This document shows, piece by piece, positions 1 to 64,000 of a DNA stretch of 64,000 nt (position 1 is the first letter of the stretch; every line of letters starts with the position of its first letter). A program made the position numbers and the translations under genes. This DNA is from Oceanicola granulosus HTCC2516 (GTDB taxonomy: Bacteria; Pseudomonadota; Alphaproteobacteria; Rhodobacterales; Rhodobacteraceae), in NCBI RefSeq assembly GCF_000153305.1, contig NZ_CH724107.1, positions 2,263,117 through 2,327,116 of the forward strand, given 5' to 3'. The notes under the pieces are model-generated. The model searched no databases, was not told the origin of the DNA, and worked only from the letters and a program-made list of their open reading frames with translations.

Positions 1-85
1 GGCGCAGCTCGCGCCGCTTGCGGAACGCGCGGATGCGCCAGCGCTTGCGCTGCAACCTCAGCCGGTATGACTGCCAGGCGCCCAA
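1..85 (-). CDS. Partial glycosyltransferase-like protein, N-terminus only
   Basis: Only the first 28 codons are in the window; the gene runs off the left edge on the minus strand. I place the start at a TTG at 85 because an in-frame stop lies just upstream and GAGG precedes the TTG at a good distance. The peptide begins MGAWQSYRLRLQRKRW and continues with arginine/lysine-rich sequence (RIRAFRKRRELR). From memory this resembles the N-terminus of family 2 glycosyltransferases common in roseobacters. Position and strand fit: it is the last visible member of the minus-strand galU-galE-glycosyltransferase run. The product call is an inference from a very short stretch; that the frame is coding is moderately likely. 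Confidence 0.45.
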   Translation of the reverse strand, partial: MGAWQSYRLRLQRKRWRIRAFRKRRELR

Positions 86-134
86 AACTCGACCTCATCC
101 GCGTGCCAGAGCGCGATGGCTCCGGGCCACGATA

Positions 135-1277
135 TCACGTCACGCTTAACACGACCTTGAAATGATCGGCCCAGCTGGGCGGCGTGAAGGGGTCGCGGGG
201 GCCCGGGCCGGGCGGCCCTGACGACAACTGCATTATTGTCTTTTCCCAGACATACGCATCGCCGACATCCAGGTAAATGCCATGCGGGCCGAGCACTTCG
301 CGGCAGATGGCAAGATCGCCACAAACCACCGGCGTCCGCCGCGCCGCCGCCTCGACGAGCGGCAGGCCGAACCCTTCGGCGCGCGAGGGGAACAGCAGCG
401 CCCGCGCGCCCGTCAGCAGAGCGGCGATGGCGGCGTCGGAGAGGCCGGGGCGCTCCTCGACGCCGTCGATGCCCCGGTCGAGCCGGGCGAAGGTGTCCTC
501 GTTGCGCCAGCCGCGCGCGCCGCAAAGCAGCAGCCGGGGGCGCGGGCTCGGCAGGCGCTCCCAGACGTCGAGCAGCAGGGCGATGTTCTTGCGCGGCTCG
601 ATGGTGCCCAGCGCGACGAAGTAGGGCTCGTCGGGGCGCGGCGTGGTGGCCTCGGGCTCGGCGAGGTCGGTGCCCAGCGGCATCGCGGTGATCGGCGGCG
701 GGGCGGCAACGTGGCGGCGGATGTCGGCGACGACGGACTGCGAGCTGGTCAGGAGCCGGTCCGCCCTCCCGGCCCGCCGCAGGAAGCCGGCGAAGCGCTC
801 GGGCGCGCCATCGCGCTGCCACTCGGGGTGATCGAGCGGGATCGTATCGTGGACGAAGACGCTCACCCGCGCGCCGGGCAGCGCCCGGACCGCCGTGAGC
901 ACCCGGTCGGTGAGGTTGGTATGGCCGAGGTTGAGGTAAGCGGTGCCGCCCGGCAGCCGCCGCGCCAACATGCGCGCCAGCCCGCGCCGGCTGCAGCGCG
1001 CGATGGCGAGACGCCGGGTACGGGCCTCGGCGGCGCGCTGCGCGGGGGTCAGCCGCCGCGCGAGGCGGGAGAGGCCGGCGGGCCGGCCCCAATCGCCGCT
1101 GTCGACGTGACGGAGGAACGCCGCCGCGCCGGCGCGGTCGAGCAGAAGGTAGCCGAAGGTGCTGCGGGCGAGGGCGAAGAGCGGCTCGCCGCGCCCGATC
1201 AGCTCGGCGAGGTAGGCCCGCTCGACCCGGTCGACGCCCGTCAGTACCCGCCCCGCCCGGGACATCAGCCGCGTCAC
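135..1277 (-). CDS. Glycosyltransferase (GT4-like)
   Basis: Predicted cytoplasmic glycosyltransferase of 380 residues that would move a sugar from a nucleotide-sugar to a surface polysaccharide or lipid acceptor. The C-terminal half shows the GT-B nucleotide-binding fold: FVALGTIEPRKNIALLL (start of the second Rossmann domain), then LLFPSRAEGFGLPLVEA, the E-x7-E region typical of family 4. The start is GTG at 1277; no in-frame ATG lies between it and galE. It begins 22 bases after the galE stop, so it is probably in the galU-galE transcript. The family is clear; donor and acceptor cannot be read from sequence. Confidence 0.88.
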   Translation of the reverse strand: MTRLMSRAGRVLTGVDRVERAYLAELIGRGEPLFALARSTFGYLLLDRAGAAAFLRHVDSGDWGRPAGLSRLARRLTPAQRAAEARTRRLAIARCSRRGLARMLARRLPGGTAYLNLGHTNLTDRVLTAVRALPGARVSVFVHDTIPLDHPEWQRDGAPERFAGFLRRAGRADRLLTSSQSVVADIRRHVAAPPPITAMPLGTDLAEPEATTPRPDEPYFVALGTIEPRKNIALLLDVWERLPSPRPRLLLCGARGWRNEDTFARLDRGIDGVEERPGLSDAAIAALLTGARALLFPSRAEGFGLPLVEAAARRTPVVCGDLAICREVLGPHGIYLDVGDAYVWEKTIMQLSSGPPGPGPRDPFTPPSWADHFKVVLSVT

Positions 1278-1299
1278 GTCGAGCAGACGCGCGGCGGGC

Positions 1300-2289
<990 letters not shown>

Positions 2290-2298
2290 CGCCGGTCC

Positions 2299-3192
2299 TT
2301 ACTGGGCGGCGGCGCGCGTCGAGGACAGCTCGTCGAGGTACTGGCTCAGCTCGTCGCGCAGGTCGGGACGGGCGAGGCCGAAGGCGACGGTGGCCTGCAG
2401 GAAGCCGGCCTTGCTGCCGCAGTCGAAGCGCTCGCCCTGGAAGCGGTAGCCGTAGACGTCGCGCGCGGAGTTGATCTCCATCGCGATGGCGTCGGTGAGC
2501 TGGATCTCCCCGCCCGCGCCCCGGTCGACCTCGTTGAGGTTCTTCATGATCTGCGGCGTCAGGATGTAGCGGCCGATCACCGCGAGGTTGGACGGCGCGT
2601 CCTCGGCCTTCGGCTTCTCGACCATGCCCTTGACCGACACGAGCGAGCCCATGTCGTCCTTGCAGTCGAGGATGCCGTAGGACGACGTCTTCTCGCGCGG
2701 CACTTCCATCGCGGCGACCATGCAGCCGCCGGTCTCCTCGTGCGCCTCGACCATCTGCTGCAGGCAGGGCTTGTCGGCGGCGATGACGTCGTCGGGCAGG
2801 ATCACCGCGAAGGGCTCGTCGCCCACCAGCCGGCGCGCGCACCAGACGGCGTGGCCGAGGCCGAGCGCCTGGTGCTGGCGGATGTAGGCGATCTGGCCGC
2901 TTTCCATGTTGGTCGATTGCAGGACCTCGTAGAGGTCGTCCTTGCCCTTCTCCTTGAGCGCGGTCTCGAGCTCGGGGGCGCAGTCGAAGTAGTCCTCGAG
3001 CGCGGACTTGCCGCGCGAGGTGACGAAGATGAACTCGCTGATGCCCGCCGCGCGGGCTTCGTCGATGGCGTACTGGATCAGCGGACGGTCGACGAGGGTC
3101 ATGATCTCCTTGGGCAGGGCCTTCGTCGCCGGCAGGAACCGGGTTCCGAGGCCCGCGACCGGGAAGACCGCCTTCGTGACACGCTGAGACAT
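2299..3192 (-). CDS. galU: UTP-glucose-1-phosphate uridylyltransferase
   Basis: Makes UDP-glucose from glucose-1-phosphate and UTP, the activated sugar used by galE and the nearby transferases. It has the nucleotidyltransferase signature AGLGTRFLPATKALPKE near residue 14, VDRPLIQY at 33-40, and ILPDDVI in the middle. At 297 residues it has normal length. The ATG at 3192 is preceded by AAAGGATC as ribosome site. It follows a 121-base gap after the upstream transferase, so it may have its own promoter as well as read-through from the kdsB operon. Confidence 0.96.
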   Translation of the reverse strand: MSQRVTKAVFPVAGLGTRFLPATKALPKEIMTLVDRPLIQYAIDEARAAGISEFIFVTSRGKSALEDYFDCAPELETALKEKGKDDLYEVLQSTNMESGQIAYIRQHQALGLGHAVWCARRLVGDEPFAVILPDDVIAADKPCLQQMVEAHEETGGCMVAAMEVPREKTSSYGILDCKDDMGSLVSVKGMVEKPKAEDAPSNLAVIGRYILTPQIMKNLNEVDRGAGGEIQLTDAIAMEINSARDVYGYRFQGERFDCGSKAGFLQATVAFGLARPDLRDELSQYLDELSSTRAAAQ

Positions 3193-3313
3193 ACTGAGGA
3201 TCCTTTATCTGCGGCTCCCACAACACGGGAGCGCGGCTTTTGTTCAATTTAGAAATACTTCAACGAAATGGCCAGCCATCCGGGTCCATTCCCGCGATGC
3301 TTGCCACGAAAGT
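3193..3313 (-). promoter_or_regulatory. galU leader: AT-rich patch and short hairpin
   Basis: The gap upstream of galU holds an AT-rich stretch (about 3237-3272) that stands out in this GC-rich DNA, followed toward galU by a six-base perfect inverted repeat (GCTCCC at 3214-3219 and GGGAGC at 3227-3232, seven-base loop). On the galU strand no run of T follows the stem, so it does not look like a normal intrinsic terminator for the upstream transferase. A promoter plus structured 5' leader for galU is the simplest reading, but I could not assign convincing -35 and -10 boxes. Confidence 0.3.
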
Positions 3314-4564
3314 TCAGCGCCTGTCCATTGGCGCGCCGCGCACCGGCGCGACCCGGGCCGTCTCCTGTCCGATTCGGTCGCGGAAGCGCCAGCCGCGGAC
3401 GCGGGGCTCGTCCGGCCCGGCGGGGCCGAAGAGGCCGCCGCGCTGCACCCAGTAGCCGGCGCCGTCGAAGCGGGCGCGGTGCGGGCGCGCGGTGGGCGAC
3501 AGCAGCACCACCGTCACCGTCGCACCGCGCTCGACGAGCCGGCGCGCCGCCTCCAGCCGGCCGGCCGCCTGCCAGGCCCGGCCGCCGATCACCACGTGGC
3601 CGCTCCGCGCGACGCGGGGGCGGAAGGGCAGGAACGGCGCGCTGGGCGGGCCGATCGCCGCGGTCTCGGAATGGGCGCGCTCGTGGCCCTCGCTCCAGCC
3701 CGCGTCGAAGGTCTTGAGCGTGCGCCGCACGTCGCGCGGCTCGATGCGCCCGGCGACCATGTGCGCCACCAGCGCGCGCCAGCGCCGCTGCCGTTCGGCC
3801 CGGGCCGGGGTCGAGATATCGGGGTGGCTGCTGTGCTTGCGCAGGAACACCGCGAGGCTCGCGCCGACGTCGTGCAGGTCGGTCGCCACCCGGTCGTCGC
3901 GCCGGCGCGGGCTGGGGGCGACGCCGTGGTGGACCTGCGCCAGCGGCACCACCGCCGTGGCGTGGCCGGCATCGGAGAGGCGCAGGTTCACGTCGGCTTC
4001 CTCGAGGTAGAAGCGGTAGGCCGCGTCGAACCCGCCGAGCCCCGCCAGCACGTCGCGGCGGAAGGCCATGTTGGTGCCCTCCGTCTTGACGGCCTCGCCG
4101 GAGCCGAGCTGCAGCACCTTCGTCCGCAGCCCCTCCATCGGCAGGGCGTATTCCCGCGCCCGCTCGGTGACGGCGCGGATGCGGTGCTGGAAGGCGACGC
4201 CGCTCGGGCCGATCACGTAGCCCGTGGCCGCCGCGACGCGCGGATCGGCGAAGCCCGTGACGAGGTGGCGCAGCCAGAGCGGCTCGGGCACCGCGTCGTC
4301 GTCGATGTAGGCGACGATCTCGCCCGCCGCGGCGGCCAGCCCGGCATTGCGCGCCGCCGAGATGTTGGGCTCGTCGAAGGCGACGCTCTTCACCCGGCCG
4401 AAGAAGTCGGGCAGCGTGTCGACCACCCGCAGCCCGCGCCGGTCGGCGACGACGACGATCTCGAACGAGGGGTAGTCGAGCTGGCCCAGCCCCTTGAGGC
4501 AGAGCGCGAGACGGTCCGGGCGGTTCCGGCTGACGACGATGACGCTGACCGCCGGAGCGGTCAC
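3314..4564 (-). CDS. Family 2 glycosyltransferase
   Basis: A 416-residue GT2 (GT-A fold) enzyme. The N-terminus reads VSVIVVSRNRPDRLALCL, then VAYIDDDAVPEPLWL (the DxD metal and nucleotide site), and FYLEEADVNLRLSDAGH (the EED-like catalytic-base region). The roughly 150-residue tail after the GT2 domain is arginine-rich and unassigned. The GTG start at 4564 overlaps the kdsB stop as GTGA, so translation is coupled to kdsB. With kdsB and cysQ upstream and galU-galE downstream it probably builds a surface polysaccharide. The acceptor is unknown. Confidence 0.88.
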   Translation of the reverse strand: MTAPAVSVIVVSRNRPDRLALCLKGLGQLDYPSFEIVVVADRRGLRVVDTLPDFFGRVKSVAFDEPNISAARNAGLAAAAGEIVAYIDDDAVPEPLWLRHLVTGFADPRVAAATGYVIGPSGVAFQHRIRAVTERAREYALPMEGLRTKVLQLGSGEAVKTEGTNMAFRRDVLAGLGGFDAAYRFYLEEADVNLRLSDAGHATAVVPLAQVHHGVAPSPRRRDDRVATDLHDVGASLAVFLRKHSSHPDISTPARAERQRRWRALVAHMVAGRIEPRDVRRTLKTFDAGWSEGHERAHSETAAIGPPSAPFLPFRPRVARSGHVVIGGRAWQAAGRLEAARRLVERGATVTVVLLSPTARPHRARFDGAGYWVQRGGLFGPAGPDEPRVRGWRFRDRIGQETARVAPVRGAPMDRR

Positions 4565-5361
4565 GCGAGGCCGGCCTCGGTGAGCATCGCCTCGATGCGG
4601 GGGACGTCCTCGGGGTTGTTCAGCTCCCAGAACGGCCGGCCCCGCGCCTCGACCTCGACGCAGGTGAGGTGGATGCCGCGCTCGAGGAAGCGCAGCTGCT
4701 CGAGCCCCTCGAGCCGCTCCAGCGGCCCCGGCTCCCAGCGCGGGTAGGCGGCGAGGGCGGAGGGGCGGTAGGCGTAGACGCCGACATGGTGGAACACCGG
4801 CGTCGGCTCGGCGGCCCCGTAGTCGCGGCTGGTGTAGGGGATCACTTCCTTGGAGAAGTAGAGCGCGTTGCGGTCGATCCCGAACACCGCCGTCGTGCCG
4901 CCGACGCGGCCGGCGCGGCGGTCCTCGAGGAAGCCGTTCAGCGCCCGCCCGTCGCAGCGCAGTACCGGCGTCGCCACTTCGGCGACGGGATGGGCGGAGA
5001 GATCGGCCACGAGCGCCTCGACGAACCAGGGCGGGGTCAGCGGCGCGTCGCCCTGCAGGTTGACGACGATGTCGTAGCCGCCGCCCAGCGCGTCGAGCGC
5101 CTCGGCGCAGCGCTCGGTCCCGTTGCGGCAGCGGTCGGAGGTCATCACCACCTCGGCGCCGAAGCCGGTGGCGGCGTCGGCGATGCGCCCGTCGTCCGTC
5201 GCCACCACGACGCGAGCGTCGCCGCCCACCTCGAGCGCCGCCCGCCACGACCGCTCGATCAGCGTGCGGCTCTCGCCGGTGGCGCCGGTGAGCGGCACCA
5301 GCGGCTTGCCGGGGTAGCGCTGCGAGGGGTAGCGCGCGGGGATGACGATCAGGGTGGCCAA
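4561..5361 (-). CDS. kdsB: 3-deoxy-manno-octulosonate cytidylyltransferase
   Basis: Activates Kdo as CMP-Kdo for lipopolysaccharide core or Kdo-linked capsule. The N-terminus LIVIPARYPSQRYPGKPL is the family signature; NLQGDAPL and FHHVGVYAYRPSAL are also diagnostic. With the TTG at 5361 as start it is 266 residues, close to the usual 250. The reading frame stays open upstream inside cysQ, but family similarity begins at the TTG, which lies two bases after the cysQ stop. It is coupled to the following glycosyltransferase through GTGA. Confidence 0.93.
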   Translation of the reverse strand: MATLIVIPARYPSQRYPGKPLVPLTGATGESRTLIERSWRAALEVGGDARVVVATDDGRIADAATGFGAEVVMTSDRCRNGTERCAEALDALGGGYDIVVNLQGDAPLTPPWFVEALVADLSAHPVAEVATPVLRCDGRALNGFLEDRRAGRVGGTTAVFGIDRNALYFSKEVIPYTSRDYGAAEPTPVFHHVGVYAYRPSALAAYPRWEPGPLERLEGLEQLRFLERGIHLTCVEVEARGRPFWELNNPEDVPRIEAMLTEAGLA

Positions 5362-5363
5362 GG

Positions 5364-6161
5364 TCAGGCTTTCTGCAGCTCCACCCCGGGAGCGTAGGCG
5401 ATGAAGAACGGATTGGCGAAGCCGTCCTTGCCGTAGCGCAGCGGCGTGTGGTCGTCGAAGCGCACCACTTCGCCGCCCGCGCCGGCGAGCACCGCATGGC
5501 CGGCGGCGGTGTCCCATTCCATCGTGCGGCCGATCCGGGGGTAGAGGTCGGCCTCGCCGGTGGCGACGAGGCAGAACTTCAGAGAGGAGCCCGCCGAGGT
5601 CATGTCGCGGACCGCGTACTTGCCGATGTAGTCGTCCGTCGCCTGGTCGCGGTGCGACTTGGAGGCGACGACCATCAGCGCGTCGTTGTCGGGCTCGGAG
5701 ACGCGGATCGGTTGCGTGGTGCCCACGCTCTCCTTGTCGAGCGCGCCGCCCTCCTCGACCGAGACGCCGTCGGCGCCGGTGTAGAACAGCCGGCCCCTGG
5801 CGGGCGCGTAGACGACGCCGCGGGTCGGCACGCCGTCCTCGACGAGCGCGATGTTGACGGTGAAGTCGCCGCGCCGATCGATGAACTCCTTGGTCCCGTC
5901 GAGCGGGTCGACGATCAGGAAGGTCATCGCGGTGACGTCGTGGCTATCGGCCTGCTCCTCGGTGACGAGCGCCATGTCGGGGAACGCGGCGCGCAGCCCG
6001 GCGGAGATGTGGGCGTCGGCGGCCTCGTCGGCGGCGGTGACGGGGCTGTCGTCGCTCTTGGTCATCACCTCGAACTCGGGGCCGTCGTAGATCTCCATGA
6101 TCTTGTCGCCGGCCTCGAGCGCGAGGCGGCGCATCACCACGGTCAGCTTGTCGTAGTCCAT
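5364..6161 (-). CDS. cysQ: 3'(2'),5'-bisphosphate nucleotidase
   Basis: Magnesium-dependent, lithium-sensitive type phosphatase that hydrolyses 3'-phosphoadenosine 5'-phosphate left by sulfation and sulfur assimilation. It has the inositol-monophosphatase superfamily motifs VDPLDGTKEFIDRRGDFTVN and EWDTAAGHAVL, and an upstream metal glutamate in LVTEE. It has 265 residues with an ATG start. As the first gene of the minus-strand polysaccharide run it may relate to sulfated glycans, but that is inference; cysQ is a general housekeeping gene. Confidence 0.94.
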   Translation of the reverse strand: MDYDKLTVVMRRLALEAGDKIMEIYDGPEFEVMTKSDDSPVTAADEAADAHISAGLRAAFPDMALVTEEQADSHDVTAMTFLIVDPLDGTKEFIDRRGDFTVNIALVEDGVPTRGVVYAPARGRLFYTGADGVSVEEGGALDKESVGTTQPIRVSEPDNDALMVVASKSHRDQATDDYIGKYAVRDMTSAGSSLKFCLVATGEADLYPRIGRTMEWDTAAGHAVLAGAGGEVVRFDDHTPLRYGKDGFANPFFIAYAPGVELQKA

Positions 6162-6279
6162 AGGTCACCTCTGCCGCAGGGGCCGCAGCCCTTCATTGAA
6201 TTGAAATGTCGGCCCCCTTATGCTGACGGCTCAGGCGAGGGGCAAGCCGCTCCCCGCGCCCCAGGCAGGACCGTCGCGC
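6162..6279. promoter_or_regulatory. Divergent promoter region cysQ / ABC permease
   Basis: This 118-base gap separates two divergent transcription units, so promoters for both are expected here. The only AT-rich piece is around 6193-6225, which would suit a promoter in either direction. I could not assign boxes with confidence. The permease frame is open from 6220, but the first 20 residues from that ATG do not resemble the family. Confidence 0.35.
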
Positions 6280-7101
6280 ATGTTCCAGATCCGCCAGCAG
6301 AGGAACCGTGCCCAATCCGCGCTGGGGATGCTCGAGCTGATCTACCACTCGATCGTGCACGAGATCCGCAAGGGCCACCGGCACGCGCTGCTCGGCCTGA
6401 TCCAGAACATGCTGCAGACGATGATACTGGTGGCGACGTTCTACTTCATGTTCGCCATCCTCGGCCTGCGCGGCAACGCGGTGCGCGGCGATTTCCTGCT
6501 CTACGTGATGTCGGGGATCTTCCTGTTCATCTGCCACACCAAGTCGATGGGGGCGGTGCTCGGCTCGGAGGGGCCGACGTCGGCGATGATGAAGCACGCG
6601 CCGATGAACACGGTAATCGCCGTGACCGCAGGCGCGCTGTCGGCGCTCTACATCCAGACGATCTCGCTGATCGTGGTGCTGTTCATCTACCACGCCGTCG
6701 TCACGCCGCTCTACATCGACCAGCCGATCGCCGCCTACGGGATGATGCTGCTGGCGTGGTTCACCGGCTGCGCCGTCGGCATGGTGTTCCTCGCGATCAA
6801 GCCGTGGGCGCCGGGCTTCGCCGCCACGGCGAGCCAGATCTACGCCCGCGCCAACATGATCGCGAGCGGCAAGATGTTCCTCGCCAACACCCTGCCCGCC
6901 TACATGGTCGCGATGTTCGACTGGAACCCGCTGTTCCACATCATCGACCAGGCGCGCGGCTTCGTCTTCCTGCACTACAATCCGCACTTCTCCAACATCG
7001 CCTACCCCGTCATCGTCGGGATCGTGCTGCTGATGCTGGGGATGATCGGCGAGAGCTACACGCGCAAACATGCCTCAGCCAGCTGGAGTGCCGGCAAATG
7101 A
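6280..7101 (+). CDS. ABC-2 type polysaccharide export permease
   Basis: Predicted inner-membrane permease of 273 residues with about six hydrophobic helices, of the KpsM/Wzm type that exports capsule or O-antigen. Segments such as LQTMILVATFYFMFAILGL and AYGMMLLAWFTGCAVGMVFL are membrane-spanning, and the conserved tail includes NPLFHIIDQARGFVF. I chose the ATG at 6280 (MFQIRQQRNRAQSALG) because it matches the usual N-terminus and has AGGA upstream. No ATPase partner or outer-membrane/co-polymerase subunit lies in this window. It overlaps the next gene by ATGA. Confidence 0.88.
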   Translation: MFQIRQQRNRAQSALGMLELIYHSIVHEIRKGHRHALLGLIQNMLQTMILVATFYFMFAILGLRGNAVRGDFLLYVMSGIFLFICHTKSMGAVLGSEGPTSAMMKHAPMNTVIAVTAGALSALYIQTISLIVVLFIYHAVVTPLYIDQPIAAYGMMLLAWFTGCAVGMVFLAIKPWAPGFAATASQIYARANMIASGKMFLANTLPAYMVAMFDWNPLFHIIDQARGFVFLHYNPHFSNIAYPVIVGIVLLMLGMIGESYTRKHASASWSAGK

Positions 7102-7700
7102 TCCGACTTCTTCTCCTCCTCGCCCTTCTCCTGCCCGCCGCCGCCTCGGCGCAGCCCCACATGCTTCCCGCGCTCTACGACGTGCTCGGCGTCGCGCCCG
7201 ACGACACGCTCAACGTCCGCGCCGGGCCGGGGATGGGCCACGAGGTCATCGCCGAGCTGCCCCACGACGCCACCGGCATCGAGGTGATGCGGGGCGATGC
7301 CAACGGCAACTGGGGGCTCGTCAACGCCGACGAGCGCGCCGGGTGGGTGTCGTTCAACTTCCTCGCCCGCCAGCCCGGCGAGCCGAAGGTGCGCTCCTGC
7401 TTCGGCACGGAGCCGTTCTGGTCGCTCGCCACGGGCAACGGGCAGCTGACAATGGAGCATTTCGGCGAGGAGCTGTTCAGCGCGCCCGTCGATCCGTTCG
7501 TGGGCACCGTCTCCGGCCCCGGCCGGGCCGTCGCCGTGGACCTGCCCGAGTACGGCTTCGCCACCCTCGTCGTCACCCCCGGGAGCTGCAACGACGGCAT
7601 GTCCGACCGCGAGTACGGCCTGTCGGCGCACGTGGTGACGGTGCTGTCGGGGATGGGGACGCAGTACTGGTCGGGCTGCTGCTCCGTCTCGGCCGACTAG
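7098..7700 (+). CDS. Secreted SH3-domain protein with GTEPFW domain
   Basis: A 200-residue exported protein. It starts with a clear signal peptide (MIRLLLLLALLLPAAASAQ). A bacterial SH3 domain follows (LNVRAGPGMGHEVIAELP, then GWVSFNFLA), then a domain containing CFGTEPFWSLA and ending YWSGCCSVS, which resembles COG3650-type periplasmic proteins. Four cysteines in this second domain could form disulfides. ATGA overlap couples it to the permease. SH3 modules often bind peptidoglycan, so a periplasmic wall or sensing role is plausible; the specific function is unknown. Its stop shares CTAG with alkB. Confidence 0.85.
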   Translation: MIRLLLLLALLLPAAASAQPHMLPALYDVLGVAPDDTLNVRAGPGMGHEVIAELPHDATGIEVMRGDANGNWGLVNADERAGWVSFNFLARQPGEPKVRSCFGTEPFWSLATGNGQLTMEHFGEELFSAPVDPFVGTVSGPGRAVAVDLPEYGFATLVVTPGSCNDGMSDREYGLSAHVVTVLSGMGTQYWSGCCSVSAD

Positions 7701-8311
7701 GGGTCGACGACTCGCAGCGTCAGGTTGATCCGCCCGCCCTCCGGCAGCAGCGTCGAGCTGTTCGGCTTCACCCGATCGATCCCGTGGTAGACGAGCCGCG
7801 CCTCGCCGCCGATCACCACCACGTCGCCCGATTCCAGCCAGACGCTCTCGGTCTTGCCGCCGCGCGTGAGGTTGCCGATGCGGAACAGCGCGCTGTCGCC
7901 GAGCGAGACCGAGACGACGGGCTGGCCGAAGTCGCCCTCGTCGCGGTCCTGGTGCATCCCCATCCGCGCGCCCTCGCCGTAGAAGTTGACGAGGCAGCAT
8001 TGCGGCGCGGCGGCCTCGGACGCGACGGCGCGCCACACCGCCAGCACGCTGTCGGGGATCGGCGGCCACGGGCGGCCCGAGGGGTGGGTCTCGCTGTAGC
8101 GGTAGCCGCGCCGGTCGGAGAGCCAGCCGTAGCGGCCGGCCGAGGTCATGCGCACCGACATCGGCTTGCCGTAGGGCGTCATCGGCGAGAACAGCGGCGC
8201 GGCGCGCACCACCGCGCGCAGGTCGTCCACCAGCGCCTCCTGCGCCGGCCGCCCGAGCATCCCGGCAAACACCTGCACGCCGCGCACCGTGAGGGTCGGC
8301 TCAACAGTCAC
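7697..8311 (-). CDS. alkB: AlkB-type alpha-ketoglutarate-dependent DNA dealkylase
   Basis: Fe(II)/2-oxoglutarate dioxygenase that reverses alkylation damage such as 1-methyladenine and 3-methylcytosine. The iron triad is visible: H120 and D122 in GMHQDRDE, and H176 in LVYHGIDR. The 2-oxoglutarate arginines are in RINLTLR (R194, R200). The substrate-lid stretch GRYGWLSDRRGYRY is also typical. The start is GTG at 8311 and the length, 204 residues, is normal. It is convergent with the SH3 gene and shares the CTAG stop. Confidence 0.94.
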   Translation of the reverse strand: MTVEPTLTVRGVQVFAGMLGRPAQEALVDDLRAVVRAAPLFSPMTPYGKPMSVRMTSAGRYGWLSDRRGYRYSETHPSGRPWPPIPDSVLAVWRAVASEAAAPQCCLVNFYGEGARMGMHQDRDEGDFGQPVVSVSLGDSALFRIGNLTRGGKTESVWLESGDVVVIGGEARLVYHGIDRVKPNSSTLLPEGGRINLTLRVVDP

Positions 8312-8370
8312 CCGAAATCCTCGCCCGCCGAATACATTGCATTTTTGCCACGCCCTGCCCCTTCGCGCCC

Positions 8371-8400
8371 GTTGCAGCCGGATTTTGCGCTCCCTATATA
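8371..8400 (+). promoter_or_regulatory. Possible heat-shock promoter of dnaK
   Basis: In the 196-base gap upstream of dnaK, GTTGCA (8371-8376) and CCCTATATA (8392-8400) are 15 bases apart. This roughly follows the alphaproteobacterial RpoH pattern (CTTGNN ... CCTATNT). The -35 is a weak match, so the call is tentative. I saw no CIRCE inverted repeat here, which fits with RpoH rather than HrcA controlling dnaK. Confidence 0.4.
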
Positions 8401-8507
8401 GCCCGTTGACTGGCAGGGGCGACCTGCCCCGCCCCAGCTCACTGCGCCGGGTGCCGAGGAGGGCCCGCGCGGTTCAAACCGCCTGAATGAAGAGGGATTT
8501 GAAAACT

Positions 8508-10430
<1,923 letters not shown>

Positions 10431-10449
10431 TGCGCCGCTAGAGCGACAC

Positions 10450-10480
10450 GACCGGCCCGGCACGGCCCGGGCCGGTCTTT
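10450..10480 (+). terminator. Hairpin terminator or attenuator after dnaK
   Basis: A perfect ten-base inverted repeat (GACCGGCCCG at 10450-10459, CGGGCCGGTC at 10468-10477) with an eight-base loop is followed by TTT. It lies between dnaK and dnaJ. The T tract is short, so it may act as a partial terminator that makes less DnaJ than DnaK, or as an mRNA stabiliser. Confidence 0.6.
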
Positions 10481-10504
10481 GCGTTCCAGGGGGAACCATA
10501 CCGA

Positions 10505-11659
10505 ATGTCGAAACGCGATTATTACGAAGTTCTCGGGGTCTCGAAAGGCGCGTCCGCCGACGAGATCAAGAAGGCCTTCCGCCGCAAGGCGAAGGAGCTG
10601 CACCCCGACAGCAACGCCGACAACCCCAACGCCGAGGCCCAGTTCAAGGAAGCGAACGAGGCCTACGATTGCCTGAAGGACCCCGAGAAGAAGGCGGCCT
10701 ACGACCGCTTCGGCCACGCGGCCTTCGAGGGCATGGGCGCGGGCGGCGGCGGGCGGCGGCCCGGCGGTGCCGGCCAGCAGGACTTCGCATCGGCCTTCTC
10801 CGACGTCTTCGACGACCTGTTCGGAGACTTCATGGGCGGCCGTCCCGGTGCCGGCGGCGGGCGCCAGCGCGCCACCCGCGGCAGCGACCTGCGCTACAAC
10901 CTTCGCGTCACGCTCGAAGAGGCCTACAACGGCCTGCAGAAGACGATCACCGTCCCCACCGCCGTCCAGTGCGGCACCTGCCACGGCACCGGCGCCGAGG
11001 GCGGCGTCGAGCCGCAGACCTGCCCGACCTGTTCGGGCATGGGCAAGGTGCGCGCGCAGCAGGGCTTCTTCACCGTCGAGCGCACCTGCCCGACGTGCAA
11101 CGGCGCCGGCCAGACCGTCAAGAACCCGTGCCACACCTGCCACGGCGCGGGCCGCGTCGAGAAGGAGCGCTCGCTCTCGGTCAACATCCCCGCCGGGGTC
11201 GAGACCGGCACCCGGATCCGGCTCGCCGGCGAGGGCGAGGCGGGTCTGCGCGGCGGGCCCGCGGGCGATCTCTACATCTTCATCGAGGTCCGCGAGCACG
11301 AGCTGTTCCAGCGCGACGGCAGCCACCTGTTCTGCCGCGTCCCCGTCAGCCTCGCCAAGGCGGCGCTCGGCGGCGACATCGAGGTGCCCAGCATCGACGG
11401 CGGCCGCAGCCGGGTGAAGATCCCCGAGGGCTCTCAGACCGGGCGGCAGATGCGCCTGCGCGGCAAGGGCATGCCGGCCCTGCGCGGCGGCGGGCACGGC
11501 GACATGTTCATCGAGCTCGCGGTCGAGACGCCGGTCAACCTCACCGGGCGCCAGAAGGAGCTGCTGCGCGAGTTCGAGCGACTGTCGGAAGAGAACAACC
11601 CGCAGAGCTCGTCGTTCTTCTCCGCCGTGAAGAGCTTCTGGGACGGGATGAAGGGCTGA
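10505..11659 (+). CDS. dnaJ: Molecular chaperone DnaJ (Hsp40)
   Basis: DnaK co-chaperone that delivers clients and stimulates ATP hydrolysis. The J domain is residues 1-70, with the HPD motif in [13 protein letters not shown] glycine/phenylalanine-rich linker follows. The zinc-binding region has four CxxCxGxG-type repeats ([41 protein letters not shown]). The C-terminal substrate domain is complete. At 384 residues it is a full-length type I DnaJ. GGGGGAA upstream of the ATG is a good ribosome site. Confidence 0.98.
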
Positions 11660-11707
11660 CGCGGCCGCGTTAACCTTCTTTCAATCTTTTGCCGCCAAGG
11701 TGGTGGC

Positions 11708-12475
11708 ATGACCGCGACACGGGATTTCCACGAGGCTCCCCACCTCTTCGAGCCCGACGAGGTCGTCACTCCAGCGCCCGCCGGCCCCGCCGGCGGGCGT
11801 CTTCCGTCCTACCTCAAGGATCACCGCAAGCGGCTGCGCGCGCGCTTCATGGCGGGCGGCGCGGCGGCGGTGCCGGATTACGAGCTGCTCGAGCTGGTGC
11901 TGTTCCGCGCGATCCCGCGGCGCGACGTCAAGCCGCTCGCCCGCGCGATGCTCGAGGAGCTGGGCGACTTCAACGCCGTCCTCTCCGCCCCACCCGCCCG
12001 GCTCGCGCGGATCGACGGGGTGAAGGACGCGGTGATCTGCGAGCTCAAGATCGTCGAGGCCGCCGCGCACCGGCTGGCCCGCTCGAGGGTGATCGACCGG
12101 AAGGTCGTATCGAGCTGGCAGGCGCTGCTCGACTATTGCCACACCACCATGGCGCACCGCGAGACGGAGCAGTTCCGCATCCTGTTCCTCGACCGCAAGA
12201 ACGTCCTCGTCGCCGACGAGGAGCAGGCGCGCGGCACGGTCGACCACGTGCCCGTCTACCCCCGCGAGGTGGTGAAACGGGCGCTGGAGCTCAACGCCTC
12301 GGCCCTGATCCTCGTCCACAATCACCCCTCGGGCGATCCGACGCCGAGCCAGGCCGACATCGACATGACCGCGCAGATCGCCCGCGCCGCCGACGCGCTC
12401 GGCATCCTGCTGCACGACCACATCGTCATCGGCAGGTCGCGCGAGCTGAGCTTCCGCGCCGAGGGCCTGCTCTAG
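11708..12475 (+). CDS. radC: RadC/JAB-domain protein
   Basis: A 255-residue protein of the RadC family, with a helix-hairpin-helix-like N-terminal region (about 55-125) and a C-terminal JAB/MPN metal-binding domain. The metal motif is complete: HNHPSGDPTPSQADI (H204, H206, D217). The family was long annotated as DNA repair, but its real activity is not established. It sits alone after dnaJ and is convergent with the OmpA-like gene, with which it shares a CTAG as both stop codons. Confidence 0.93.
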   Translation: MTATRDFHEAPHLFEPDEVVTPAPAGPAGGRLPSYLKDHRKRLRARFMAGGAAAVPDYELLELVLFRAIPRRDVKPLARAMLEELGDFNAVLSAPPARLARIDGVKDAVICELKIVEAAAHRLARSRVIDRKVVSSWQALLDYCHTTMAHRETEQFRILFLDRKNVLVADEEQARGTVDHVPVYPREVVKRALELNASALILVHNHPSGDPTPSQADIDMTAQIARAADALGILLHDHIVIGRSRELSFRAEGLL

Positions 12476-14040
12476 TCGACCCAGAGCTCCACGCGCCGGT
12501 TGATCTGCCGCCCCCACTCGGTGTCGTCACAGCCCATCGGGAGCGCCTCGCCGAAACCCTCGGTGCGCACCTCCACGCCCTCGGGCAGCGCCCCGCCCAG
12601 CGCGGCGAGCAGCGTCGCGAGCACCTCGTCGGCCCGTTCGGCGCCGAGGCGGCGGTTGGCGCTCGCGGGGCCGATGCCGTCGGTGAAACCGAGCAGCAGC
12701 AGGGTCTGGCCGTCGTGGGCGCCGTCGCGGATGTCGGCGGCGAGCTGGAACAGGTTCGTTCGCGACTGCGGATCGAGCTCCGTCGCGCCGCGGCCGAAGC
12801 GGAACGTCGTCGACAGACGCACCCGCGGCGCGAGCAGCCGGGTCATGCGCTGCAGCTCGGAGAGGCGGGTCTCGCGGCCGGCGTCGAGGATCGCGCGGGC
12901 GAAGCGCTGGCCCTGGTCGCGCACCGGGATGCGCTCGACGCCGAGGTCGACGAAGCCGGCGCGGCGCACGATGAACTGCGCCGGCCCGGTGCGCATCCAG
13001 CCGAGGAAGTCGGCCGCGAGCGGCGGCAGGCGGCGCATCGGGAAGTAGAGGAACAGCGGCATCGCCAGCGGGTAGTCCTCGGTCTTCAGCGTCGTCAGCT
13101 CGGGCAGGCTCACCAGCCCGCAGGCCCCCGCCAGCCCGAGCGGGTGGGCGTTGCCGTAGGAGAGGTATGGCACGATCCCCAGCGCCTGCGCGTCCACGGC
13201 CACCGCCTCGGCAACGCTGGCGGGGTCCGGGTGCCGCACGACCGTGGCGGCGAGCGTGCGGTCCGTCGCGGTCAGCACCCGCTCGACGAACCCCTGCGCC
13301 AGCCCCGTCCAGTCGTCGGTCAGGTGCAGCACCAGCGGCATGGCCTCGGCCTCGCCCAGCGCCGCCCAGTCGTCGATCTCGCCGCCGAAGGCGCGGGCGA
13401 GGTCGGTCAGCAGGATCGCCTCGCGGGCCTCGCGGGCCGCCGACACGATCGGCACCAGCGCGTCGATGGCGACGATCTGGCTGCGCCCCGTCGCGCCGAG
13501 ATCGCCCAGCCCCACCTCGCGGCCGCGCTCGCGCTCGATGGGCAGCACCTCGCGCACCGAGAGCGCGATGTCGGCCTCGTTGGCGAGCAGGTCGGCGAAG
13601 CCCTCGTCGGAGGTCGACAGCCGGAAGCGGAAGCGCAGCACGCTCGCCTCGCCGGTGCCGAGCAGGTAGGCGAACTGGCTGTCGTCGATCTCGATCCGCT
13701 CGGCGATCAGGTCGTTCTCGGCGGCGAACCCGGCGATCAGCGCCGGCAGCAGCACCTCGCCCATGCGCCGCGCGCCCGACAGGCGCACCTCGGGCACGAA
13801 GCTCTCCGGATCGGGGCAGGCCGCGCCGGTGCAGGTGGCGGCCTCGTAGTCGAGCGTGACTTCCCCGGCCTCCGTCTCCATCCGCAGGTAGCGGCCGTCG
13901 TAGCCCAGGTAGCGGCCTTCGAGCGTCAACCCGCCGGAGGTGATCGAGATGTCCTGGGCGAGCGCGGGCGCGCAAAGAAAAAGTGCGGCGAAAATCGCCG
14001 CACTGGTCTGCCGAAAGGATCGGTGTCTGCCGCGCGTCAT
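12472..14040 (-). CDS. Substrate-binding / OmpA-domain fusion lipo- or periplasmic protein
   Basis: A 522-residue exported protein. The start at 14040 gives a signal peptide (RQTSAAIFAALFLCAPALAQ). The middle (about 110-340) resembles a phosphate-type periplasmic substrate-binding domain (SDEGFADLLANEADIALSVR). The C-terminal about 120 residues are an OmpA peptidoglycan-binding domain (FRFGRGATELDPQSRTN, GFTDGIGPASANRRLG, WGRQINRRVELWVD). It overlaps the upstream gene by ATGA, so the two proteins are probably made together. The ligand is unknown. The fusion could tether a binding protein to the wall. Confidence 0.85.
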   Translation of the reverse strand: MTRGRHRSFRQTSAAIFAALFLCAPALAQDISITSGGLTLEGRYLGYDGRYLRMETEAGEVTLDYEAATCTGAACPDPESFVPEVRLSGARRMGEVLLPALIAGFAAENDLIAERIEIDDSQFAYLLGTGEASVLRFRFRLSTSDEGFADLLANEADIALSVREVLPIERERGREVGLGDLGATGRSQIVAIDALVPIVSAAREAREAILLTDLARAFGGEIDDWAALGEAEAMPLVLHLTDDWTGLAQGFVERVLTATDRTLAATVVRHPDPASVAEAVAVDAQALGIVPYLSYGNAHPLGLAGACGLVSLPELTTLKTEDYPLAMPLFLYFPMRRLPPLAADFLGWMRTGPAQFIVRRAGFVDLGVERIPVRDQGQRFARAILDAGRETRLSELQRMTRLLAPRVRLSTTFRFGRGATELDPQSRTNLFQLAADIRDGAHDGQTLLLLGFTDGIGPASANRRLGAERADEVLATLLAALGGALPEGVEVRTEGFGEALPMGCDDTEWGRQINRRVELWVD

Positions 14041-15236
14041 CTCGCGGCGAGTGTCAGATCCGCCAGCATGTTTTTCAACACCAGAAAGTCGCCGACCGCA
14101 TCGCAGGCGGGCATCGTCAGCGTGAGGTCGAGCGCCTCGGCGGGCTTGCCCGCGCCGATCTGGATCGTCTGCGCCGAGACCTCGCGGCCGCAATTGGCCT
14201 GGGTGATCTCCGCCTCGACGCTGAGCTCGACCTCGCCGGCCCGCGCGGTGGTGGCGCTGGGGAAGGTGTAGACCTCGGCCATCAGCGGGTCGGTGCCGCG
14301 CGCGTCGCCGAGCCGGACGAGGAAGCCGCCCTCGCCGGCCACCCCGGCCTCGGGGGCGCGGGCGGCGGCCTGCCAGACGTGGCCGCTGTCGCCGTAGCCC
14401 GCGCCGAACTCGAGCGCGTGGATCTGCAGACCTGCCTCGCCCTGCCACTGCAGCACGGCGCGTTCGTAGTTCACGAGCGCCGGCACCTGGGCGGTGGCGA
14501 CGGCGCCGCTGCCGGCCTCGAAGGAGGCGATGAAGACTGCGTTGTCGGACAGGGCGGGGACGACGGCGAAGGCCTCGCCCGCGCTGTCGGTGAGGACGGT
14601 GAAGATCATCCCCTGGTGATGGATGGTCGCCTGCGCGTCGGGCATGCAGGGGGCCGAGAGGCTGAGGCCGACGAGCGCGGCATGGCCGACCTGGGCGTCG
14701 ATCGAGACACCGCAGTCGGCGGGCGGCGCCGCGATCGGCACGACCGGCGGCGCGGCCTCGGCGGCGGGCGCGCGGATCGCCGGCCTCGGCGGCGGGCGGT
14801 GGAAGACGGGCGCGGCAGGCATGGCGGCCGGATCGACGGCCTCCGCCTCGCCCTCGGCCGCCGCCATCTCGCCCTCGGCGTCGGCGGGCATCTCGTCCGG
14901 CATCGCGTCGGCGAGGGCGGGATCGTCCGTCAGCGGGTCCGGCACCTCCGCGGGCGGCGCTGCGGCGCTGGCGGTCGGCGGGACGGGCACCATCGGCATG
15001 TCGGGCATGGTGAGGTCGTCGGGGACCACGAGCTGCAGCTCGCCCGAGGGCGTGGGGCGCGAGGGCAGGATCGGCCCGCTCATCCCGGCGACGTCGGGCC
15101 CGGCGCCGTCGACCACTTCCGGCACGTCGGAGCCGAAGCGGGCGGCCATCGCGTCGCCGTTCTGCATCACGAAGCCAATGGAGAGCGCGACCCCGAAGGT
15201 GCCGGCGGCGACGGTGAATTTGCGAATCTTCGACAC
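14037..15236 (-). CDS. Envelope protein of unknown function, proline/alanine-rich linker
   Basis: A 399-residue protein I do not recognise beyond its gene neighbourhood. It has an N-terminal hydrophobic segment (VAAGTFGVALSIGFVMQNG) that is a signal anchor or signal peptide. A long acidic, proline- and alanine-rich linker (about 40-170) follows, then a globular C-terminal domain with four spaced cysteines (ADCGVSIDA, SAPCMPDA, QANCGREV, MPACDAV). The cysteines suggest periplasmic disulfides. It lies between secA and the OmpA-domain gene and is coupled to the latter by ATGA. The two proteins may act together at the cell wall; this is inference. Confidence 0.75.
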   Translation of the reverse strand: MSKIRKFTVAAGTFGVALSIGFVMQNGDAMAARFGSDVPEVVDGAGPDVAGMSGPILPSRPTPSGELQLVVPDDLTMPDMPMVPVPPTASAAAPPAEVPDPLTDDPALADAMPDEMPADAEGEMAAAEGEAEAVDPAAMPAAPVFHRPPPRPAIRAPAAEAAPPVVPIAAPPADCGVSIDAQVGHAALVGLSLSAPCMPDAQATIHHQGMIFTVLTDSAGEAFAVVPALSDNAVFIASFEAGSGAVATAQVPALVNYERAVLQWQGEAGLQIHALEFGAGYGDSGHVWQAAARAPEAGVAGEGGFLVRLGDARGTDPLMAEVYTFPSATTARAGEVELSVEAEITQANCGREVSAQTIQIGAGKPAEALDLTLTMPACDAVGDFLVLKNMLADLTLAAR

Positions 15237-15330
15237 GAATCGAACCCTTTCCTTGCGGAACCGGGGTTCAACCTCGCGCTTCAGGGTGGCCTGAGCGGGA
15301 CGCCTGTGCGGAAAGATCCGGACTCAAATG

Positions 15331-15355
15331 CGGCGGAACCGTGCAGGCTCCGCCG
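15331..15355 (-). terminator. Possible secA terminator hairpin
   Basis: A perfect seven-base inverted repeat (CGGCGGA at 15331-15337, TCCGCCG at 15349-15355) lies just beyond the secA stop on the minus strand. Only CATTTG follows, so the T tract is weak. Beyond it is a gap of about 95 bases before the next gene, which may contain that gene's promoter. Confidence 0.4.
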
Positions 15356-15367
15356 ATCCGGAAACAA

Positions 15368-18112
<2,745 letters not shown>

Positions 18113-18295
18113 TCTGTCTCCATGCGCGCGCCGTCGCCGCAGTGTCATTCTCGTGAGAGGAGGCTGGTTGCCCCTCGGGGGCGCGGCCCATATTACAAGG
18201 CCCAAGAACCGGCCCCTCGGAGCCTTCAGGCGATGTAAGGGGGCCATAACTCACTGTCAACGTCGCGCCCTGTCGCGGCAGATCAAGGATTCAGG
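18113..18295. promoter_or_regulatory. Divergent promoter region secA / parvulin
   Basis: This 183-base gap must carry promoters for both secA (minus) and the parvulin operon (plus). TAATAT on the minus strand near 18190-18196 would suit a secA -10 box, but I found no good -35 partner. AAGGA precedes the parvulin ATG. I see no coding capacity and no other structure. Confidence 0.4.
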
Positions 18296-19138
18296 ATGTC
18301 CCGCACTCTCAGGCTGCTCGCTTCCGCCACCCTCGCCGCCGGCCTCTCCACGGCCGCCGTCGCGCAGGAGGCCTCGGACGTGGTGGCGACGGTGAACGGC
18401 ACCGACATCACGCTCGGCGAGCTGATCATCGCCAAGGCGCAACTTCCGCAGCAATACCAGCAACTTCCCGACGACGTGCTGTTCGACGGCCTCGTCGATC
18501 AGCTGATCCAGCAGCAGCTCCTGTCGGACCAGCTCGACGCGAGCCCGGAGCGTGTGCAGCTCGCGCTGAAGAACGAGGAGCGCAGCCTGCGTGCCGGCGA
18601 GGCGATCACCCGCATCACCGAGGAAGCGGTGAGCGAGGAGGCGCTGCAGGCGGCATACGAGGCCCGCTTCGCCGACGCCGAGCCGCAGACCGAGTACAAT
18701 GCCAGCCACATCCTCGTGGAGACCGAGGAAGAGGCCGTGGCGCTGACCGAGCAGGCCCGCGCCGAGGGCGCCGACTTCGCCGAGCTGGCGCGCGAGAACT
18801 CGACCGGCCCCTCCGGCCCCGCGGGCGGTGAGCTCGGCTGGTTCGGCGAGGGCATGATGGTGCAGGAATTCTACGACGCCGTCGTGGCGCTGGAGCCGGG
18901 CGACGTGTCGGAGCCGGTCCAGACGCAGTTCGGCTGGCACGTCATCAAGCTCAACGAGACCCGCCTGTCGGAAGTGCCGCCGCTCGAGAGCCTGCGCGGC
19001 GAGCTGACCTCGGAGCTGCAGCAGCAGGCCGTCGAGGACGCGCTGGCCGAGCTCGAAGCCGGTGCCGACGTCACCCGCCCCGAACAGGGTGCGTTCGATC
19101 CGGCGGCGCTGTCGGACTTCTCGATCCTCGAGAACTGA
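18296..19138 (+). CDS. Parvulin-type peptidyl-prolyl isomerase, periplasmic
   Basis: Exported folding helper of 280 residues. It has a signal peptide (LLASATLAAGLSTAAVAQ), a SurA/PrsA-like N-terminal helical region, and a parvulin domain from about residue 135 (ASHILVETEEEAVAL, GPSGPAGGELGWFGEG, VQTQFGWHVIKL). The catalytic-core histidines and the GGELGWF motif are present. A single parvulin domain suggests a PpiD/PrsA-like foldase for secreted proteins. It is the first gene of a probable operon with argJ and mutT and lies opposite secA. Confidence 0.92.
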   Translation: MSRTLRLLASATLAAGLSTAAVAQEASDVVATVNGTDITLGELIIAKAQLPQQYQQLPDDVLFDGLVDQLIQQQLLSDQLDASPERVQLALKNEERSLRAGEAITRITEEAVSEEALQAAYEARFADAEPQTEYNASHILVETEEEAVALTEQARAEGADFAELARENSTGPSGPAGGELGWFGEGMMVQEFYDAVVALEPGDVSEPVQTQFGWHVIKLNETRLSEVPPLESLRGELTSELQQQAVEDALAELEAGADVTRPEQGAFDPAALSDFSILEN

Positions 19139-19143
19139 TCGCG

Positions 19144-20361
19144 ATGCCCCCGGTCTCGCCGCTGGCGCCCGCCTCGTTCCCGGACCTGCCCGAGATCGCG
19201 GGCGTCCGGTTCGCCACCGCGCAGGCGGGGGTGCGCTACAAGGGCCGCACCGACGTGATGCTGGCCGAGATCGCCGAGGGCGCGGCCATCGCCGGGGTGT
19301 TCACCACCTCGGCGACCCGCTCCGCCCCGGTGCTCGACTGCCAGGCGAAGCTCGCCGCCGGCGGTGACGGGCGCGCGGCACTCCTCGTCAATTCGGGCAA
19401 TTCCAACGCCTTCACCGGCCGCGCCGGCGAGGGCTCGGTGGCCGCCCTGTCCACCGCCGTGGCCGAGCGGCTGGGGCTGGATGCGGGCCGCGTCTTCACC
19501 TCCTCCACCGGCGTGATCGGCGAGCCGCTGCCGCACGAGCGCATCGTCGCCAAGATCGACGAGCTCGCCGACGGCCTCGCCCCTGGCGGGCTGCCGGCCG
19601 CCGCCCGCGCAATCATGACCACCGACACCTTCCCCAAGGGCGCGAGCGCCGAGGTCGAGGTGGACGGCAAGATCGTCAGGATCGCCGGGATCGCCAAGGG
19701 TTCGGGCATGATCGCGCCCGACATGGCCACGATGCTGGTCTACCTGTTCACCGACGCCCGGATCGAGCAGCCCGCGCTGCAGGCCCTGCTGAAGGCACAG
19801 ACCGACCTGACCTTCAACTGCATCACCGTCGACAGCGACACCTCCACCTCCGACACTCTGCTGATGGCCGCCACCGGTGCGTCGGACGCCGACGTCACCG
19901 ACAGCGTCGCCTTTACCGAGGCGCTGCACAACGTGATGCTCGACCTCGCCCAGCAGGTGGTACGCGATGGCGAAGGCGCGACGAAGTTCGTCGAGGTCCG
20001 CGTCACCGGCGCGCGCAGCGATGCCGATGCCCGCAAGGTGGCGCTCGCCATCGCCAACTCGCCGCTGGTCAAGACCGCAATCGTCGGCGAAGACCCGAAC
20101 TGGGGCCGTGTCGTCATGGCCGTCGGCAAGTCCGGCGCCGAGGCCGACCGCGACCGGCTGTCGATCCGCTTCGGCGACGTGCTGGTGGCGGAGAACGGCT
20201 GGCGCGCGCCGGGCTACACCGAGGCCGCCGGCGCGGACTACATGAAGCAGGCCGAGCTGGTCGTATCGGTCGATCTCGGCCTCGCGGGCGGCATGGCGAC
20301 GGTCTGGACGTGCGATCTGACCCACGGCTACATCTCGATCAACGCCGACTACCGCTCCTGA
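19144..20361 (+). CDS. argJ: Bifunctional ornithine acetyltransferase / N-acetylglutamate synthase
   Basis: Catalyses the first and fifth steps of cyclic arginine biosynthesis, recycling acetyl groups from N-acetylornithine to glutamate. The self-cleavage and nucleophile motif is KGSGMIAPDMATML, with T196 as the expected nucleophile after autoproteolysis. The oxyanion-hole threonines are in SSTGVIGE. At 405 residues it is full length. It starts five bases after the parvulin stop and is followed two bases on by mutT. Confidence 0.96.
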   Translation: MPPVSPLAPASFPDLPEIAGVRFATAQAGVRYKGRTDVMLAEIAEGAAIAGVFTTSATRSAPVLDCQAKLAAGGDGRAALLVNSGNSNAFTGRAGEGSVAALSTAVAERLGLDAGRVFTSSTGVIGEPLPHERIVAKIDELADGLAPGGLPAAARAIMTTDTFPKGASAEVEVDGKIVRIAGIAKGSGMIAPDMATMLVYLFTDARIEQPALQALLKAQTDLTFNCITVDSDTSTSDTLLMAATGASDADVTDSVAFTEALHNVMLDLAQQVVRDGEGATKFVEVRVTGARSDADARKVALAIANSPLVKTAIVGEDPNWGRVVMAVGKSGAEADRDRLSIRFGDVLVAENGWRAPGYTEAAGADYMKQAELVVSVDLGLAGGMATVWTCDLTHGYISINADYRS

Positions 20362-20363
20362 GC

Positions 20364-20762
20364 ATGGCGGTCGTCCTCGTCTCCGCCGTCGCGCTGATCG
20401 ATCCGGACGGGCGCGTGCTGCTCGCCCAGCGCCCGGAGGGCAAGGCAATGGCTGGGCTCTGGGAATTCCCCGGCGGCAAGGTCGAGCCTGACGAGACGCC
20501 GGAGGCGGCGCTGATCCGCGAGCTGCACGAGGAGCTCGGGATCGACACGTGGCAGAGCTGCCTCGCCCCGCTGACCTTCGCCAGCCACGCCTACGACGGC
20601 TTCCACCTGCTGATGCCGCTGTTCGCCTGCCGCAAGTGGCAGGGGACGCCGCATCCGCGCGAGGGGCAGGCGCTGAAGTGGGTCCGCGCGCGGGAGCTGC
20701 GCGACTACCCGATGCCGCCCGCCGACCTGCCGCTGATCCCCATCCTGCGCGACTGGCTGTAG
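20364..20762 (+). CDS. mutT: 8-oxo-dGTP diphosphatase MutT
   Basis: Nudix hydrolase that removes oxidised dGTP from the nucleotide pool and so prevents A:T to C:G transversions. The Nudix box is complete (GGKVEPDETPEAALIRELHE followed by ELGI). I chose the ATG at 20364, two bases after the argJ stop, giving 132 residues, the usual MutT length. The open frame upstream lies inside argJ. It is probably the last gene of the parvulin-argJ-mutT operon. Confidence 0.94.
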   Translation: MAVVLVSAVALIDPDGRVLLAQRPEGKAMAGLWEFPGGKVEPDETPEAALIRELHEELGIDTWQSCLAPLTFASHAYDGFHLLMPLFACRKWQGTPHPREGQALKWVRARELRDYPMPPADLPLIPILRDWL

Positions 20763-20874
20763 CTCACGGCCACCTCACATCTCGCCGAGACCCATGCAAC
20801 ATGACGGTCCGGACAGTGATCCTTAACCTCTTGGTGCTTAAGTATGAGCCATGGTCCTCAGAAGGAGGTGACCC

Positions 20875-21006
20875 ATGCTCAGAACGATCCTCATCGGCAC
20901 CTGCGTCTCGATCCAGGGTATCCTGGTGCGCACGCTGGCCAACGGCATGCTCGTCGTCCGCGTGGGCGACAGGATCTACACCGGCCGCCCGGTCAGTCCC
21001 GCCTAG
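20875..21006 (+). CDS. Small conserved-looking 43-residue protein
   Basis: A short gene with an exceptionally strong ribosome site: AGAAGGAGGTGACCC lies directly upstream of the ATG at 20875, nearly the full complement of the 16S 3' end. The product begins MLRTILIGTCVSIQGILVRT and continues with VRVGDRIYTGRPV. It has one cysteine, no signal peptide and no clear transmembrane helix. From memory, similar short proteins occur in roseobacters; I know no function. It stands alone after a 112-base gap and is convergent with regA. Its TAG shares a CTAG with the regA stop, as at other convergent pairs here, which supports it being real. Confidence 0.72.
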   Translation: MLRTILIGTCVSIQGILVRTLANGMLVVRVGDRIYTGRPVSPA

Positions 21007-21554
21007 CGCGGGCTGCGCTTGGCGAGGATACGCTGGAGGGTGCGGCGGTGCATGTTCAGCCGGCGCGCCGTCTCGCTGACATTGCGGTCGCACAGCTCGT
21101 AGACCCGCTGGATATGCTCCCAGCGCACCCGGTCGGCGCTCATCGGGTTTTCCGGCGGCGGCGGCAGGGTGTCGGAGCGGGCGAGCAGCGCGTTGGTGAC
21201 GTCGGTGGCGTCCGCGGGCTTCGACAGGTAGTCCGTCGCCCCCATCTTGACCGCCGCGACGGCGGTGGCGATGGCGCCGTAGCCGGTGAGCACCACGATC
21301 CGGCTTTCGGGCCGCCGCGCGCGCAGCAGCTCCACCACGTCGAGCCCGTTGCCGTCCTCGAGCCGCAGGTCGATCACCGCGTAGGCGGGTGGGCGCGTCG
21401 TGACGATGGTCTTGCCCTCGGCCACCGAGCCCGCCGTCTCGACGGTGAAGCCGCGCTTCTCCATCGCCTTCGCGAGCCGCTTGAGGAAGGGTTCGTCGTC
21501 GTCAACGAGCAGGAGCGACGGATCGCTGCCTAGATCCAGCTTGTCCGCATCCAC
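21003..21554 (-). CDS. regA: Redox response regulator RegA/PrrA/ActR
   Basis: Global response regulator for redox control of photosynthesis, respiration, and carbon and nitrogen fixation genes. The receiver domain has the acidic pocket LLVDDDEPFL, phosphoacceptor D62 in IDLRLEDGNGLD, and VVLTGYG and YLSKPAD. A proline linker leads to a Fis-type helix-turn-helix (NVSETARRLNMHRRTLQRIL). It has 183 residues and a GTG start at 21554 with GAGGAG upstream. Its kinase regB is divergent, 750 bases away across senC. Confidence 0.96.
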   Translation of the reverse strand: MDADKLDLGSDPSLLLVDDDEPFLKRLAKAMEKRGFTVETAGSVAEGKTIVTTRPPAYAVIDLRLEDGNGLDVVELLRARRPESRIVVLTGYGAIATAVAAVKMGATDYLSKPADATDVTNALLARSDTLPPPPENPMSADRVRWEHIQRVYELCDRNVSETARRLNMHRRTLQRILAKRSPR

Positions 21555-21615
21555 CTGGCGCCACTCCTCATGCTTCCGGTCTGGGCAGTTTACCTAGTCC
21601 GGCCCTCCCGGTGCG

Positions 21616-22236
21616 TCAATTGACGGCGTCCACCACGCAGGCCGTCCGCTCCGCGACCGCATCGGGCGAGGCATCGGCGCGGAAGAAGTCGACGAAGCCG
21701 CGCTCGGGCAGGACGAGGTAGGTGAAGTTGGAGTGGTCGACGAGGTAGTAGTCCGGGTCCTCATCGTCGTGGAGCTGGTAGTAGACCTTGTAGGCCTTCG
21801 CCGCCGCGTCGACCTGCTCGGTCGTGCCGGAGAGGCCGCGGATGTCCGGGTGGAAGCTGTCGGTGAAGTCCGCCAGCACCTCGGGCGTGTCGCGCGTCGG
21901 ATCGACCGTCACGAACACGCCCTGCGCCTCGATCCCCCGCTCGGCGAGCAGGTCGAGCGCGGTGGCGTTGCGCGCGGTGTCGAGCGGGCAGACGTCGGGG
22001 CAGAAGGTGTAGCCGAAATAGAGTAGCGTCGGCTCCGTCAGCACCTCCTCGGAGGTCACCGTCGCGCCGGCCTCGTCGACCAGCTCGAACGGCCCGCCGA
22101 TCGCGCCCCCGGCCACCTGGCCGCCGAGGCAGTCGGCGAGGTCGCCGCCCGAGCGCGCGACAGTCCAGGCGAAGGTGCCGCCGACCAGCGCGAGCACCGC
22201 CGCGGCCGATCCGATCGCGAATGTCCTGGCCTTCAT
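21616..22236 (-). CDS. senC: SCO1/SenC/PrrC copper chaperone
   Basis: Membrane-anchored thioredoxin-fold protein that delivers copper to cytochrome oxidase and is linked to RegBA signalling. The N-terminal hydrophobic helix is about residues 5-26. The copper ligands are the CxxxC in TFCPDVCPLDTARN (C79, C83) and H168 in LVDHSN. I start at the ATG at 22236 (206 residues) because the anchor follows directly; the frame opens 19 codons earlier without family-like sequence. It precedes regA by 61 bases on the same strand. Confidence 0.94.
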   Translation of the reverse strand: MKARTFAIGSAAAVLALVGGTFAWTVARSGGDLADCLGGQVAGGAIGGPFELVDEAGATVTSEEVLTEPTLLYFGYTFCPDVCPLDTARNATALDLLAERGIEAQGVFVTVDPTRDTPEVLADFTDSFHPDIRGLSGTTEQVDAAAKAYKVYYQLHDDEDPDYYLVDHSNFTYLVLPERGFVDFFRADASPDAVAERTACVVDAVN

Positions 22237-22307
22237 GTCGTCACCCTCGCGTTGATCCGTTCGATTGCGAGCCATATCAAGGGGGCCAGCCACCGCAAGC
22301 GGAGCAG

Positions 22308-23711
22308 ATGACGCACGCCGACGCCCTTCAAGCGACTCCGAGCCCGGAGAGCGAGCTCGAGATGTTCCGCGAGAGCCACCGGGCCAACTGGGTCCGGCTG
22401 CGCACGCTCGTCATCCTGCGCTGGATCGCCATCGCCGGCCAGATCACCGCCATCCTCGCCGCCGTCTACATCTACCGCCTCGAGATCGAGGTCGGCTTCT
22501 CCGCCATGACCATCGGCGCCGCCGTCATCGCCAACCTGTTCTCCCACGTGCTCAACCCCGAGACCAAGCGGCTCTCGGAGCGGCAGGCGACGCTGACGAT
22601 GGTGTTCGACGTGCTCCAACTCGGGCTGCTGCTCTACCTGACGGGGGGGCTGCACAACCCGTTCGCCCTGCTCATGCTCGCCCCGGTGACGATTTCGGCC
22701 ACCGTCCTGCGCCTGCGCACCACCCTCGGCGTCGGGCTGCTCGCGATCGCCATCGTCAGCCTGCTCGGCATCTACTACCTGCCCCTGCGCGGCCCGACGG
22801 AAGAGCCGCTGGTGCTGCCCGATCTGTTTCGCTTCGGCTTCTGGCTGGCGCTGGTGATCGGGGTGATCTTCCTGTCGGTCTACGCCCGGCTCGTCACCGA
22901 GGAAATGCACACGATGAGCGAGGCGCTGGTGGCGACGCAGCTGGCCCTCGCGCGCGAGCAGAAGCTGACCGACCTCGGCGGCGTCGTCGCCGCGGCGGCA
23001 CACGAGCTCGGGACGCCGCTGGCGACAATCAAGCTGGTCTCGGCGGAGCTGATGGAAGACCTCGACGACCGCCCCGACCTGCGCGACGATGCGGCTCTGA
23101 TCCGCCAGCAGGCGGACCGGTGCCGCGATATCCTGCACTCGATGGGCCGCGCCGGGAAGGACGATCTCCACCTCAAGCGCGCGCCGCTCGAGACGGTGGT
23201 GCGCGAGGCCGCCGAGCCGCACGTGGAGCGCGGCAAGCCGATCCACTTCGACGCGCGCGCCGAGGACGGCGACGAGGCGCAGCCGACGATCTTCCGCCGC
23301 CCCGAGGTGATCCACGGCCTGCGAAACCTCGTGCAGAACGCCGTCGATTTCGCCGCCGGGGAGGTCCGCGTCGACATCCTCTGGTCGCCGGCCAGCATCA
23401 CCGTGCGCATCGCCGACGACGGGCCGGGCTTTCCGCCCCACGTGATCGGGCGCATCGGCGATCCGTTCGTTCGCCGCCGCCAGCGCAGCGACGTCCGGCC
23501 GGGCTACGAGGGGATGGGGCTCGGGCTGTTCATCGCCAAAACCCTGCTGGAGCGCTCCGGTGCGAGCCTGTCCTTCGCCAACGACACCCGCGGCGGCGGT
23601 GCGCGGCCGCGTGGCGCGGTGGTGCAGGTGGTCTGGCCGCGCGCGCGCATCGCGGTGGGTGAAGGAGAGCAGGGGGCGCTCGGGGAGAACCGGCCGTTCC
23701 AGCCCGTTTAA
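22308..23711 (+). CDS. regB: Redox sensor histidine kinase RegB/PrrB
   Basis: Inner-membrane kinase with about six hydrophobic helices (residues 35-195) and a cytoplasmic kinase core. The quinone-site motif GGLHNPFALLMLAPV is at 113-127. The H-box is AAAAHELGTPLATIKL with H232, and the redox cysteine is C272 in QADRCRDILHSMGRAGKDD. The 40-residue spacing between them equals that between H225 and C265 in Rhodobacter capsulatus RegB. ATP-lid motifs (NLVQNAVDFA, ADDGPGF, GMGLGLFI) are intact. It is divergent from senC. Confidence 0.96.
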   Translation: MTHADALQATPSPESELEMFRESHRANWVRLRTLVILRWIAIAGQITAILAAVYIYRLEIEVGFSAMTIGAAVIANLFSHVLNPETKRLSERQATLTMVFDVLQLGLLLYLTGGLHNPFALLMLAPVTISATVLRLRTTLGVGLLAIAIVSLLGIYYLPLRGPTEEPLVLPDLFRFGFWLALVIGVIFLSVYARLVTEEMHTMSEALVATQLALAREQKLTDLGGVVAAAAHELGTPLATIKLVSAELMEDLDDRPDLRDDAALIRQQADRCRDILHSMGRAGKDDLHLKRAPLETVVREAAEPHVERGKPIHFDARAEDGDEAQPTIFRRPEVIHGLRNLVQNAVDFAAGEVRVDILWSPASITVRIADDGPGFPPHVIGRIGDPFVRRRQRSDVRPGYEGMGLGLFIAKTLLERSGASLSFANDTRGGGARPRGAVVQVVWPRARIAVGEGEQGALGENRPFQPV

Positions 23712-23764
23712 CGCGCAATTAACTTCTCTGCGCGATGGTGCCCTTGATTTCGAGCGAGGGCACC

Positions 23765-25357
23765 ATGCCGATTCCGGACGTCGCAGAGCTTCTGATCCCC
23801 GTGGCGTTGTGCCTCCTGGCGCTGGCGCTCGTGCTGCGCCGCCCGGGCCCGAAGCGCGGCGTCGCCCGCCAGCTCCTGCGCGAGGCCGAGGCGTCGGTGG
23901 TGTTCCTGTTCGACGGCGACATGCTGGTTGACGCCACCCCCCGCGCCCGCGACCTGCTGCGCGGGCACGACCGCCGCGCGAACGAGCGAGAGGTCCTGCT
24001 CAAGACCCTCGCCCAGCGCTTCCCGACCCTGCGCCAGCGTCTCCAAACCCTGCCCGAGGCGGGCCTTGTCCATCTCTCCGGCGAGGTCGGCGAGGAATGG
24101 ATCGAGGCGGAGTACTGGGAAGGGCTGGTGCGGCTGTCGCTCCACGGCGCGGCCGGCGGCGCGGCCGGGTTCGCGCCGCTGACCCTCGCGGCGATGGAGG
24201 AAGAGCTCGAAACGTTGCGCAGCCTCGGCGAGGATGCGCCGCAGCTGATCTGGCGGCAGGACGCCGACGGCACCGTATCCTGGGCCAACCGTGCCTACCT
24301 CGACACCGCGGCCAGGGCCGCCGGCGCGCCAGCGGGCGCCGCCCCCTCCTGGCCGCCGCCCGCGATCTTCGGCGAAATCGATCCGCCGGAGGCGGACGGC
24401 GCCGGCGACCAGCAGCGCCGCGCCGTCCGCACCCAGTCGGGCGAGGAGCTCTGGTTCGAGGTCACGAGCGTGCGGCGCGGCGACTCCTTCGTTCATTTCG
24501 CGCTCGATGCCGCCCCGGCGGTGCGCGCGGAAATCGCCCAGCGCAACTTCGTCCAGACCCTCTCCAAGACCTTCGCCGACCTCGCCATCGGCCTCGCCAT
24601 CTTCGACCGCGACCGGCGGCTGGTGATGTTCAACCCGTCGCTGATGGACCTCACCCGCCTGCCGATCGACTTCCTCGCCACCAAGCCGCCGATCCAGTCG
24701 TTCCTCGACCGCCTGCGCGAGCTGCGGATGCTGCCCGAGCCGCGCAACTACCGCTCGTGGCGCGAGGAGCTCGCCGCGCTCGTCGCCGAAGCCAGCGAGG
24801 GCACCTATTGCGAGACATGGATGCTCCCCGCCGGCCAGACCTTCCGCGTCACCGGCCGCCCGCACCCGGACGGGGCCATCGCCTTCCTGATCGAGGACAT
24901 CACCGCCGAGATGTCGCTCACCCGCCGCTTCCGCACCCAGATCGACACCGCCAACGCCGTCTTCGACACGCTCGACGAGGCCATCGCCGTCTTCGGCCCC
25001 ACCGGCACGCTGACCATGGCCAACGCCGCCTACGACGGGCTCTGGGCGCGCCCCGCCCCGCCGCCCGGCGACGGCGAACTGCCGCTGCGCGAGCCGCGCC
25101 TCGGCGACGAGATCGACACCTGGCGCGGGGCCTGCGCGCCGACCGACCTCTGGGCCGACATCCGCGACAGCGCCGCCGGCGTCGGCGAGCGCCGCCCCTG
25201 GTCCGGCCGCGCCCGCCGCGACGACGGCCGGGTCATGCGCTGCCGCGTCGCGCCGCTCCCCGGCGGGGCGACGCTGGTGGGCTTCTCGCTCACCATGGAA
25301 GAGGCCGGCCTGCGCCCCTTGCTTCCGTCGCCGCAACCACGGGCGGAGAACGGCTGA
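23765..25357 (+). CDS. Membrane-anchored multi-PAS protein without visible output domain
   Basis: A 530-residue protein with one N-terminal transmembrane helix (ELLIPVALCLLALALVL) and then several PAS-like sensor modules. A PAS-7 type region is seen around LAIGLAIFDRDRRLVMFNPS, and a last PAS around VFDTLDEAIAVFGPTGTLTM. I see no kinase, GGDEF, EAL or DNA-binding domain. It lies 53 bases after regB and before tsaE. It could be a degenerate histidine kinase or a sensor that acts through a partner. Its ligand is unknown. Confidence 0.85.
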   Translation: MPIPDVAELLIPVALCLLALALVLRRPGPKRGVARQLLREAEASVVFLFDGDMLVDATPRARDLLRGHDRRANEREVLLKTLAQRFPTLRQRLQTLPEAGLVHLSGEVGEEWIEAEYWEGLVRLSLHGAAGGAAGFAPLTLAAMEEELETLRSLGEDAPQLIWRQDADGTVSWANRAYLDTAARAAGAPAGAAPSWPPPAIFGEIDPPEADGAGDQQRRAVRTQSGEELWFEVTSVRRGDSFVHFALDAAPAVRAEIAQRNFVQTLSKTFADLAIGLAIFDRDRRLVMFNPSLMDLTRLPIDFLATKPPIQSFLDRLRELRMLPEPRNYRSWREELAALVAEASEGTYCETWMLPAGQTFRVTGRPHPDGAIAFLIEDITAEMSLTRRFRTQIDTANAVFDTLDEAIAVFGPTGTLTMANAAYDGLWARPAPPPGDGELPLREPRLGDEIDTWRGACAPTDLWADIRDSAAGVGERRPWSGRARRDDGRVMRCRVAPLPGGATLVGFSLTMEEAGLRPLLPSPQPRAENG

Positions 25358-25397
25358 TTGGGCTTGCGGCGGAGTCGCCGATGCCTAGTGTGCGGCC

Positions 25398-25865
25398 ATG
25401 CCCACGCTCGCCGGCCCGATCCAGCTCGCCGCGCCTCACGAGACCGAGGCGCTGGCCGCGCGGTTCGCCTCCCGTCTCGGGGCCGGCGACTGCCTGCTGC
25501 TGTCCGGCCCCATCGGCGCGGGCAAGTCCGCCTTCGCCCGCGCCCTGATCCGCGCCCGCCTCGGCGATCCCGCCGCCGAAGTGCCCTCGCCGACCTTCAC
25601 CCTCGTGCAGGTCTACGAGACCGACGACACCGAGATCTGGCACACCGATCTCTACCGCCTCACCGGCCCGTCGGAGGCGCTCGAGCTCGGCCTCGCGGAG
25701 GCCTTCGAGACGGCGATCTGCCTTGTCGAGTGGCCCGACCGCCTCGCCGACCTCGCCCCGGAAGGTGCCCTCACCCTCGCCCTCGCCGACGCGCCGCCGG
25801 GCCGCAGCCTGACGATCAGCGGCCCAGAAAGCTGGCGGCCCCGGCTGGAGACGATCCTTGCCTGA
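25398..25865 (+). CDS. tsaE: tRNA threonylcarbamoyladenosine synthesis ATPase TsaE
   Basis: ATPase that works with TsaB and TsaD to make t6A at position 37 of ANN-decoding tRNAs. The P-loop is GPIGAGKSAF (about 37-46). The switch threonine is in PSPTFTLVQVYE, and HTDLYRL is diagnostic. At 155 residues it has normal length. It overlaps amgK by eight bases and starts a compact run tsaE-amgK-murU-addB-addA. Confidence 0.95.
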   Translation: MPTLAGPIQLAAPHETEALAARFASRLGAGDCLLLSGPIGAGKSAFARALIRARLGDPAAEVPSPTFTLVQVYETDDTEIWHTDLYRLTGPSEALELGLAEAFETAICLVEWPDRLADLAPEGALTLALADAPPGRSLTISGPESWRPRLETILA

Positions 25866-26799
25866 CCGCGCCGGCCTCATCTCCCGTTTCCTCGCCGAGA
25901 CGGACCACGCCGGCTGGACGCGCACCCCCATCGCCGGCGACGCCTCGCGCCGCCGCTACGAGCGGCTGCAGAACGGCGACCGCTCGCGCATCCTCATGGA
26001 CGCCGCGCCCGAGACCGGCGAAGACACCCGTCCCTTCCTCGCCATCGCCCGGCACCTGCGCGGCCGCGGTCTCGCCGCGCCGGACATCGTTCATGCCGAT
26101 CCCGAGGCCGGCCTGCTGCTCCTCGAAGACCTCGGCCCGTCCCACTTCGCCGACCACCTGCGCACCCGGCCCGACGACGAGATCAGGCTCTACACCGCGG
26201 CAACGGACGTTCTCGCGGAGCTCCAGCGCCACGCGCCGCCGCCCGGTCTCCAGCGGCTCGACCCGACGACGGGCGCCGAGATGCTCGCGCCGCTCTTCGA
26301 GTGGCGCGCCGCCGAGGCCGACGCCCCGGCCATCCGCGCCGCGACGGCCGCCGCCCTCGCCCGCTGCCGCGCGCCCGAGGCGCTGTCGCTGCGCGATTTC
26401 CACGCGGAGAACCTGGTCTGGCGGCCCGAGCGCGACGGCACCGACCGCGTCGGCCTGCTCGACTTCCAGGACGCGTTCCTCGCGCCCCCCGCCTACGACC
26501 TCGCCTCTCTGCTCGACGACGCCCGCCGCGACATCGCCGAGGCGACGCGCGAGGCCGCCACCCGCCGCTTCGCCGAGCTCACCGGCACCGCCCACGCCGA
26601 GCTCACCGCCGAGCTCGCCACGCTCTCGGTGCAGCGCAACCTGCGCATCCTCGGCATTTTCGCCCGCCTGATCGCGCGCGACGGCAAGGACCGCTACGCC
26701 GCCTTCGTGCCGCGCGTCGAGGCCCGGCTCGCCGCCCGCCTCGTGCACCCGGCGCTGGCCGACCTGCGGCGCCTCGTCGGCCCGTGGCTGCCATGCTGA
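25858..26799 (+). CDS. amgK: Sugar-1-kinase AmgK (aminoglycoside phosphotransferase fold)
   Basis: Anomeric kinase that phosphorylates N-acetylmuramic acid and N-acetylglucosamine at C1 in the peptidoglycan recycling route that bypasses de novo UDP-MurNAc synthesis. The APH-fold catalytic loop is LRDFHAENLVW and the metal site is VGLLDFQDAF. At 313 residues it has typical length. The start is TTG at 25858, giving an eight-base overlap with tsaE. Pairing with murU directly downstream supports this call over a generic phosphotransferase. Confidence 0.88.
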   Translation: MPDRAGLISRFLAETDHAGWTRTPIAGDASRRRYERLQNGDRSRILMDAAPETGEDTRPFLAIARHLRGRGLAAPDIVHADPEAGLLLLEDLGPSHFADHLRTRPDDEIRLYTAATDVLAELQRHAPPPGLQRLDPTTGAEMLAPLFEWRAAEADAPAIRAATAAALARCRAPEALSLRDFHAENLVWRPERDGTDRVGLLDFQDAFLAPPAYDLASLLDDARRDIAEATREAATRRFAELTGTAHAELTAELATLSVQRNLRILGIFARLIARDGKDRYAAFVPRVEARLAARLVHPALADLRRLVGPWLPC

Positions 26800-27464
26800 A
26801 CGCCGGTCTCTTCTTCGCCGCCGGGCTCGGCACCCGCATGGCGCCGCTGACCGACAATCGCCCCAAGCCGCTCATCGAAGTCGGCGGGACGACCCTGCTC
26901 GACCACGCGCTCGACCTCGGCGACGCCGCCGGCATCGCTCCGCAGGTGGTCAACATCCACTACCTCCCCGACATGATCGCCACCCATGTCGCCCACCGCC
27001 CCGTGCGCCTCTCCGACGAGCGCGACGCACTGCTCGAGACGGGCGGCGGGCTGCGCAAGGCGCGGCCGCTGCTCGGGCCGGGGCCGGTGTTCACCATGAA
27101 CACCGACGCGGTCTGGGACGGCCCGAACCCGTTCGACATGCTGCGAGCCGGCTGGGACGGCGGGCGGATGGAGGCGCTGCTGCTCTGCGTGCCGCTCGAG
27201 CGCGCGCTCGGGCATCCCGGCCGCGGCGACTTCACCTTCGCCGCCGACGGCCGCATCGACTACGGCCCCGGCCCCATCTACACCGGCGCGCAGATCATCG
27301 ACCCGGCGGTGCTCGACGAGATCGACGATGACGCCTTCTCCATGCGCCTCGCCTGGGACCGGCTGATCGCGCGCGGGACGTGCTACGGCTTGACCTATGC
27401 CGGGCGCTGGTGTGACGTCGGGCGTCCCGAGTGCCTCGACCTCGCCGAGAGCCTGTTGCGTTAA
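26793..27464 (+). CDS. murU: N-acetylmuramate-1-phosphate uridylyltransferase MurU
   Basis: Nucleotidyltransferase that converts MurNAc-1-phosphate, made by AmgK, to UDP-MurNAc in peptidoglycan recycling. The motif FFAAGLGTRMAPLTDNRPKP is at the N-terminus, followed by the metal site TMNTDAVW. At 223 residues it has normal length. It starts at ATG 26793 inside the last codons of amgK and ends one base before the addB start, so the run is tightly co-translated. Confidence 0.9.
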   Translation: MLNAGLFFAAGLGTRMAPLTDNRPKPLIEVGGTTLLDHALDLGDAAGIAPQVVNIHYLPDMIATHVAHRPVRLSDERDALLETGGGLRKARPLLGPGPVFTMNTDAVWDGPNPFDMLRAGWDGGRMEALLLCVPLERALGHPGRGDFTFAADGRIDYGPGPIYTGAQIIDPAVLDEIDDDAFSMRLAWDRLIARGTCYGLTYAGRWCDVGRPECLDLAESLLR

Positions 27465-27465
27465 C

Positions 27466-30399
27466 ATGTTTGCCCCCGCCAGCCGCCCCCGCGTCTTTGC
27501 CCTCCCGCCCGGCGTCGATTTCGGCGCCGAGCTGGTGCGCGGGCTGCGACAGCGCAGCGCCGACCTCGCTCCCGACGCGCTCGCGCGGGTCGAGCTGTTC
27601 GTCAACACCCGCCGGATGCAGCGCCGCCTGCGCGAGGTCTACGACGGCGGCCCGCCGACGCTGCTGCCCCGGCTGCGCCTCGTCACCGACCTCGCGCTCG
27701 ACCCGAAAGCCGGGCTGCCGCCGCCGGTGCCGCCGCTCGAGCGGCGCTTCGAGATCCTCCGCCTCGTGGGCGCGCTGCTGGAGAGCGATCCGTCGCTCGC
27801 CCCCCGCGCCGCGCTGTTCGACCTCTCCGACAGCCTCGCCGGGCTGCTCGACGAGATGCAGGGCGAGGGCGTGGACCCGGAGGCGCTGCACGCGCTCGAG
27901 GGCACGGACCAGTCGGAGCACTGGCAGCGGACGCTCGCCTTCGTGCGCGTCGTCGAGCGCTATTTCGACGCCGCCGGCGGCACGCCCGACCGCGAGGCCC
28001 GGCAGCGCCGCGTCGCCGAGGGGCTGGCCGAGCGCTGGGGCGCGCAGCCGCCCGCGCACCCGCTCATCGTCGCCGGCTCGACGGGCTCGCGGGGCGCGAC
28101 GGGCCTGTTCATGGAAGCGGTGGCGCGGCTGCCGCAGGGGGCGCTGGTGCTGCCGGGCTTCGACTTCGACATGCCCGCCGCCGTCTGGCGCGGCATGGGC
28201 GACGGGCTGACGGCGGAGGACCACCCGCAGTTCCGCTTCAAGCGCCTGCTGGACCGGCTCGAGATCCTGCCCCGCGACGTCGAACCCTGGACCGACACCG
28301 GCCCCGCCAGTCCGGCGCGCAACCGGCTCGTGTCGCTGTCGCTGCGGCCCGCGCCGGTGACGGACGCGTGGCTGACGGAGGGCCCCGCGCTTGGCGACAT
28401 GCGCGCGGCGACGGCGGGGCTGACGCTGGTCGAGGCACCGACGCCGCGCGCCGAGGCGGAGACGATCGCGCTGGCGATGCGGCAGGCGGTGGAGGACGGC
28501 CGCACCGTCGCGCTCATCACGCCCGACCGGATGCTGACCCGGCAGGTCTCGGCCGCGCTCGACCGCTGGGACATTACCCCCGACGACAGCGCCGGCCAGC
28601 CGCTGCCGCAATCGCCGCCGGGCCGCTTCCTGCGCCACGTGGCGGCGCTGATCAGCGAGCGGGTGACGGGCGAGACGCTGCTGAGCCTGCTCAAGCACCC
28701 GCTCTGCCACTCCGGCGGCGACCGCGGCCCGCACCTGCTCGCGACGCGCGAGCTCGAGCTGCACCTGCGCCGGCACGGCCCGCCCTTCCCCACCGCCGAG
28801 AGCCTGCGCGGCTGGGGCGGGGGCCACAGGAACCCGGAGCGCACGCCGTGGGCGGAATGGCTTGCGGGCGTGTTGGAGACGATCCCGCAACCCGCCGAGC
28901 GCCCGCTGGCCGATCATCTCGGGGCGCACATGGCCATCGCCGAAGCGCTGGCCGCCGGGCCCGATGGCGGCGCGGGCGAGCTGTGGGACGAGGCGGCGGG
29001 GCGCAAGGCGCTCGAGATCCGCGCCGCGCTCGAGGCCAGCGCCGGTGCGGCGGGCGTGCTGACGACGCGGAACTACGTCGACTTGTTCACCGGCGTGCTC
29101 AACGGCGCCGAGGTGCGCAACCCGACGGCCGGGCATCCGCTCGTGCAGATCCGGGGCACGCTGGAATCGCGCGTGCAGGGGGCCGATATCGTGATCCTCG
29201 GCGGCCTCAACGAGGGGACGTGGCCAGAGGTGCCCGCGCCCGATCCGTGGCTCAACCGGACGATGCGGCACCGGGTCGGGCTGCTGCTGCCCGAGCGGCG
29301 GATCGGGCTGTCGGCACACGATTACCAGCAGGCGATCGCCGGCCCGGAAGTGTGGCTCACCCGGGCGCGGCGCTCCGACGAGGCGGGCACCGTGCCGTCG
29401 CGCTGGCTCAATCGGCTGACCAACCTGCTCGAGGGGCTGACGACGACACACGGGCCGGAGGCGCTCGCCGCGATGCGGGCGCGCGGCGCGGCGGTGGTCG
29501 CGCAGGCCGCCGCCATCGTGCGCGCCCCCGACCGGATCGAACCTGCGCCACGCCCGTCGCCTGCGCCCCCCGTCGCGGCGCGGCCGCGCCAGCTGTCGGT
29601 CACTCAGATACAGAGACTGATCCGCAACCCGTTCCACATCTACGCGCGCAAGGTGCTGCGGCTGCAGGCGCTCGATCCGCTGGTGCCGGGGCCGGACGCG
29701 CTGATGCGCGGCAACATCCTGCACGCGGCGCTCGAGGCGTTCGTCGAGGCCGACGTCGACCCGTCCCTGCCGTGGGCGCGCCGGACGTTGCTGGCCAAGA
29801 CGGAGGAAGCGCTCGCCGACGCATGCCCGTGGCCGGCGCATCGCAGGCTCTGGTTTGCGCGGATGGAGCGGGTGGCCGACTGGTTTCTCGAGACCGAAGC
29901 CGAGCGGCGGCGGCGCGGGCGGCCGGCGCACCTGGAGGTGTCGGGGGAGATCACGCTGCACGACCTCGAGCTGACCCTGCGCGGCAAGGCCGACCGGATC
30001 GACCTCACACCCGAGGGCCGCGCGATCCTCTACGATTACAAGACCGGCACGCCGCCGAGCCAGCCGCAGCAGGAGAAGTTCGACAAGCAGCTCCTGCTCG
30101 AGGCGGCGATGATCGCGCGCGGCGCGTTCGAAGGGCTCGGGCGGCTGGTCGCGGCGGACGCGCAATTCATCGGGCTGGGCGCCAAGCCCGCCATCGTGTC
30201 GGCCCCGCTCGACGCCGCGCCGCCGGACGTGGTCTGGGAGGAGTTCCGCGAGCTGATCCGGGCGTGGCGCACGCCGACGAAGGGCTATTCCTCGTGGGCA
30301 TTTCCGTTTTCGGAGCGGGATAGAGACGATTACGACCACCTCGCCCGCCGCGGCGAGTGGGATCCGTCGACGCCGTTCACGAAGGAGGTCCTGTCGTGA
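27466..30399 (+). CDS. addB: Double-strand break repair nuclease AddB
   Basis: One subunit of the AddAB helicase-nuclease that resects DNA breaks for RecA, replacing RecBCD in alphaproteobacteria. At 977 residues it has normal length. The N-terminus RVFALPPGVDFGAELV is typical of this clade. The C-terminal PD-(D/E)xK nuclease shows LRGKADRIDLTPEG and ILYDYKTGTPPS. I see no four-cysteine iron-sulfur arrangement as in Bacillus AddB. Its stop overlaps the addA GTG start as GTGA. Confidence 0.95.
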   Translation: MFAPASRPRVFALPPGVDFGAELVRGLRQRSADLAPDALARVELFVNTRRMQRRLREVYDGGPPTLLPRLRLVTDLALDPKAGLPPPVPPLERRFEILRLVGALLESDPSLAPRAALFDLSDSLAGLLDEMQGEGVDPEALHALEGTDQSEHWQRTLAFVRVVERYFDAAGGTPDREARQRRVAEGLAERWGAQPPAHPLIVAGSTGSRGATGLFMEAVARLPQGALVLPGFDFDMPAAVWRGMGDGLTAEDHPQFRFKRLLDRLEILPRDVEPWTDTGPASPARNRLVSLSLRPAPVTDAWLTEGPALGDMRAATAGLTLVEAPTPRAEAETIALAMRQAVEDGRTVALITPDRMLTRQVSAALDRWDITPDDSAGQPLPQSPPGRFLRHVAALISERVTGETLLSLLKHPLCHSGGDRGPHLLATRELELHLRRHGPPFPTAESLRGWGGGHRNPERTPWAEWLAGVLETIPQPAERPLADHLGAHMAIAEALAAGPDGGAGELWDEAAGRKALEIRAALEASAGAAGVLTTRNYVDLFTGVLNGAEVRNPTAGHPLVQIRGTLESRVQGADIVILGGLNEGTWPEVPAPDPWLNRTMRHRVGLLLPERRIGLSAHDYQQAIAGPEVWLTRARRSDEAGTVPSRWLNRLTNLLEGLTTTHGPEALAAMRARGAAVVAQAAAIVRAPDRIEPAPRPSPAPPVAARPRQLSVTQIQRLIRNPFHIYARKVLRLQALDPLVPGPDALMRGNILHAALEAFVEADVDPSLPWARRTLLAKTEEALADACPWPAHRRLWFARMERVADWFLETEAERRRRGRPAHLEVSGEITLHDLELTLRGKADRIDLTPEGRAILYDYKTGTPPSQPQQEKFDKQLLLEAAMIARGAFEGLGRLVAADAQFIGLGAKPAIVSAPLDAAPPDVVWEEFRELIRAWRTPTKGYSSWAFPFSERDRDDYDHLARRGEWDPSTPFTKEVLS

Positions 30400-33300
30400 G
30401 GGCCTGGAACGAGGCGACGCGCGCGCAGGTCGAGGCGGCCGATCCGGCCAATTCGACGTGGCTGTCGGCCAATGCCGGCTCGGGCAAGACGCGGGTGTTG
30501 ACCGAGCGCGTGGCGCGGCTGCTGCTCGGGGGGGTCGATCCGCAGAACATCCTCTGCCTGACCTTCACCAAGGCCGCCGCCGCCGAGATGCAGAACCGGC
30601 TGTTCCACCGGCTCGGCAGCTGGGCGATGATGGAGGCCGGCAAGCTGCGCGAGGAGCTGTCGGAGCTCGGCGCGGCGCAGCCCGAGGAGCTCGACGAGGC
30701 GCGGCGGCTGTTCGCGCGTGCCATCGAGACGCCGGGCGGGCTGAAGATCCAGACCATCCACGCCTTCTGCGCCGGCGTCCTGCGCCGCTTTCCGCTCGAG
30801 GCCGGGATCTCGCCGCGCTTCACCGAGATGGAGGACCGCGCGGCCGCGCTGCTGCGGGCCGAGATCCTCGACGAGCTGGCCGAGGCCGACCCGGCCGCCG
30901 TCGATGGCATCGCGCGGCTCTATACCGGCGCCGACATCGCGGATCTCACCGGCGAGATCACCGCCAACCGCGCCGCCTTTCTCGACCCGCCCAACGACGA
31001 CACCCTCGCCGCCGGCTTCGGCGCGGCCACCGGGCTCACCGCCGCCGGCATTGTACGCAGCCACCTCGGGGCGGATGTGATCACGCTGCTGGGCGAGGTG
31101 CACCGGGTCTGTCTCGGCGGCGGCAAGAACGACACCAAGGCCGCCGACAAGCTCGCGCCGCTGCTCGGCAAGCGCGAGATGGACATCCCCGCGTTCCACG
31201 TCCTGTGCGATGTCTTCCTCACCGGCGGCAAGGCCAAGGCCCCCTACAGCGCCAAGCTGACCGGCTTTCCCACCAAGGCCGTGCGCGGCAGCTGCGCCGA
31301 GCTCATGGGCCGGCTCGACCCGGTTATGCAGACGGTGGAAGACATCCGCCCGGCCGTCATCGCGCAGCTCGCCTACGAGCGCACCCGCGCGCTCTACGCC
31401 TTCGCAACGCCGTTTTGCCGTGCGTTCGAGACGAAGAAGCTGTCGCGGGGCCTGCTCGACTTCGACGACCTGATCCTCAAGACCCGCGCCCTGCTCGAGG
31501 ACCGGGCGCTGGCGCAGTGGGTGCTGTTTCGGCTCGACGGCGGCATCGACCACATCCTCGTCGACGAGGCGCAGGACACCAGCCCCGACCAGTGGCGCGT
31601 GATAGAGCGGCTGACCGACGAGCTCGCCGCGGGGCGCGGGGCGGGTGAGGACCGGGAGCGGACGCTGTTCGTGGTGGGCGACAAGAAGCAGTCGATCTAC
31701 TCGTTCCAGGGCGCCGACGCCGAGATGTTCGAGGCCAAGCGCGAGCTGTTCACCGACCGGCTCGCCACGGGGGGCGGGAAGCTGCACAGCCAGCCGCTGC
31801 AATTTTCGTTCCGCTCCGCCGCCGCGATCCTGCAGCTCGTCGACGCCACCTTCCAGGGCGACCTGCGAGAGGGGCTCGACCCGGTCGTCTACCACCGCAC
31901 CTTCAAGACGGAGCTGCCCGGCCGGGTCGATCTGTGGCCCGTCGAGCCGGAGGCGGAGAAGACCGACACCGACGCACCGTGGTACAAGCCCGTCGACCAT
32001 GTCAGCGAGCAGCACCACGACGTGAAGCTCGCGCGGCGCGTGGCGGAGCAGATCCAGACACTGATCAACCGGAAAGCGACGATTCCGGTCGAGAAAGGCG
32101 GGCGCATCCTGCGGCGGCCGATTCACGAGGGCGACATCCTGATCCTCGTGCAGCGCCGCTCGACGCTGTTCGCCGAGATCATCCGCGCCTGCAAGAAGCT
32201 CGGCCTGCGCATCGCCGGGGCCGACCGGCTGCGCGTCGGCGCGGAGCTCGCGGTGCGCGACCTCGCGGCGCTGCTGCGCTTCCTCGCACTGCCCGAGGAC
32301 GACCTGTCGCTCGCCGCCGCCCTGCGCTCGCCGCTGTTCGGCTGGACGGAGCAGGAGCTGTTCACCCTCGCCCACCATCGCAGGGGCCTGCTCTGGTCGG
32401 CCCTGCGCGACAGCGACGACCACCCCGAGACGCTCAAGACCCTGCGCGACCTGCGCGCGCAGACCGACTTCCTGCGGCCCTACGACCTGCTGTCGCGCAT
32501 CCTGATCCGCCACGGCGGCCGCCAGAAGCTGCTCGACCGGCTCGGCGCCGAGGCGGAGGACGGCATCGACGCGCTGCTGGCGCAGGCGCTGGCCTACGAA
32601 CGCTCGACGGTCCCGAGCCTCACCGGCTTCCTCAGCTGGATGGAGACCGAGGACGTCGAGGTGAAGCGCCAGATGGACGAGCAGGGCGAGCGCATCCGGG
32701 TGATGACGATCCACGGCGCCAAGGGGCTCGAGGCCCCGGTGGTGATCCTGCCCGAGACCGGCGTGCGCCAGACCCAGTCCGACACCCGCTCGGCGATTTG
32801 GCCGCTGGAGGACGTCGTCGCATGGCGGCCGTCGACCGACCGCCTGCCCGCGGCGTTGCAGGACGCGCGGGCGAAGCTCGTCGAGGCCGAGGAGCGGGAG
32901 CGGCGGCGGCTGCTCTACGTGGCCCTGACGCGGGCCGAGAAGTGGTTGATCGTCTGCGGCGCGGGCAAGATCGGCAAGGAGGTCGGCGACAGCTGGTACG
33001 GCATGGTCGAGGCCGGGCTCGAGCGGCTTGGCGCCCTGCCCCACCCCCAGCCCGGCGGCGACGGGCTCCGCTACGAGACCGGAGACTGGTCCGCGCCAGA
33101 CCTCGCCCCGCCCGAGCCGGACGCCGCCGAGCCCGTCGCTCCGCCGAACTTCGCGCCCGTCGCGCTGCCGCCAGCCGCACTGCAGACGCTGTCGCCGTCC
33201 GACCTCGGCGGCGCGAAGGTGCTGCCGGGGGATCCGGCGGGCGGCGACCGCGAGGCGGCGCTGGAGCGGGGGAACCAGGTGCACCTGCTGCTCGAGCACC

Positions 33301-33755
33301 TGCCCGGCACCCTGCCGCTCGAGCGCGCGAACGTCGCGCTGAGCCTCTTCCCCGACCTGCCCGCCCCCGAGCGGCAGTCACTGCTGACCGACGCCGAGGC
33401 CGTCCTCTCCGCGCCTGGGCTGGCCGAATTGTTCGAAAAGGGCCTCGCCGAAGTCCCTGTTACGGCCACTCTCGCCGAGTTGAACGGCGCACGCCTCCAC
33501 GGCACTATCGACCTGCTGATCCCCGGCGAGCCGCTGCGGGTGATCGATTTCAAGACCAACCGACTCGTCCCGAAGACGCCCGAAGAGGTGCCCGAGGGAC
33601 TGTTGCGCCAGATGGGCGCCTATGCAGCGGCGCTCGGGCAGATCTATCCGGGCCGGGCGATCGAGACGGCGATCCTGTGGACCAGCACCGCCGAGCTCAT
33701 GCCCCTGCCCCACTCTCTCGTCATCGCCGCCTTGCTGCGCGCCGGCGCGCCTTGA
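30396..33755 (+). CDS. addA: Double-strand break repair helicase-nuclease AddA
   Basis: UvrD-like superfamily 1 helicase fused to a C-terminal nuclease, partner of AddB. Walker A is ANAGSGKTRVLTERVARLL near residue 25, motif II is HILVDEAQDTSPDQW, and motif VI is LLYVALTRAEKWLIV. The nuclease core is RLHGTIDLLI followed by VIDFKTNRLV. At 1119 residues it is full length. The GTG at 30396 has GAAGGAGG upstream and overlaps the addB stop. Confidence 0.96.
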   Translation: MRAWNEATRAQVEAADPANSTWLSANAGSGKTRVLTERVARLLLGGVDPQNILCLTFTKAAAAEMQNRLFHRLGSWAMMEAGKLREELSELGAAQPEELDEARRLFARAIETPGGLKIQTIHAFCAGVLRRFPLEAGISPRFTEMEDRAAALLRAEILDELAEADPAAVDGIARLYTGADIADLTGEITANRAAFLDPPNDDTLAAGFGAATGLTAAGIVRSHLGADVITLLGEVHRVCLGGGKNDTKAADKLAPLLGKREMDIPAFHVLCDVFLTGGKAKAPYSAKLTGFPTKAVRGSCAELMGRLDPVMQTVEDIRPAVIAQLAYERTRALYAFATPFCRAFETKKLSRGLLDFDDLILKTRALLEDRALAQWVLFRLDGGIDHILVDEAQDTSPDQWRVIERLTDELAAGRGAGEDRERTLFVVGDKKQSIYSFQGADAEMFEAKRELFTDRLATGGGKLHSQPLQFSFRSAAAILQLVDATFQGDLREGLDPVVYHRTFKTELPGRVDLWPVEPEAEKTDTDAPWYKPVDHVSEQHHDVKLARRVAEQIQTLINRKATIPVEKGGRILRRPIHEGDILILVQRRSTLFAEIIRACKKLGLRIAGADRLRVGAELAVRDLAALLRFLALPEDDLSLAAALRSPLFGWTEQELFTLAHHRRGLLWSALRDSDDHPETLKTLRDLRAQTDFLRPYDLLSRILIRHGGRQKLLDRLGAEAEDGIDALLAQALAYERSTVPSLTGFLSWMETEDVEVKRQMDEQGERIRVMTIHGAKGLEAPVVILPETGVRQTQSDTRSAIWPLEDVVAWRPSTDRLPAALQDARAKLVEAEERERRRLLYVALTRAEKWLIVCGAGKIGKEVGDSWYGMVEAGLERLGALPHPQPGGDGLRYETGDWSAPDLAPPEPDAAEPVAPPNFAPVALPPAALQTLSPSDLGGAKVLPGDPAGGDREAALERGNQVHLLLEHLPGTLPLERANVALSLFPDLPAPERQSLLTDAEAVLSAPGLAELFEKGLAEVPVTATLAELNGARLHGTIDLLIPGEPLRVIDFKTNRLVPKTPEEVPEGLLRQMGAYAAALGQIYPGRAIETAILWTSTAELMPLPHSLVIAALLRAGAP

Positions 33756-33815
33756 CGATACGGGGGGGCCTCCATAGGTTCCGTCCACAAGATATAGACG
33801 CCAAGGAGACCTCTC

Positions 33816-34136
33816 ATGGCAACCGTTGCAGTCACCGACGATACCTTCGACAGCGAAGTCCGTCAGTCCGATATTCCCGTCGTCGTCGACTTCTGGGCCG
33901 AATGGTGCGGCCCCTGTAAGCAGATCGGCCCCGCGCTGGAGGAGATCGCCGCCGAGATGGACGGCAAGGTCAAGATCGTGAAGGTCAACGTCGACGAGAA
34001 CCCGAACTCGCCGGCCCAGATGGGCATTCGCGGCATCCCCGCGCTGTTCATCTTCAAGGACGGCGAAGTGGTGTCGAACCGCGCCGGCGCCGCGCCCAAG
34101 GCGGCGCTGCAGGGGTGGATCCAGGACTCCATCTGA
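33816..34136 (+). CDS. trxA: Thioredoxin
   Basis: Cytoplasmic thiol-disulfide reductase of 106 residues. The active site is [12 protein letters not shown] (C31, C34), and the cis-proline loop is [19 protein letters not shown] precedes the ATG. It follows addA by 60 bases and ends a plus-strand run. A REP-like hairpin lies between it and the convergent gene. Confidence 0.97.
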
Positions 34137-34149
34137 TCGGTGCGCGAGT

Positions 34150-34177
34150 GGGGTGCGCAATGAATGCGCACCCTACG
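34150..34177 (-). repeat. REP-like palindrome with GTAG head (copy 1)
   Basis: Between convergent trxA and the next gene is a perfect nine-base inverted repeat (34151-34159 with 34165-34173). Read on the minus strand it is GTAG, then GGTGCGCA, a TTCAT loop and TGCGCACC. The GTAG tetranucleotide next to a palindrome is the hallmark of REP elements. A second copy with the same head and a TTCA loop but a different stem is at 40830-40854. The repeat supplies the TAG stop of the minus-strand gene. Confidence 0.6.
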
Positions 34178-35081
34178 GCCAGCCGTGGGTGTCGAGGCGC
34201 TTGCGGATGCGACGCTCGGCTTCGGGGCGGCCTGCATTGAGCGACATCCGTTGCCAGAACCACCAGACGTAGCCGGCATAGTCCGGCTCGGCCGATCGCA
34301 CCGCTTCGAAGGCGGCGGCGACACCGAGGCGTTCGACGCTGGCGGCGATGTGGTGGAAGTCCACCTTCGCGAACAGCACCGCGGGCTTGCCGAAGAAATA
34401 CCCGTTGAAGGCCGCCGACGAGTTCTGCGTCACCACGTAGTCGCAGCTCGCGAGCGCCTCCTCCATCATCCCCTCCGCCACCGTCACCCGCCCGCCGGCC
34501 AGCGCATCCAGCGCGGCGCGCTCCTCGGCGTCATAGCGCTCGCCGGGGTGCAGCGTGACGAGGATGTCGCGCTCGGGCTCCTGCTCCAGGGTGTGGCGGA
34601 GCATCTCGATCGGCGACATCGTCTGGAAGGTGCGCCGCTGGAGCAGCTTGCCCTGCAGTGGCACGTAGACGAAGCCGGCCCGCTCGGGCGCTGCCGCGGC
34701 CTCGCCGAAGAGGCGCTTGCGCCAGAAGCCGTAGAACCGCTCGGCGTCGGCCCGGTCGATCCTGGCGCCCTCGAAGCGCGCCCGCGCCACGTCCCACTCC
34801 CAGCGCGACGCACGCTTCTCGATCCGCCAGAACGGGTAGTGGTAGACCCTGCGGAAGGTCAGCCCGCGCGGCCCCGTCGGCTGTGCCATGTGGAACATCG
34901 ACCAGCCGCCCCTGGTCAGCGAGCGCGCGATCTCGACGTCGCTGTCGGGCAGGAAGTCGACGCGGTAGCCGGACGCTTCGAGCACGCCGGCGAGCTTGCC
35001 GATGAAGTTGTGCCGCCCTGCCCGCGCCGACCGGTGCAGACCATCCTCGAGGTAGAACGTCACGATGCGCGGCTCGGTCAT
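34173..35081 (-). CDS. Unknown protein resembling capsule-biosynthesis glycosyltransferases
   Basis: A 302-residue soluble protein without signal peptide or membrane helix. I cannot name it with certainty. Its second half looks like a GT-B nucleotide-sugar domain: [32 protein letters not shown], then [23 protein letters not shown]. That last pattern resembles the capsule/Kdo transferase (KpsS/KpsC) and LpxB-like folds. Tryptophans and arginines cluster in the first half ([15 protein letters not shown]). It is alone on its strand, divergent from hslV. A polysaccharide-related transferase is my best inference. Confidence 0.7.
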
Positions 35082-35161
35082 GGCGCGAGGCTACCCGCCG
35101 CCGGCGCGCCTTGTCCATCGCCGGCCGGGGCTCCATATGTGGCCCAAACGAAAGGATCTTC

Positions 35162-35722
35162 ATGGCGGACTCTCAGTTTCCCGGCTGGCACGGCACCACG
35201 ATCATCGGGGTGCGCAAGGGCGGCGAGGTGGTCATCTCCGGCGACGGTCAGGTGAGCCTTGGCGACACGGTCATCAAGGGCACCGCGCGCAAGGTCCGGC
35301 GGCTGTCGCCGGGCGGCTACGACGTGATCGCCGGCTTCGCCGGCTCCACGGCCGACGCCTTCACGCTGCTCGAGCGGCTCGAGAAGAAGCTCGAGGCGAC
35401 GCCGGGCCAGCTGGCGCGGGCGTCGGTCGAGCTGGCGAAGGACTGGCGCACGGACAAGTACCTGCAGAAGCTCGAGGCGATGCTGATCGTGTCGGACGGC
35501 AAGGACATGTTCGTCATCACCGGCGCCGGCGACGTGCTCGAGCCCGAGCACGACGTCGCCGCCATCGGGTCGGGCGGGAACTACGCGCTCGCGGCGGGCC
35601 GGGCGCTGATGGACACGGAGCACGACGCCGAGGAGATCGCGCGGCGCGCCATGCAGATTGCGGCCGACATCTGCGTCTATACCAACGGCAACACGACGGT
35701 GGAGAAGCTCACCGCCTCCTAG
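35162..35722 (+). CDS. hslV: ATP-dependent protease peptidase subunit HslV
   Basis: Proteasome-like peptidase of the HslUV complex. The nucleophile threonine follows a short propeptide: [13 protein letters not shown], with T12 as the expected mature N-terminus. [14 protein letters not shown] and [16 protein letters not shown] are family motifs. I chose the ATG at 35162 (186 residues), which has AAAGGA upstream. Its ATPase hslU is not adjacent but about 8 kb downstream. The stop shares CTAG with the convergent phosphoesterase gene. Confidence 0.97.
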
Positions 35723-36510
35723 GGCTCGAGCTTGCTCCAGCCGGACTCGCCCCGGGCGTAGGTGACGCCGGCGTCCGGGGTGAACTCGGCGTCGTCGCCG
35801 GCGCTGTAGGAGGTAATCGCCACCTCGCCGTGGGCGACGTCGAGCAGGTTGAAGGTGTTCGGCTCGCCGCGCAGCCGGTCAGAGAGCGAGGTGCCGGCCT
35901 GCACGAACAGCAGGCCCGGCGCGGCGCGGAACGGGCGCACGATGGTGTTGTGCAGGTGCCCCGACAGCACGATGTCGGCGCCGCATTCCTCGAGCCGCGC
36001 CAGCGCCTCGTTCGCGCCGCGCATCAGCCGCTTGTCCACCTCCGGCCCGTGCTGGAGCGGATGGTGCAGCATCACGATGCGGACCCGGCGCTCGATGTTG
36101 GCGAAGGCGGCGCAGACCCGGTTGACCGTGCGCCGCGAGATGTGGCCGCGCTGCCAGGAGAACGGGTTGACGGTGTTGACCCCGGCGACGACGACGTTCT
36201 CGTTCTCGAAGTTCGGCTCGAGGTCGTCGGAGATCGCCTCCCGGTAGCGCTTCCAGGGCGCGAAGGCCCGGACCAGCAGGTTGTCGAGCGGCGTGTCGTG
36301 GTTGCCCGGCACGGCAAGCCAGGGCTGACCGATCTTCTCGAGAAACCGGCGCGCGCGCTCGAACTGGCCGACGCGGGCGCGCTGGGTGAAGTCGCCGGAG
36401 ATCGCGACGAGGTCGGGCGCGAGCTTGTCGACGCTGCGCAGAAGCGGGGCCTCCAGTTCGGCTCTGTCCCGGCCGAAATGCAGGTCGGAGAGGTGCAGGA
36501 TCCGGCTCAT
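35719..36510 (-). CDS. Calcineurin-like metallophosphoesterase
   Basis: A 263-residue phosphoesterase with all dimetal motifs: [12 protein letters not shown] (D-x-H), [10 protein letters not shown] (GD), AVPGNHDTP (GNHD), MLHHPLQHG (H), LSGHLHNT (GHxH). The architecture resembles the CpdA/cyclic-nucleotide and lipid-headgroup phosphoesterases, so the substrate stays open. The ATG at 36510 overlaps the stop of the upstream lipid-kinase gene as ATGA. It is the third gene of a coupled operon with the SDR-VKOR fusion and the kinase. Confidence 0.92.
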
Positions 36511-37460
36511 GTCGCCTCGTGCGCCTGGGGCAGGACGATCCGCAGCGGCGCGCGCGACATCTCGAAGGAGATCGGCCCCTCCTCCCACCGCTTCTCGCCG
36601 TCATAGGCGATCAGCACGCGGCGGCGCTTGTGGACCTCGAGGGTCATCCTCGGCACCTGGTAGAAATCGTAATCCCGCCCCTCCTCGATCCGGCGCAAGG
36701 TCAGGCGGGCGGTGAGCTTGAACAGGTCCCACCGCGTTTCGGCCTTGGCGACGAGCACGGCGAACTTGTCGTCGGAGATCGCCTTCACCCCCTTCAGCCC
36801 GAACCGTTCGAGCTGGTAGGCGGAGCGGCCGACGAAAATCAGCGCCGTGCGCCGCTTGCGGGGTCCGTCGCCGAGGTCGATGGTCACTTCCCACGGCCTC
36901 TTGAACTTCAGGAACGTCCGCAGCACCGACCAGTGCGCGGCGATCCGGCGGCGGCCCCAGCGCTTGTAGACGGATTCGCGCTCGCGCAGGATCGTTGGGT
37001 AGATGCCGAGGCTGGCGTTGTTGAGGAACGGCTGGCCATTGACCGTCCCGATGCGGATGTCGCGCGCCTGCCCCTCGAGGATCTGGCGAGCGGCCTCTTC
37101 CGGCTCTTCCGAGTAGCCGAGACCGCGGGCGAAGAAGTTGAACGTGCCGAGCGGCAGCACGGCCATCGGGATGCCGGTGCCGAGCATCTCGGAGGCGACG
37201 GCGCAGGTCGTCCCGTCGCCGCCGGCCGAGACGACGAGGCTGGCGTCGGAGCGGATCGACTCGCGCAGCGGCCGGTCGGGCTTCCACTCGCAGATGTGCG
37301 CCTGCGCGCCGAGCACCTCCCCCGCCGCCTCGATGGCGGCCCGGTCGCGCGAGTTGCGGCCCGACTTCGGGTTGACGAGCAGGCAGATCGGGCCTTCGCT
37401 TGGAGCGCTGCCACTCGGTCGCGGCGTCTCGGGGGGCGTGTGCATGTTCACCTCTGTCAC
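36507..37460 (-). CDS. Diacylglycerol/lipid kinase family protein
   Basis: A 317-residue member of the DAG-kinase catalytic family, which includes lipid, sphingosine and NAD kinase-like enzymes. Motifs are ICLLVNPKSGRNSRD, VVSAGGDGTTCAVASEML and AVLPLGTFNFFARGLGY. These bind ATP and metal and match bacterial lipid kinases. A GTG at 37460 overlaps the upstream stop as GTGA; an ATG at 37445 is an alternative start. It lies between the SDR-VKOR fusion and the phosphoesterase in a coupled operon, so a shared membrane-lipid or glycolipid task is possible. Confidence 0.9.
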   Translation of the reverse strand: MTEVNMHTPPETPRPSGSAPSEGPICLLVNPKSGRNSRDRAAIEAAGEVLGAQAHICEWKPDRPLRESIRSDASLVVSAGGDGTTCAVASEMLGTGIPMAVLPLGTFNFFARGLGYSEEPEEAARQILEGQARDIRIGTVNGQPFLNNASLGIYPTILRERESVYKRWGRRRIAAHWSVLRTFLKFKRPWEVTIDLGDGPRKRRTALIFVGRSAYQLERFGLKGVKAISDDKFAVLVAKAETRWDLFKLTARLTLRRIEEGRDYDFYQVPRMTLEVHKRRRVLIAYDGEKRWEEGPISFEMSRAPLRIVLPQAHEAT

Positions 37461-39934
37461 CTCACGAACCGCTGCCAGCTGCCGTAGGTCGAGTTGCCCA
37501 CGTCACCGCGCGGGATGCTCAGCGCGATCAGCGCGAGGCCGAACAGCGCCTCGACGAGCAGCAGGCCGAAGCCGGCGCCGGTCATGAACGGCGCGAACAG
37601 CAGCACGACGCCGAGCAGCACGTTGAGGAACCGCGCCAGCCGCGCGACGGCGGCGAGGGCGGCGGCGGAGACGGTCAGCACCAGCGCGCCGACCACGTGG
37701 TTGACGGCGGCGAGGCCGTTGTCCCAGCCGATCAGGAGCGGCGACAGCATGAGCAGCACGGCCAGCGCCATCGAGGCGCCGAGGGTCCAGGGGAAGGTCA
37801 TGCCGCCGGAGAGCATCTCCTTGATGATGACCTTGGGCGGGCGGTTGAAGTCGTCCTCGCTCTGGTCGTCCGGCCCCTCGTCGGTGTCGCCCAGGAAGAA
37901 CACCTTGAGCCACGGCTGCCCGGCCCGGTGGCGGCGGCGCAGGAACTGGCCCGTCGCGACGAGCTCGTCGACCGAGTAGGGGATCTGGATCAGCATCGCG
38001 GCGGCGGCGACGAGGCAGAGCGCGCAATAGGTGCCGATCAGGATCGGCTGGATCACGATGAAGAAGATCGACACCGCGCCCAGCGGCACGATCATGATCC
38101 CGAAGATCACCGTCAGCCACGGCATCGTCCGCCAGCGCCGGCTCGAGCCGATCACGCCCACGACGATCTCGAGCGCGTAGGTGAGCGCGCCGAGGCCGGC
38201 GTCGGGCACCGGCCACGATTCGGAGACGGAGGAGGTCACGACGGACTCGCTGCCATTCTTGCCCGGCTCCGTGCCGGGGAAGAACGGATCCCACACGCCG
38301 TCGATCGTCTCGAGCTGGTAGGCGGTCAGGTAGCGCGAGATCAGCAGGCCGACGATGGCGAGGATGATGACGGGGATGCGCTGGAACCAGTCGGAGGGCG
38401 AATAGCTCCAACCCTTGGGAATGGTCGGGCCGGTCATCAGCGCGGTCGGCGAGACGCCCGGCGGCGGGCCGACGGCGAGAGCGAGGATCGGGATCAGCAT
38501 CCCGATCAGCGTCGCATTGAGATAGCCCGCGCCGTTCTCGGTCCAGAACAGCAGCGGCGCGAACATCACCCACACCCCGACCGCCGCGGCGACCCAGCGC
38601 GCGAGCCCGTTGCGCCAGGACAGAGCCAGAAGCGACGCGACGATCAGCACCGTGCCCGCGACCATGTCGCTCAGGATCATGCCGACATGGTTGTAGCCCA
38701 GGAGCGGCGGCGAGGTCAGCAGCCAGACGCCGAGCCCCGCATTGACCCAGTGCGCCCACAGCCCCTGCCGGTGCCGCCACTGCACCTCGGCCTCGTAATC
38801 CTGCCGCAGCTTGTCGGGATCGTCGACGCGCTCTTCGGCGGAGCGCATCCAGATCGGCAGACGGATCTTGTTGGCGCGATACCAGCCGGGCGGATCGGAC
38901 TTGAGGTTGGCGACGATCTTCTCGAGCCCATCGCTGATATGGTGCTCGGGCTCCCAGTCGAGCAACTCGCGGGCGCGGTCGATGTCGAGGCTGAAGTGGT
39001 CGCTCGCGAGGTCGATCATGAACGGCCGGATGAACGGCGCCTCGCCCTCGTCGAGCGCATCGGGGATCACCGGCTCGGCCCTCGTCTCGATCCAGGCGCC
39101 GACCTTCGCGAGCGGCTTGGGCAGGCTGATCGTCCGCCACGTGTCTTCGCCGTGGATCAGCGCGCCGATGCGGTTCTGCAGCGCCCGGTAGCCCATCGGC
39201 TGCGGCTCGCCCACGAGGATCGCGCAATCATCGGGCAGCTCGGCGCGGCGGTCGACCACCCGGCGCATGGCGTCGCGCATGTCGTCGGCGTGGATGAAGG
39301 CCTGCCCCGCGTCGAGGTTGCCGGCGTAGACGTGGCTCTTGATGTCACGCTCGTAGATCCGCGCGATCTGCTGGGTCAGGGTCGGGACGGCGGTCTCGTC
39401 GTCGTAGAGCCCGGCAAGGTGGAGCCGCACCGTCTTGATCCCGCCGCGCTCCTCGCGGATCACCTTCTCGGCCTCCGCCTTGGATTGCGGGTAGGCCCAG
39501 TCGGGCGAGACGGGCGTGTCCTCGTCGATCCGCTCGCCGACGTCGCCGGCCTCGTGGATCAGCATGGTGCCGGAATAGACGAACTGCTCGACGTCGAACT
39601 CCTGCAGGTGGCGCAACAGCCGCCGCGTGCCCTCGACGTTGACCTCGTCGTAAAGGGGAGACTTCTCGCCGGTGAAGTCGAAGTAGGCGGCGAGGTGGAT
39701 CACCGAGGCGATCTTGCTGCCGTGCCGCTCCTTCAGCTTGCGGAAGGCGAGCTCCATGGAGGCGTCGTCGGTGAGGTCGCCTTCGACCATCTCGCACGGG
39801 TCGGTGTCGTCGGCACTGCGATCGAAGCCGACGACGCGGTAGTCGGGCTCGAGCGCCTCGACGAGCGCCGTGCCGACGGCGCCGCCGGCGCCGGTGATGA
39901 AGACGAGGGGTTTTTGCTGGTCGATCTGAGGCAT
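37457..39934 (-). CDS. SDR epimerase / SPW-repeat / VKOR membrane fusion
   Basis: An 825-residue fusion. Residues 1-345 are a cytoplasmic extended SDR with NAD-binding GAGGAVG (15-21) and YxxxK (Y148, K152). Residues 396-490 are membrane helices of the SPW-repeat type (HWVNAGLGVWLLTSPP, VGVWVMFAPLLFW). Residues 515-665 look like a vitamin K epoxide reductase domain with CxxC in GTYCALC (C637, C640). The preceding loop (about 545-585) has no cysteine, unlike canonical VKOR. Further SPW-like helices are at 715-805 (MLSPLLIGW, LLFAPFMTG). It is the first gene of a coupled operon with the lipid kinase and phosphoesterase. The substrate is unknown; a membrane redox enzyme using NAD(P)H is inference. 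Confidence 0.83.
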   Translation of the reverse strand: MPQIDQQKPLVFITGAGGAVGTALVEALEPDYRVVGFDRSADDTDPCEMVEGDLTDDASMELAFRKLKERHGSKIASVIHLAAYFDFTGEKSPLYDEVNVEGTRRLLRHLQEFDVEQFVYSGTMLIHEAGDVGERIDEDTPVSPDWAYPQSKAEAEKVIREERGGIKTVRLHLAGLYDDETAVPTLTQQIARIYERDIKSHVYAGNLDAGQAFIHADDMRDAMRRVVDRRAELPDDCAILVGEPQPMGYRALQNRIGALIHGEDTWRTISLPKPLAKVGAWIETRAEPVIPDALDEGEAPFIRPFMIDLASDHFSLDIDRARELLDWEPEHHISDGLEKIVANLKSDPPGWYRANKIRLPIWMRSAEERVDDPDKLRQDYEAEVQWRHRQGLWAHWVNAGLGVWLLTSPPLLGYNHVGMILSDMVAGTVLIVASLLALSWRNGLARWVAAAVGVWVMFAPLLFWTENGAGYLNATLIGMLIPILALAVGPPPGVSPTALMTGPTIPKGWSYSPSDWFQRIPVIILAIVGLLISRYLTAYQLETIDGVWDPFFPGTEPGKNGSESVVTSSVSESWPVPDAGLGALTYALEIVVGVIGSSRRWRTMPWLTVIFGIMIVPLGAVSIFFIVIQPILIGTYCALCLVAAAAMLIQIPYSVDELVATGQFLRRRHRAGQPWLKVFFLGDTDEGPDDQSEDDFNRPPKVIIKEMLSGGMTFPWTLGASMALAVLLMLSPLLIGWDNGLAAVNHVVGALVLTVSAAALAAVARLARFLNVLLGVVLLFAPFMTGAGFGLLLVEALFGLALIALSIPRGDVGNSTYGSWQRFVR

Positions 39935-40033
39935 GTCGCCTGACAACGCGGCGACTGGCGGGATGGATGCATGTTGAACCGGCCGATCTGCGAAATTCTT
40001 GCGCCGCCGCGTCGGCCCGTGCAACCTCGGCCC

Positions 40034-40822
40034 ATGAAGCCCCTTCTGTTCCTGCTGCTCCCTGGCGCAGCCGCCGCCGCGCCGCTCGACTGCCTGATCG
40101 AGCCGCGCGCCATCGTCGAGATCGCCGCGGCCGACGAAGGGCGGATCGAGGAGGTGCTCGTCGCGCGGGGCGACAGGGTCGCGGAGGGCGACGTTCTGGT
40201 GCGGCTCGACGACGAGATGCAGCGTCTGCAGCTCGCCACCGTCCGGAGCCGCGCGGAGTCCGACCTCGAGGTCCGCGCCGGCGAGACCCGGCTCGAGCTG
40301 CGCGAGACGGAGCTCGCCCGCGCCACCCAGCTCGCCGCGCGCAATGCCGGCGCGGCGACGGCCGTGGACGAGGCGCGCATCGAGGTGGCGCTGACGGAGA
40401 TCGCCATCGAGGAGGCCCGGCTGGCCCGGACCCTTGCCGGGATCGAGGCGGAGCAGGCGGAGGCCCTGCTCGAGCGGCGGGTGGTGCGCAGCCCCTCCGA
40501 CGGCATCGTCGTCGCCGTCGAGGCGGCGCGGGGCGAGTATGCCGGCCAGCAGGCGATCCTCGTGACGCTGGCGCAGATCGACCCGCTGCACGTGGAAGTC
40601 TTCGCGCCGCCGCAATATTTCAACCGGCTCTCGCTCGGCGACAGTTACATGGTGCGCCAGACCACCCCGCTCGAGGGCGCGTACATGGCGACGGTTTCGG
40701 TGGTCGATCAGATCTTCGACGCCGCCTCCAACACCTTCGGCGTGCGGCTCGACCTGCCCAACCCCGACGGCACCATCCCCGCCGGCACCCGCTGCACCGT
40801 CGACTTCGACCTGCCCGAGTGA
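40034..40822 (+). CDS. HlyD/RND-type periplasmic adaptor protein
   Basis: A 262-residue membrane-fusion-type protein with a signal peptide (MKPLLFLLLPGAAAAAP). The lipoyl/barrel-sandwich halves are EIAAADEGRIEEVLVARGDRV and VVRSPSDGIVVAVEAARGEY, separated by a helical hairpin (about 75-150) rich in leucine, alanine and arginine. The C-terminal beta barrel follows. No pump or ATPase gene is next to it, and it is shorter than typical HlyD proteins. The ATG at 40034 is preferred because it begins the signal peptide. It is divergent from the SDR-VKOR gene. Confidence 0.85.
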   Translation: MKPLLFLLLPGAAAAAPLDCLIEPRAIVEIAAADEGRIEEVLVARGDRVAEGDVLVRLDDEMQRLQLATVRSRAESDLEVRAGETRLELRETELARATQLAARNAGAATAVDEARIEVALTEIAIEEARLARTLAGIEAEQAEALLERRVVRSPSDGIVVAVEAARGEYAGQQAILVTLAQIDPLHVEVFAPPQYFNRLSLGDSYMVRQTTPLEGAYMATVSVVDQIFDAASNTFGVRLDLPNPDGTIPAGTRCTVDFDLPE

Positions 40823-40829
40823 ACCGCGC

Positions 40830-40854
40830 TGGCCGGGCTGAAGCCCGGCCTACG
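40830..40854 (-). repeat. REP-like palindrome with GTAG head (copy 2)
   Basis: In the 39-base gap between two convergent genes lies GGCCGGGC (40831-40838), TGAA, GCCCGGCC (40843-40850). Read on the minus strand it is GTAG, GCCGGGC, TTCA, GCCCGGC: the same GTAG head and TTCA loop as the element at 34150, with a different stem. It may also stop transcription from both sides, though no T tract is present. Confidence 0.6.
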
Positions 40855-40861
40855 GGCGGTG

Positions 40862-41803
40862 TCACTGTGTCTGGTAGGCGGCGACGGTGTCGGGGGTGAC
40901 GAGCTGGGGCGGGATCAGGATAACCCGTTCGACGGGATCGCCCGCCGAGAGGTTGAGCGCCGCGGCGAGGGCGGCGGCCCCCTGCCCGGCCGCGTCCTCG
41001 ATGACGGTGACGTCGAGATCGCCCTTGGCCACCGCCTCCAGCGCAGCCGGCGTGCCGTCGATGCCGCCGACGATGATGTCCTGCATCGACCACTCCGCCG
41101 CCTTCATCGCATCGATCGCGCCCAGCGCCATCTCGTCGTCGTTGGCGACGACCGCGTCGAAGGGCTCGCCTGTCGAGAGCCACGCGGTCATCAGGCCGTC
41201 GGCCTCGGCGCGGCTCCAGCCGGCGCTCTGCTCGGCGACGATCCCGAGCATGACGTCGCACGCGCCGTTGCCCAACACGTCGTGGATGTCCTGCGTGCGC
41301 ACCGCGGCCTCGCCGGAGGGCGCGCCCGTCATCACGTAGATAGGGGCCGGATCGGTGCCCTGCGCGCCGAGCAGGCGGCAGACCTCCGCGATCTCCAGCA
41401 GGCCGGCCCCACCCGGGTCGGAGCCGACGTAGGACTGGCTGTCCGGCAGCTGGCCGACATTGCCCGGCTCGCGGTTGACGAAGACGAGCGGCACGCCGGC
41501 GGCCTGCGCGACTTCGGTCATGGCCGCCGCGGCGGCAGGCTCGACGATCTGGACGATGACGGCGTCGACGCCGGCGGCGAGGAAGCCGTTGACCTGGTCG
41601 AGCTGCGTCGCGGAATCGTTCGCGGCGTTCTCGACGACAAGATCGACGCTCATCAACTGGCCGGCCTGCGCGACCATGCTTTCGCGCAGCATGGTCGGGA
41701 TGGTGCCGTCGAACTGGGCCATCGACGCGCCGATGGTCTCGGCGCAGGCGGCGCCGCCGGTCACTATCGCGACTGCGGCCACGGAAATCAGCGATCTATG
41801 CAT
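40862..41803 (-). CDS. Periplasmic sugar-binding protein (RbsB type), orphan
   Basis: A 313-residue exported protein with a signal peptide (SLISVAAVAIVTGGAACAE) and the type I periplasmic-binding fold of ribose/galactose receptors. Motifs are GVDAVIVQIVEPAAAAAM, PLVFVNREPGN and DAVVANDDEMALGAIDAMK, the last being diagnostic of the LacI/RbsB family. No ABC permease, ATPase or transcriptional regulator lies nearby, so its transporter is elsewhere or it serves chemotaxis or sensing. The ATG at 41803 gives a proper signal peptide. The ligand cannot be read from sequence. Confidence 0.88.
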   Translation of the reverse strand: MHRSLISVAAVAIVTGGAACAETIGASMAQFDGTIPTMLRESMVAQAGQLMSVDLVVENAANDSATQLDQVNGFLAAGVDAVIVQIVEPAAAAAMTEVAQAAGVPLVFVNREPGNVGQLPDSQSYVGSDPGGAGLLEIAEVCRLLGAQGTDPAPIYVMTGAPSGEAAVRTQDIHDVLGNGACDVMLGIVAEQSAGWSRAEADGLMTAWLSTGEPFDAVVANDDEMALGAIDAMKAAEWSMQDIIVGGIDGTPAALEAVAKGDLDVTVIEDAAGQGAAALAAALNLSAGDPVERVILIPPQLVTPDTVAAYQTQ

Positions 41804-42029
41804 GTCGTGCTCCTCGGGGGATCGGCTGTTCAAAATGTGTCGCGATATCGTGGCAGGTCTATGGCGACGAAGGCGCGGCAGACACCTTTGGCGCGACCCG
41901 ACGCTCTCGAGGACACGCCGGTTCCAATCGTCCGGGGAAACGCTAACCGCTTGATCTTCAAAGGTCTGCAGCCGTTGCCCACCGCGCCCGGCCGGTGCTA
42001 CCTTGAGGCGAACAGCACCCGGGACCCAG
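41804..42029. promoter_or_regulatory. Divergent spacer between sugar-binding and kinase genes
   Basis: This 226-base gap separates two divergent genes and must hold their promoters. GAGGAGCACGAC on the minus strand is the ribosome site of the sugar-binding gene. I see no clear operator, hairpin or small reading frame. Confidence 0.3.
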
Positions 42030-43631
42030 ATGTCAGACTCCGTCAACGCGTCGGCCCGCCCTGCCCTTGCGGGCGAGCAATTGAGCGATGCGGAGCGCAT
42101 TGTTGCGCTCGAGGCGGAGGTCGTCGCGCTCCGGCAGGCCCAGACGCGGCTGAATCGCGCGCTCGAGGCCGCGGAGATCGGCATCTGGGAACTCGAGATC
42201 GACCCCGACCGAGCGTGGCGCTCGTCGCAGCACGACAAGGTCTTCGGCTATCCCGAGCTGCTCGACGAGTGGAGCTTCGACCGCTTCCTGTCGCACGTGA
42301 TCGAGGAAGACCGCGCCTTCGTGCGGGAGAGCTTCAAGTCCCGGGTCGAGGCGGGGCTGCCGTGGGACTTCCAGTGCCGCATCCGGCGCGCCGACGGGCA
42401 GATCCGCTGGATCGCGGCGGAGGGCGCGCCGACGCTCGACGGCGACGGCAAGGTGCTGCGGCTGCACGGGGTCGTCGCCGACATCACCCGCGCGAAGGAG
42501 GCCGACCAGCGCCTCGCGTCGGCGCAGCGGATGGAGGCGCTCGGTCAGATGGCGGGGAGCCTCGCGCACGACTTCTCCAACATCATCGGCATCATCCGCC
42601 TCTCCGCCGAGGTCGCCGGGCTGGCGAAGGACCCGGAGGATGTGCGCGCCCGGCTCAACGCGATCCTCGAGGCCGCCGACCGGGGCAGCGCCCTGACCGC
42701 GCGCACCCTCGCCTTCGCCCGGCAGGAGCCGGGCCTCAGCCAGGCGACGCGGCTGCGCGAGCTCGTGGACAATCTCGTCCAGCTGCCCGCGAGCCGCGCC
42801 GGCGAGGTCATCGACTACGTCGTCGACATCGATCCGCAGGTCTGCGTCGAGTGCGATCCCGGCCAGCTCGAGAACGCGCTGTTCAACCTCGTGCTCAACG
42901 CCCGCGACGCCTTCGCCCGCTCGGGAACGGGCAGCCGCATCACCATCTCGACCGCACCGGGCCCGCGCGAGGGGATGGTGGAGATCGTGGTGCGCGACGA
43001 CGGCCCCGGCATGAGCGACGACGTCCTCGAGCGGGCGGCCGATCCGTTCTTCACCACCAAGCGCGACGCCGGGGGCACCGGGCTCGGCCTCAGCAGCGTC
43101 GCCGCCTTCGCCGCCGCGGCGGGAGGTGCGCTGATCCTGAGCTCGCGGCCCGGCGAGGGCACGGTGGCGCGTTTCTCCCTGCCCGAGGCCCACGCGCAGC
43201 GGCGCCCCGCGACGCAGGACGACGCGCCGCCGGCCGCCGAACCCGTCGATCTGCGGATCCTGGTGGTGGAGGACGAGGAGAAGCTCGGGGAGGCGCTCGA
43301 CATCGCGCTGAGCGGCATGGGCCATCGGGTGCGCGTCGTCTCCGACGGCCCGGCGGCGCTCGCGGCGCTCGGCACCGAGACGTTCGACGTGCTGCTGACC
43401 GACATCCTGCTGGCGAACGGTCCCAACGGCTTCGAGGTCGCGTCGGCGGCGCGGGAACGGCAGCTGGGCATTCCGGTGATCTACATGAGCGGCTACGCCG
43501 ACCACTCCCACCACCCCGACGCCCCCGCGGGGCCGTTCCTGCGCAAGCCCATCGGGCGCGAGCACCTGCGCCGGGCGCTCGCCGAACTGGCCGCCGCGCA
43601 CGAGGCCGAGCTGCGGTCCCGCTCCGCCTAA
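42030..43631 (+). CDS. Soluble hybrid sensor histidine kinase (PAS-HisKA-HATPase-REC)
   Basis: A 533-residue cytoplasmic hybrid kinase with no membrane segment. After a short coiled coil (about 20-45) comes a PAS/PAC sensor domain (45-155, including [12 protein letters not shown]). The H-box is [16 protein letters not shown] with H180. The ATP-binding boxes are [18 protein letters not shown] and [10 protein letters not shown]. The C-terminal receiver domain has [12 protein letters not shown], the phosphoacceptor aspartate in [10 protein letters not shown], and YMSGYADH. The signal and the downstream regulator are unknown. It precedes hslU by 70 bases on the same strand. Confidence 0.92.
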
Positions 43632-43701
43632 CACCGTCCCGGCTTGGAATCTCGCGGGCAATGCGTATGTCTCGCAGCGAACATGCGCCCGAAGGAGCCC
43701 C

Positions 43702-45003
43702 ATGACCGACCTCACCCCCCGCGAAATCGTCTCGGAGCTGGACCGTTTCATCATCGGCCAGAAGGACGCCAAGCGCGCCGTCGCCGTTGCGCTGCGCAAC
43801 CGCTGGCGGCGCAAGCAGCTCGGCCCGGACCTGCGCGACGAGGTATATCCGAAGAATATCCTGATGATCGGCCCCACCGGCGTCGGCAAGACCGAGATCA
43901 GCCGCCGCCTCGCCAAGCTGGCACGGGCGCCGTTCATCAAGATCGAGGCGACCAAGTTCACCGAGGTCGGCTATGTCGGCCGTGACGTGGAGCAGATCGT
44001 GCGCGATCTCGTCGACACCGCGATCATCGACACCCGAGAGCACATGCGCGAGGACGTGAAGTCGCGCGCCCATGCCGCCGCCGAGGAGCGCGTCATCGCC
44101 GCCGTCGCCGGCGAGGGCGCGCGCGAGGGCACGAAGGAGATGTTCCGCAAGAAGCTGAAGGCCGGCGACCTCGACGACACGATGATCGAGCTCGAGGTGG
44201 CCGACACGTCGAACCCCTTCGGCATGGAGATCCCGGGCCAGCCCGGCATGATGCCGGGGATGAACCTCGGCGACATGTTCGGCAAGGCGTTCGGGCAGCG
44301 CACGGTGAAGAAGCGGATGACGGTCGCCGAGAGCTACGAGACGCTGATCGCCGACGAGGCCGACAAGCTGCTCGACGACGAGATCGTCAAGAAGGCCGCG
44401 CTCGAGGCGGTGGAGCAGAACGGCATCGTCTTCCTCGACGAGATCGACAAGGTCTGCCGCAACTCCGACGCCCGCGGCGCCGACGTCTCCCGCGAGGGCG
44501 TGCAGCGCGACCTGCTGCCGCTGATCGAGGGCACCACGGTGTCGACCAAGCACGGCCCGGTGAAGACCGACCACATCCTGTTCATCGCCTCGGGCGCCTT
44601 CCACATCGCCAAGCCCTCCGACCTGCTGCCCGAGCTGCAGGGCCGCCTGCCGATCCGGGTCAACCTGCGGGCGCTGACCGAAGGCGACTTCGTGCGCATC
44701 CTGACCGAGACCGACAACGCCCTGACCCGCCAGTACGAGGCGCTGATGGCGACGGAGACGGTGGCGGTGAGCTTCACCGACGAGGGGATCGCGGCGCTGG
44801 CCAAGATCGCGGCGGACGTCAACGAGAGCGTCGAGAACATCGGCGCGCGCAGGCTCTACACCGTCATGGAGCGGGTCTTCGAGGAGCTGTCCTTCACCGC
44901 GCCCGACCGGGGCGGCGAGACGGTGACGGTCGATGCGGCCTTCGTCGAGGAACACCTGGGCGAGCTGACGCGCTCCACCGACCTGAGCCGATACGTCTTA
45001 TAA
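43702..45003 (+). CDS. hslU: ATP-dependent protease ATPase subunit HslU
   Basis: AAA+ unfoldase of the HslUV protease. Walker A is [17 protein letters not shown] (about 56-72), Walker B is [11 protein letters not shown], and the intermediate domain lies between. The pore motif [15 protein letters not shown] and the C-terminal tail DLSRYVL, which docks on HslV, are intact. At 433 residues it has the usual length. hslV lies 8 kb upstream on the same strand, not adjacent. Confidence 0.97.
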
Positions 45004-45009
45004 GCGTCC

Positions 45010-45050
45010 GGGGGCTTCCCTTTCCCGCCGAACAGGCAGAGGAAGCCCCC
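45010..45050 (+). promoter_or_regulatory. Inverted repeat that covers the MFS ribosome-binding site
   Basis: GGGGGCTTCC (45010-45019) and GGAAGCCCCC (45041-45050) form a perfect ten-base stem with a 21-base loop. The right arm includes GAGGAAG, the likely Shine-Dalgarno, and ends directly before the ATG at 45051. Folding would hide the ribosome site. It also lies right after the hslU stop, so it could serve as an end structure for hslU mRNA, but no T tract follows. Confidence 0.55.
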
Positions 45051-46274
45051 ATGCCATTGTTCAAATTCGTTCGTGAGAACGCGGCATTCCTGCTTGCGGG
45101 CATGCTCGTTGCGTTCACCTCGTCCTACGGACAGACCTTCTTCATCTCGATCTTCGCGGGGGAGATCCGGGCCGAGTTCGGCCTGAGCCACGGCCGCTGG
45201 GGGCTGATCTACACGCTCGGCACGACGCTGTCGGCGGTGACGATGATCTGGGCCGGGATGCTCACAGACCTGTTCCGGGTCCGCCAGCTCGGCCTCGTGA
45301 TCTTCCCGATCCTCGCGCTCGCCTGCCTGTCGATGGCGACGGTGCCGGGGGCGGTGCTGCTGATCTTCGTGATCTACCTGCTGCGGCTGATGGGGCAGGG
45401 GATGATGAGCCACCTCGCGGCCGTGGCCATGGCACGCTGGTTCGTGCGGCGGCGCGGAACGGCGCTGTCGATCTCGTCGATGGGCTTCGCGCTCGGGCAG
45501 GCGATCCTGCCGATCATCTTCGTCGCGCTGCTCGCGGTCTGGGACTGGCGGACGCTCTGGCTCGTCGCGGCCGGCCTGGTGCTGCTGGCGCTCCCGGTGG
45601 TGCACCGGCTGCTGCGGCTGGAACGGACCCCGCAGGCGATCGCCAAGGAAAGCGAGGCCTCGGGCATGGACGGGCGGCACTGGCGGCGCAGCGAGGTGCT
45701 TCGGCACCCGCTGTTCTGGCTGATGGTCCCGGCGCTAATGGGGCCGCCGACATGGGGCACGGCGCTGTTCTTCCAGCAGGTCCACCTGGCAGAGGTGAAG
45801 GGCTGGTCTCTGGCGGCTTGGGTGTCGCTGATGCCGCTCTTCACCGTGACGCTGATCGCGGCCAACTTCGCCTCCGGCCTCGCCGTCGACCGCTTCGGCA
45901 CGACGCGCATGGCGCGGCTGTTCATGCTGCCCTTCGCGCTGGCCTTCCTCGTGCTCGGCCTCTCCGGCTCGCTCTGGAGCGCGGCGCTGGGGCTGATGAT
46001 CTTCGCGACGGGGCAGGGGATGCAGGCGACGGTGCCGCCGGCCTTCTGGGCGGAATACTTCGGCACCCGCCACCTCGGCTCGATCAAGGCGGTGGCGTCG
46101 GCGATCATGGTGTTCGGCTCGGCCGTCGGTCCGGGGGTGTCGGGCGTGCTGATCGACGCCGGCTACGACTTCGACCGGCAGATGCTGTTCATCGTCGGCT
46201 ACTTCCTGTTCGCCGCCGCGCTCGCCTGGATCGGGCTCGGCCGGGCGCGCAGCGCGCTACCGGCGGCGGCGTAG
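45051..46274 (+). CDS. MFS transporter
   Basis: A 407-residue inner-membrane protein with about twelve transmembrane helices. The N-terminal helix region (NAAFLLAGMLVAFTSSYGQT), a loop with GRWGLIYTLGTTLSAV, and the last helices (LFIVGYFLFAAALAWIGLG) fit the major facilitator superfamily, near the monocarboxylate/oxalate-type subfamily. The substrate is not identifiable. The gene is separated from hslU only by the hairpin described at 45010-45050. Its end overlaps the convergent smr gene by 18 bases. Confidence 0.9.
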   Translation: MPLFKFVRENAAFLLAGMLVAFTSSYGQTFFISIFAGEIRAEFGLSHGRWGLIYTLGTTLSAVTMIWAGMLTDLFRVRQLGLVIFPILALACLSMATVPGAVLLIFVIYLLRLMGQGMMSHLAAVAMARWFVRRRGTALSISSMGFALGQAILPIIFVALLAVWDWRTLWLVAAGLVLLALPVVHRLLRLERTPQAIAKESEASGMDGRHWRRSEVLRHPLFWLMVPALMGPPTWGTALFFQQVHLAEVKGWSLAAWVSLMPLFTVTLIAANFASGLAVDRFGTTRMARLFMLPFALAFLVLGLSGSLWSAALGLMIFATGQGMQATVPPAFWAEYFGTRHLGSIKAVASAIMVFGSAVGPGVSGVLIDAGYDFDRQMLFIVGYFLFAAALAWIGLGRARSALPAAA

Positions 46275-46847
46275 GTAGACGTAGAACGCGCCGTGGCCGC
46301 CGTGGCTGACATGGGCCTCGGCGATGTCGAGCACCAGCGGCGCGAGCGGCTGCATCCGCAGCCATTGCGGCACCTGGTGGCGCAAGACGCCGGTGCGGGT
46401 GGGGATCGGGCCGCCGCGGTCACGCGGCTTGCCCTTGCCGGTGATGACCAGCACCAGCCGCTTGCCCGCCGCGTGGGCGCGCAGGATGAAGTCGAGCAGC
46501 TCCGGGTGCGCTTCCGACAGCGTCATCCCGTGCAGGTCGAGCCGGCCCTCGGGGCGCATCTTGCCGCGCTTGAGCCGGGTGTGGGTCTTGCGGTCCATCG
46601 CGGGCGGCGTCGCCGCGAGGCGCTGGGACAGGCCGGCGACGAGGTCGTGGTCGCGGCTGTGATCGACCTTCGCCCCCACCTCGAAGCGCGGCAGCGGGTC
46701 GGGGGCCGAAGGCGCTTCGGGCCGCGTCAGAGCCGGTTTCGGGGGCGGCGCGGGGCGCGGGGCGGCCTTGCGCAGCGGGTCGGCGGTCTTCTTGACCCGC
46801 TCCCACAAGGCCTCCTCCTCGGGCGAGATCCGGCGCCGCCGGCTCAC
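46257..46847 (-). CDS. smr: Smr-domain protein (DNA endonuclease-like)
   Basis: A 196-residue protein with a basic, proline-rich N-terminal half and a C-terminal Smr domain, a module related to the MutS2 C-terminus that nicks or binds nucleic acid. The motif RLDLHGMTLSEAHPELL is followed by VLVITGKGKP and LVLDIAEAHVSHGGHGAFYV. The GTG start at 46847 overlaps the mltA stop as GTGA. It is the last gene of timA-mltA-smr. Confidence 0.93.
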   Translation of the reverse strand: MSRRRRISPEEEALWERVKKTADPLRKAAPRPAPPPKPALTRPEAPSAPDPLPRFEVGAKVDHSRDHDLVAGLSQRLAATPPAMDRKTHTRLKRGKMRPEGRLDLHGMTLSEAHPELLDFILRAHAAGKRLVLVITGKGKPRDRGGPIPTRTGVLRHQVPQWLRMQPLAPLVLDIAEAHVSHGGHGAFYVYLRRRR

Positions 46848-47869
46848 TCGACCGTCTCGGGCAGCATCGCGTAGGCGCGCTGGATCGGCAGCAGCACGAC
46901 CATCCGCCCGCCGTCACGCACCTGCCCCGCGCGTCGCCCCGCCTCGCTGCCGGCCCCGAAGAAGACATCGGCCCGCTGCGCGCCCTTGATCGCCGAGCCG
47001 GTATCCTGCGCGACCATGAGCCGGTTCATCGGCTCCTCGCCCTGCTTCTCGATCCAGACGGGCGCGCCGAGCGGGTAGATCGACGGATCGACGGCGATGG
47101 TGCGCAGCGGCGTGATCGAGCGATTCATCGCGCCGAGCGGCCCGAGATGGCCGGGCACGTGGCTGACCTCGCGGAAGAACACGTAGCTCTCGTTGGCCCA
47201 GAGCAGCTCGCGCCCCATGGCCGGGTTCTCGCGCACGTAGTCGCGGATGACCTGCGCCGAGACCTCGTGCTGCTCGAAGACGCCGCGCGCGACGAGCTCC
47301 ATGCCGATGGAGGTGTAGGGCCGCTTGTTGGCGCCGCCATAGCCGACGCGGACGACGTCGCCGTTGGTGAGGCGGATGCGGCCCGAGCCCTGCAGCTGCA
47401 GGAAGAACAGCTCGACAGGATCGTCGACCCAGACGATCTCGAGACCGCGGTCGGCGAGCACCCCCGTCTCCTCGATCTCGCGCCGCGACAGCCACGGATC
47501 CTCGCCCACCTCGGGGGGCATCTCGTAGAGCGGGTAGCGGAACCGGGCGCTGCGGTAGCGCGAGCCGCGCAGTTCGGGCTCGAAGTAGCCGGTGAAGAGC
47601 ATCTCCTCGTCGTCCTCGATCAGGACCGGCGTGAAAAACAGCTCGAAGAAGGCGCGGGCGTCGGGAGTGTCGCTGGCGAGGGCGCAGAGGGTGTCCCAGT
47701 CGAGGACGCGGAAATCCATGCAGGTGTTGCGGAAGACGTCGAGCGCGGCGGCATGATCGTCCTCCGCCCAGCCTGCGAGATCTTCATACTCGAGGATCGT
47801 GTAGCTCGGCCCCGCCTGCGCGGAGCCGGCGAGCGCGAGCGCGGCGACGGCCCCGAGGGTTCGCCTCAT
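46844..47869 (-). CDS. mltA: Membrane-bound lytic murein transglycosylase A
   Basis: Periplasmic enzyme that cleaves peptidoglycan between MurNAc and GlcNAc and leaves 1,6-anhydro ends. It has 341 residues with a signal peptide (LGAVAALALAGSAQAGP), LFTGYFEPELRGSR, and the double-psi barrel near the end with MVAQDTGSAIKGAQRADVFF, whose aspartates form the catalytic site. I see no lipobox cysteine after the signal peptide, so it may be free in the periplasm. ATGA overlaps connect it to timA upstream; GTGA connects it to smr. Confidence 0.95.
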   Translation of the reverse strand: MRRTLGAVAALALAGSAQAGPSYTILEYEDLAGWAEDDHAAALDVFRNTCMDFRVLDWDTLCALASDTPDARAFFELFFTPVLIEDDEEMLFTGYFEPELRGSRYRSARFRYPLYEMPPEVGEDPWLSRREIEETGVLADRGLEIVWVDDPVELFFLQLQGSGRIRLTNGDVVRVGYGGANKRPYTSIGMELVARGVFEQHEVSAQVIRDYVRENPAMGRELLWANESYVFFREVSHVPGHLGPLGAMNRSITPLRTIAVDPSIYPLGAPVWIEKQGEEPMNRLMVAQDTGSAIKGAQRADVFFGAGSEAGRRAGQVRDGGRMVVLLPIQRAYAMLPETVE

Positions 47870-48528
47870 TCCCCGGTCGCGACGAGGATCCAGTTGGGAT
47901 CGTTCGCTCCCATGGTGCGCGCAAAGGTCCAGACGTCACGCTGGCGCTTGATCTCGGTCGGGCTGCCCTCGACGATGTCGCCGCCGGCGTCGCGAACGAC
48001 GGAGGTGATCTCGCCGGTGAAGCGCACGGTGAGCTCGGCCTCGCGGGTGGTCTCGTCGAACTCGGCGTCCTTCAGGGTGATCTCCGAGAGGCCGACGAAC
48101 GTCGCCTCCACGTGAAGCCCGCGCTCGCGGCGCTCCTCAATCACCTGCGAGAAGGCCTCGTAGACCTCGGGGCCGAGGAAGTCCTTCACCTCGGAGAGGT
48201 CGCCGTTCTCGAAGGCCATGAGGATCATCTCGTAGGCCCCGCGCGCGCCGCCGAGGAAGTCGCCGACGCCGAACGCGGGCTCGGCGCGCTTCATCCGCGC
48301 GAGCGCGTCGGCGGCATCGCTGCCGGCGTCGACATGGTCGACGATGTCGCGGTCGGGCCCGCCCTCGATCACCTCGAGGTCCGGCCGCCGCCGCAGGGCG
48401 CTGCGGTCGCTCTCCGTGACCGGCGGCTTCTCGAAGCCTTCCCGGGTCCCGAGCACGCTGCGCAGGCGCAGGATGAGGAACACGGCGATCCCCGCGAGGA
48501 CGAGGAGCTGGATGATCGGAGAGTTCAT
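47866..48528 (-). CDS. timA: Tim44-domain protein TimA
   Basis: A 220-residue protein with an N-terminal transmembrane helix (IIQLLVLAGIAVFLILRLR) and a C-terminal Tim44-like domain (about 85-220: GARGAYEMILMAFENGDLSE, VIEERRERGLHVEATFVGL). Tim44 in mitochondria links Hsp70 to the import channel; alphaproteobacterial TimA is its relative, with a role at the membrane that is little known. The ATG at 48528 gives the helix directly. It heads the timA-mltA-smr operon and is divergent from fxsA. Confidence 0.92.
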   Translation of the reverse strand: MNSPIIQLLVLAGIAVFLILRLRSVLGTREGFEKPPVTESDRSALRRRPDLEVIEGGPDRDIVDHVDAGSDAADALARMKRAEPAFGVGDFLGGARGAYEMILMAFENGDLSEVKDFLGPEVYEAFSQVIEERRERGLHVEATFVGLSEITLKDAEFDETTREAELTVRFTGEITSVVRDAGGDIVEGSPTEIKRQRDVWTFARTMGANDPNWILVATGE

Positions 48529-48658
48529 ATAAAGGCCTCGCTTCGGGGCGGACTTCGGTGGCAGGATCGGATCGCAGTCCTTATCTAGGGATTGCACCGG
48601 GGCCTGTCCACACGAGCAGGCCGCTCCCGGCTGCGCTGACGAAGAAATGAGGTCGCCC

Positions 48659-49165
48659 ATGTGGCTGTTGATCGCCTTCATCGCCGTTCCGCTGATCGAG
48701 ATCGCGCTGTTCATCCAGGTCGGCGGGTGGATCGGCCTCGGGCCGACGCTCGTCATCGTCGTGGTGACGGCGATCCTCGGCACGTGGCTGGTGCGCAGCC
48801 AGGGGGCCGCGGAGCTGGGGCGGTTGAAGCGCTCGCTCAACGAGCTCAACGACCCGACGGAGCCGCTGGCGCACGGCGCGATGATCCTGTTTTCCGGCGC
48901 GCTGCTGCTGACGCCCGGCTTCTTCACCGACGCCATCGGCTTCCTGCTGCTGGTCCCCGGCTTCCGGCGGCGGGTGATGGCGCAGGTGCGGGCGCGGATG
49001 TCGGCGCACGCCTCCTTCACCTACGGCCAGCGCGGCGCGGATCCGTTCGCGCAGGGCCCGGGCGGGCCGCGCCGGCCGAGCGACCGTGTGATCGACGCCG
49101 ACTACGAAGAGGTCACGCCGCCGCGCAAGCCGTCCGAGGGTCCGTCGGGCTGGACGCGTCACTGA
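48659..49165 (+). CDS. fxsA: FxsA family membrane protein
   Basis: A 168-residue inner-membrane protein of the FxsA family, named for suppressing F-mediated exclusion of phage T7 in E. coli; its normal role is unknown. It has two to three N-terminal helices (LLIAFIAVPLIEIALFIQV, TLVIVVVTAILGTWLV) and the LTPGFFTDAIGFLLLVP motif, then a polar tail. The ATG at 48659 has GAGGTC upstream; an ATG 12 bases earlier is an alternative. It precedes secB. Confidence 0.92.
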   Translation: MWLLIAFIAVPLIEIALFIQVGGWIGLGPTLVIVVVTAILGTWLVRSQGAAELGRLKRSLNELNDPTEPLAHGAMILFSGALLLTPGFFTDAIGFLLLVPGFRRRVMAQVRARMSAHASFTYGQRGADPFAQGPGGPRRPSDRVIDADYEEVTPPRKPSEGPSGWTRH

Positions 49166-49227
49166 GCCGTTGAGACGGGCGGCGGGGCCTGCTACCAACG
49201 CGCGAGCCAATTTTCCCGGAGAGCAGA

Positions 49228-49791
49228 ATGTCCGACGAGACGACCAACGGCGCCGCCGACCAGGCCCCCACCGACCAGACCAACGACCAGGCGAACGGCG
49301 AGCAGGCCAACGCGGCGCAGCAGCAGCAACAGCCGCAGATCAGCCAGCGCGTGCTCGGCCAGTTCGTGCGCGACCTGTCGTTTGAGAACATCATGGTCCA
49401 GAAGGGCGTCACCGGCGAAGTGCAGCCCGAGATCCAGGTGCAGGTGAACCTCGACGCCAAGAAGCGTCAGGCGGAGAACCAGTACGAGGTCATCACCAAG
49501 CTCAAGGTTACCTCGAAGACCAAGGAGAAGGGCGACCCGCTGTTCCTGCTCGAGCTGGAATATGCCGGGATCTTCCAGGTCGAGGGCGTGCCGGAGCAGC
49601 AGCTTCACCCCTACCTGCTGATCGAGTGCCCGCGCGTGACCTTCCCGTTCGTGCGCCGCATCGTCAGCGATGTGACCCGCGACGGCGGCTTCCCGCCGCT
49701 GAACCTCGAGATGATCGACTTCATGAAGCTCTACCGGCAGGAAGTCGCCCGCCGGGTGCAGGCGCAGCAGCAGGCCGCGCCGCAGAACTGA
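49228..49791 (+). CDS. secB: Protein-export chaperone SecB
   Basis: Cytoplasmic homotetrameric chaperone that keeps preproteins unfolded and hands them to SecA. It has 187 residues with a glutamine/asparagine-rich N-terminal extension (about 1-40) before the core (FVRDLSFENIMVQKGV, LLIECPRVTFPFVRRI, GGFPPLNLEMIDFM). The SecA zinc tail it binds is also intact in this window. It lies 62 bases after fxsA and is convergent with dnaQ. Confidence 0.96.
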   Translation: MSDETTNGAADQAPTDQTNDQANGEQANAAQQQQQPQISQRVLGQFVRDLSFENIMVQKGVTGEVQPEIQVQVNLDAKKRQAENQYEVITKLKVTSKTKEKGDPLFLLELEYAGIFQVEGVPEQQLHPYLLIECPRVTFPFVRRIVSDVTRDGGFPPLNLEMIDFMKLYRQEVARRVQAQQQAAPQN

Positions 49792-49794
49792 GCC

Positions 49795-50487
49795 CTAGCC
49801 GGCGAGGCGGGCCCAGAGGCTGGCTTCGCCGAGTTTCTCGATGAACGCCTGATGCGCGGCCGCCTCGGCGGCCGTGATCCGCGGCGGCAGCGGCTCGGGG
49901 CGCGGACGCGGACGCCAGTCGTCCTGCCCGGCCTCGCCGCCACCCACCTGCGACACCGACAGCGCGAAGTCCGGCTGCCGGCCCCCGATCAGCTCCAGAT
50001 AGACCTCGGCCAGGATCTCGCTGTCGAGCAGCGCGCCGTGGTAGGTCCGCGCGGAATTGTCGATCCCGAACCGGCGGCAAAGCGCGTCGAGCGAGACCGG
50101 GGAGCCCGGGAACTTGCTGCGCGCCATGGCGACGGTATCGAGCGCCTGACTGTCCGGCAGGCGGGGCAGGTTGGCCCAGCCGAGCTCGGCGTTGAGGAAT
50201 TTCATGTCGAAGCTGGCATTGTGGATCACCAGCCGGGCGTCGCCGACGAAGTCGAGGAAGGCGCGGCCGATCCTGGCGAAGACCGGCTTGTCGGCGAGGA
50301 ACTCGTCGCCGAGCCCGTGCACCTCGAACGCCTCGCGCGGCATCGCCCGCTGAGGGTTGATGTACTGGTGGTAGGTGCGCCCCGTCGGCATGTGGTTGTC
50401 GAGTTCGACCGCGCCGATCTCGACAATGCGGTCGCCGTCCTCGGGATCGAAGCCGGTGGTCTCGGTGTCGAGCACGATCTCACGCAC
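49795..50487 (-). CDS. dnaQ: DNA polymerase III epsilon subunit (proofreading exonuclease)
   Basis: 3'-5' exonuclease that proofreads for the replicative polymerase. The DEDDh residues are in VLDTETTGFDPEDGDRIVE (ExoI), LVIHNASFDMKFLNAELG (ExoII) and RTYHGALLDSEILAEVY (ExoIII). It has 230 residues with a GTG start at 50487 that overlaps coaE by eight bases. It is the last gene of maf-aroE-coaE-dnaQ. Confidence 0.96.
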   Translation of the reverse strand: MREIVLDTETTGFDPEDGDRIVEIGAVELDNHMPTGRTYHQYINPQRAMPREAFEVHGLGDEFLADKPVFARIGRAFLDFVGDARLVIHNASFDMKFLNAELGWANLPRLPDSQALDTVAMARSKFPGSPVSLDALCRRFGIDNSARTYHGALLDSEILAEVYLELIGGRQPDFALSVSQVGGGEAGQDDWRPRPRPEPLPPRITAAEAAAHQAFIEKLGEASLWARLAG

Positions 50488-51085
50488 GGGCGATCCTCTC
50501 TCTCAATTCGGCGATCAACGCTACCACTTGTGCCTTCGCGCCTTCCAGCGTCAAGGTCTCGATGATGTGGTCGGCACGGCGGCGCTTCTCCGCGTCGGGC
50601 ATCTGGCGTGCGAGGATGGCCTGAAAGTGAGCCTCGGTCATGTCGGGGCGCGCGAGGACGCGCTGCTTCTGGACCTCGAGCGGCACGGTGACGACGGCAA
50701 CGCTGTCCATCGTCGCGTCCGCGCCCGTCTCGTAGAGCAGGGGGATGTCGCAGACGCTGATTTGCGTCTCTGTTTCGGCCAGAAAGCGGTTGCGGTCCGC
50801 GAGGACGAGGGGGTGCACGAGCGCTTCGATCTCCGCGAGGACCGTCGCATCCTGCGCGATCAGCTCCTTGAGCGCCTCGCGGGAGACGGCATCGTCTCGT
50901 ATGGCGGCGGGGAATGCGGTGGCGATGGGGCCAACCGCCGCGCCGCCTCGGGCGTAGAGGCGGTGCACGGCGGTGTCGGCGTCCCAGACCGGCAGGCCCT
51001 CGTCGCGGAACATCGCGGCGGTGGTGGACTTGCCCATGCCGATGGACCCGGTGAGCCCGAGCGCCCAGCCCTTGCGCTTGCTCAT
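50480..51085 (-). CDS. coaE: Dephospho-CoA kinase
   Basis: Last step of coenzyme A synthesis, phosphorylating the ribose 3'-hydroxyl of dephospho-CoA. The P-loop is GLTGSIGMGKSTTAAM (about 10-25), and DIPLLYETGAD and the lid RQMPDAEKRRRADHII are typical. It has 201 residues; the ATG overlaps the aroE stop as ATGA. Confidence 0.96.
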   Translation of the reverse strand: MSKRKGWALGLTGSIGMGKSTTAAMFRDEGLPVWDADTAVHRLYARGGAAVGPIATAFPAAIRDDAVSREALKELIAQDATVLAEIEALVHPLVLADRNRFLAETETQISVCDIPLLYETGADATMDSVAVVTVPLEVQKQRVLARPDMTEAHFQAILARQMPDAEKRRRADHIIETLTLEGAKAQVVALIAELRERIARA

Positions 51086-51915
51086 GGCTGGATCACGCGG
51101 CGCAGCTCGTCGTCGACCTCGGGGCGCACACCGAAGAACCGCTCGAAGGCGGGCACGGCCTGGTGAAGCAGCATCCCGAGCCCGTCGACGGCGATGCAGC
51201 CCGCCGCCTCGGCGGTTTCGAGTAGGCGCGTGCGCAGGGGGGTGTAGACGAGATCGGAGACGACGGCGCCCGGCTGCAGGCCGTCGAGCGGGATGCGGAA
51301 CTCGCCGGCGCCGACCATGCCGAGGGACGTGGTGTTGACCACCGTCGTCGCCTCTTCGAGCATGTTGCCCGCCTGCACCCAGTCGACCACCTGCACCCGC
51401 GCGCCGAATTCGGCCCGCAGCGCCTCGGCCTTGGGGCGGGTGCGGTTGGTCAGCAGGATGCGCGGCACCTGCGCGTCGAGCAGCGACGCGATGACCGCCC
51501 GCGCCGCGCCGCCCGCGCCAAGCACGGCGGCAGGGCCGGCGGCGGGCGACCAGGAGGGGGCGGCGTGGCGGATGTTCTCGAGGAACCCGTAGCCATCGGT
51601 GTTGTCGGCGTGGATGCGCCCGTCGGCCCCGAAGCTGAGCGTGTTGGCCGCGCCGATGAGCGTGGCGCGGTCGGACACTTGGTCGGCCAGCTCGAGCGCG
51701 GCGACCTTGTGGGGGATGGTGACGTTGACGCCGACGAAGCCGGCCTTCGGCAGCGCGCGCAGCACCGTCTCGAGGTTCTGCTCGTGAACGTCCATCGGGA
51801 CGTAATCGCCCGGCAGACCATGGCGACGGAGCCAGTACTTGTGCAGGCGGGGGCTCTTGGAGTGCGCGATCGGGTGACCCAGCACGCCGGCAAGGGGGAT
51901 CTTGGCCTCAGTCAT
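51082..51915 (-). CDS. aroE: Shikimate dehydrogenase
   Basis: NADPH-dependent reduction of 3-dehydroshikimate in aromatic amino acid synthesis. The substrate pocket is GHPIAHSKSPRLHKYWL with NVTIPHKVAAL (catalytic lysine) and NTDGYGF. The nucleotide site is VLGAGGAARAVIASL followed by NRTRPKAE. It has 277 residues; ATGA overlaps join it to maf and coaE. Confidence 0.96.
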   Translation of the reverse strand: MTEAKIPLAGVLGHPIAHSKSPRLHKYWLRRHGLPGDYVPMDVHEQNLETVLRALPKAGFVGVNVTIPHKVAALELADQVSDRATLIGAANTLSFGADGRIHADNTDGYGFLENIRHAAPSWSPAAGPAAVLGAGGAARAVIASLLDAQVPRILLTNRTRPKAEALRAEFGARVQVVDWVQAGNMLEEATTVVNTTSLGMVGAGEFRIPLDGLQPGAVVSDLVYTPLRTRLLETAEAAGCIAVDGLGMLLHQAVPAFERFFGVRPEVDDELRRVIQP

Positions 51916-52511
51916 GACGGCAATGTCCCGCGAAGGATGAGGTAAGACAAGAGCTCGAGCAGGGGCAGGCCGAGGACGTTGAAGTTGTCGCCGTCGATGC
52001 GGGTGAAGAGCCGCGCGCCTTCCTCCTCGAGCTTGTAGGCGCCGACGGCATGACGGACGCTCGTCCAGTTCCGCGCGACGTAGTCCTCTATATAGGCGTC
52101 GCTCAGGGGGCGCATCATCAGCCGCACCGTCCCGACATGGCGCCAGACCGGGCGGCCGTCCTCGCAGATGACGGCGGCGGAATGGAGCTGGTGGCGGTCG
52201 TTGGAAAGAGTCCGGAGCTGGTCCTCGGCTTCGCCCGGGCTTTCCGGCTTGGAGAACAGGGTGCCGCGATGATCGAGCACCTGGTCGGCGCCGATCACGA
52301 GGCGGCCGGGCTCGCGGGCGGAGACTTTCGCGGCCTTCAGCTCGGCCAGCGCGTCGGCGATGTCACGGGGGCGGGTGCCTTCGGCGAGAAGCGAATCGCG
52401 CAGGCTCGCCTCGTCGACCCGGGCGGGCTGAACATCGATCTCGAGGCCCGCATTGCGCAGCAGGGTGGCGCGGATTTCGGACCCGGAGGCGAGAATGAGC
52501 CGGTCGGACAT
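51912..52511 (-). CDS. maf: Maf-family nucleoside triphosphate pyrophosphatase
   Basis: Hydrolyses non-canonical or modified nucleotides and, when overexpressed, affects septum formation. The signature LILASGSEIRATLLRNAGL is at the N-terminus, with VIGADQVLDHRG and GAYKLEEEGARLF. I start at the ATG 52511 (199 residues), since the frame upstream is open but lies in the intergenic region. It is the first gene of a four-gene coupled operon that points away from the candidate origin. Confidence 0.94.
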   Translation of the reverse strand: MSDRLILASGSEIRATLLRNAGLEIDVQPARVDEASLRDSLLAEGTRPRDIADALAELKAAKVSAREPGRLVIGADQVLDHRGTLFSKPESPGEAEDQLRTLSNDRHQLHSAAVICEDGRPVWRHVGTVRLMMRPLSDAYIEDYVARNWTSVRHAVGAYKLEEEGARLFTRIDGDNFNVLGLPLLELLSYLILRGTLPS

Positions 52512-53039
52512 GGTGATGACCCTGTGGATGACTTGCGGGAGAGCTGTGGCCGGGCTGTGCGCCTTCTGCCCTCCGGAGCGGATCTGCACAAGTGTCGCGC
52601 CGGCCGGGGAGACGGTCCAAGAGGTTCTCCCCGTGGAGGAGGGACAAGTCGGGGGTGTGGAGAGATTGCGACCGGGGGTGGAGTCAAGGGAGCGGGAGAG
52701 GAAATTGCGACGGCTCTTTCTCGTGTAAGATACTGTTTTGCTGCAATTTTACAGATCACCCTGCTGCGGATGGATGGCTCTGGCCGCTGTGGACAGGCCT
52801 GAGGAGAATCTCGGAGTGGACACTTGTCCAGATCTCCTACCTACAACTACTTCCTTTCTTCTTATTCTTGATTGGGAAAAGGACCCTCCGGTCGCGCGGC
52901 TGGATCCCGGCCTCCGGCGCCGGAATTGACAGGTGGGGCGAAACTGCCTAACTGGGAGCCAAGGCCCGTCCGGGCCAGGAACTTCCCATTGAGAAAGAGA
53001 GTGCGGCCCGTTCATGACGGGGTGCTTCTGCGAATTGAC
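52512..53039. other. oriC: Candidate chromosomal replication origin (oriC)
   Basis: The largest non-coding gap in the window (528 bases), between divergent maf and rho. Two stretches are AT-rich against the GC-rich background: 52701-52760 (about 58% AT) and 52841-52880 (about 68% AT). DnaA-box-like words are TGTGGATGA (52523-52531, one mismatch to TGTGGATAA) and TGTGGACAG (52788-52796, weaker). Two GANTC methylation words are at 52681 and 52806. Neighbouring genes match known alphaproteobacterial origin regions and diverge from the gap, and parS sites are 2.5-4.5 kb away. It must also hold maf and rho promoters and could be only a long rho leader. This is a prediction. Confidence 0.55.
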
Positions 53040-54311
53040 ATGTCCCAAGACCGACTGAACCTCGCCGACCTGAAGGCGCAGAGCCCGAAGGATCTTCTCT
53101 CGCTCGCCGAGGAGCTGGAGATCGAGAACGCCTCGACGATGCGCAAGGGCGACATGATGTTCGCCATCCTCAAGGAGCGGGCCGAGGACGACTGGGTGAT
53201 CGGCGGCGACGGCGTGCTCGAGGTGCTGCAGGACGGCTTCGGCTTCCTGCGCTCACCCGAGGCGAACTACCTGCCGGGGCCGGACGACATCTATGTCAGC
53301 CCCGACATGATCCGGCAGTACTCGCTGCGCACCGGCGACACGGTCGAGGGAGTGATCCAGGAGCCGAACGACAACGAGCGGTACTTCGCGCTCGTGTCGG
53401 TGGAAGCGATCAACTTCGAAGAGCCGGAGAAGGCGCGCCACAAGGTGGCGTTCGACAACCTGACACCGCTCTACCCGGACGAGCGGCTGAAGATGGAGAT
53501 CGAGACCGAGGTGACGAAGGACCGCTCGGCGCGGATCATCGACCTCGTGTCTCCCATCGGCAAGGGCCAGCGCTCGCTCATCGTCGCGCCGCCGCGGACG
53601 GGCAAGACCGTGCTGCTGCAGAACATCGCGCACTCGATCGAGAAGAACCACCCGGAGTGCTACCTGATCGTGCTGCTCATCGACGAGCGGCCGGAGGAAG
53701 TGACGGACATGCAGCGGTCGGTGAAGGGGGAGGTCGTGTCCTCGACCTTCGACGAGCCGGCGTCGCGGCACGTGGCGGTGTCCGAGATGGTTATCGAGAA
53801 GGCGAAGCGGCTCGTGGAGCACAAGCGGGACGTGGTGATCCTGCTCGACTCGATCACGCGCCTCGGCCGGGCCTTCAACACGACGGTGCCATCGTCGGGC
53901 AAGGTGCTGACGGGTGGTGTGGACGCGAACGCGCTGCAGCGGCCGAAGCGCTTCTTCGGTGCCGCGCGCAACATCGAGGAGGGCGGGTCGCTGACGATCA
54001 TCGCGACCGCGCTGATCGATACCGGCTCGCGGATGGACGAAGTGATCTTCGAGGAATTCAAGGGCACCGGTAACTCCGAGATCGTGCTCGACCGGAAGGT
54101 CGCCGACAAGCGGGTCTTCCCGGCGATGGACATCCTGAAGTCCGGCACGCGGAAGGAAGAGCTTCTGACGGACAAGGTCGACCTGCAGAAGACCTACGTG
54201 CTGCGGCGGATCCTGAACCCGATGGGCACCACCGACGCCATCGAGTTCCTGATCTCGAAGCTCAAGCAGACCAAGTCGAACGCCGAGTTCTTCGAGTCGA
54301 TGAACACCTGA
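53040..54311 (+). CDS. rho: Transcription termination factor Rho
   Basis: Hexameric RNA helicase that ends transcription. It has 423 residues with the N-terminal RNA-binding domain ([20 protein letters not shown]) and the ATPase core: Walker [18 protein letters not shown], Walker [17 protein letters not shown], and the secondary RNA-binding Q-loop region [16 protein letters not shown]. The ATG at 53040 has only a weak ribosome site, compatible with tight autoregulation. It faces away from the candidate origin. Confidence 0.97.
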
Positions 54312-54341
54312 CGGGGCGCGGCTGCGGCCGCGGGTTCTGGT

Positions 54342-55610
54342 ATGGACACCATCTTCGCACTGGCGAGCGCGCGCGGCCGCGCCGGCGTCGCTGTCGTGCG
54401 CCTGTCCGGGCCGCAGGCGCGGGCGGCGGTCGAGCGGCTCGCGGGGCCGCTGCCGGAGGATGGGCGGACGCTGCGCAAGTTGCGCGACGGTGCGGACGAG
54501 CTCGACGAGGCGCTGGTGCTGGTCTTCCCGGAAGGGCGGAGCTTTACGGGTGAGGAGGTCGTGGAGCTGCATCTGCACGGCAGCCTCGCCGTCATCTCAG
54601 CCGTGCTGCAGCGGCTGGGGCAGGATCGGCGGCTGCGGATGGCGGCGGCGGGAGAGTTCACCAACCGTGCCTTCGTGAATGGACGGCTCGACCTGGCGCA
54701 GGTCGAGGGGCTTGCGGACTTGATCGACGCGGAAACGGAGGTCCAGCGCAAGCAGGCCGTGCGGGCGCTCGACGGGGCGCTCGGGCGGAAGGCGGAGCTT
54801 TGGCGGGCGCAGCTGATCCGGGCGGTAGCACTGGTGGAAGCGACCATCGATTTCGCCGACGAGGATGTGCCGGAGGATGTGAGCGCCGAGGTTGCCGAAC
54901 TAGTGGAGGGGGTGCGGACTGACTTGGCTTCGGAGGCGCGTGGCGTCGGAATTGCGGAGCGTGTGCGAGCTGGCTTCGAGGTGGCCATCCTGGGAGCGCC
55001 CAATGTCGGTAAGTCGACCTTGTTGAACGCGCTGGCGGGGCGGGAGGCGGCGATTACCTCCGAGGTGGCGGGGACGACGCGGGATGTCATCGAGGTCCGG
55101 ATGGAGTTGGCGGGCCTGCCGGTAACCGTTCTCGATACGGCGGGGCTTCGGGAGGCGACGGACCAAGTCGAGCGCATCGGCGTCGAGCGCGCACTGGCAC
55201 GGGCGGAGCAGGCGGATTTGCGGGTTCATCTGGTCGATGGGGGGCAGAGCCCGGCGAATGTTCGTGCGGACGATATCGTTGTGCAGGCAAAGGCCGACCT
55301 GCGAGGGGAGGGGGTCTCCGGCCTCACCGGCGCGGGTGTGGATAAGCTGGTGGCGGAACTCGGCCAGCGGCTGTCGGCCCGGGTGCCGGACGGCGCCGTA
55401 GCGGTGCGAGAGCGGCACAGGTTGGCGATGGAGCGGGCCGCCGAGGGGCTGGCGTCGGTGGTTCGGCAGATCACGTTGCTGGAAGAAATGCCGGACCTCT
55501 TGGCGGAAGAGCTCCGGGGTGCTATCCGGGCGATTGACTCGCTGGTGGGCCGAGTGGACGTGGAGCAAGTCCTCGGCGAAATCTTCTCCAGCTTTTGCAT
55601 CGGAAAGTGA
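54342..55610 (+). CDS. mnmE: tRNA modification GTPase MnmE
   Basis: Works with MnmG to add carboxymethylaminomethyl groups to wobble uridine 34. The folate-binding N-terminal domain includes [13 protein letters not shown]. The G domain has P-loop [12 protein letters not shown], switch [10 protein letters not shown] and [10 protein letters not shown]. The fourth G motif, normally NKxD, reads QAKADL, so asparagine is replaced by alanine. The catalytic C-terminal FCIGK is intact. It has 422 residues and starts 31 bases after rho. Confidence 0.95.
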
Positions 55611-55614
55611 GGAG

Positions 55615-55630
55615 CGTTTCACGTGAAACA
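55615..55630. other. parS: parS centromere site 1, overlapping the mnmG start codon
   Basis: CGTTTCACGTGAAACA matches 15 of 16 bases of the bacterial parS consensus (TGTTTCACGTGAAACA); only the first base differs. It sits between mnmE and mnmG, and the central GTG at 55623 is the mnmG start codon. ParB loads here, about 3 kb upstream of parAB. Confidence 0.92.
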
Positions 55631-57491
55631 TTCTTCGTACGACGTCGTCGTGATCGGCGGCGGTCACGCCGGCAGTGAGGCCGCGCACGCGGCCGCCCGG
55701 CTCGGCTGCTCCGTGGCGCTTGTCACGCTGTCGGCTGCCGGCATTGGCGTCATGTCCTGCAATCCGGCCATCGGCGGGCTCGGCAAGGGACATCTCGTCC
55801 GTGAGATCGACGCCCTCGACGGGGTCATGGGGCGGGTCGCAGACGCGGCGGGCATCCAGTTCCGCCTGTTGAACCGACGCAAAGGCCCCGCTGTGCAGGG
55901 GCCGCGCGCGCAGGCGGACCGCAAGCTGTACCGGCACGCGATGCAGGATGCCCTCGCCGCTCAGCCGAACCTCAGGATTTTCGAAGGCGAGGCCGTGGAT
56001 CTGCTTGTGAAGGCAGGGAAGGTCGACGGGGTCCGACTGGCCGACGGTGGTGAGGTCGCAAGCAAGGCGGTCATCCTGACGACCGGAACCTTCTTGCGAG
56101 GCGTCATCCACATCGGCGACGTCGCGCGCCCCGGAGGTCGAATCGGCGAGAGCCCCTCCGTGAGGATGGCGGAGCGGATCGACGAGTTCGGTCTGCCGCT
56201 CGGCCGTCTGAAGACCGGCACACCGCCGCGGCTCGATGGCCGTACGATCCGCTGGGACGTGCTGGAGATGCAGCCGGGCGACGATGAGCCGACGATGTTC
56301 TCGTTCCTCTCATCGCAGCCGACGGCGCGGCAGATTTCCTGCGGCATCACGCACACGAACGAGCGCACGCACGACATCATTCGCGACAACCTCTCCCGCT
56401 CCGCGATGTATGGCGGCCACATCGGCGGGACGGGGCCACGCTATTGTCCGTCGATCGAGGACAAGGTGGTCCGGTTTTCCGAGAAGCCGTCGCACCAGGT
56501 CTTCCTGGAGCCGGAAGGCCTCGATGATCCGACGGTCTATCCGAACGGCATATCGACCTCGCTTCCCGAGGATGTGCAAGACGCTTACGTCCGGTCCATC
56601 ACCGGGCTTGAAGACGTGAAGATCCTGCAGCCCGGCTACGCGATTGAATACGACTATGTCGATCCGCGCGCGCTCCGGCCGACGCTGGAGGTGAAGGATG
56701 TCGCGGGGCTTTATCTCGCGGGGCAGATCAATGGCACGACGGGCTACGAGGAAGCCGCCGCTCAGGGGCTCGTCGCGGGCCTGAGCGCCGGTGCGGCCGC
56801 CCTCGGGCGGGAGCCGCTGACCTTCAGCAGGACGACGTCCTACATCGGCGTCATGGTCGACGACCTGATCACCCGCGGTGTCAGCGAACCCTACCGCATG
56901 TTCACCTCGCGTGCCGAGTTCCGTTTGTCGCTGCGCGCGGATAACGCCGATCAGCGGCTGACGGAGCAGGGTCGGCAGGCGGGCTGTGTTGGTGAGGAGC
57001 GTTGGAGCAGCTACAGCCGGAAGCGGGATGCGCTGGCGACTGGTCGCCGGGAGCTCGAGCGGCGGACCTTCAAGGCGCGCGATCTTGCGGGCCGCGGGGC
57101 CAATCTCAATTCTGATGGCGCGGCCCGATCCGGCACCGAAGCGCTCGCGCTCACCGATATCAGCTTCGAGGACCTGATCGCGCTCGATCCAGAGCTCGCA
57201 ACGGTCGCTCCGGATATCCAGCGCCAGCTCAAGAACGATGCGCTCTACGCCAACTATATCGAGCGGCAGGCGCAGGATATTGCAGCGCTTCGGCGGGACG
57301 ATGCGCAGGTGCTTCCGGAGAAGCTGGACTACCGCGAGATACAGGGGCTTTCGAATGAGTTGGCTGAGAAGCTCAACCATAGCCGTCCCGCCACGATCGC
57401 TCACGCCTCGCGGATCGAAGGGATGACTCCGGCGGCTCTCCTGATCCTTCTCGCGAAGATCAAGCGTGATCACCTGGCGAAGACGGCCTGA
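55623..57491 (+). CDS. mnmG: tRNA uridine-5-carboxymethylaminomethyl modification enzyme MnmG
   Basis: FAD enzyme that with MnmE modifies wobble uridine 34 of tRNA. The FAD motif is [20 protein letters not shown] at the N-terminus; [20 protein letters not shown] and [16 protein letters not shown] are diagnostic. It has 622 residues. The start is the GTG at 55623, which lies inside a parS site. The stop overlaps the rsmG start as TGATG. Confidence 0.97.
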
Positions 57492-58105
57492 TGCCGCAGG
57501 TCGCGGGTGTAGATGTTTCACGTGAAACAGCGGACCGGTTGACCGAGTTCGCGCAGCTCGTGGCGAAGTGGAACCCGCGCATCAACCTCGTCTCCAAAGG
57601 TTCCCTGGCCGACCTCCACGACCGGCACATCGCGGACTCGATCCAGCTCTACCGGCACATTCCACCGGAGGTCGAGTCATGGGCGGATTTGGGAAGCGGC
57701 GGCGGCTTCCCTGGGATCATCCTGGCCATCTTGGCCAAGGGTACGCGCTCGAGCCCGATCGAGGTCACCCTCGTCGAGAGCGACCAGCGCAAGGCGACCT
57801 TCCTGCGAACGGCCTCCCGCCAGCTGGATCTCGCGGTGAACGTCGCGACGTCCCGGATCGAGGATCTCCCCCCCATGAACGCGCACGGCCTCAGCGCCCG
57901 CGCACTCGCCCCGCTGACGAAGCTCCTCGATTACGCCGCCCGTCACCTCTCCCCCGATGGCTTCGCGCTGTTCCCGAAGGGCGAGACCGCGGCGAAAGAA
58001 ATTGCCACTGCGGAGGCCGACTGGTCCTTTGACCTCGAGCAGATCCCCAGTATCACCAATCCCGAAGCAGTCATTCTCAAGCTGAAGAGGATCAAGCGTG
58101 TCTGA
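57491..58105 (+). CDS. rsmG: 16S rRNA (guanine-527-N7) methyltransferase RsmG
   Basis: SAM-dependent methyltransferase of 16S G527; its loss gives low-level streptomycin resistance. It has 204 residues with SAM motif WADLGSGGGFPGIILAIL and VTLVESDQRKATFL. Residues 8-13 (DVSRET) are encoded by a perfect parS site. It overlaps mnmG by one base and parA by eight. Confidence 0.95.
   Translation: MPQVAGVDVSRETADRLTEFAQLVAKWNPRINLVSKGSLADLHDRHIADSIQLYRHIPPEVESWADLGSGGGFPGIILAILAKGTRSSPIEVTLVESDQRKATFLRTASRQLDLAVNVATSRIEDLPPMNAHGLSARALAPLTKLLDYAARHLSPDGFALFPKGETAAKEIATAEADWSFDLEQIPSITNPEAVILKLKRIKRV
57514..57529. other. parS: parS centromere site 2, inside rsmG
   Basis: TGTTTCACGTGAAACA is a perfect 16/16 match to the parS consensus and palindromic. 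It lies within the rsmG coding sequence and encodes the V-S-R-E-T stretch. ParB bound here, about 570 bases upstream of parA, would nucleate the partition complex. Confidence 0.97.
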
Positions 58106-58895
58106 CCCGACCCGCCCGCGCGGCCCCCGGATCATCGCGATCGCCAACCAGAAGGGCGGCGTCGGCAAGACGACCACGGCGATCAACCTCGGCGCCGCGC
58201 TGTCCCACGCCGGTCACACGGTGCTGATCGTCGACATCGATCCGCAAGGCAACGCCTCGACCGGCCTCGGCGTGGAGGCGGATGCGCGCGAGACCTCGAT
58301 CTACGACGTGCTCCTCGGTGAAGCCGAACTGGCTGACACGATCCGCAGCACCGAGGTCGGTGATCTCCTGATCATCCCGGCTACCACAGATCTCAGCTCT
58401 GCCGACATCGAGCTGATCTCCACCGAGAAGCGCAGCTTCCTCCTGCACGACGCGCTCCGCCAGCCCGCCGTCGACCGCTTCGCGCTCGACTACGTGCTGA
58501 TCGACTGCCCGCCGTCCCTGAACCTGCTCACCGTCAACGCTCTTGTCGCGGCCGATTCGGTGCTGGTCCCCCTCCAGAGCGAGTTCTTCGCGCTCGAAGG
58601 CCTTTCGCAGCTCATGCTGACGGTCCGCGAAGTCCGCGAGACCGCCAATCCGCGCCTGCGCATCGAGGGGGTGGCCCTGACGATGTACGACAAGCGCAAC
58701 AACCTCTCCCAGCAGGTCGAGGAGGACGCGCGGGAGAATCTCGGCGATCTCGTGTTCCAGACCGTGATCCCACGCAATGTTCGCCTGTCGGAGGCCCCGT
58801 CCTTCGCCATGCCCGTGCTTGACTACGACCCGTCCAGCCGCGGCGCGCAGGCCTACCAGGCCCTCGCCGCCGAGCTTATTGCCCGTAATGACTGA
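58098..58895 (+). CDS. parA: Chromosome partitioning ATPase ParA
   Basis: Deviant Walker ATPase that moves the ParB-parS complex to daughter cells. The motif is ANQKGGVGKTTTAINLG (about 17-33), with VDIDPQGNAS and LIDCPPSLNLLT. It has 265 residues with a GTG start that overlaps rsmG by eight bases. It is co-transcribed with parB. Confidence 0.97.
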   Translation: MSDPTRPRGPRIIAIANQKGGVGKTTTAINLGAALSHAGHTVLIVDIDPQGNASTGLGVEADARETSIYDVLLGEAELADTIRSTEVGDLLIIPATTDLSSADIELISTEKRSFLLHDALRQPAVDRFALDYVLIDCPPSLNLLTVNALVAADSVLVPLQSEFFALEGLSQLMLTVREVRETANPRLRIEGVALTMYDKRNNLSQQVEEDARENLGDLVFQTVIPRNVRLSEAPSFAMPVLDYDPSSRGAQAYQALAAELIARND

Positions 58896-58913
58896 CCGAG
58901 GAAGGACAGGCAG

Positions 58914-59804
58914 ATGCCCATCGACCGCCCGAAAACCCGTGGCCTCGGCCGTGGCCTCTCCGCTCTGATGGCCGACGTCTCGCCGGAGGGCCCGGCGCAA
59001 GACGCCCCGCGCCGCCCCGACGCACGGCTGCCGATCGAGCGCGTGCACCCGAACCCCAACCAGCCGCGCCGCAGCTTCAATGCCGACGCACTGGCCGAGC
59101 TTGCCTCCTCCATCGCCGAGAAGGGAATCATCCAGCCCCTCATTGTCCGCCCCGCGCCGGGGCGCGAAGGCCATTACGAGATCGTCGCCGGCGAGCGCCG
59201 GTGGCGGGCCGCGCAGCAGGCGAAGCTGCACGAGGTGCCCGCGCTCGTCCGTGATTTCGACGACACCGAGGTGCTTGAGGTCGCCATCATCGAGAACATC
59301 CAGCGCGCCGATCTCAATCCGGTCGACGAAGCCGCCGGTTACCGCCAGCTCATGGACCGCTTCGGCCACACCCAGGAGCAGCTCGCGACGGCTCTCGGCA
59401 AGAGCCGCAGCCACATCGCCAACCAGCTCCGCCTCCTGACGCTGCCACCGCCGATCCAGACGTTGATGATCGAGGGTGCCCTCAGCTCCGGCCACGCGCG
59501 CACGCTGGTCGGCCACGAAGATGCCGAGGCCATGGCGCAGAAGATCGTTCGCGAAGGCCTGTCCGTGCGCGAGGCGGAGAAGCTGGTGAAGAAGTCGCGC
59601 GAAGGTGGATCAGAGCCAAAACCGCCGACCCGCCGGAGCGAGAAGGATGCCGATACCCGGCAGATCGAGGCGGAGCTCAGCGCGGCTCTCCGGATGGCCG
59701 TCTCGATCGACCACAGGCCGGGAACGGAGGGCGGTACCCTGACCATCCGCTACAACAACTTCGGTCAGCTCGACGACCTGCTGCGGGCGCTTTCCGGAGG
59801 CTAG
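58914..59804 (+). CDS. parB: Chromosome partitioning protein ParB
   Basis: CTPase and parS-binding protein. It has 296 residues with the N-terminal ParA-interaction motif RGLGRGLSALM, the CTP-binding GERRWRAAQ and ENIQRADLNP motifs, the helix-turn-helix GKSRSHIANQLRLLTLP, and a C-terminal dimerisation domain ending LTIRYNNFGQLDDLLRAL. GAGGAAGG precedes the ATG. Its stop shares CTAG with hemW. Confidence 0.97.
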   Translation: MPIDRPKTRGLGRGLSALMADVSPEGPAQDAPRRPDARLPIERVHPNPNQPRRSFNADALAELASSIAEKGIIQPLIVRPAPGREGHYEIVAGERRWRAAQQAKLHEVPALVRDFDDTEVLEVAIIENIQRADLNPVDEAAGYRQLMDRFGHTQEQLATALGKSRSHIANQLRLLTLPPPIQTLMIEGALSSGHARTLVGHEDAEAMAQKIVREGLSVREAEKLVKKSREGGSEPKPPTRRSEKDADTRQIEAELSAALRMAVSIDHRPGTEGGTLTIRYNNFGQLDDLLRALSGG

Positions 59805-60949
59805 TTCAGGAGCTCCCGCAACACACCGTTCAACACCGGCCACCCGGCCGGTGTAAGCCGCAGCCGTCCGCCGGTCAGCTCGACGAAGCCGCCATCGACC
59901 AGCCCGCGCGCTGCAGCGACGTCGAATCCCAACGCCTCGACGCGCGCGAGGTCCACACCCTCGCGCAGCCGCATCCCCATCAGCAGCACTTCCGCCAGCT
60001 GCGCCTCGGCGTCCAGTGCCTCTCGTGCAACGTCGCCGTGCCCCGTCGCCTCCACCTGCGCGAGCCAGGCGCCCGGGGCACGCAGCGCCTCCGTCGCGAT
60101 GCGCCGGCCGTCGACGGTGATGCGGCCATGGGCTCCCGGTCCGACGCCGACATAGTCACCGTATCGCCAATACACGAGGTTGTGCCGGCTCTCCGCCTCC
60201 GGCCGCGCATGGTTGGAAACCTCGTAGTTCTCCATTCCCGCAGCCGCGCAGACCTCCTGCGTCACCTCCCACAAATCCACCGCCCGGTCCTCGTTCGGCA
60301 GTCCGGCCAGCTTCCCGGCGCGGTAGCGGTCGCCGAACGCCGTCCCTTCCTCGATCGTCAGCTGGTACAGCGACAGATGATCCACGGCCATCGTCAGCGC
60401 CTGCTCCAGCTCCGCCCGCCATGCGGCCAACTCCTGGTCCTGCCGCGCGTAGATCAGATCGAAGCTCACCCGCGGAAACACGTCCCGCGCCAGTTCAAAC
60501 GCGGCGCGCGCCTCGCGCATGTCATGCAGCCGCCCGAGCCGCCGCAGGTCCGCATCGTTCAGGGCCTGGACCCCGAGCGACACCCGGTTCACCCCCGCGT
60601 CGCGGTAGCCTCGGAAGCGGCCGGCCTCGACGGAGGTCGGGTTCGCTTCCAGCGTCACTTCGGGGTCGTTCACCATCGGCCATGCCCGCCGCACCGCCTG
60701 CAGGACGGTGTCGACCGTCTCGGGCAGCATCAGGCTCGGTGTCCCGCCTCCGAAGAACACGCTGCGCAGCAGCCGTGGCCCCGTCTCCTCGCGGTAGCGC
60801 GCGATCTCGCTCGCGAGCGCCCGGGCCCAGCGGGTCTGGTCGATGCCAGAGACGACGTGGGAGTTGAAGTCGCAGTACGGGCACTTGGCCTGGCAGAACG
60901 GCCAGTGCACGTAGAGGCCGAAACCCCCGTGCTCCCAATCCTCAGGCAA
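59801..60949 (-). CDS. hemW: Heme chaperone HemW (coproporphyrinogen oxidase-like)
   Basis: Radical SAM-like protein, formerly annotated as HemN, that binds heme and delivers it to client enzymes. The cluster motif is FCQAKCPYCDF (C19, C23, C26). YRDAGVNRVSLGVQALND and SRHNLVYWRYGDYVGVGPGA are typical of HemW. It has 382 residues with a TTG start at 60949 overlapping rdgB by eight bases. It lacks the longer N-terminal region of true HemN. Confidence 0.92.
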   Translation of the reverse strand: MPEDWEHGGFGLYVHWPFCQAKCPYCDFNSHVVSGIDQTRWARALASEIARYREETGPRLLRSVFFGGGTPSLMLPETVDTVLQAVRRAWPMVNDPEVTLEANPTSVEAGRFRGYRDAGVNRVSLGVQALNDADLRRLGRLHDMREARAAFELARDVFPRVSFDLIYARQDQELAAWRAELEQALTMAVDHLSLYQLTIEEGTAFGDRYRAGKLAGLPNEDRAVDLWEVTQEVCAAAGMENYEVSNHARPEAESRHNLVYWRYGDYVGVGPGAHGRITVDGRRIATEALRAPGAWLAQVEATGHGDVAREALDAEAQLAEVLLMGMRLREGVDLARVEALGFDVAAARGLVDGGFVELTGGRLRLTPAGWPVLNGVLRELLN

Positions 60950-61550
60950 AGCAGCCCGCGATCAGCTGCTCGAACGCGCGGCCCCGGTGCGAGATCCGGT
61001 TCTTCTCCCAGCGGTCCATCTCGCCGAGCGTGACGTCGTGGCCCTCGGGCTGGAAGATCGGATCGAACCCGTGCCCCTGCGTGCCGCGCATCGGCCACAC
61101 GATCCGTCCCGGCAGGACGCCCTCGAACATCTCGTCGTGCCCGTCCGGCCAGGCCAGCACCAGCGTACAGCGGAACGCGGCCCGGCGCGGCTCCGGCGCG
61201 TCGAGCGCCTCGAGCTCGCGCCAGACCCGTGTCATCGCCATCTCGAAGTCACGGCCGTCGGGCGTCTCGGCCCAGTCCGCCGTGTGCACCCCGGGCGCCC
61301 CGTCCAGCGCCTCGACGCTGATCCCGCTGTCGTCCGCCAGCGCCGGCAGGCCCGTCGCCGCGACGGCGGCGCGGGCCTTGATGCGGGCGTTGCCGACGAA
61401 GGTCTCCTCGGTCTCCTCCGGCTCCGGCAGTTCGTGGTCGGCGTTCGACGTCAGGCTCACCCCGTAGGGCGAGAGCAGATCGGCGATCTCCTCGAGCTTG
61501 CCGCGGTTGTGCGTCGCGACGATCAGTTCGGTGCCGGTGAAGCGCCGCAT
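60942..61550 (-). CDS. rdgB: Non-canonical purine NTP pyrophosphatase RdgB
   Basis: Removes ITP, dITP and XTP from the nucleotide pool. The motif LIVATHNRGKLEEI is at the N-terminus, followed by ALADDSGISVEALDGAPGVH and GFDPIFQPEG. The ATG at 61550 gives 202 residues and overlaps the rph stop by one base (TGATG). It is the middle gene of rph-rdgB-hemW. Confidence 0.95.
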   Translation of the reverse strand: MRRFTGTELIVATHNRGKLEEIADLLSPYGVSLTSNADHELPEPEETEETFVGNARIKARAAVAATGLPALADDSGISVEALDGAPGVHTADWAETPDGRDFEMAMTRVWRELEALDAPEPRRAAFRCTLVLAWPDGHDEMFEGVLPGRIVWPMRGTQGHGFDPIFQPEGHDVTLGEMDRWEKNRISHRGRAFEQLIAGCFA

Positions 61551-62260
61551 CAGCCGACGGCCGCCAGCTGCAGCGCCGCGAGCTCGCCGACGCCTCTCTC
61601 GGCCAGCCCGAGCAGCTGCTCCAGCTCGTCGCGCGAGAAGGTCGCGCCTTCCGCCGACATCTGCACCTCGATCATCCGGCCGCCGGTCATCACGAAGTTG
61701 CCGTCGACACCGGCGACGCTGTCTTCCGGGTAGTCGAGGTCGAGCACCGGCTGGCCGGCATAGATGCCGCAGCTGACGGCCGAGACAGGATCGCCCAGCG
61801 GGTCGGAGGTCACGTCGCCCGCCTGCATCAGCTTGTTCACCGCCAGCCGCAGCGCCACCCAGCCGCCGGTGATCGAGGCGCAGCGCGTGCCGCCGTCGGC
61901 CTGCAGCACGTCGCAATCCACGGTGATCTGCCGCTCGCCCAGCGCCGCCCGCTCGACGCCGGCGCGCAGCGAGCGGCCGATGAGCCGCTGGATCTCGACG
62001 GTGCGCCCGCCCTGCTTGCCGGCCGTCGCCTCGCGTCGCATCCGGCTCCCGGTGGAGCGCGGCAGCATCCCGTACTCCGCCGTCACCCAGCCGAGACCGG
62101 TGTTGCGCAGGAACGGCGGCGGGCGGTCCTCGATGGAGGCGGTGCAGAGGACGTGCGTGTCGCCCATCTTGATGAGGCAGGAGCCCTCGGCGTGCTTGGT
62201 GACGCCGGTCTCGATGGTGACGGGCCGCATCTGCCCGAGGTCGCGTCCGGAAGGCCGCAT
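61550..62260 (-). CDS. rph: Ribonuclease PH
   Basis: Phosphate-dependent 3'-5' exonuclease that trims tRNA and rRNA precursors. It has 236 residues with [33 protein letters not shown] and the catalytic [13 protein letters not shown]. Two in-frame ATGs are six bases apart; I prefer the second (62260) because AGGAGA then lies at a proper distance. It is divergent from hrcA. Confidence 0.95.
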
Positions 62261-62383
62261 TGGCATTCTCCTGTGAAAAGGTCGCGGCGACGTCTACGCG
62301 AGCGACGGCCGGATTTCCAACCCTGATTGACCTCGCCCGCCGCCTCGTTTTAATTGGCGCGCTTCACGCGCACCGAGGACCCC
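62261..62383. promoter_or_regulatory. Divergent promoter region rph / hrcA
   Basis: This 123-base gap carries the promoters of two divergent operons. On the hrcA strand TTGACC (62327-62332) and TTAATT (62350-62355) are 17 bases apart and fit a sigma-70-type promoter. I saw no CIRCE inverted repeat. Confidence 0.4.
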
Positions 62384-63448
62384 TTGACCGACCAGAGAGC
62401 CATATTCGACGAGATGACCGACCGCTCCCGCGAGGTGTTCCGCCGCGTGGTCGAGGGCTATCTCGAAACGGGCGCGCCCGTCGGCTCGCGCTCGCTGACC
62501 CGGACGATGTCGGAGAAGGTCAGCGCCGCGACGGTGCGCAACGTGATGCAGGATCTCGAGTATCTCGGCCTGCTCGGCTCGCCCCACGTGAGCGCCGGCC
62601 GGGTGCCGACCCAGCTCGGCCTGCGGATGTTCGTCGACGGCCTGCTCGAGGTCGGTGACCTCTCCGGCGAAGACCGTGCCCGCATCGACGAGACCCTGAC
62701 CTCCAACAGCGACGACGTCCCCGCACTGCTCGACCGTGTCGGCTCCGCGCTCTCGGGCATGACCCTCGGCGCCAGCCTCGTCCTCGCGCCCAAGCACGAG
62801 GCGCCGGTCAAGCATATCGAGTTCGTCTCGCTCGCGCCCGACCGCGCCCTGGTGGTGTTGGTGTTCGCCGATGGCCACGTGGAGAACCGCGTCTTCACGC
62901 CGCCCCCCGGTCAGACCCCGTCGTCGATGCGCGAGGCGGCCAACTTCGTCAACGCGCTCGCCCAGGGCCGCACCCTCGCCGAGCTCGGAACCGCCATGCA
63001 GCGCGAGATCGCCAACCGGCGGCGCGAGATCGACACGCTCGCCGCCGACCTCGTCGAGAGCGGTCTGGCGATCTGGGAGAACAAGGGCGAATCGACCGAG
63101 CGCCTGATCGTGCGCGGCCGGGGCAACCTGCTCGACGAGAGCGGCGAGCCGGGCGACCTCGAGCGGATCCGCGAGCTGTTCGACGACCTCGAGCGCAAGC
63201 GCGACATCGCCGAATTCCTCGAGCTCGCCGAGGAGGGCGAGGGGGTGCGGATCTTCATCGGGTCCGAGAACAAGCTTTTCTCACTTTCGGGTTCCTCTCT
63301 GGTGGTGAGTCCCTATATGAACGCGGATCGAAAAATCATCGGCGCCGTGGGCGTCATCGGGCCGACCCGTCTCAACTACGGACGGATCGTGCCCATCGTT
63401 GATTACACAGCACAGTTGGTCGGCCGCATCATCGCCGACCGGGCCTAA
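62384..63448 (+). CDS. hrcA: Heat-inducible transcription repressor HrcA
   Basis: Repressor that binds CIRCE elements, usually in front of groESL, with GroEL feedback. It has 354 residues with an N-terminal winged helix (REVFRRVVEGYLETGAPVGS, SAATVRNVMQDLEYLGLL) and the C-terminal region with VVSPYMNADRKIIGAVGVIG and TRLNYGRIVPIVDY. I choose the TTG at 62384 with GAGGA upstream; the frame extends ten codons further and an ATG lies ten codons downstream. No CIRCE is visible in this window, so its targets are elsewhere. grpE follows. Confidence 0.93.
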   Translation: MTDQRAIFDEMTDRSREVFRRVVEGYLETGAPVGSRSLTRTMSEKVSAATVRNVMQDLEYLGLLGSPHVSAGRVPTQLGLRMFVDGLLEVGDLSGEDRARIDETLTSNSDDVPALLDRVGSALSGMTLGASLVLAPKHEAPVKHIEFVSLAPDRALVVLVFADGHVENRVFTPPPGQTPSSMREAANFVNALAQGRTLAELGTAMQREIANRRREIDTLAADLVESGLAIWENKGESTERLIVRGRGNLLDESGEPGDLERIRELFDDLERKRDIAEFLELAEEGEGVRIFIGSENKLFSLSGSSLVVSPYMNADRKIIGAVGVIGPTRLNYGRIVPIVDYTAQLVGRIIADRA

Positions 63449-63458
63449 GGACATGACG

Positions 63459-64000
63459 ATGGCAAAGCCGAAGACCGAGCAGGAATTCATGGAAGAAGTG
63501 GCCGCCGAGCTGCGCGGCGACAGCGAGGCCGCCGACGAGGTCTACGAGTCCGCGCCCGAGGCGCAGGAGAGCGACGAGGCCGCGCCCGCGGGCGACGCCG
63601 CCGCCGGGGCCGACGAGCTGGAAGCGCTGCGCGCCGAGCGCGACGATCTGAAGGACCGCTTCGTGCGTGCGCTCGCCGACGCGGAGAACACCCGCAAGCG
63701 CGCCGAGCGCGACCGCCGCGAGGCCGAGACCTACGGCGGCTCCAAGCTCGCCCGCGACATGCTGCCGGTCTACGACAACCTCTCCCGCGCGCTCGAGACG
63801 GCGACGGAGGAGCAGAAGGAAATCAGCAAGGCGCTGCTCGAAGGCGTCGAGCTGACGATGCGCGAGCTGCTGAACGTCTTCAAGAAGCACGGAATCGAGC
63901 CGATCTCGCCCGAGGTGGGCGACAAGTTCGACCCGCAGATGCACCAGGCGATGTTCGAGGCCCCGGTCCCCGACACCAAGGCCGGCGACATCATCCAAGT
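63459..64000 (+). CDS. grpE: Nucleotide exchange factor GrpE (3' end cut by window)
   Basis: Exchange factor that releases ADP from DnaK. The visible 180 residues include an acidic N-terminal region, the long coiled coil (about 45-100: ADELEALRAERDDLKDRFVR), ADAENTRKRAERDRRE, and the head domain (LPVYDNLSRALETA, HGIEPISPEVGDKFDPQMHQ). An ATG at 63453 is an alternative start, but 63459 has AAGG at a better distance. The gene runs off the right edge. It follows hrcA by 10 bases. Confidence 0.95.
   Translation, partial: MAKPKTEQEFMEEVAAELRGDSEAADEVYESAPEAQESDEAAPAGDAAAGADELEALRAERDDLKDRFVRALADAENTRKRAERDRREAETYGGSKLARDMLPVYDNLSRALETATEEQKEISKALLEGVELTMRELLNVFKKHGIEPISPEVGDKFDPQMHQAMFEAPVPDTKAGDIIQ

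Follow-up and report, generated by a model that had tools for sequence, protein, structure and literature searches.

The reverse strand of a 64,000-nucleotide stretch of the Oceanicola granulosus HTCC2516 genome (contig NZ_CH724107.1; hereafter the window, whose coordinates are used throughout) carries an open frame at 37457..39934 that begins with an ATG at 39934 and translates without an internal stop into an 825-residue protein of SDR-SPW-VKOR-SPW architecture. Pfam assigns an extended SDR domain (Epimerase, PF01370; E 1e-23) to residues 11-233 (39236..39904), a first SPW unit, the better of two SPW stretches counted (E 1e-17), to residues 393-486 (38477..38758), and a VKOR domain (E 4.9e-24; 85 bits against a cut-off of 27.5) to residues 521-654 (37973..38374), all three above the curated cut-offs. 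The second SPW unit, with limits set by hand, spans about residues 740-806 (37517..37717). The protein matches the VKOR (PF07884) and SPW (PF03779) profiles and carries the TGxxGxxG and YxxxK motifs of an extended SDR. The original prediction of one 825-residue polypeptide combining SDR, SPW and VKOR domains is borne out by the uninterrupted translation and the three Pfam assignments, and the motifs it named, G15xxG18xxG21, Y148/K152 and C637/C640, all lie where it placed them. The SDR active site reads Y148-P-Q-S-K152 (39479..39493, reverse strand), and the single CxxC of the VKOR domain reads C637-A-L-C640 (38015..38026, reverse strand).

Immediately downstream on the same strand lies a gene of the diacylglycerol-kinase family (PF00781; 36507..37460), whose open frame overlaps the stop codon of the fusion gene, and this is followed by a third gene, again with overlapping open frames, for which Pfam identifies a metallophosphoesterase (PF00149; 35719..36588). 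The fusion, the lipid-kinase-like gene and the metallophosphoesterase gene probably form an operon. Homologues of the two downstream genes are also found near the fusion at two other loci, L008 and L046, a recurrence that hints at a link to lipids. Six genes in all are situated between hslV and hslU in the window (35111-45003): those for the metallophosphoesterase, the lipid-kinase-like protein, the fusion and an HlyD-like protein, identified with Pfam, and those for a substrate-binding protein and a sensor histidine kinase, recognized by eye only. The fusion occupies this site between hslV and hslU in the window, L008, L046 and L047, which together make up one clade (support 94/91). In a genome of the same genus, hslV and hslU are about 2 kb apart, and that genome yielded no match to the fusion protein at E 1e-20. 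Because the site is common to one clade and the congener lacks the fusion, the window copy seems to be an established chromosomal gene of its lineage. Other neighbours at some loci of the window clade include antiporters, DUF2231, cytochrome oxidase subunits, cardiolipin synthase and Hsp20.

The domain architecture recurs in other genomes and on plasmids, as the cross-genome survey proposed with the original prediction established. Five full-length relatives with the same domains are 61-69% identical to the window protein. The full protein has matches in 11 of the 295 genomes searched from its own family; with the membrane half as query, 5 of 385 genomes from the class matched, as did 6 of 398 from the phylum, through open frames of 831-1130 residues. 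The window genome is included in each count. On plasmids, 136 of 72,556 records match, 73 of them from Sinorhizobium; the plasmid loci considered below come from 23 of the 136 records, picked by hand for variety and not a random sample. Plasmid annotations name these proteins after one domain or the other. The VKOR profile matched 4 of the 249 phylum genomes searched: two have members of the SDR-SPW-VKOR family and two have canonical VKORs. The window genome itself shows no second VKOR at E 0.01. Among viral contigs, the fused-protein profile recovered no relative and the VKOR profile a single 28% fragment. Proteins of this kind form a genuine family, present on plasmids as well as in further genomes, and represent more than a chance joining of domains. 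Conservation was assessed over 49 rows, 42 fused and 7 unfused (46 different in the columns used), with the partial L009 and the apparently broken L070 excluded.

Twelve membrane helices were placed by hand, a hydropathy scan alone having given eight stretches, some of which are merged helices; the hydropathy profile is compatible with a four-helix VKOR bundle. AlphaFold models of the protein are weak (pLDDT 51.7 for the full protein modelled with six sequences, and 62.4 for the VKOR part alone, residues 500-685, from a single sequence), and the helices of the weak model roughly match the hand-placed ones. With the loops set by hand, the SDR taken as cytoplasmic and the helices alternating, 17 loop Lys/Arg residues fall inside and 1 outside, and these charges fit the positive-inside rule. 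The same assumptions would place the CxxC at the periplasmic end of VKOR helix 4 and the motif RWRTMPW (residues 600-606; 38117..38137, reverse strand) in a cytoplasmic loop between VKOR helices 2 and 3. In that motif R600, W601, R602, M604 and W606 are identical in 49 of 49 rows. The predicted periplasmic loop (residues 544-577, limits set by hand; 38204..38305, reverse strand) is free of cysteine and has W548, S568, S571 and P575 near-invariant. Elsewhere in the VKOR part the polar residues Q540, D578, Y586, Q629, D656 and E657 are, like W548 and R600-W601-R602, present in every row, and H746 of the second SPW unit is present in 48 of 49. R765 and R768, alongside H746 in the second SPW unit, were found in all 49 rows. 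A Foldseek search of the PDB with the weak model of residues 500-685 returned no match, and the family profile of the VKOR part gave none to solved VKOR chains. The lone solved structure that this profile did match, a viral spike protein at E 0.76, was taken as a chance hit.

In the SDR domain, all three glycines of GxxGxxG are present in 38 of 42 fused rows (G15 in 42, G18 in 40 and G21 in 40), and Y148, S151 and K152 in 40 of 42 each; the exceptions for G18, Y148, S151 and K152 are L041 (Cupriavidus) and L064, and G21 is replaced by Ala in L065 and L066. In L041 and L064 the fused active site is degenerate, with LRAMM in place of YPxSK. At both loci the fusion has a stand-alone classical SDR gene and a GH15 gene as neighbours, and a functional replacement of the degenerate SDR by its classical neighbour is possible. 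An acidic residue, D or E, stands at position 38 in 41 of 42 fused rows. Such a residue in SDRs usually accompanies NAD(H), and by analogy D38 suggests an NAD(H) coenzyme for the window enzyme. The closest NCBIfam relatives of the domain are 2-alkyl-3-oxoalkanoate reductase (60.2 bits against a cut-off of 580) and HpnA, the hopanoid-associated sugar epimerase (57.6 bits against 367.65), scores far below the cut-offs that place the fusion SDR outside both families.

The partnership between SDR and membrane domain extends to loci at which the two are encoded separately. Seven loci carry VKOR-SPW unfused to an SDR, six of them plasmid-borne, namely L036 and L040 (Pontibacter), L037 (Stutzerimonas), L038 (Candidatus Manganitrophus), and L039 and L043 (haloarchaea), and the seventh, L054, on a 7.8-kb contig from a genome of the same family as the window. 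An SDR gene is found beside or near the VKOR-SPW gene in six of the seven. A homologous extended SDR lies directly upstream in L036 (Pontibacter actiniarum; 46% identical) and L054 (44%), a different, classical SDR lies downstream in L037, L039 and L043 (assigned by Pfam for L043 only), and in L038 a classical SDR lies downstream beyond a GH15 gene; in L040 no SDR was found within 8 kb. That unfused SDR and VKOR-SPW genes adjoin or lie near one another argues that the link between SDR and membrane part is conserved and not accidental. GH15 is annotated near the unfused gene in L037, L038, L039 and L043 (with Pfam support for L043 only), and a gene annotated as trehalase-like is present in L036 and L040. 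A run of GH15, classical SDR and VKOR-SPW recurs in haloarchaea, Nitrospirota and Proteobacteria, at L043 (5004-10373), L038 (7857-12175), L037 (7354-12258) and L041 (4548-10487), each with copper-resistance genes, and at L039 (5959-10343), where no copper-resistance genes were shown; it looks like an undescribed module. The unfused frame of L019/L054 starts with the heavy-metal-binding-type motif YTCPMHP...CPICGM, which we take to resemble the N-terminus of some metal ATPases.

The original prediction had noted that the loop holding a second cysteine pair in other VKORs has none here, and alignment with the canonical L077 and L079, which possess the pair, agrees: the first loop cysteine has no counterpart, the second corresponds to Ser/Thr, and the loop is free of cysteine in 11 of 11 aligned family members. 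The CxxC itself is optional among the relatives. Both cysteines are present in 37 of 49 rows and both replaced in 12, with no row retaining just one; the replacement is Ser...Ala in 11 of the 12, and L009, outside the 49 rows, also lacks both. The 12 Cys-less rows fall into three clades and require at least three state changes on the tree. A single loss inherited by all of them was rejected by the tree (p-AU 6e-7 when they are constrained to one clade, and 8e-7 for the two clades nearest the window alone, the constrained groups having been named after the data were seen). Across positions 385-825 of the window protein, among those at least 90% conserved in rows that keep the cysteines, only 637 and 640 change consensus in the Cys-less rows. 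The Cys-less VKOR domains are under purifying selection: dN/dS of the VKOR part is 0.06-0.21 in seven of eight Cys-less pairs, some of which share a row, the eighth being saturated. On these values, decay of the VKOR domain where the cysteines are gone was rejected. Identity was higher in the VKOR part than in either the SDR or the SPW part for 10 of the 12 pairs examined. The CxxC is retained in each of the seven unfused rows, so its presence is probably ancestral in the family, the tree of which was rooted at its midpoint.

Since three clades are without either cysteine and every other near-invariant position of the membrane part is unchanged there, the thiol-redox reading, as judged from alignment and tree, fails for the family as a whole. 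That relatives can do without the key cysteines suggests for the membrane part a present role distinct from thiol chemistry, although the window protein, which keeps its CxxC, may still use it in this way. The idea of an SDR tied to a thiol-redox membrane domain thus survives in its first half, the SDR-membrane link being conserved, and not in its second, thiol redox as the essence of the family.

Copper-resistance genes accompany one portion of the family. Eight markers were sought by BLAST (Csp, CueR, multicopper oxidase, CopB, CopC, heavy-metal P-ATPase, DUF411 and PCuAC) and were found in 15 of the 19 rows that make up the second fused clade and the unfused relatives (5 of the 7 unfused loci), and in 0 of the 30 others, of which 26 belong to the window clade and 4 to a clade that includes a Sinorhizobium copy; these counts are over related rows and loci of varying length, with all marker references drawn from copper loci themselves. 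Known copper-resistance island genes (Csp/DUF326, CueR, CopB, multicopper oxidase) adjoin the second fused clade and most unfused relatives; in contrast, none was found in the loci of the window clade, and DUF326 had no match in the window genome. Three Cys-less rows, L065, L066 and L074, do carry copper markers, from which it follows that the CxxC is not a required copper ligand. Some window-clade plasmid loci contain genes outside the count, for a CopD-family protein (L033, L063) or a plastocyanin-type protein (L034, L067), which blur the otherwise clean split. In the parts of one report that were available, a hypothetical VKOR is mentioned in a metal-resistance plasmid region of Sulfobacillus (PMC6803676).

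By comparison with described systems, the family shares with VKOR (PF07884) its Pfam match, a CxxC that aligns with that of canonical members, and conserved Ser, Gly and Tyr around and after the loop. It differs in the missing loop pair, which is part of the four conserved cysteines of VKOR according to the available portion of a phylogenetic study (PMC4555120), in the losses of the CxxC, in Asp578, where L077 and L079 have Ile/Val, and in the want of a profile match to solved VKOR chains. As far as its available text goes, the same study culled sequences that lack the known conserved residues, a step that may explain the absence of the fusion branch there. With the SPW family (PF03779) the protein shares its two SPW stretches. 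A 2021 paper, with reference to Pfam, notes that certain SPW family members have one additional domain, VKOR or epimerase; in the sections available it gives a structure model and no function, and does not mention the three domains together (PMC8078820). The original prediction knew of no described function for the arrangement, and none was found in the open-access literature; the pairings of SPW with VKOR or with an epimerase, in the partial texts available, are already in print.

The reading that we tentatively favour, at somewhat less than even confidence and on sequence evidence, is that the protein is a membrane-anchored NAD(H)-type SDR with predicted hydride activity on a lipophilic substrate held by the VKOR-derived bundle. 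It follows from the pairing with SDRs together with the cysteine losses, which point to a membrane-anchored dehydrogenase whose VKOR bundle would be a ligand-binding or docking module. The cytoplasmic extended SDR, with its D38, would transfer hydride to or from a quinone, another isoprenoid or a lipid carbonyl; the four-helix bundle, flanked by SPW helices, would present this substrate; and the two would meet at the conserved cytoplasmic face of the bundle, formed by RWRTMPW and D656-E657. The CxxC would be an inheritance that may still assist the reaction and would not be needed for the conserved function. The domain architecture, the conserved residues, the repeated loss of both cysteines, the pairing with SDR genes and loop charges in keeping with the positive-inside rule are observed; coenzyme preference, the ligand in the bundle and the SDR-bundle contact are what we infer here. 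Against the reading stand the 2 of 42 fused SDRs without Y and K, the lack of a nearby SDR in L040 and structure models too weak to use, and fusion and gene neighbourhood do not prove joint catalysis by SDR and membrane part. A bolder version, which we regard as unlikely, holds that the bundle has exchanged thiol for hydride chemistry, the SDR directly reducing or oxidizing a quinone-like ligand so that cysteines could be lost repeatedly, and that with its GH15 and SDR partners it forms an undescribed redox module of copper islands common to bacteria and haloarchaea, which has settled chromosomally in the window lineage.

Three other explanations must be weighed against the membrane-anchored dehydrogenase. 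The window protein might be a working thiol-quinone oxidoreductase whose CxxC, needing no loop cysteines, would exchange directly with a partner protein or small thiols, the SDR being a separate activity. The retention of the pair by most rows, including the window and every unfused relative, and the absence of any single-Cys row favour this view, as does the modest cost in activity of substituting the loop cysteine C51 in human VKOR, described in the accessible part of PMC7462613. That same portion treats the CxxC pair C132/C135 as the redox centre of the human enzyme, which, with the otherwise unchanged and still selected Cys-less domains, makes a thiol-quinone enzyme rather unlikely. Alternatively, the membrane domain could bind or sense copper, or shield a membrane component from it. 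The marker counts, echoed in annotation tables, speak for such a role; the empty window-clade loci and the Cys-less copper loci speak against it, as do the origin of the marker references in the copper loci themselves and the relatedness of the rows, and we consider it improbable. Copper as the function of the window gene itself was lowered on account of its marker-free clade. Finally, the membrane part could be a mere anchor or scaffold with a VKOR ancestry of no functional meaning. The dispensable CxxC and the profile without a match to solved VKOR chains would suit an anchor, but the VKOR part is the more identical part in most pairs and holds the polar residues invariant in every row, and an anchor appears improbable as well.

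What is understood of VKOR/DsbB-type enzymes centres on their cysteines. A branch with the VKOR bundle still under selection, and with every one of those cysteines dropped more than once, would show this fold to have another job. The natural Cys-plus and Cys-minus sister proteins make the idea of such a job directly testable, and the unfused and second-clade members, set in copper islands, provide a phenotype that can be assayed.
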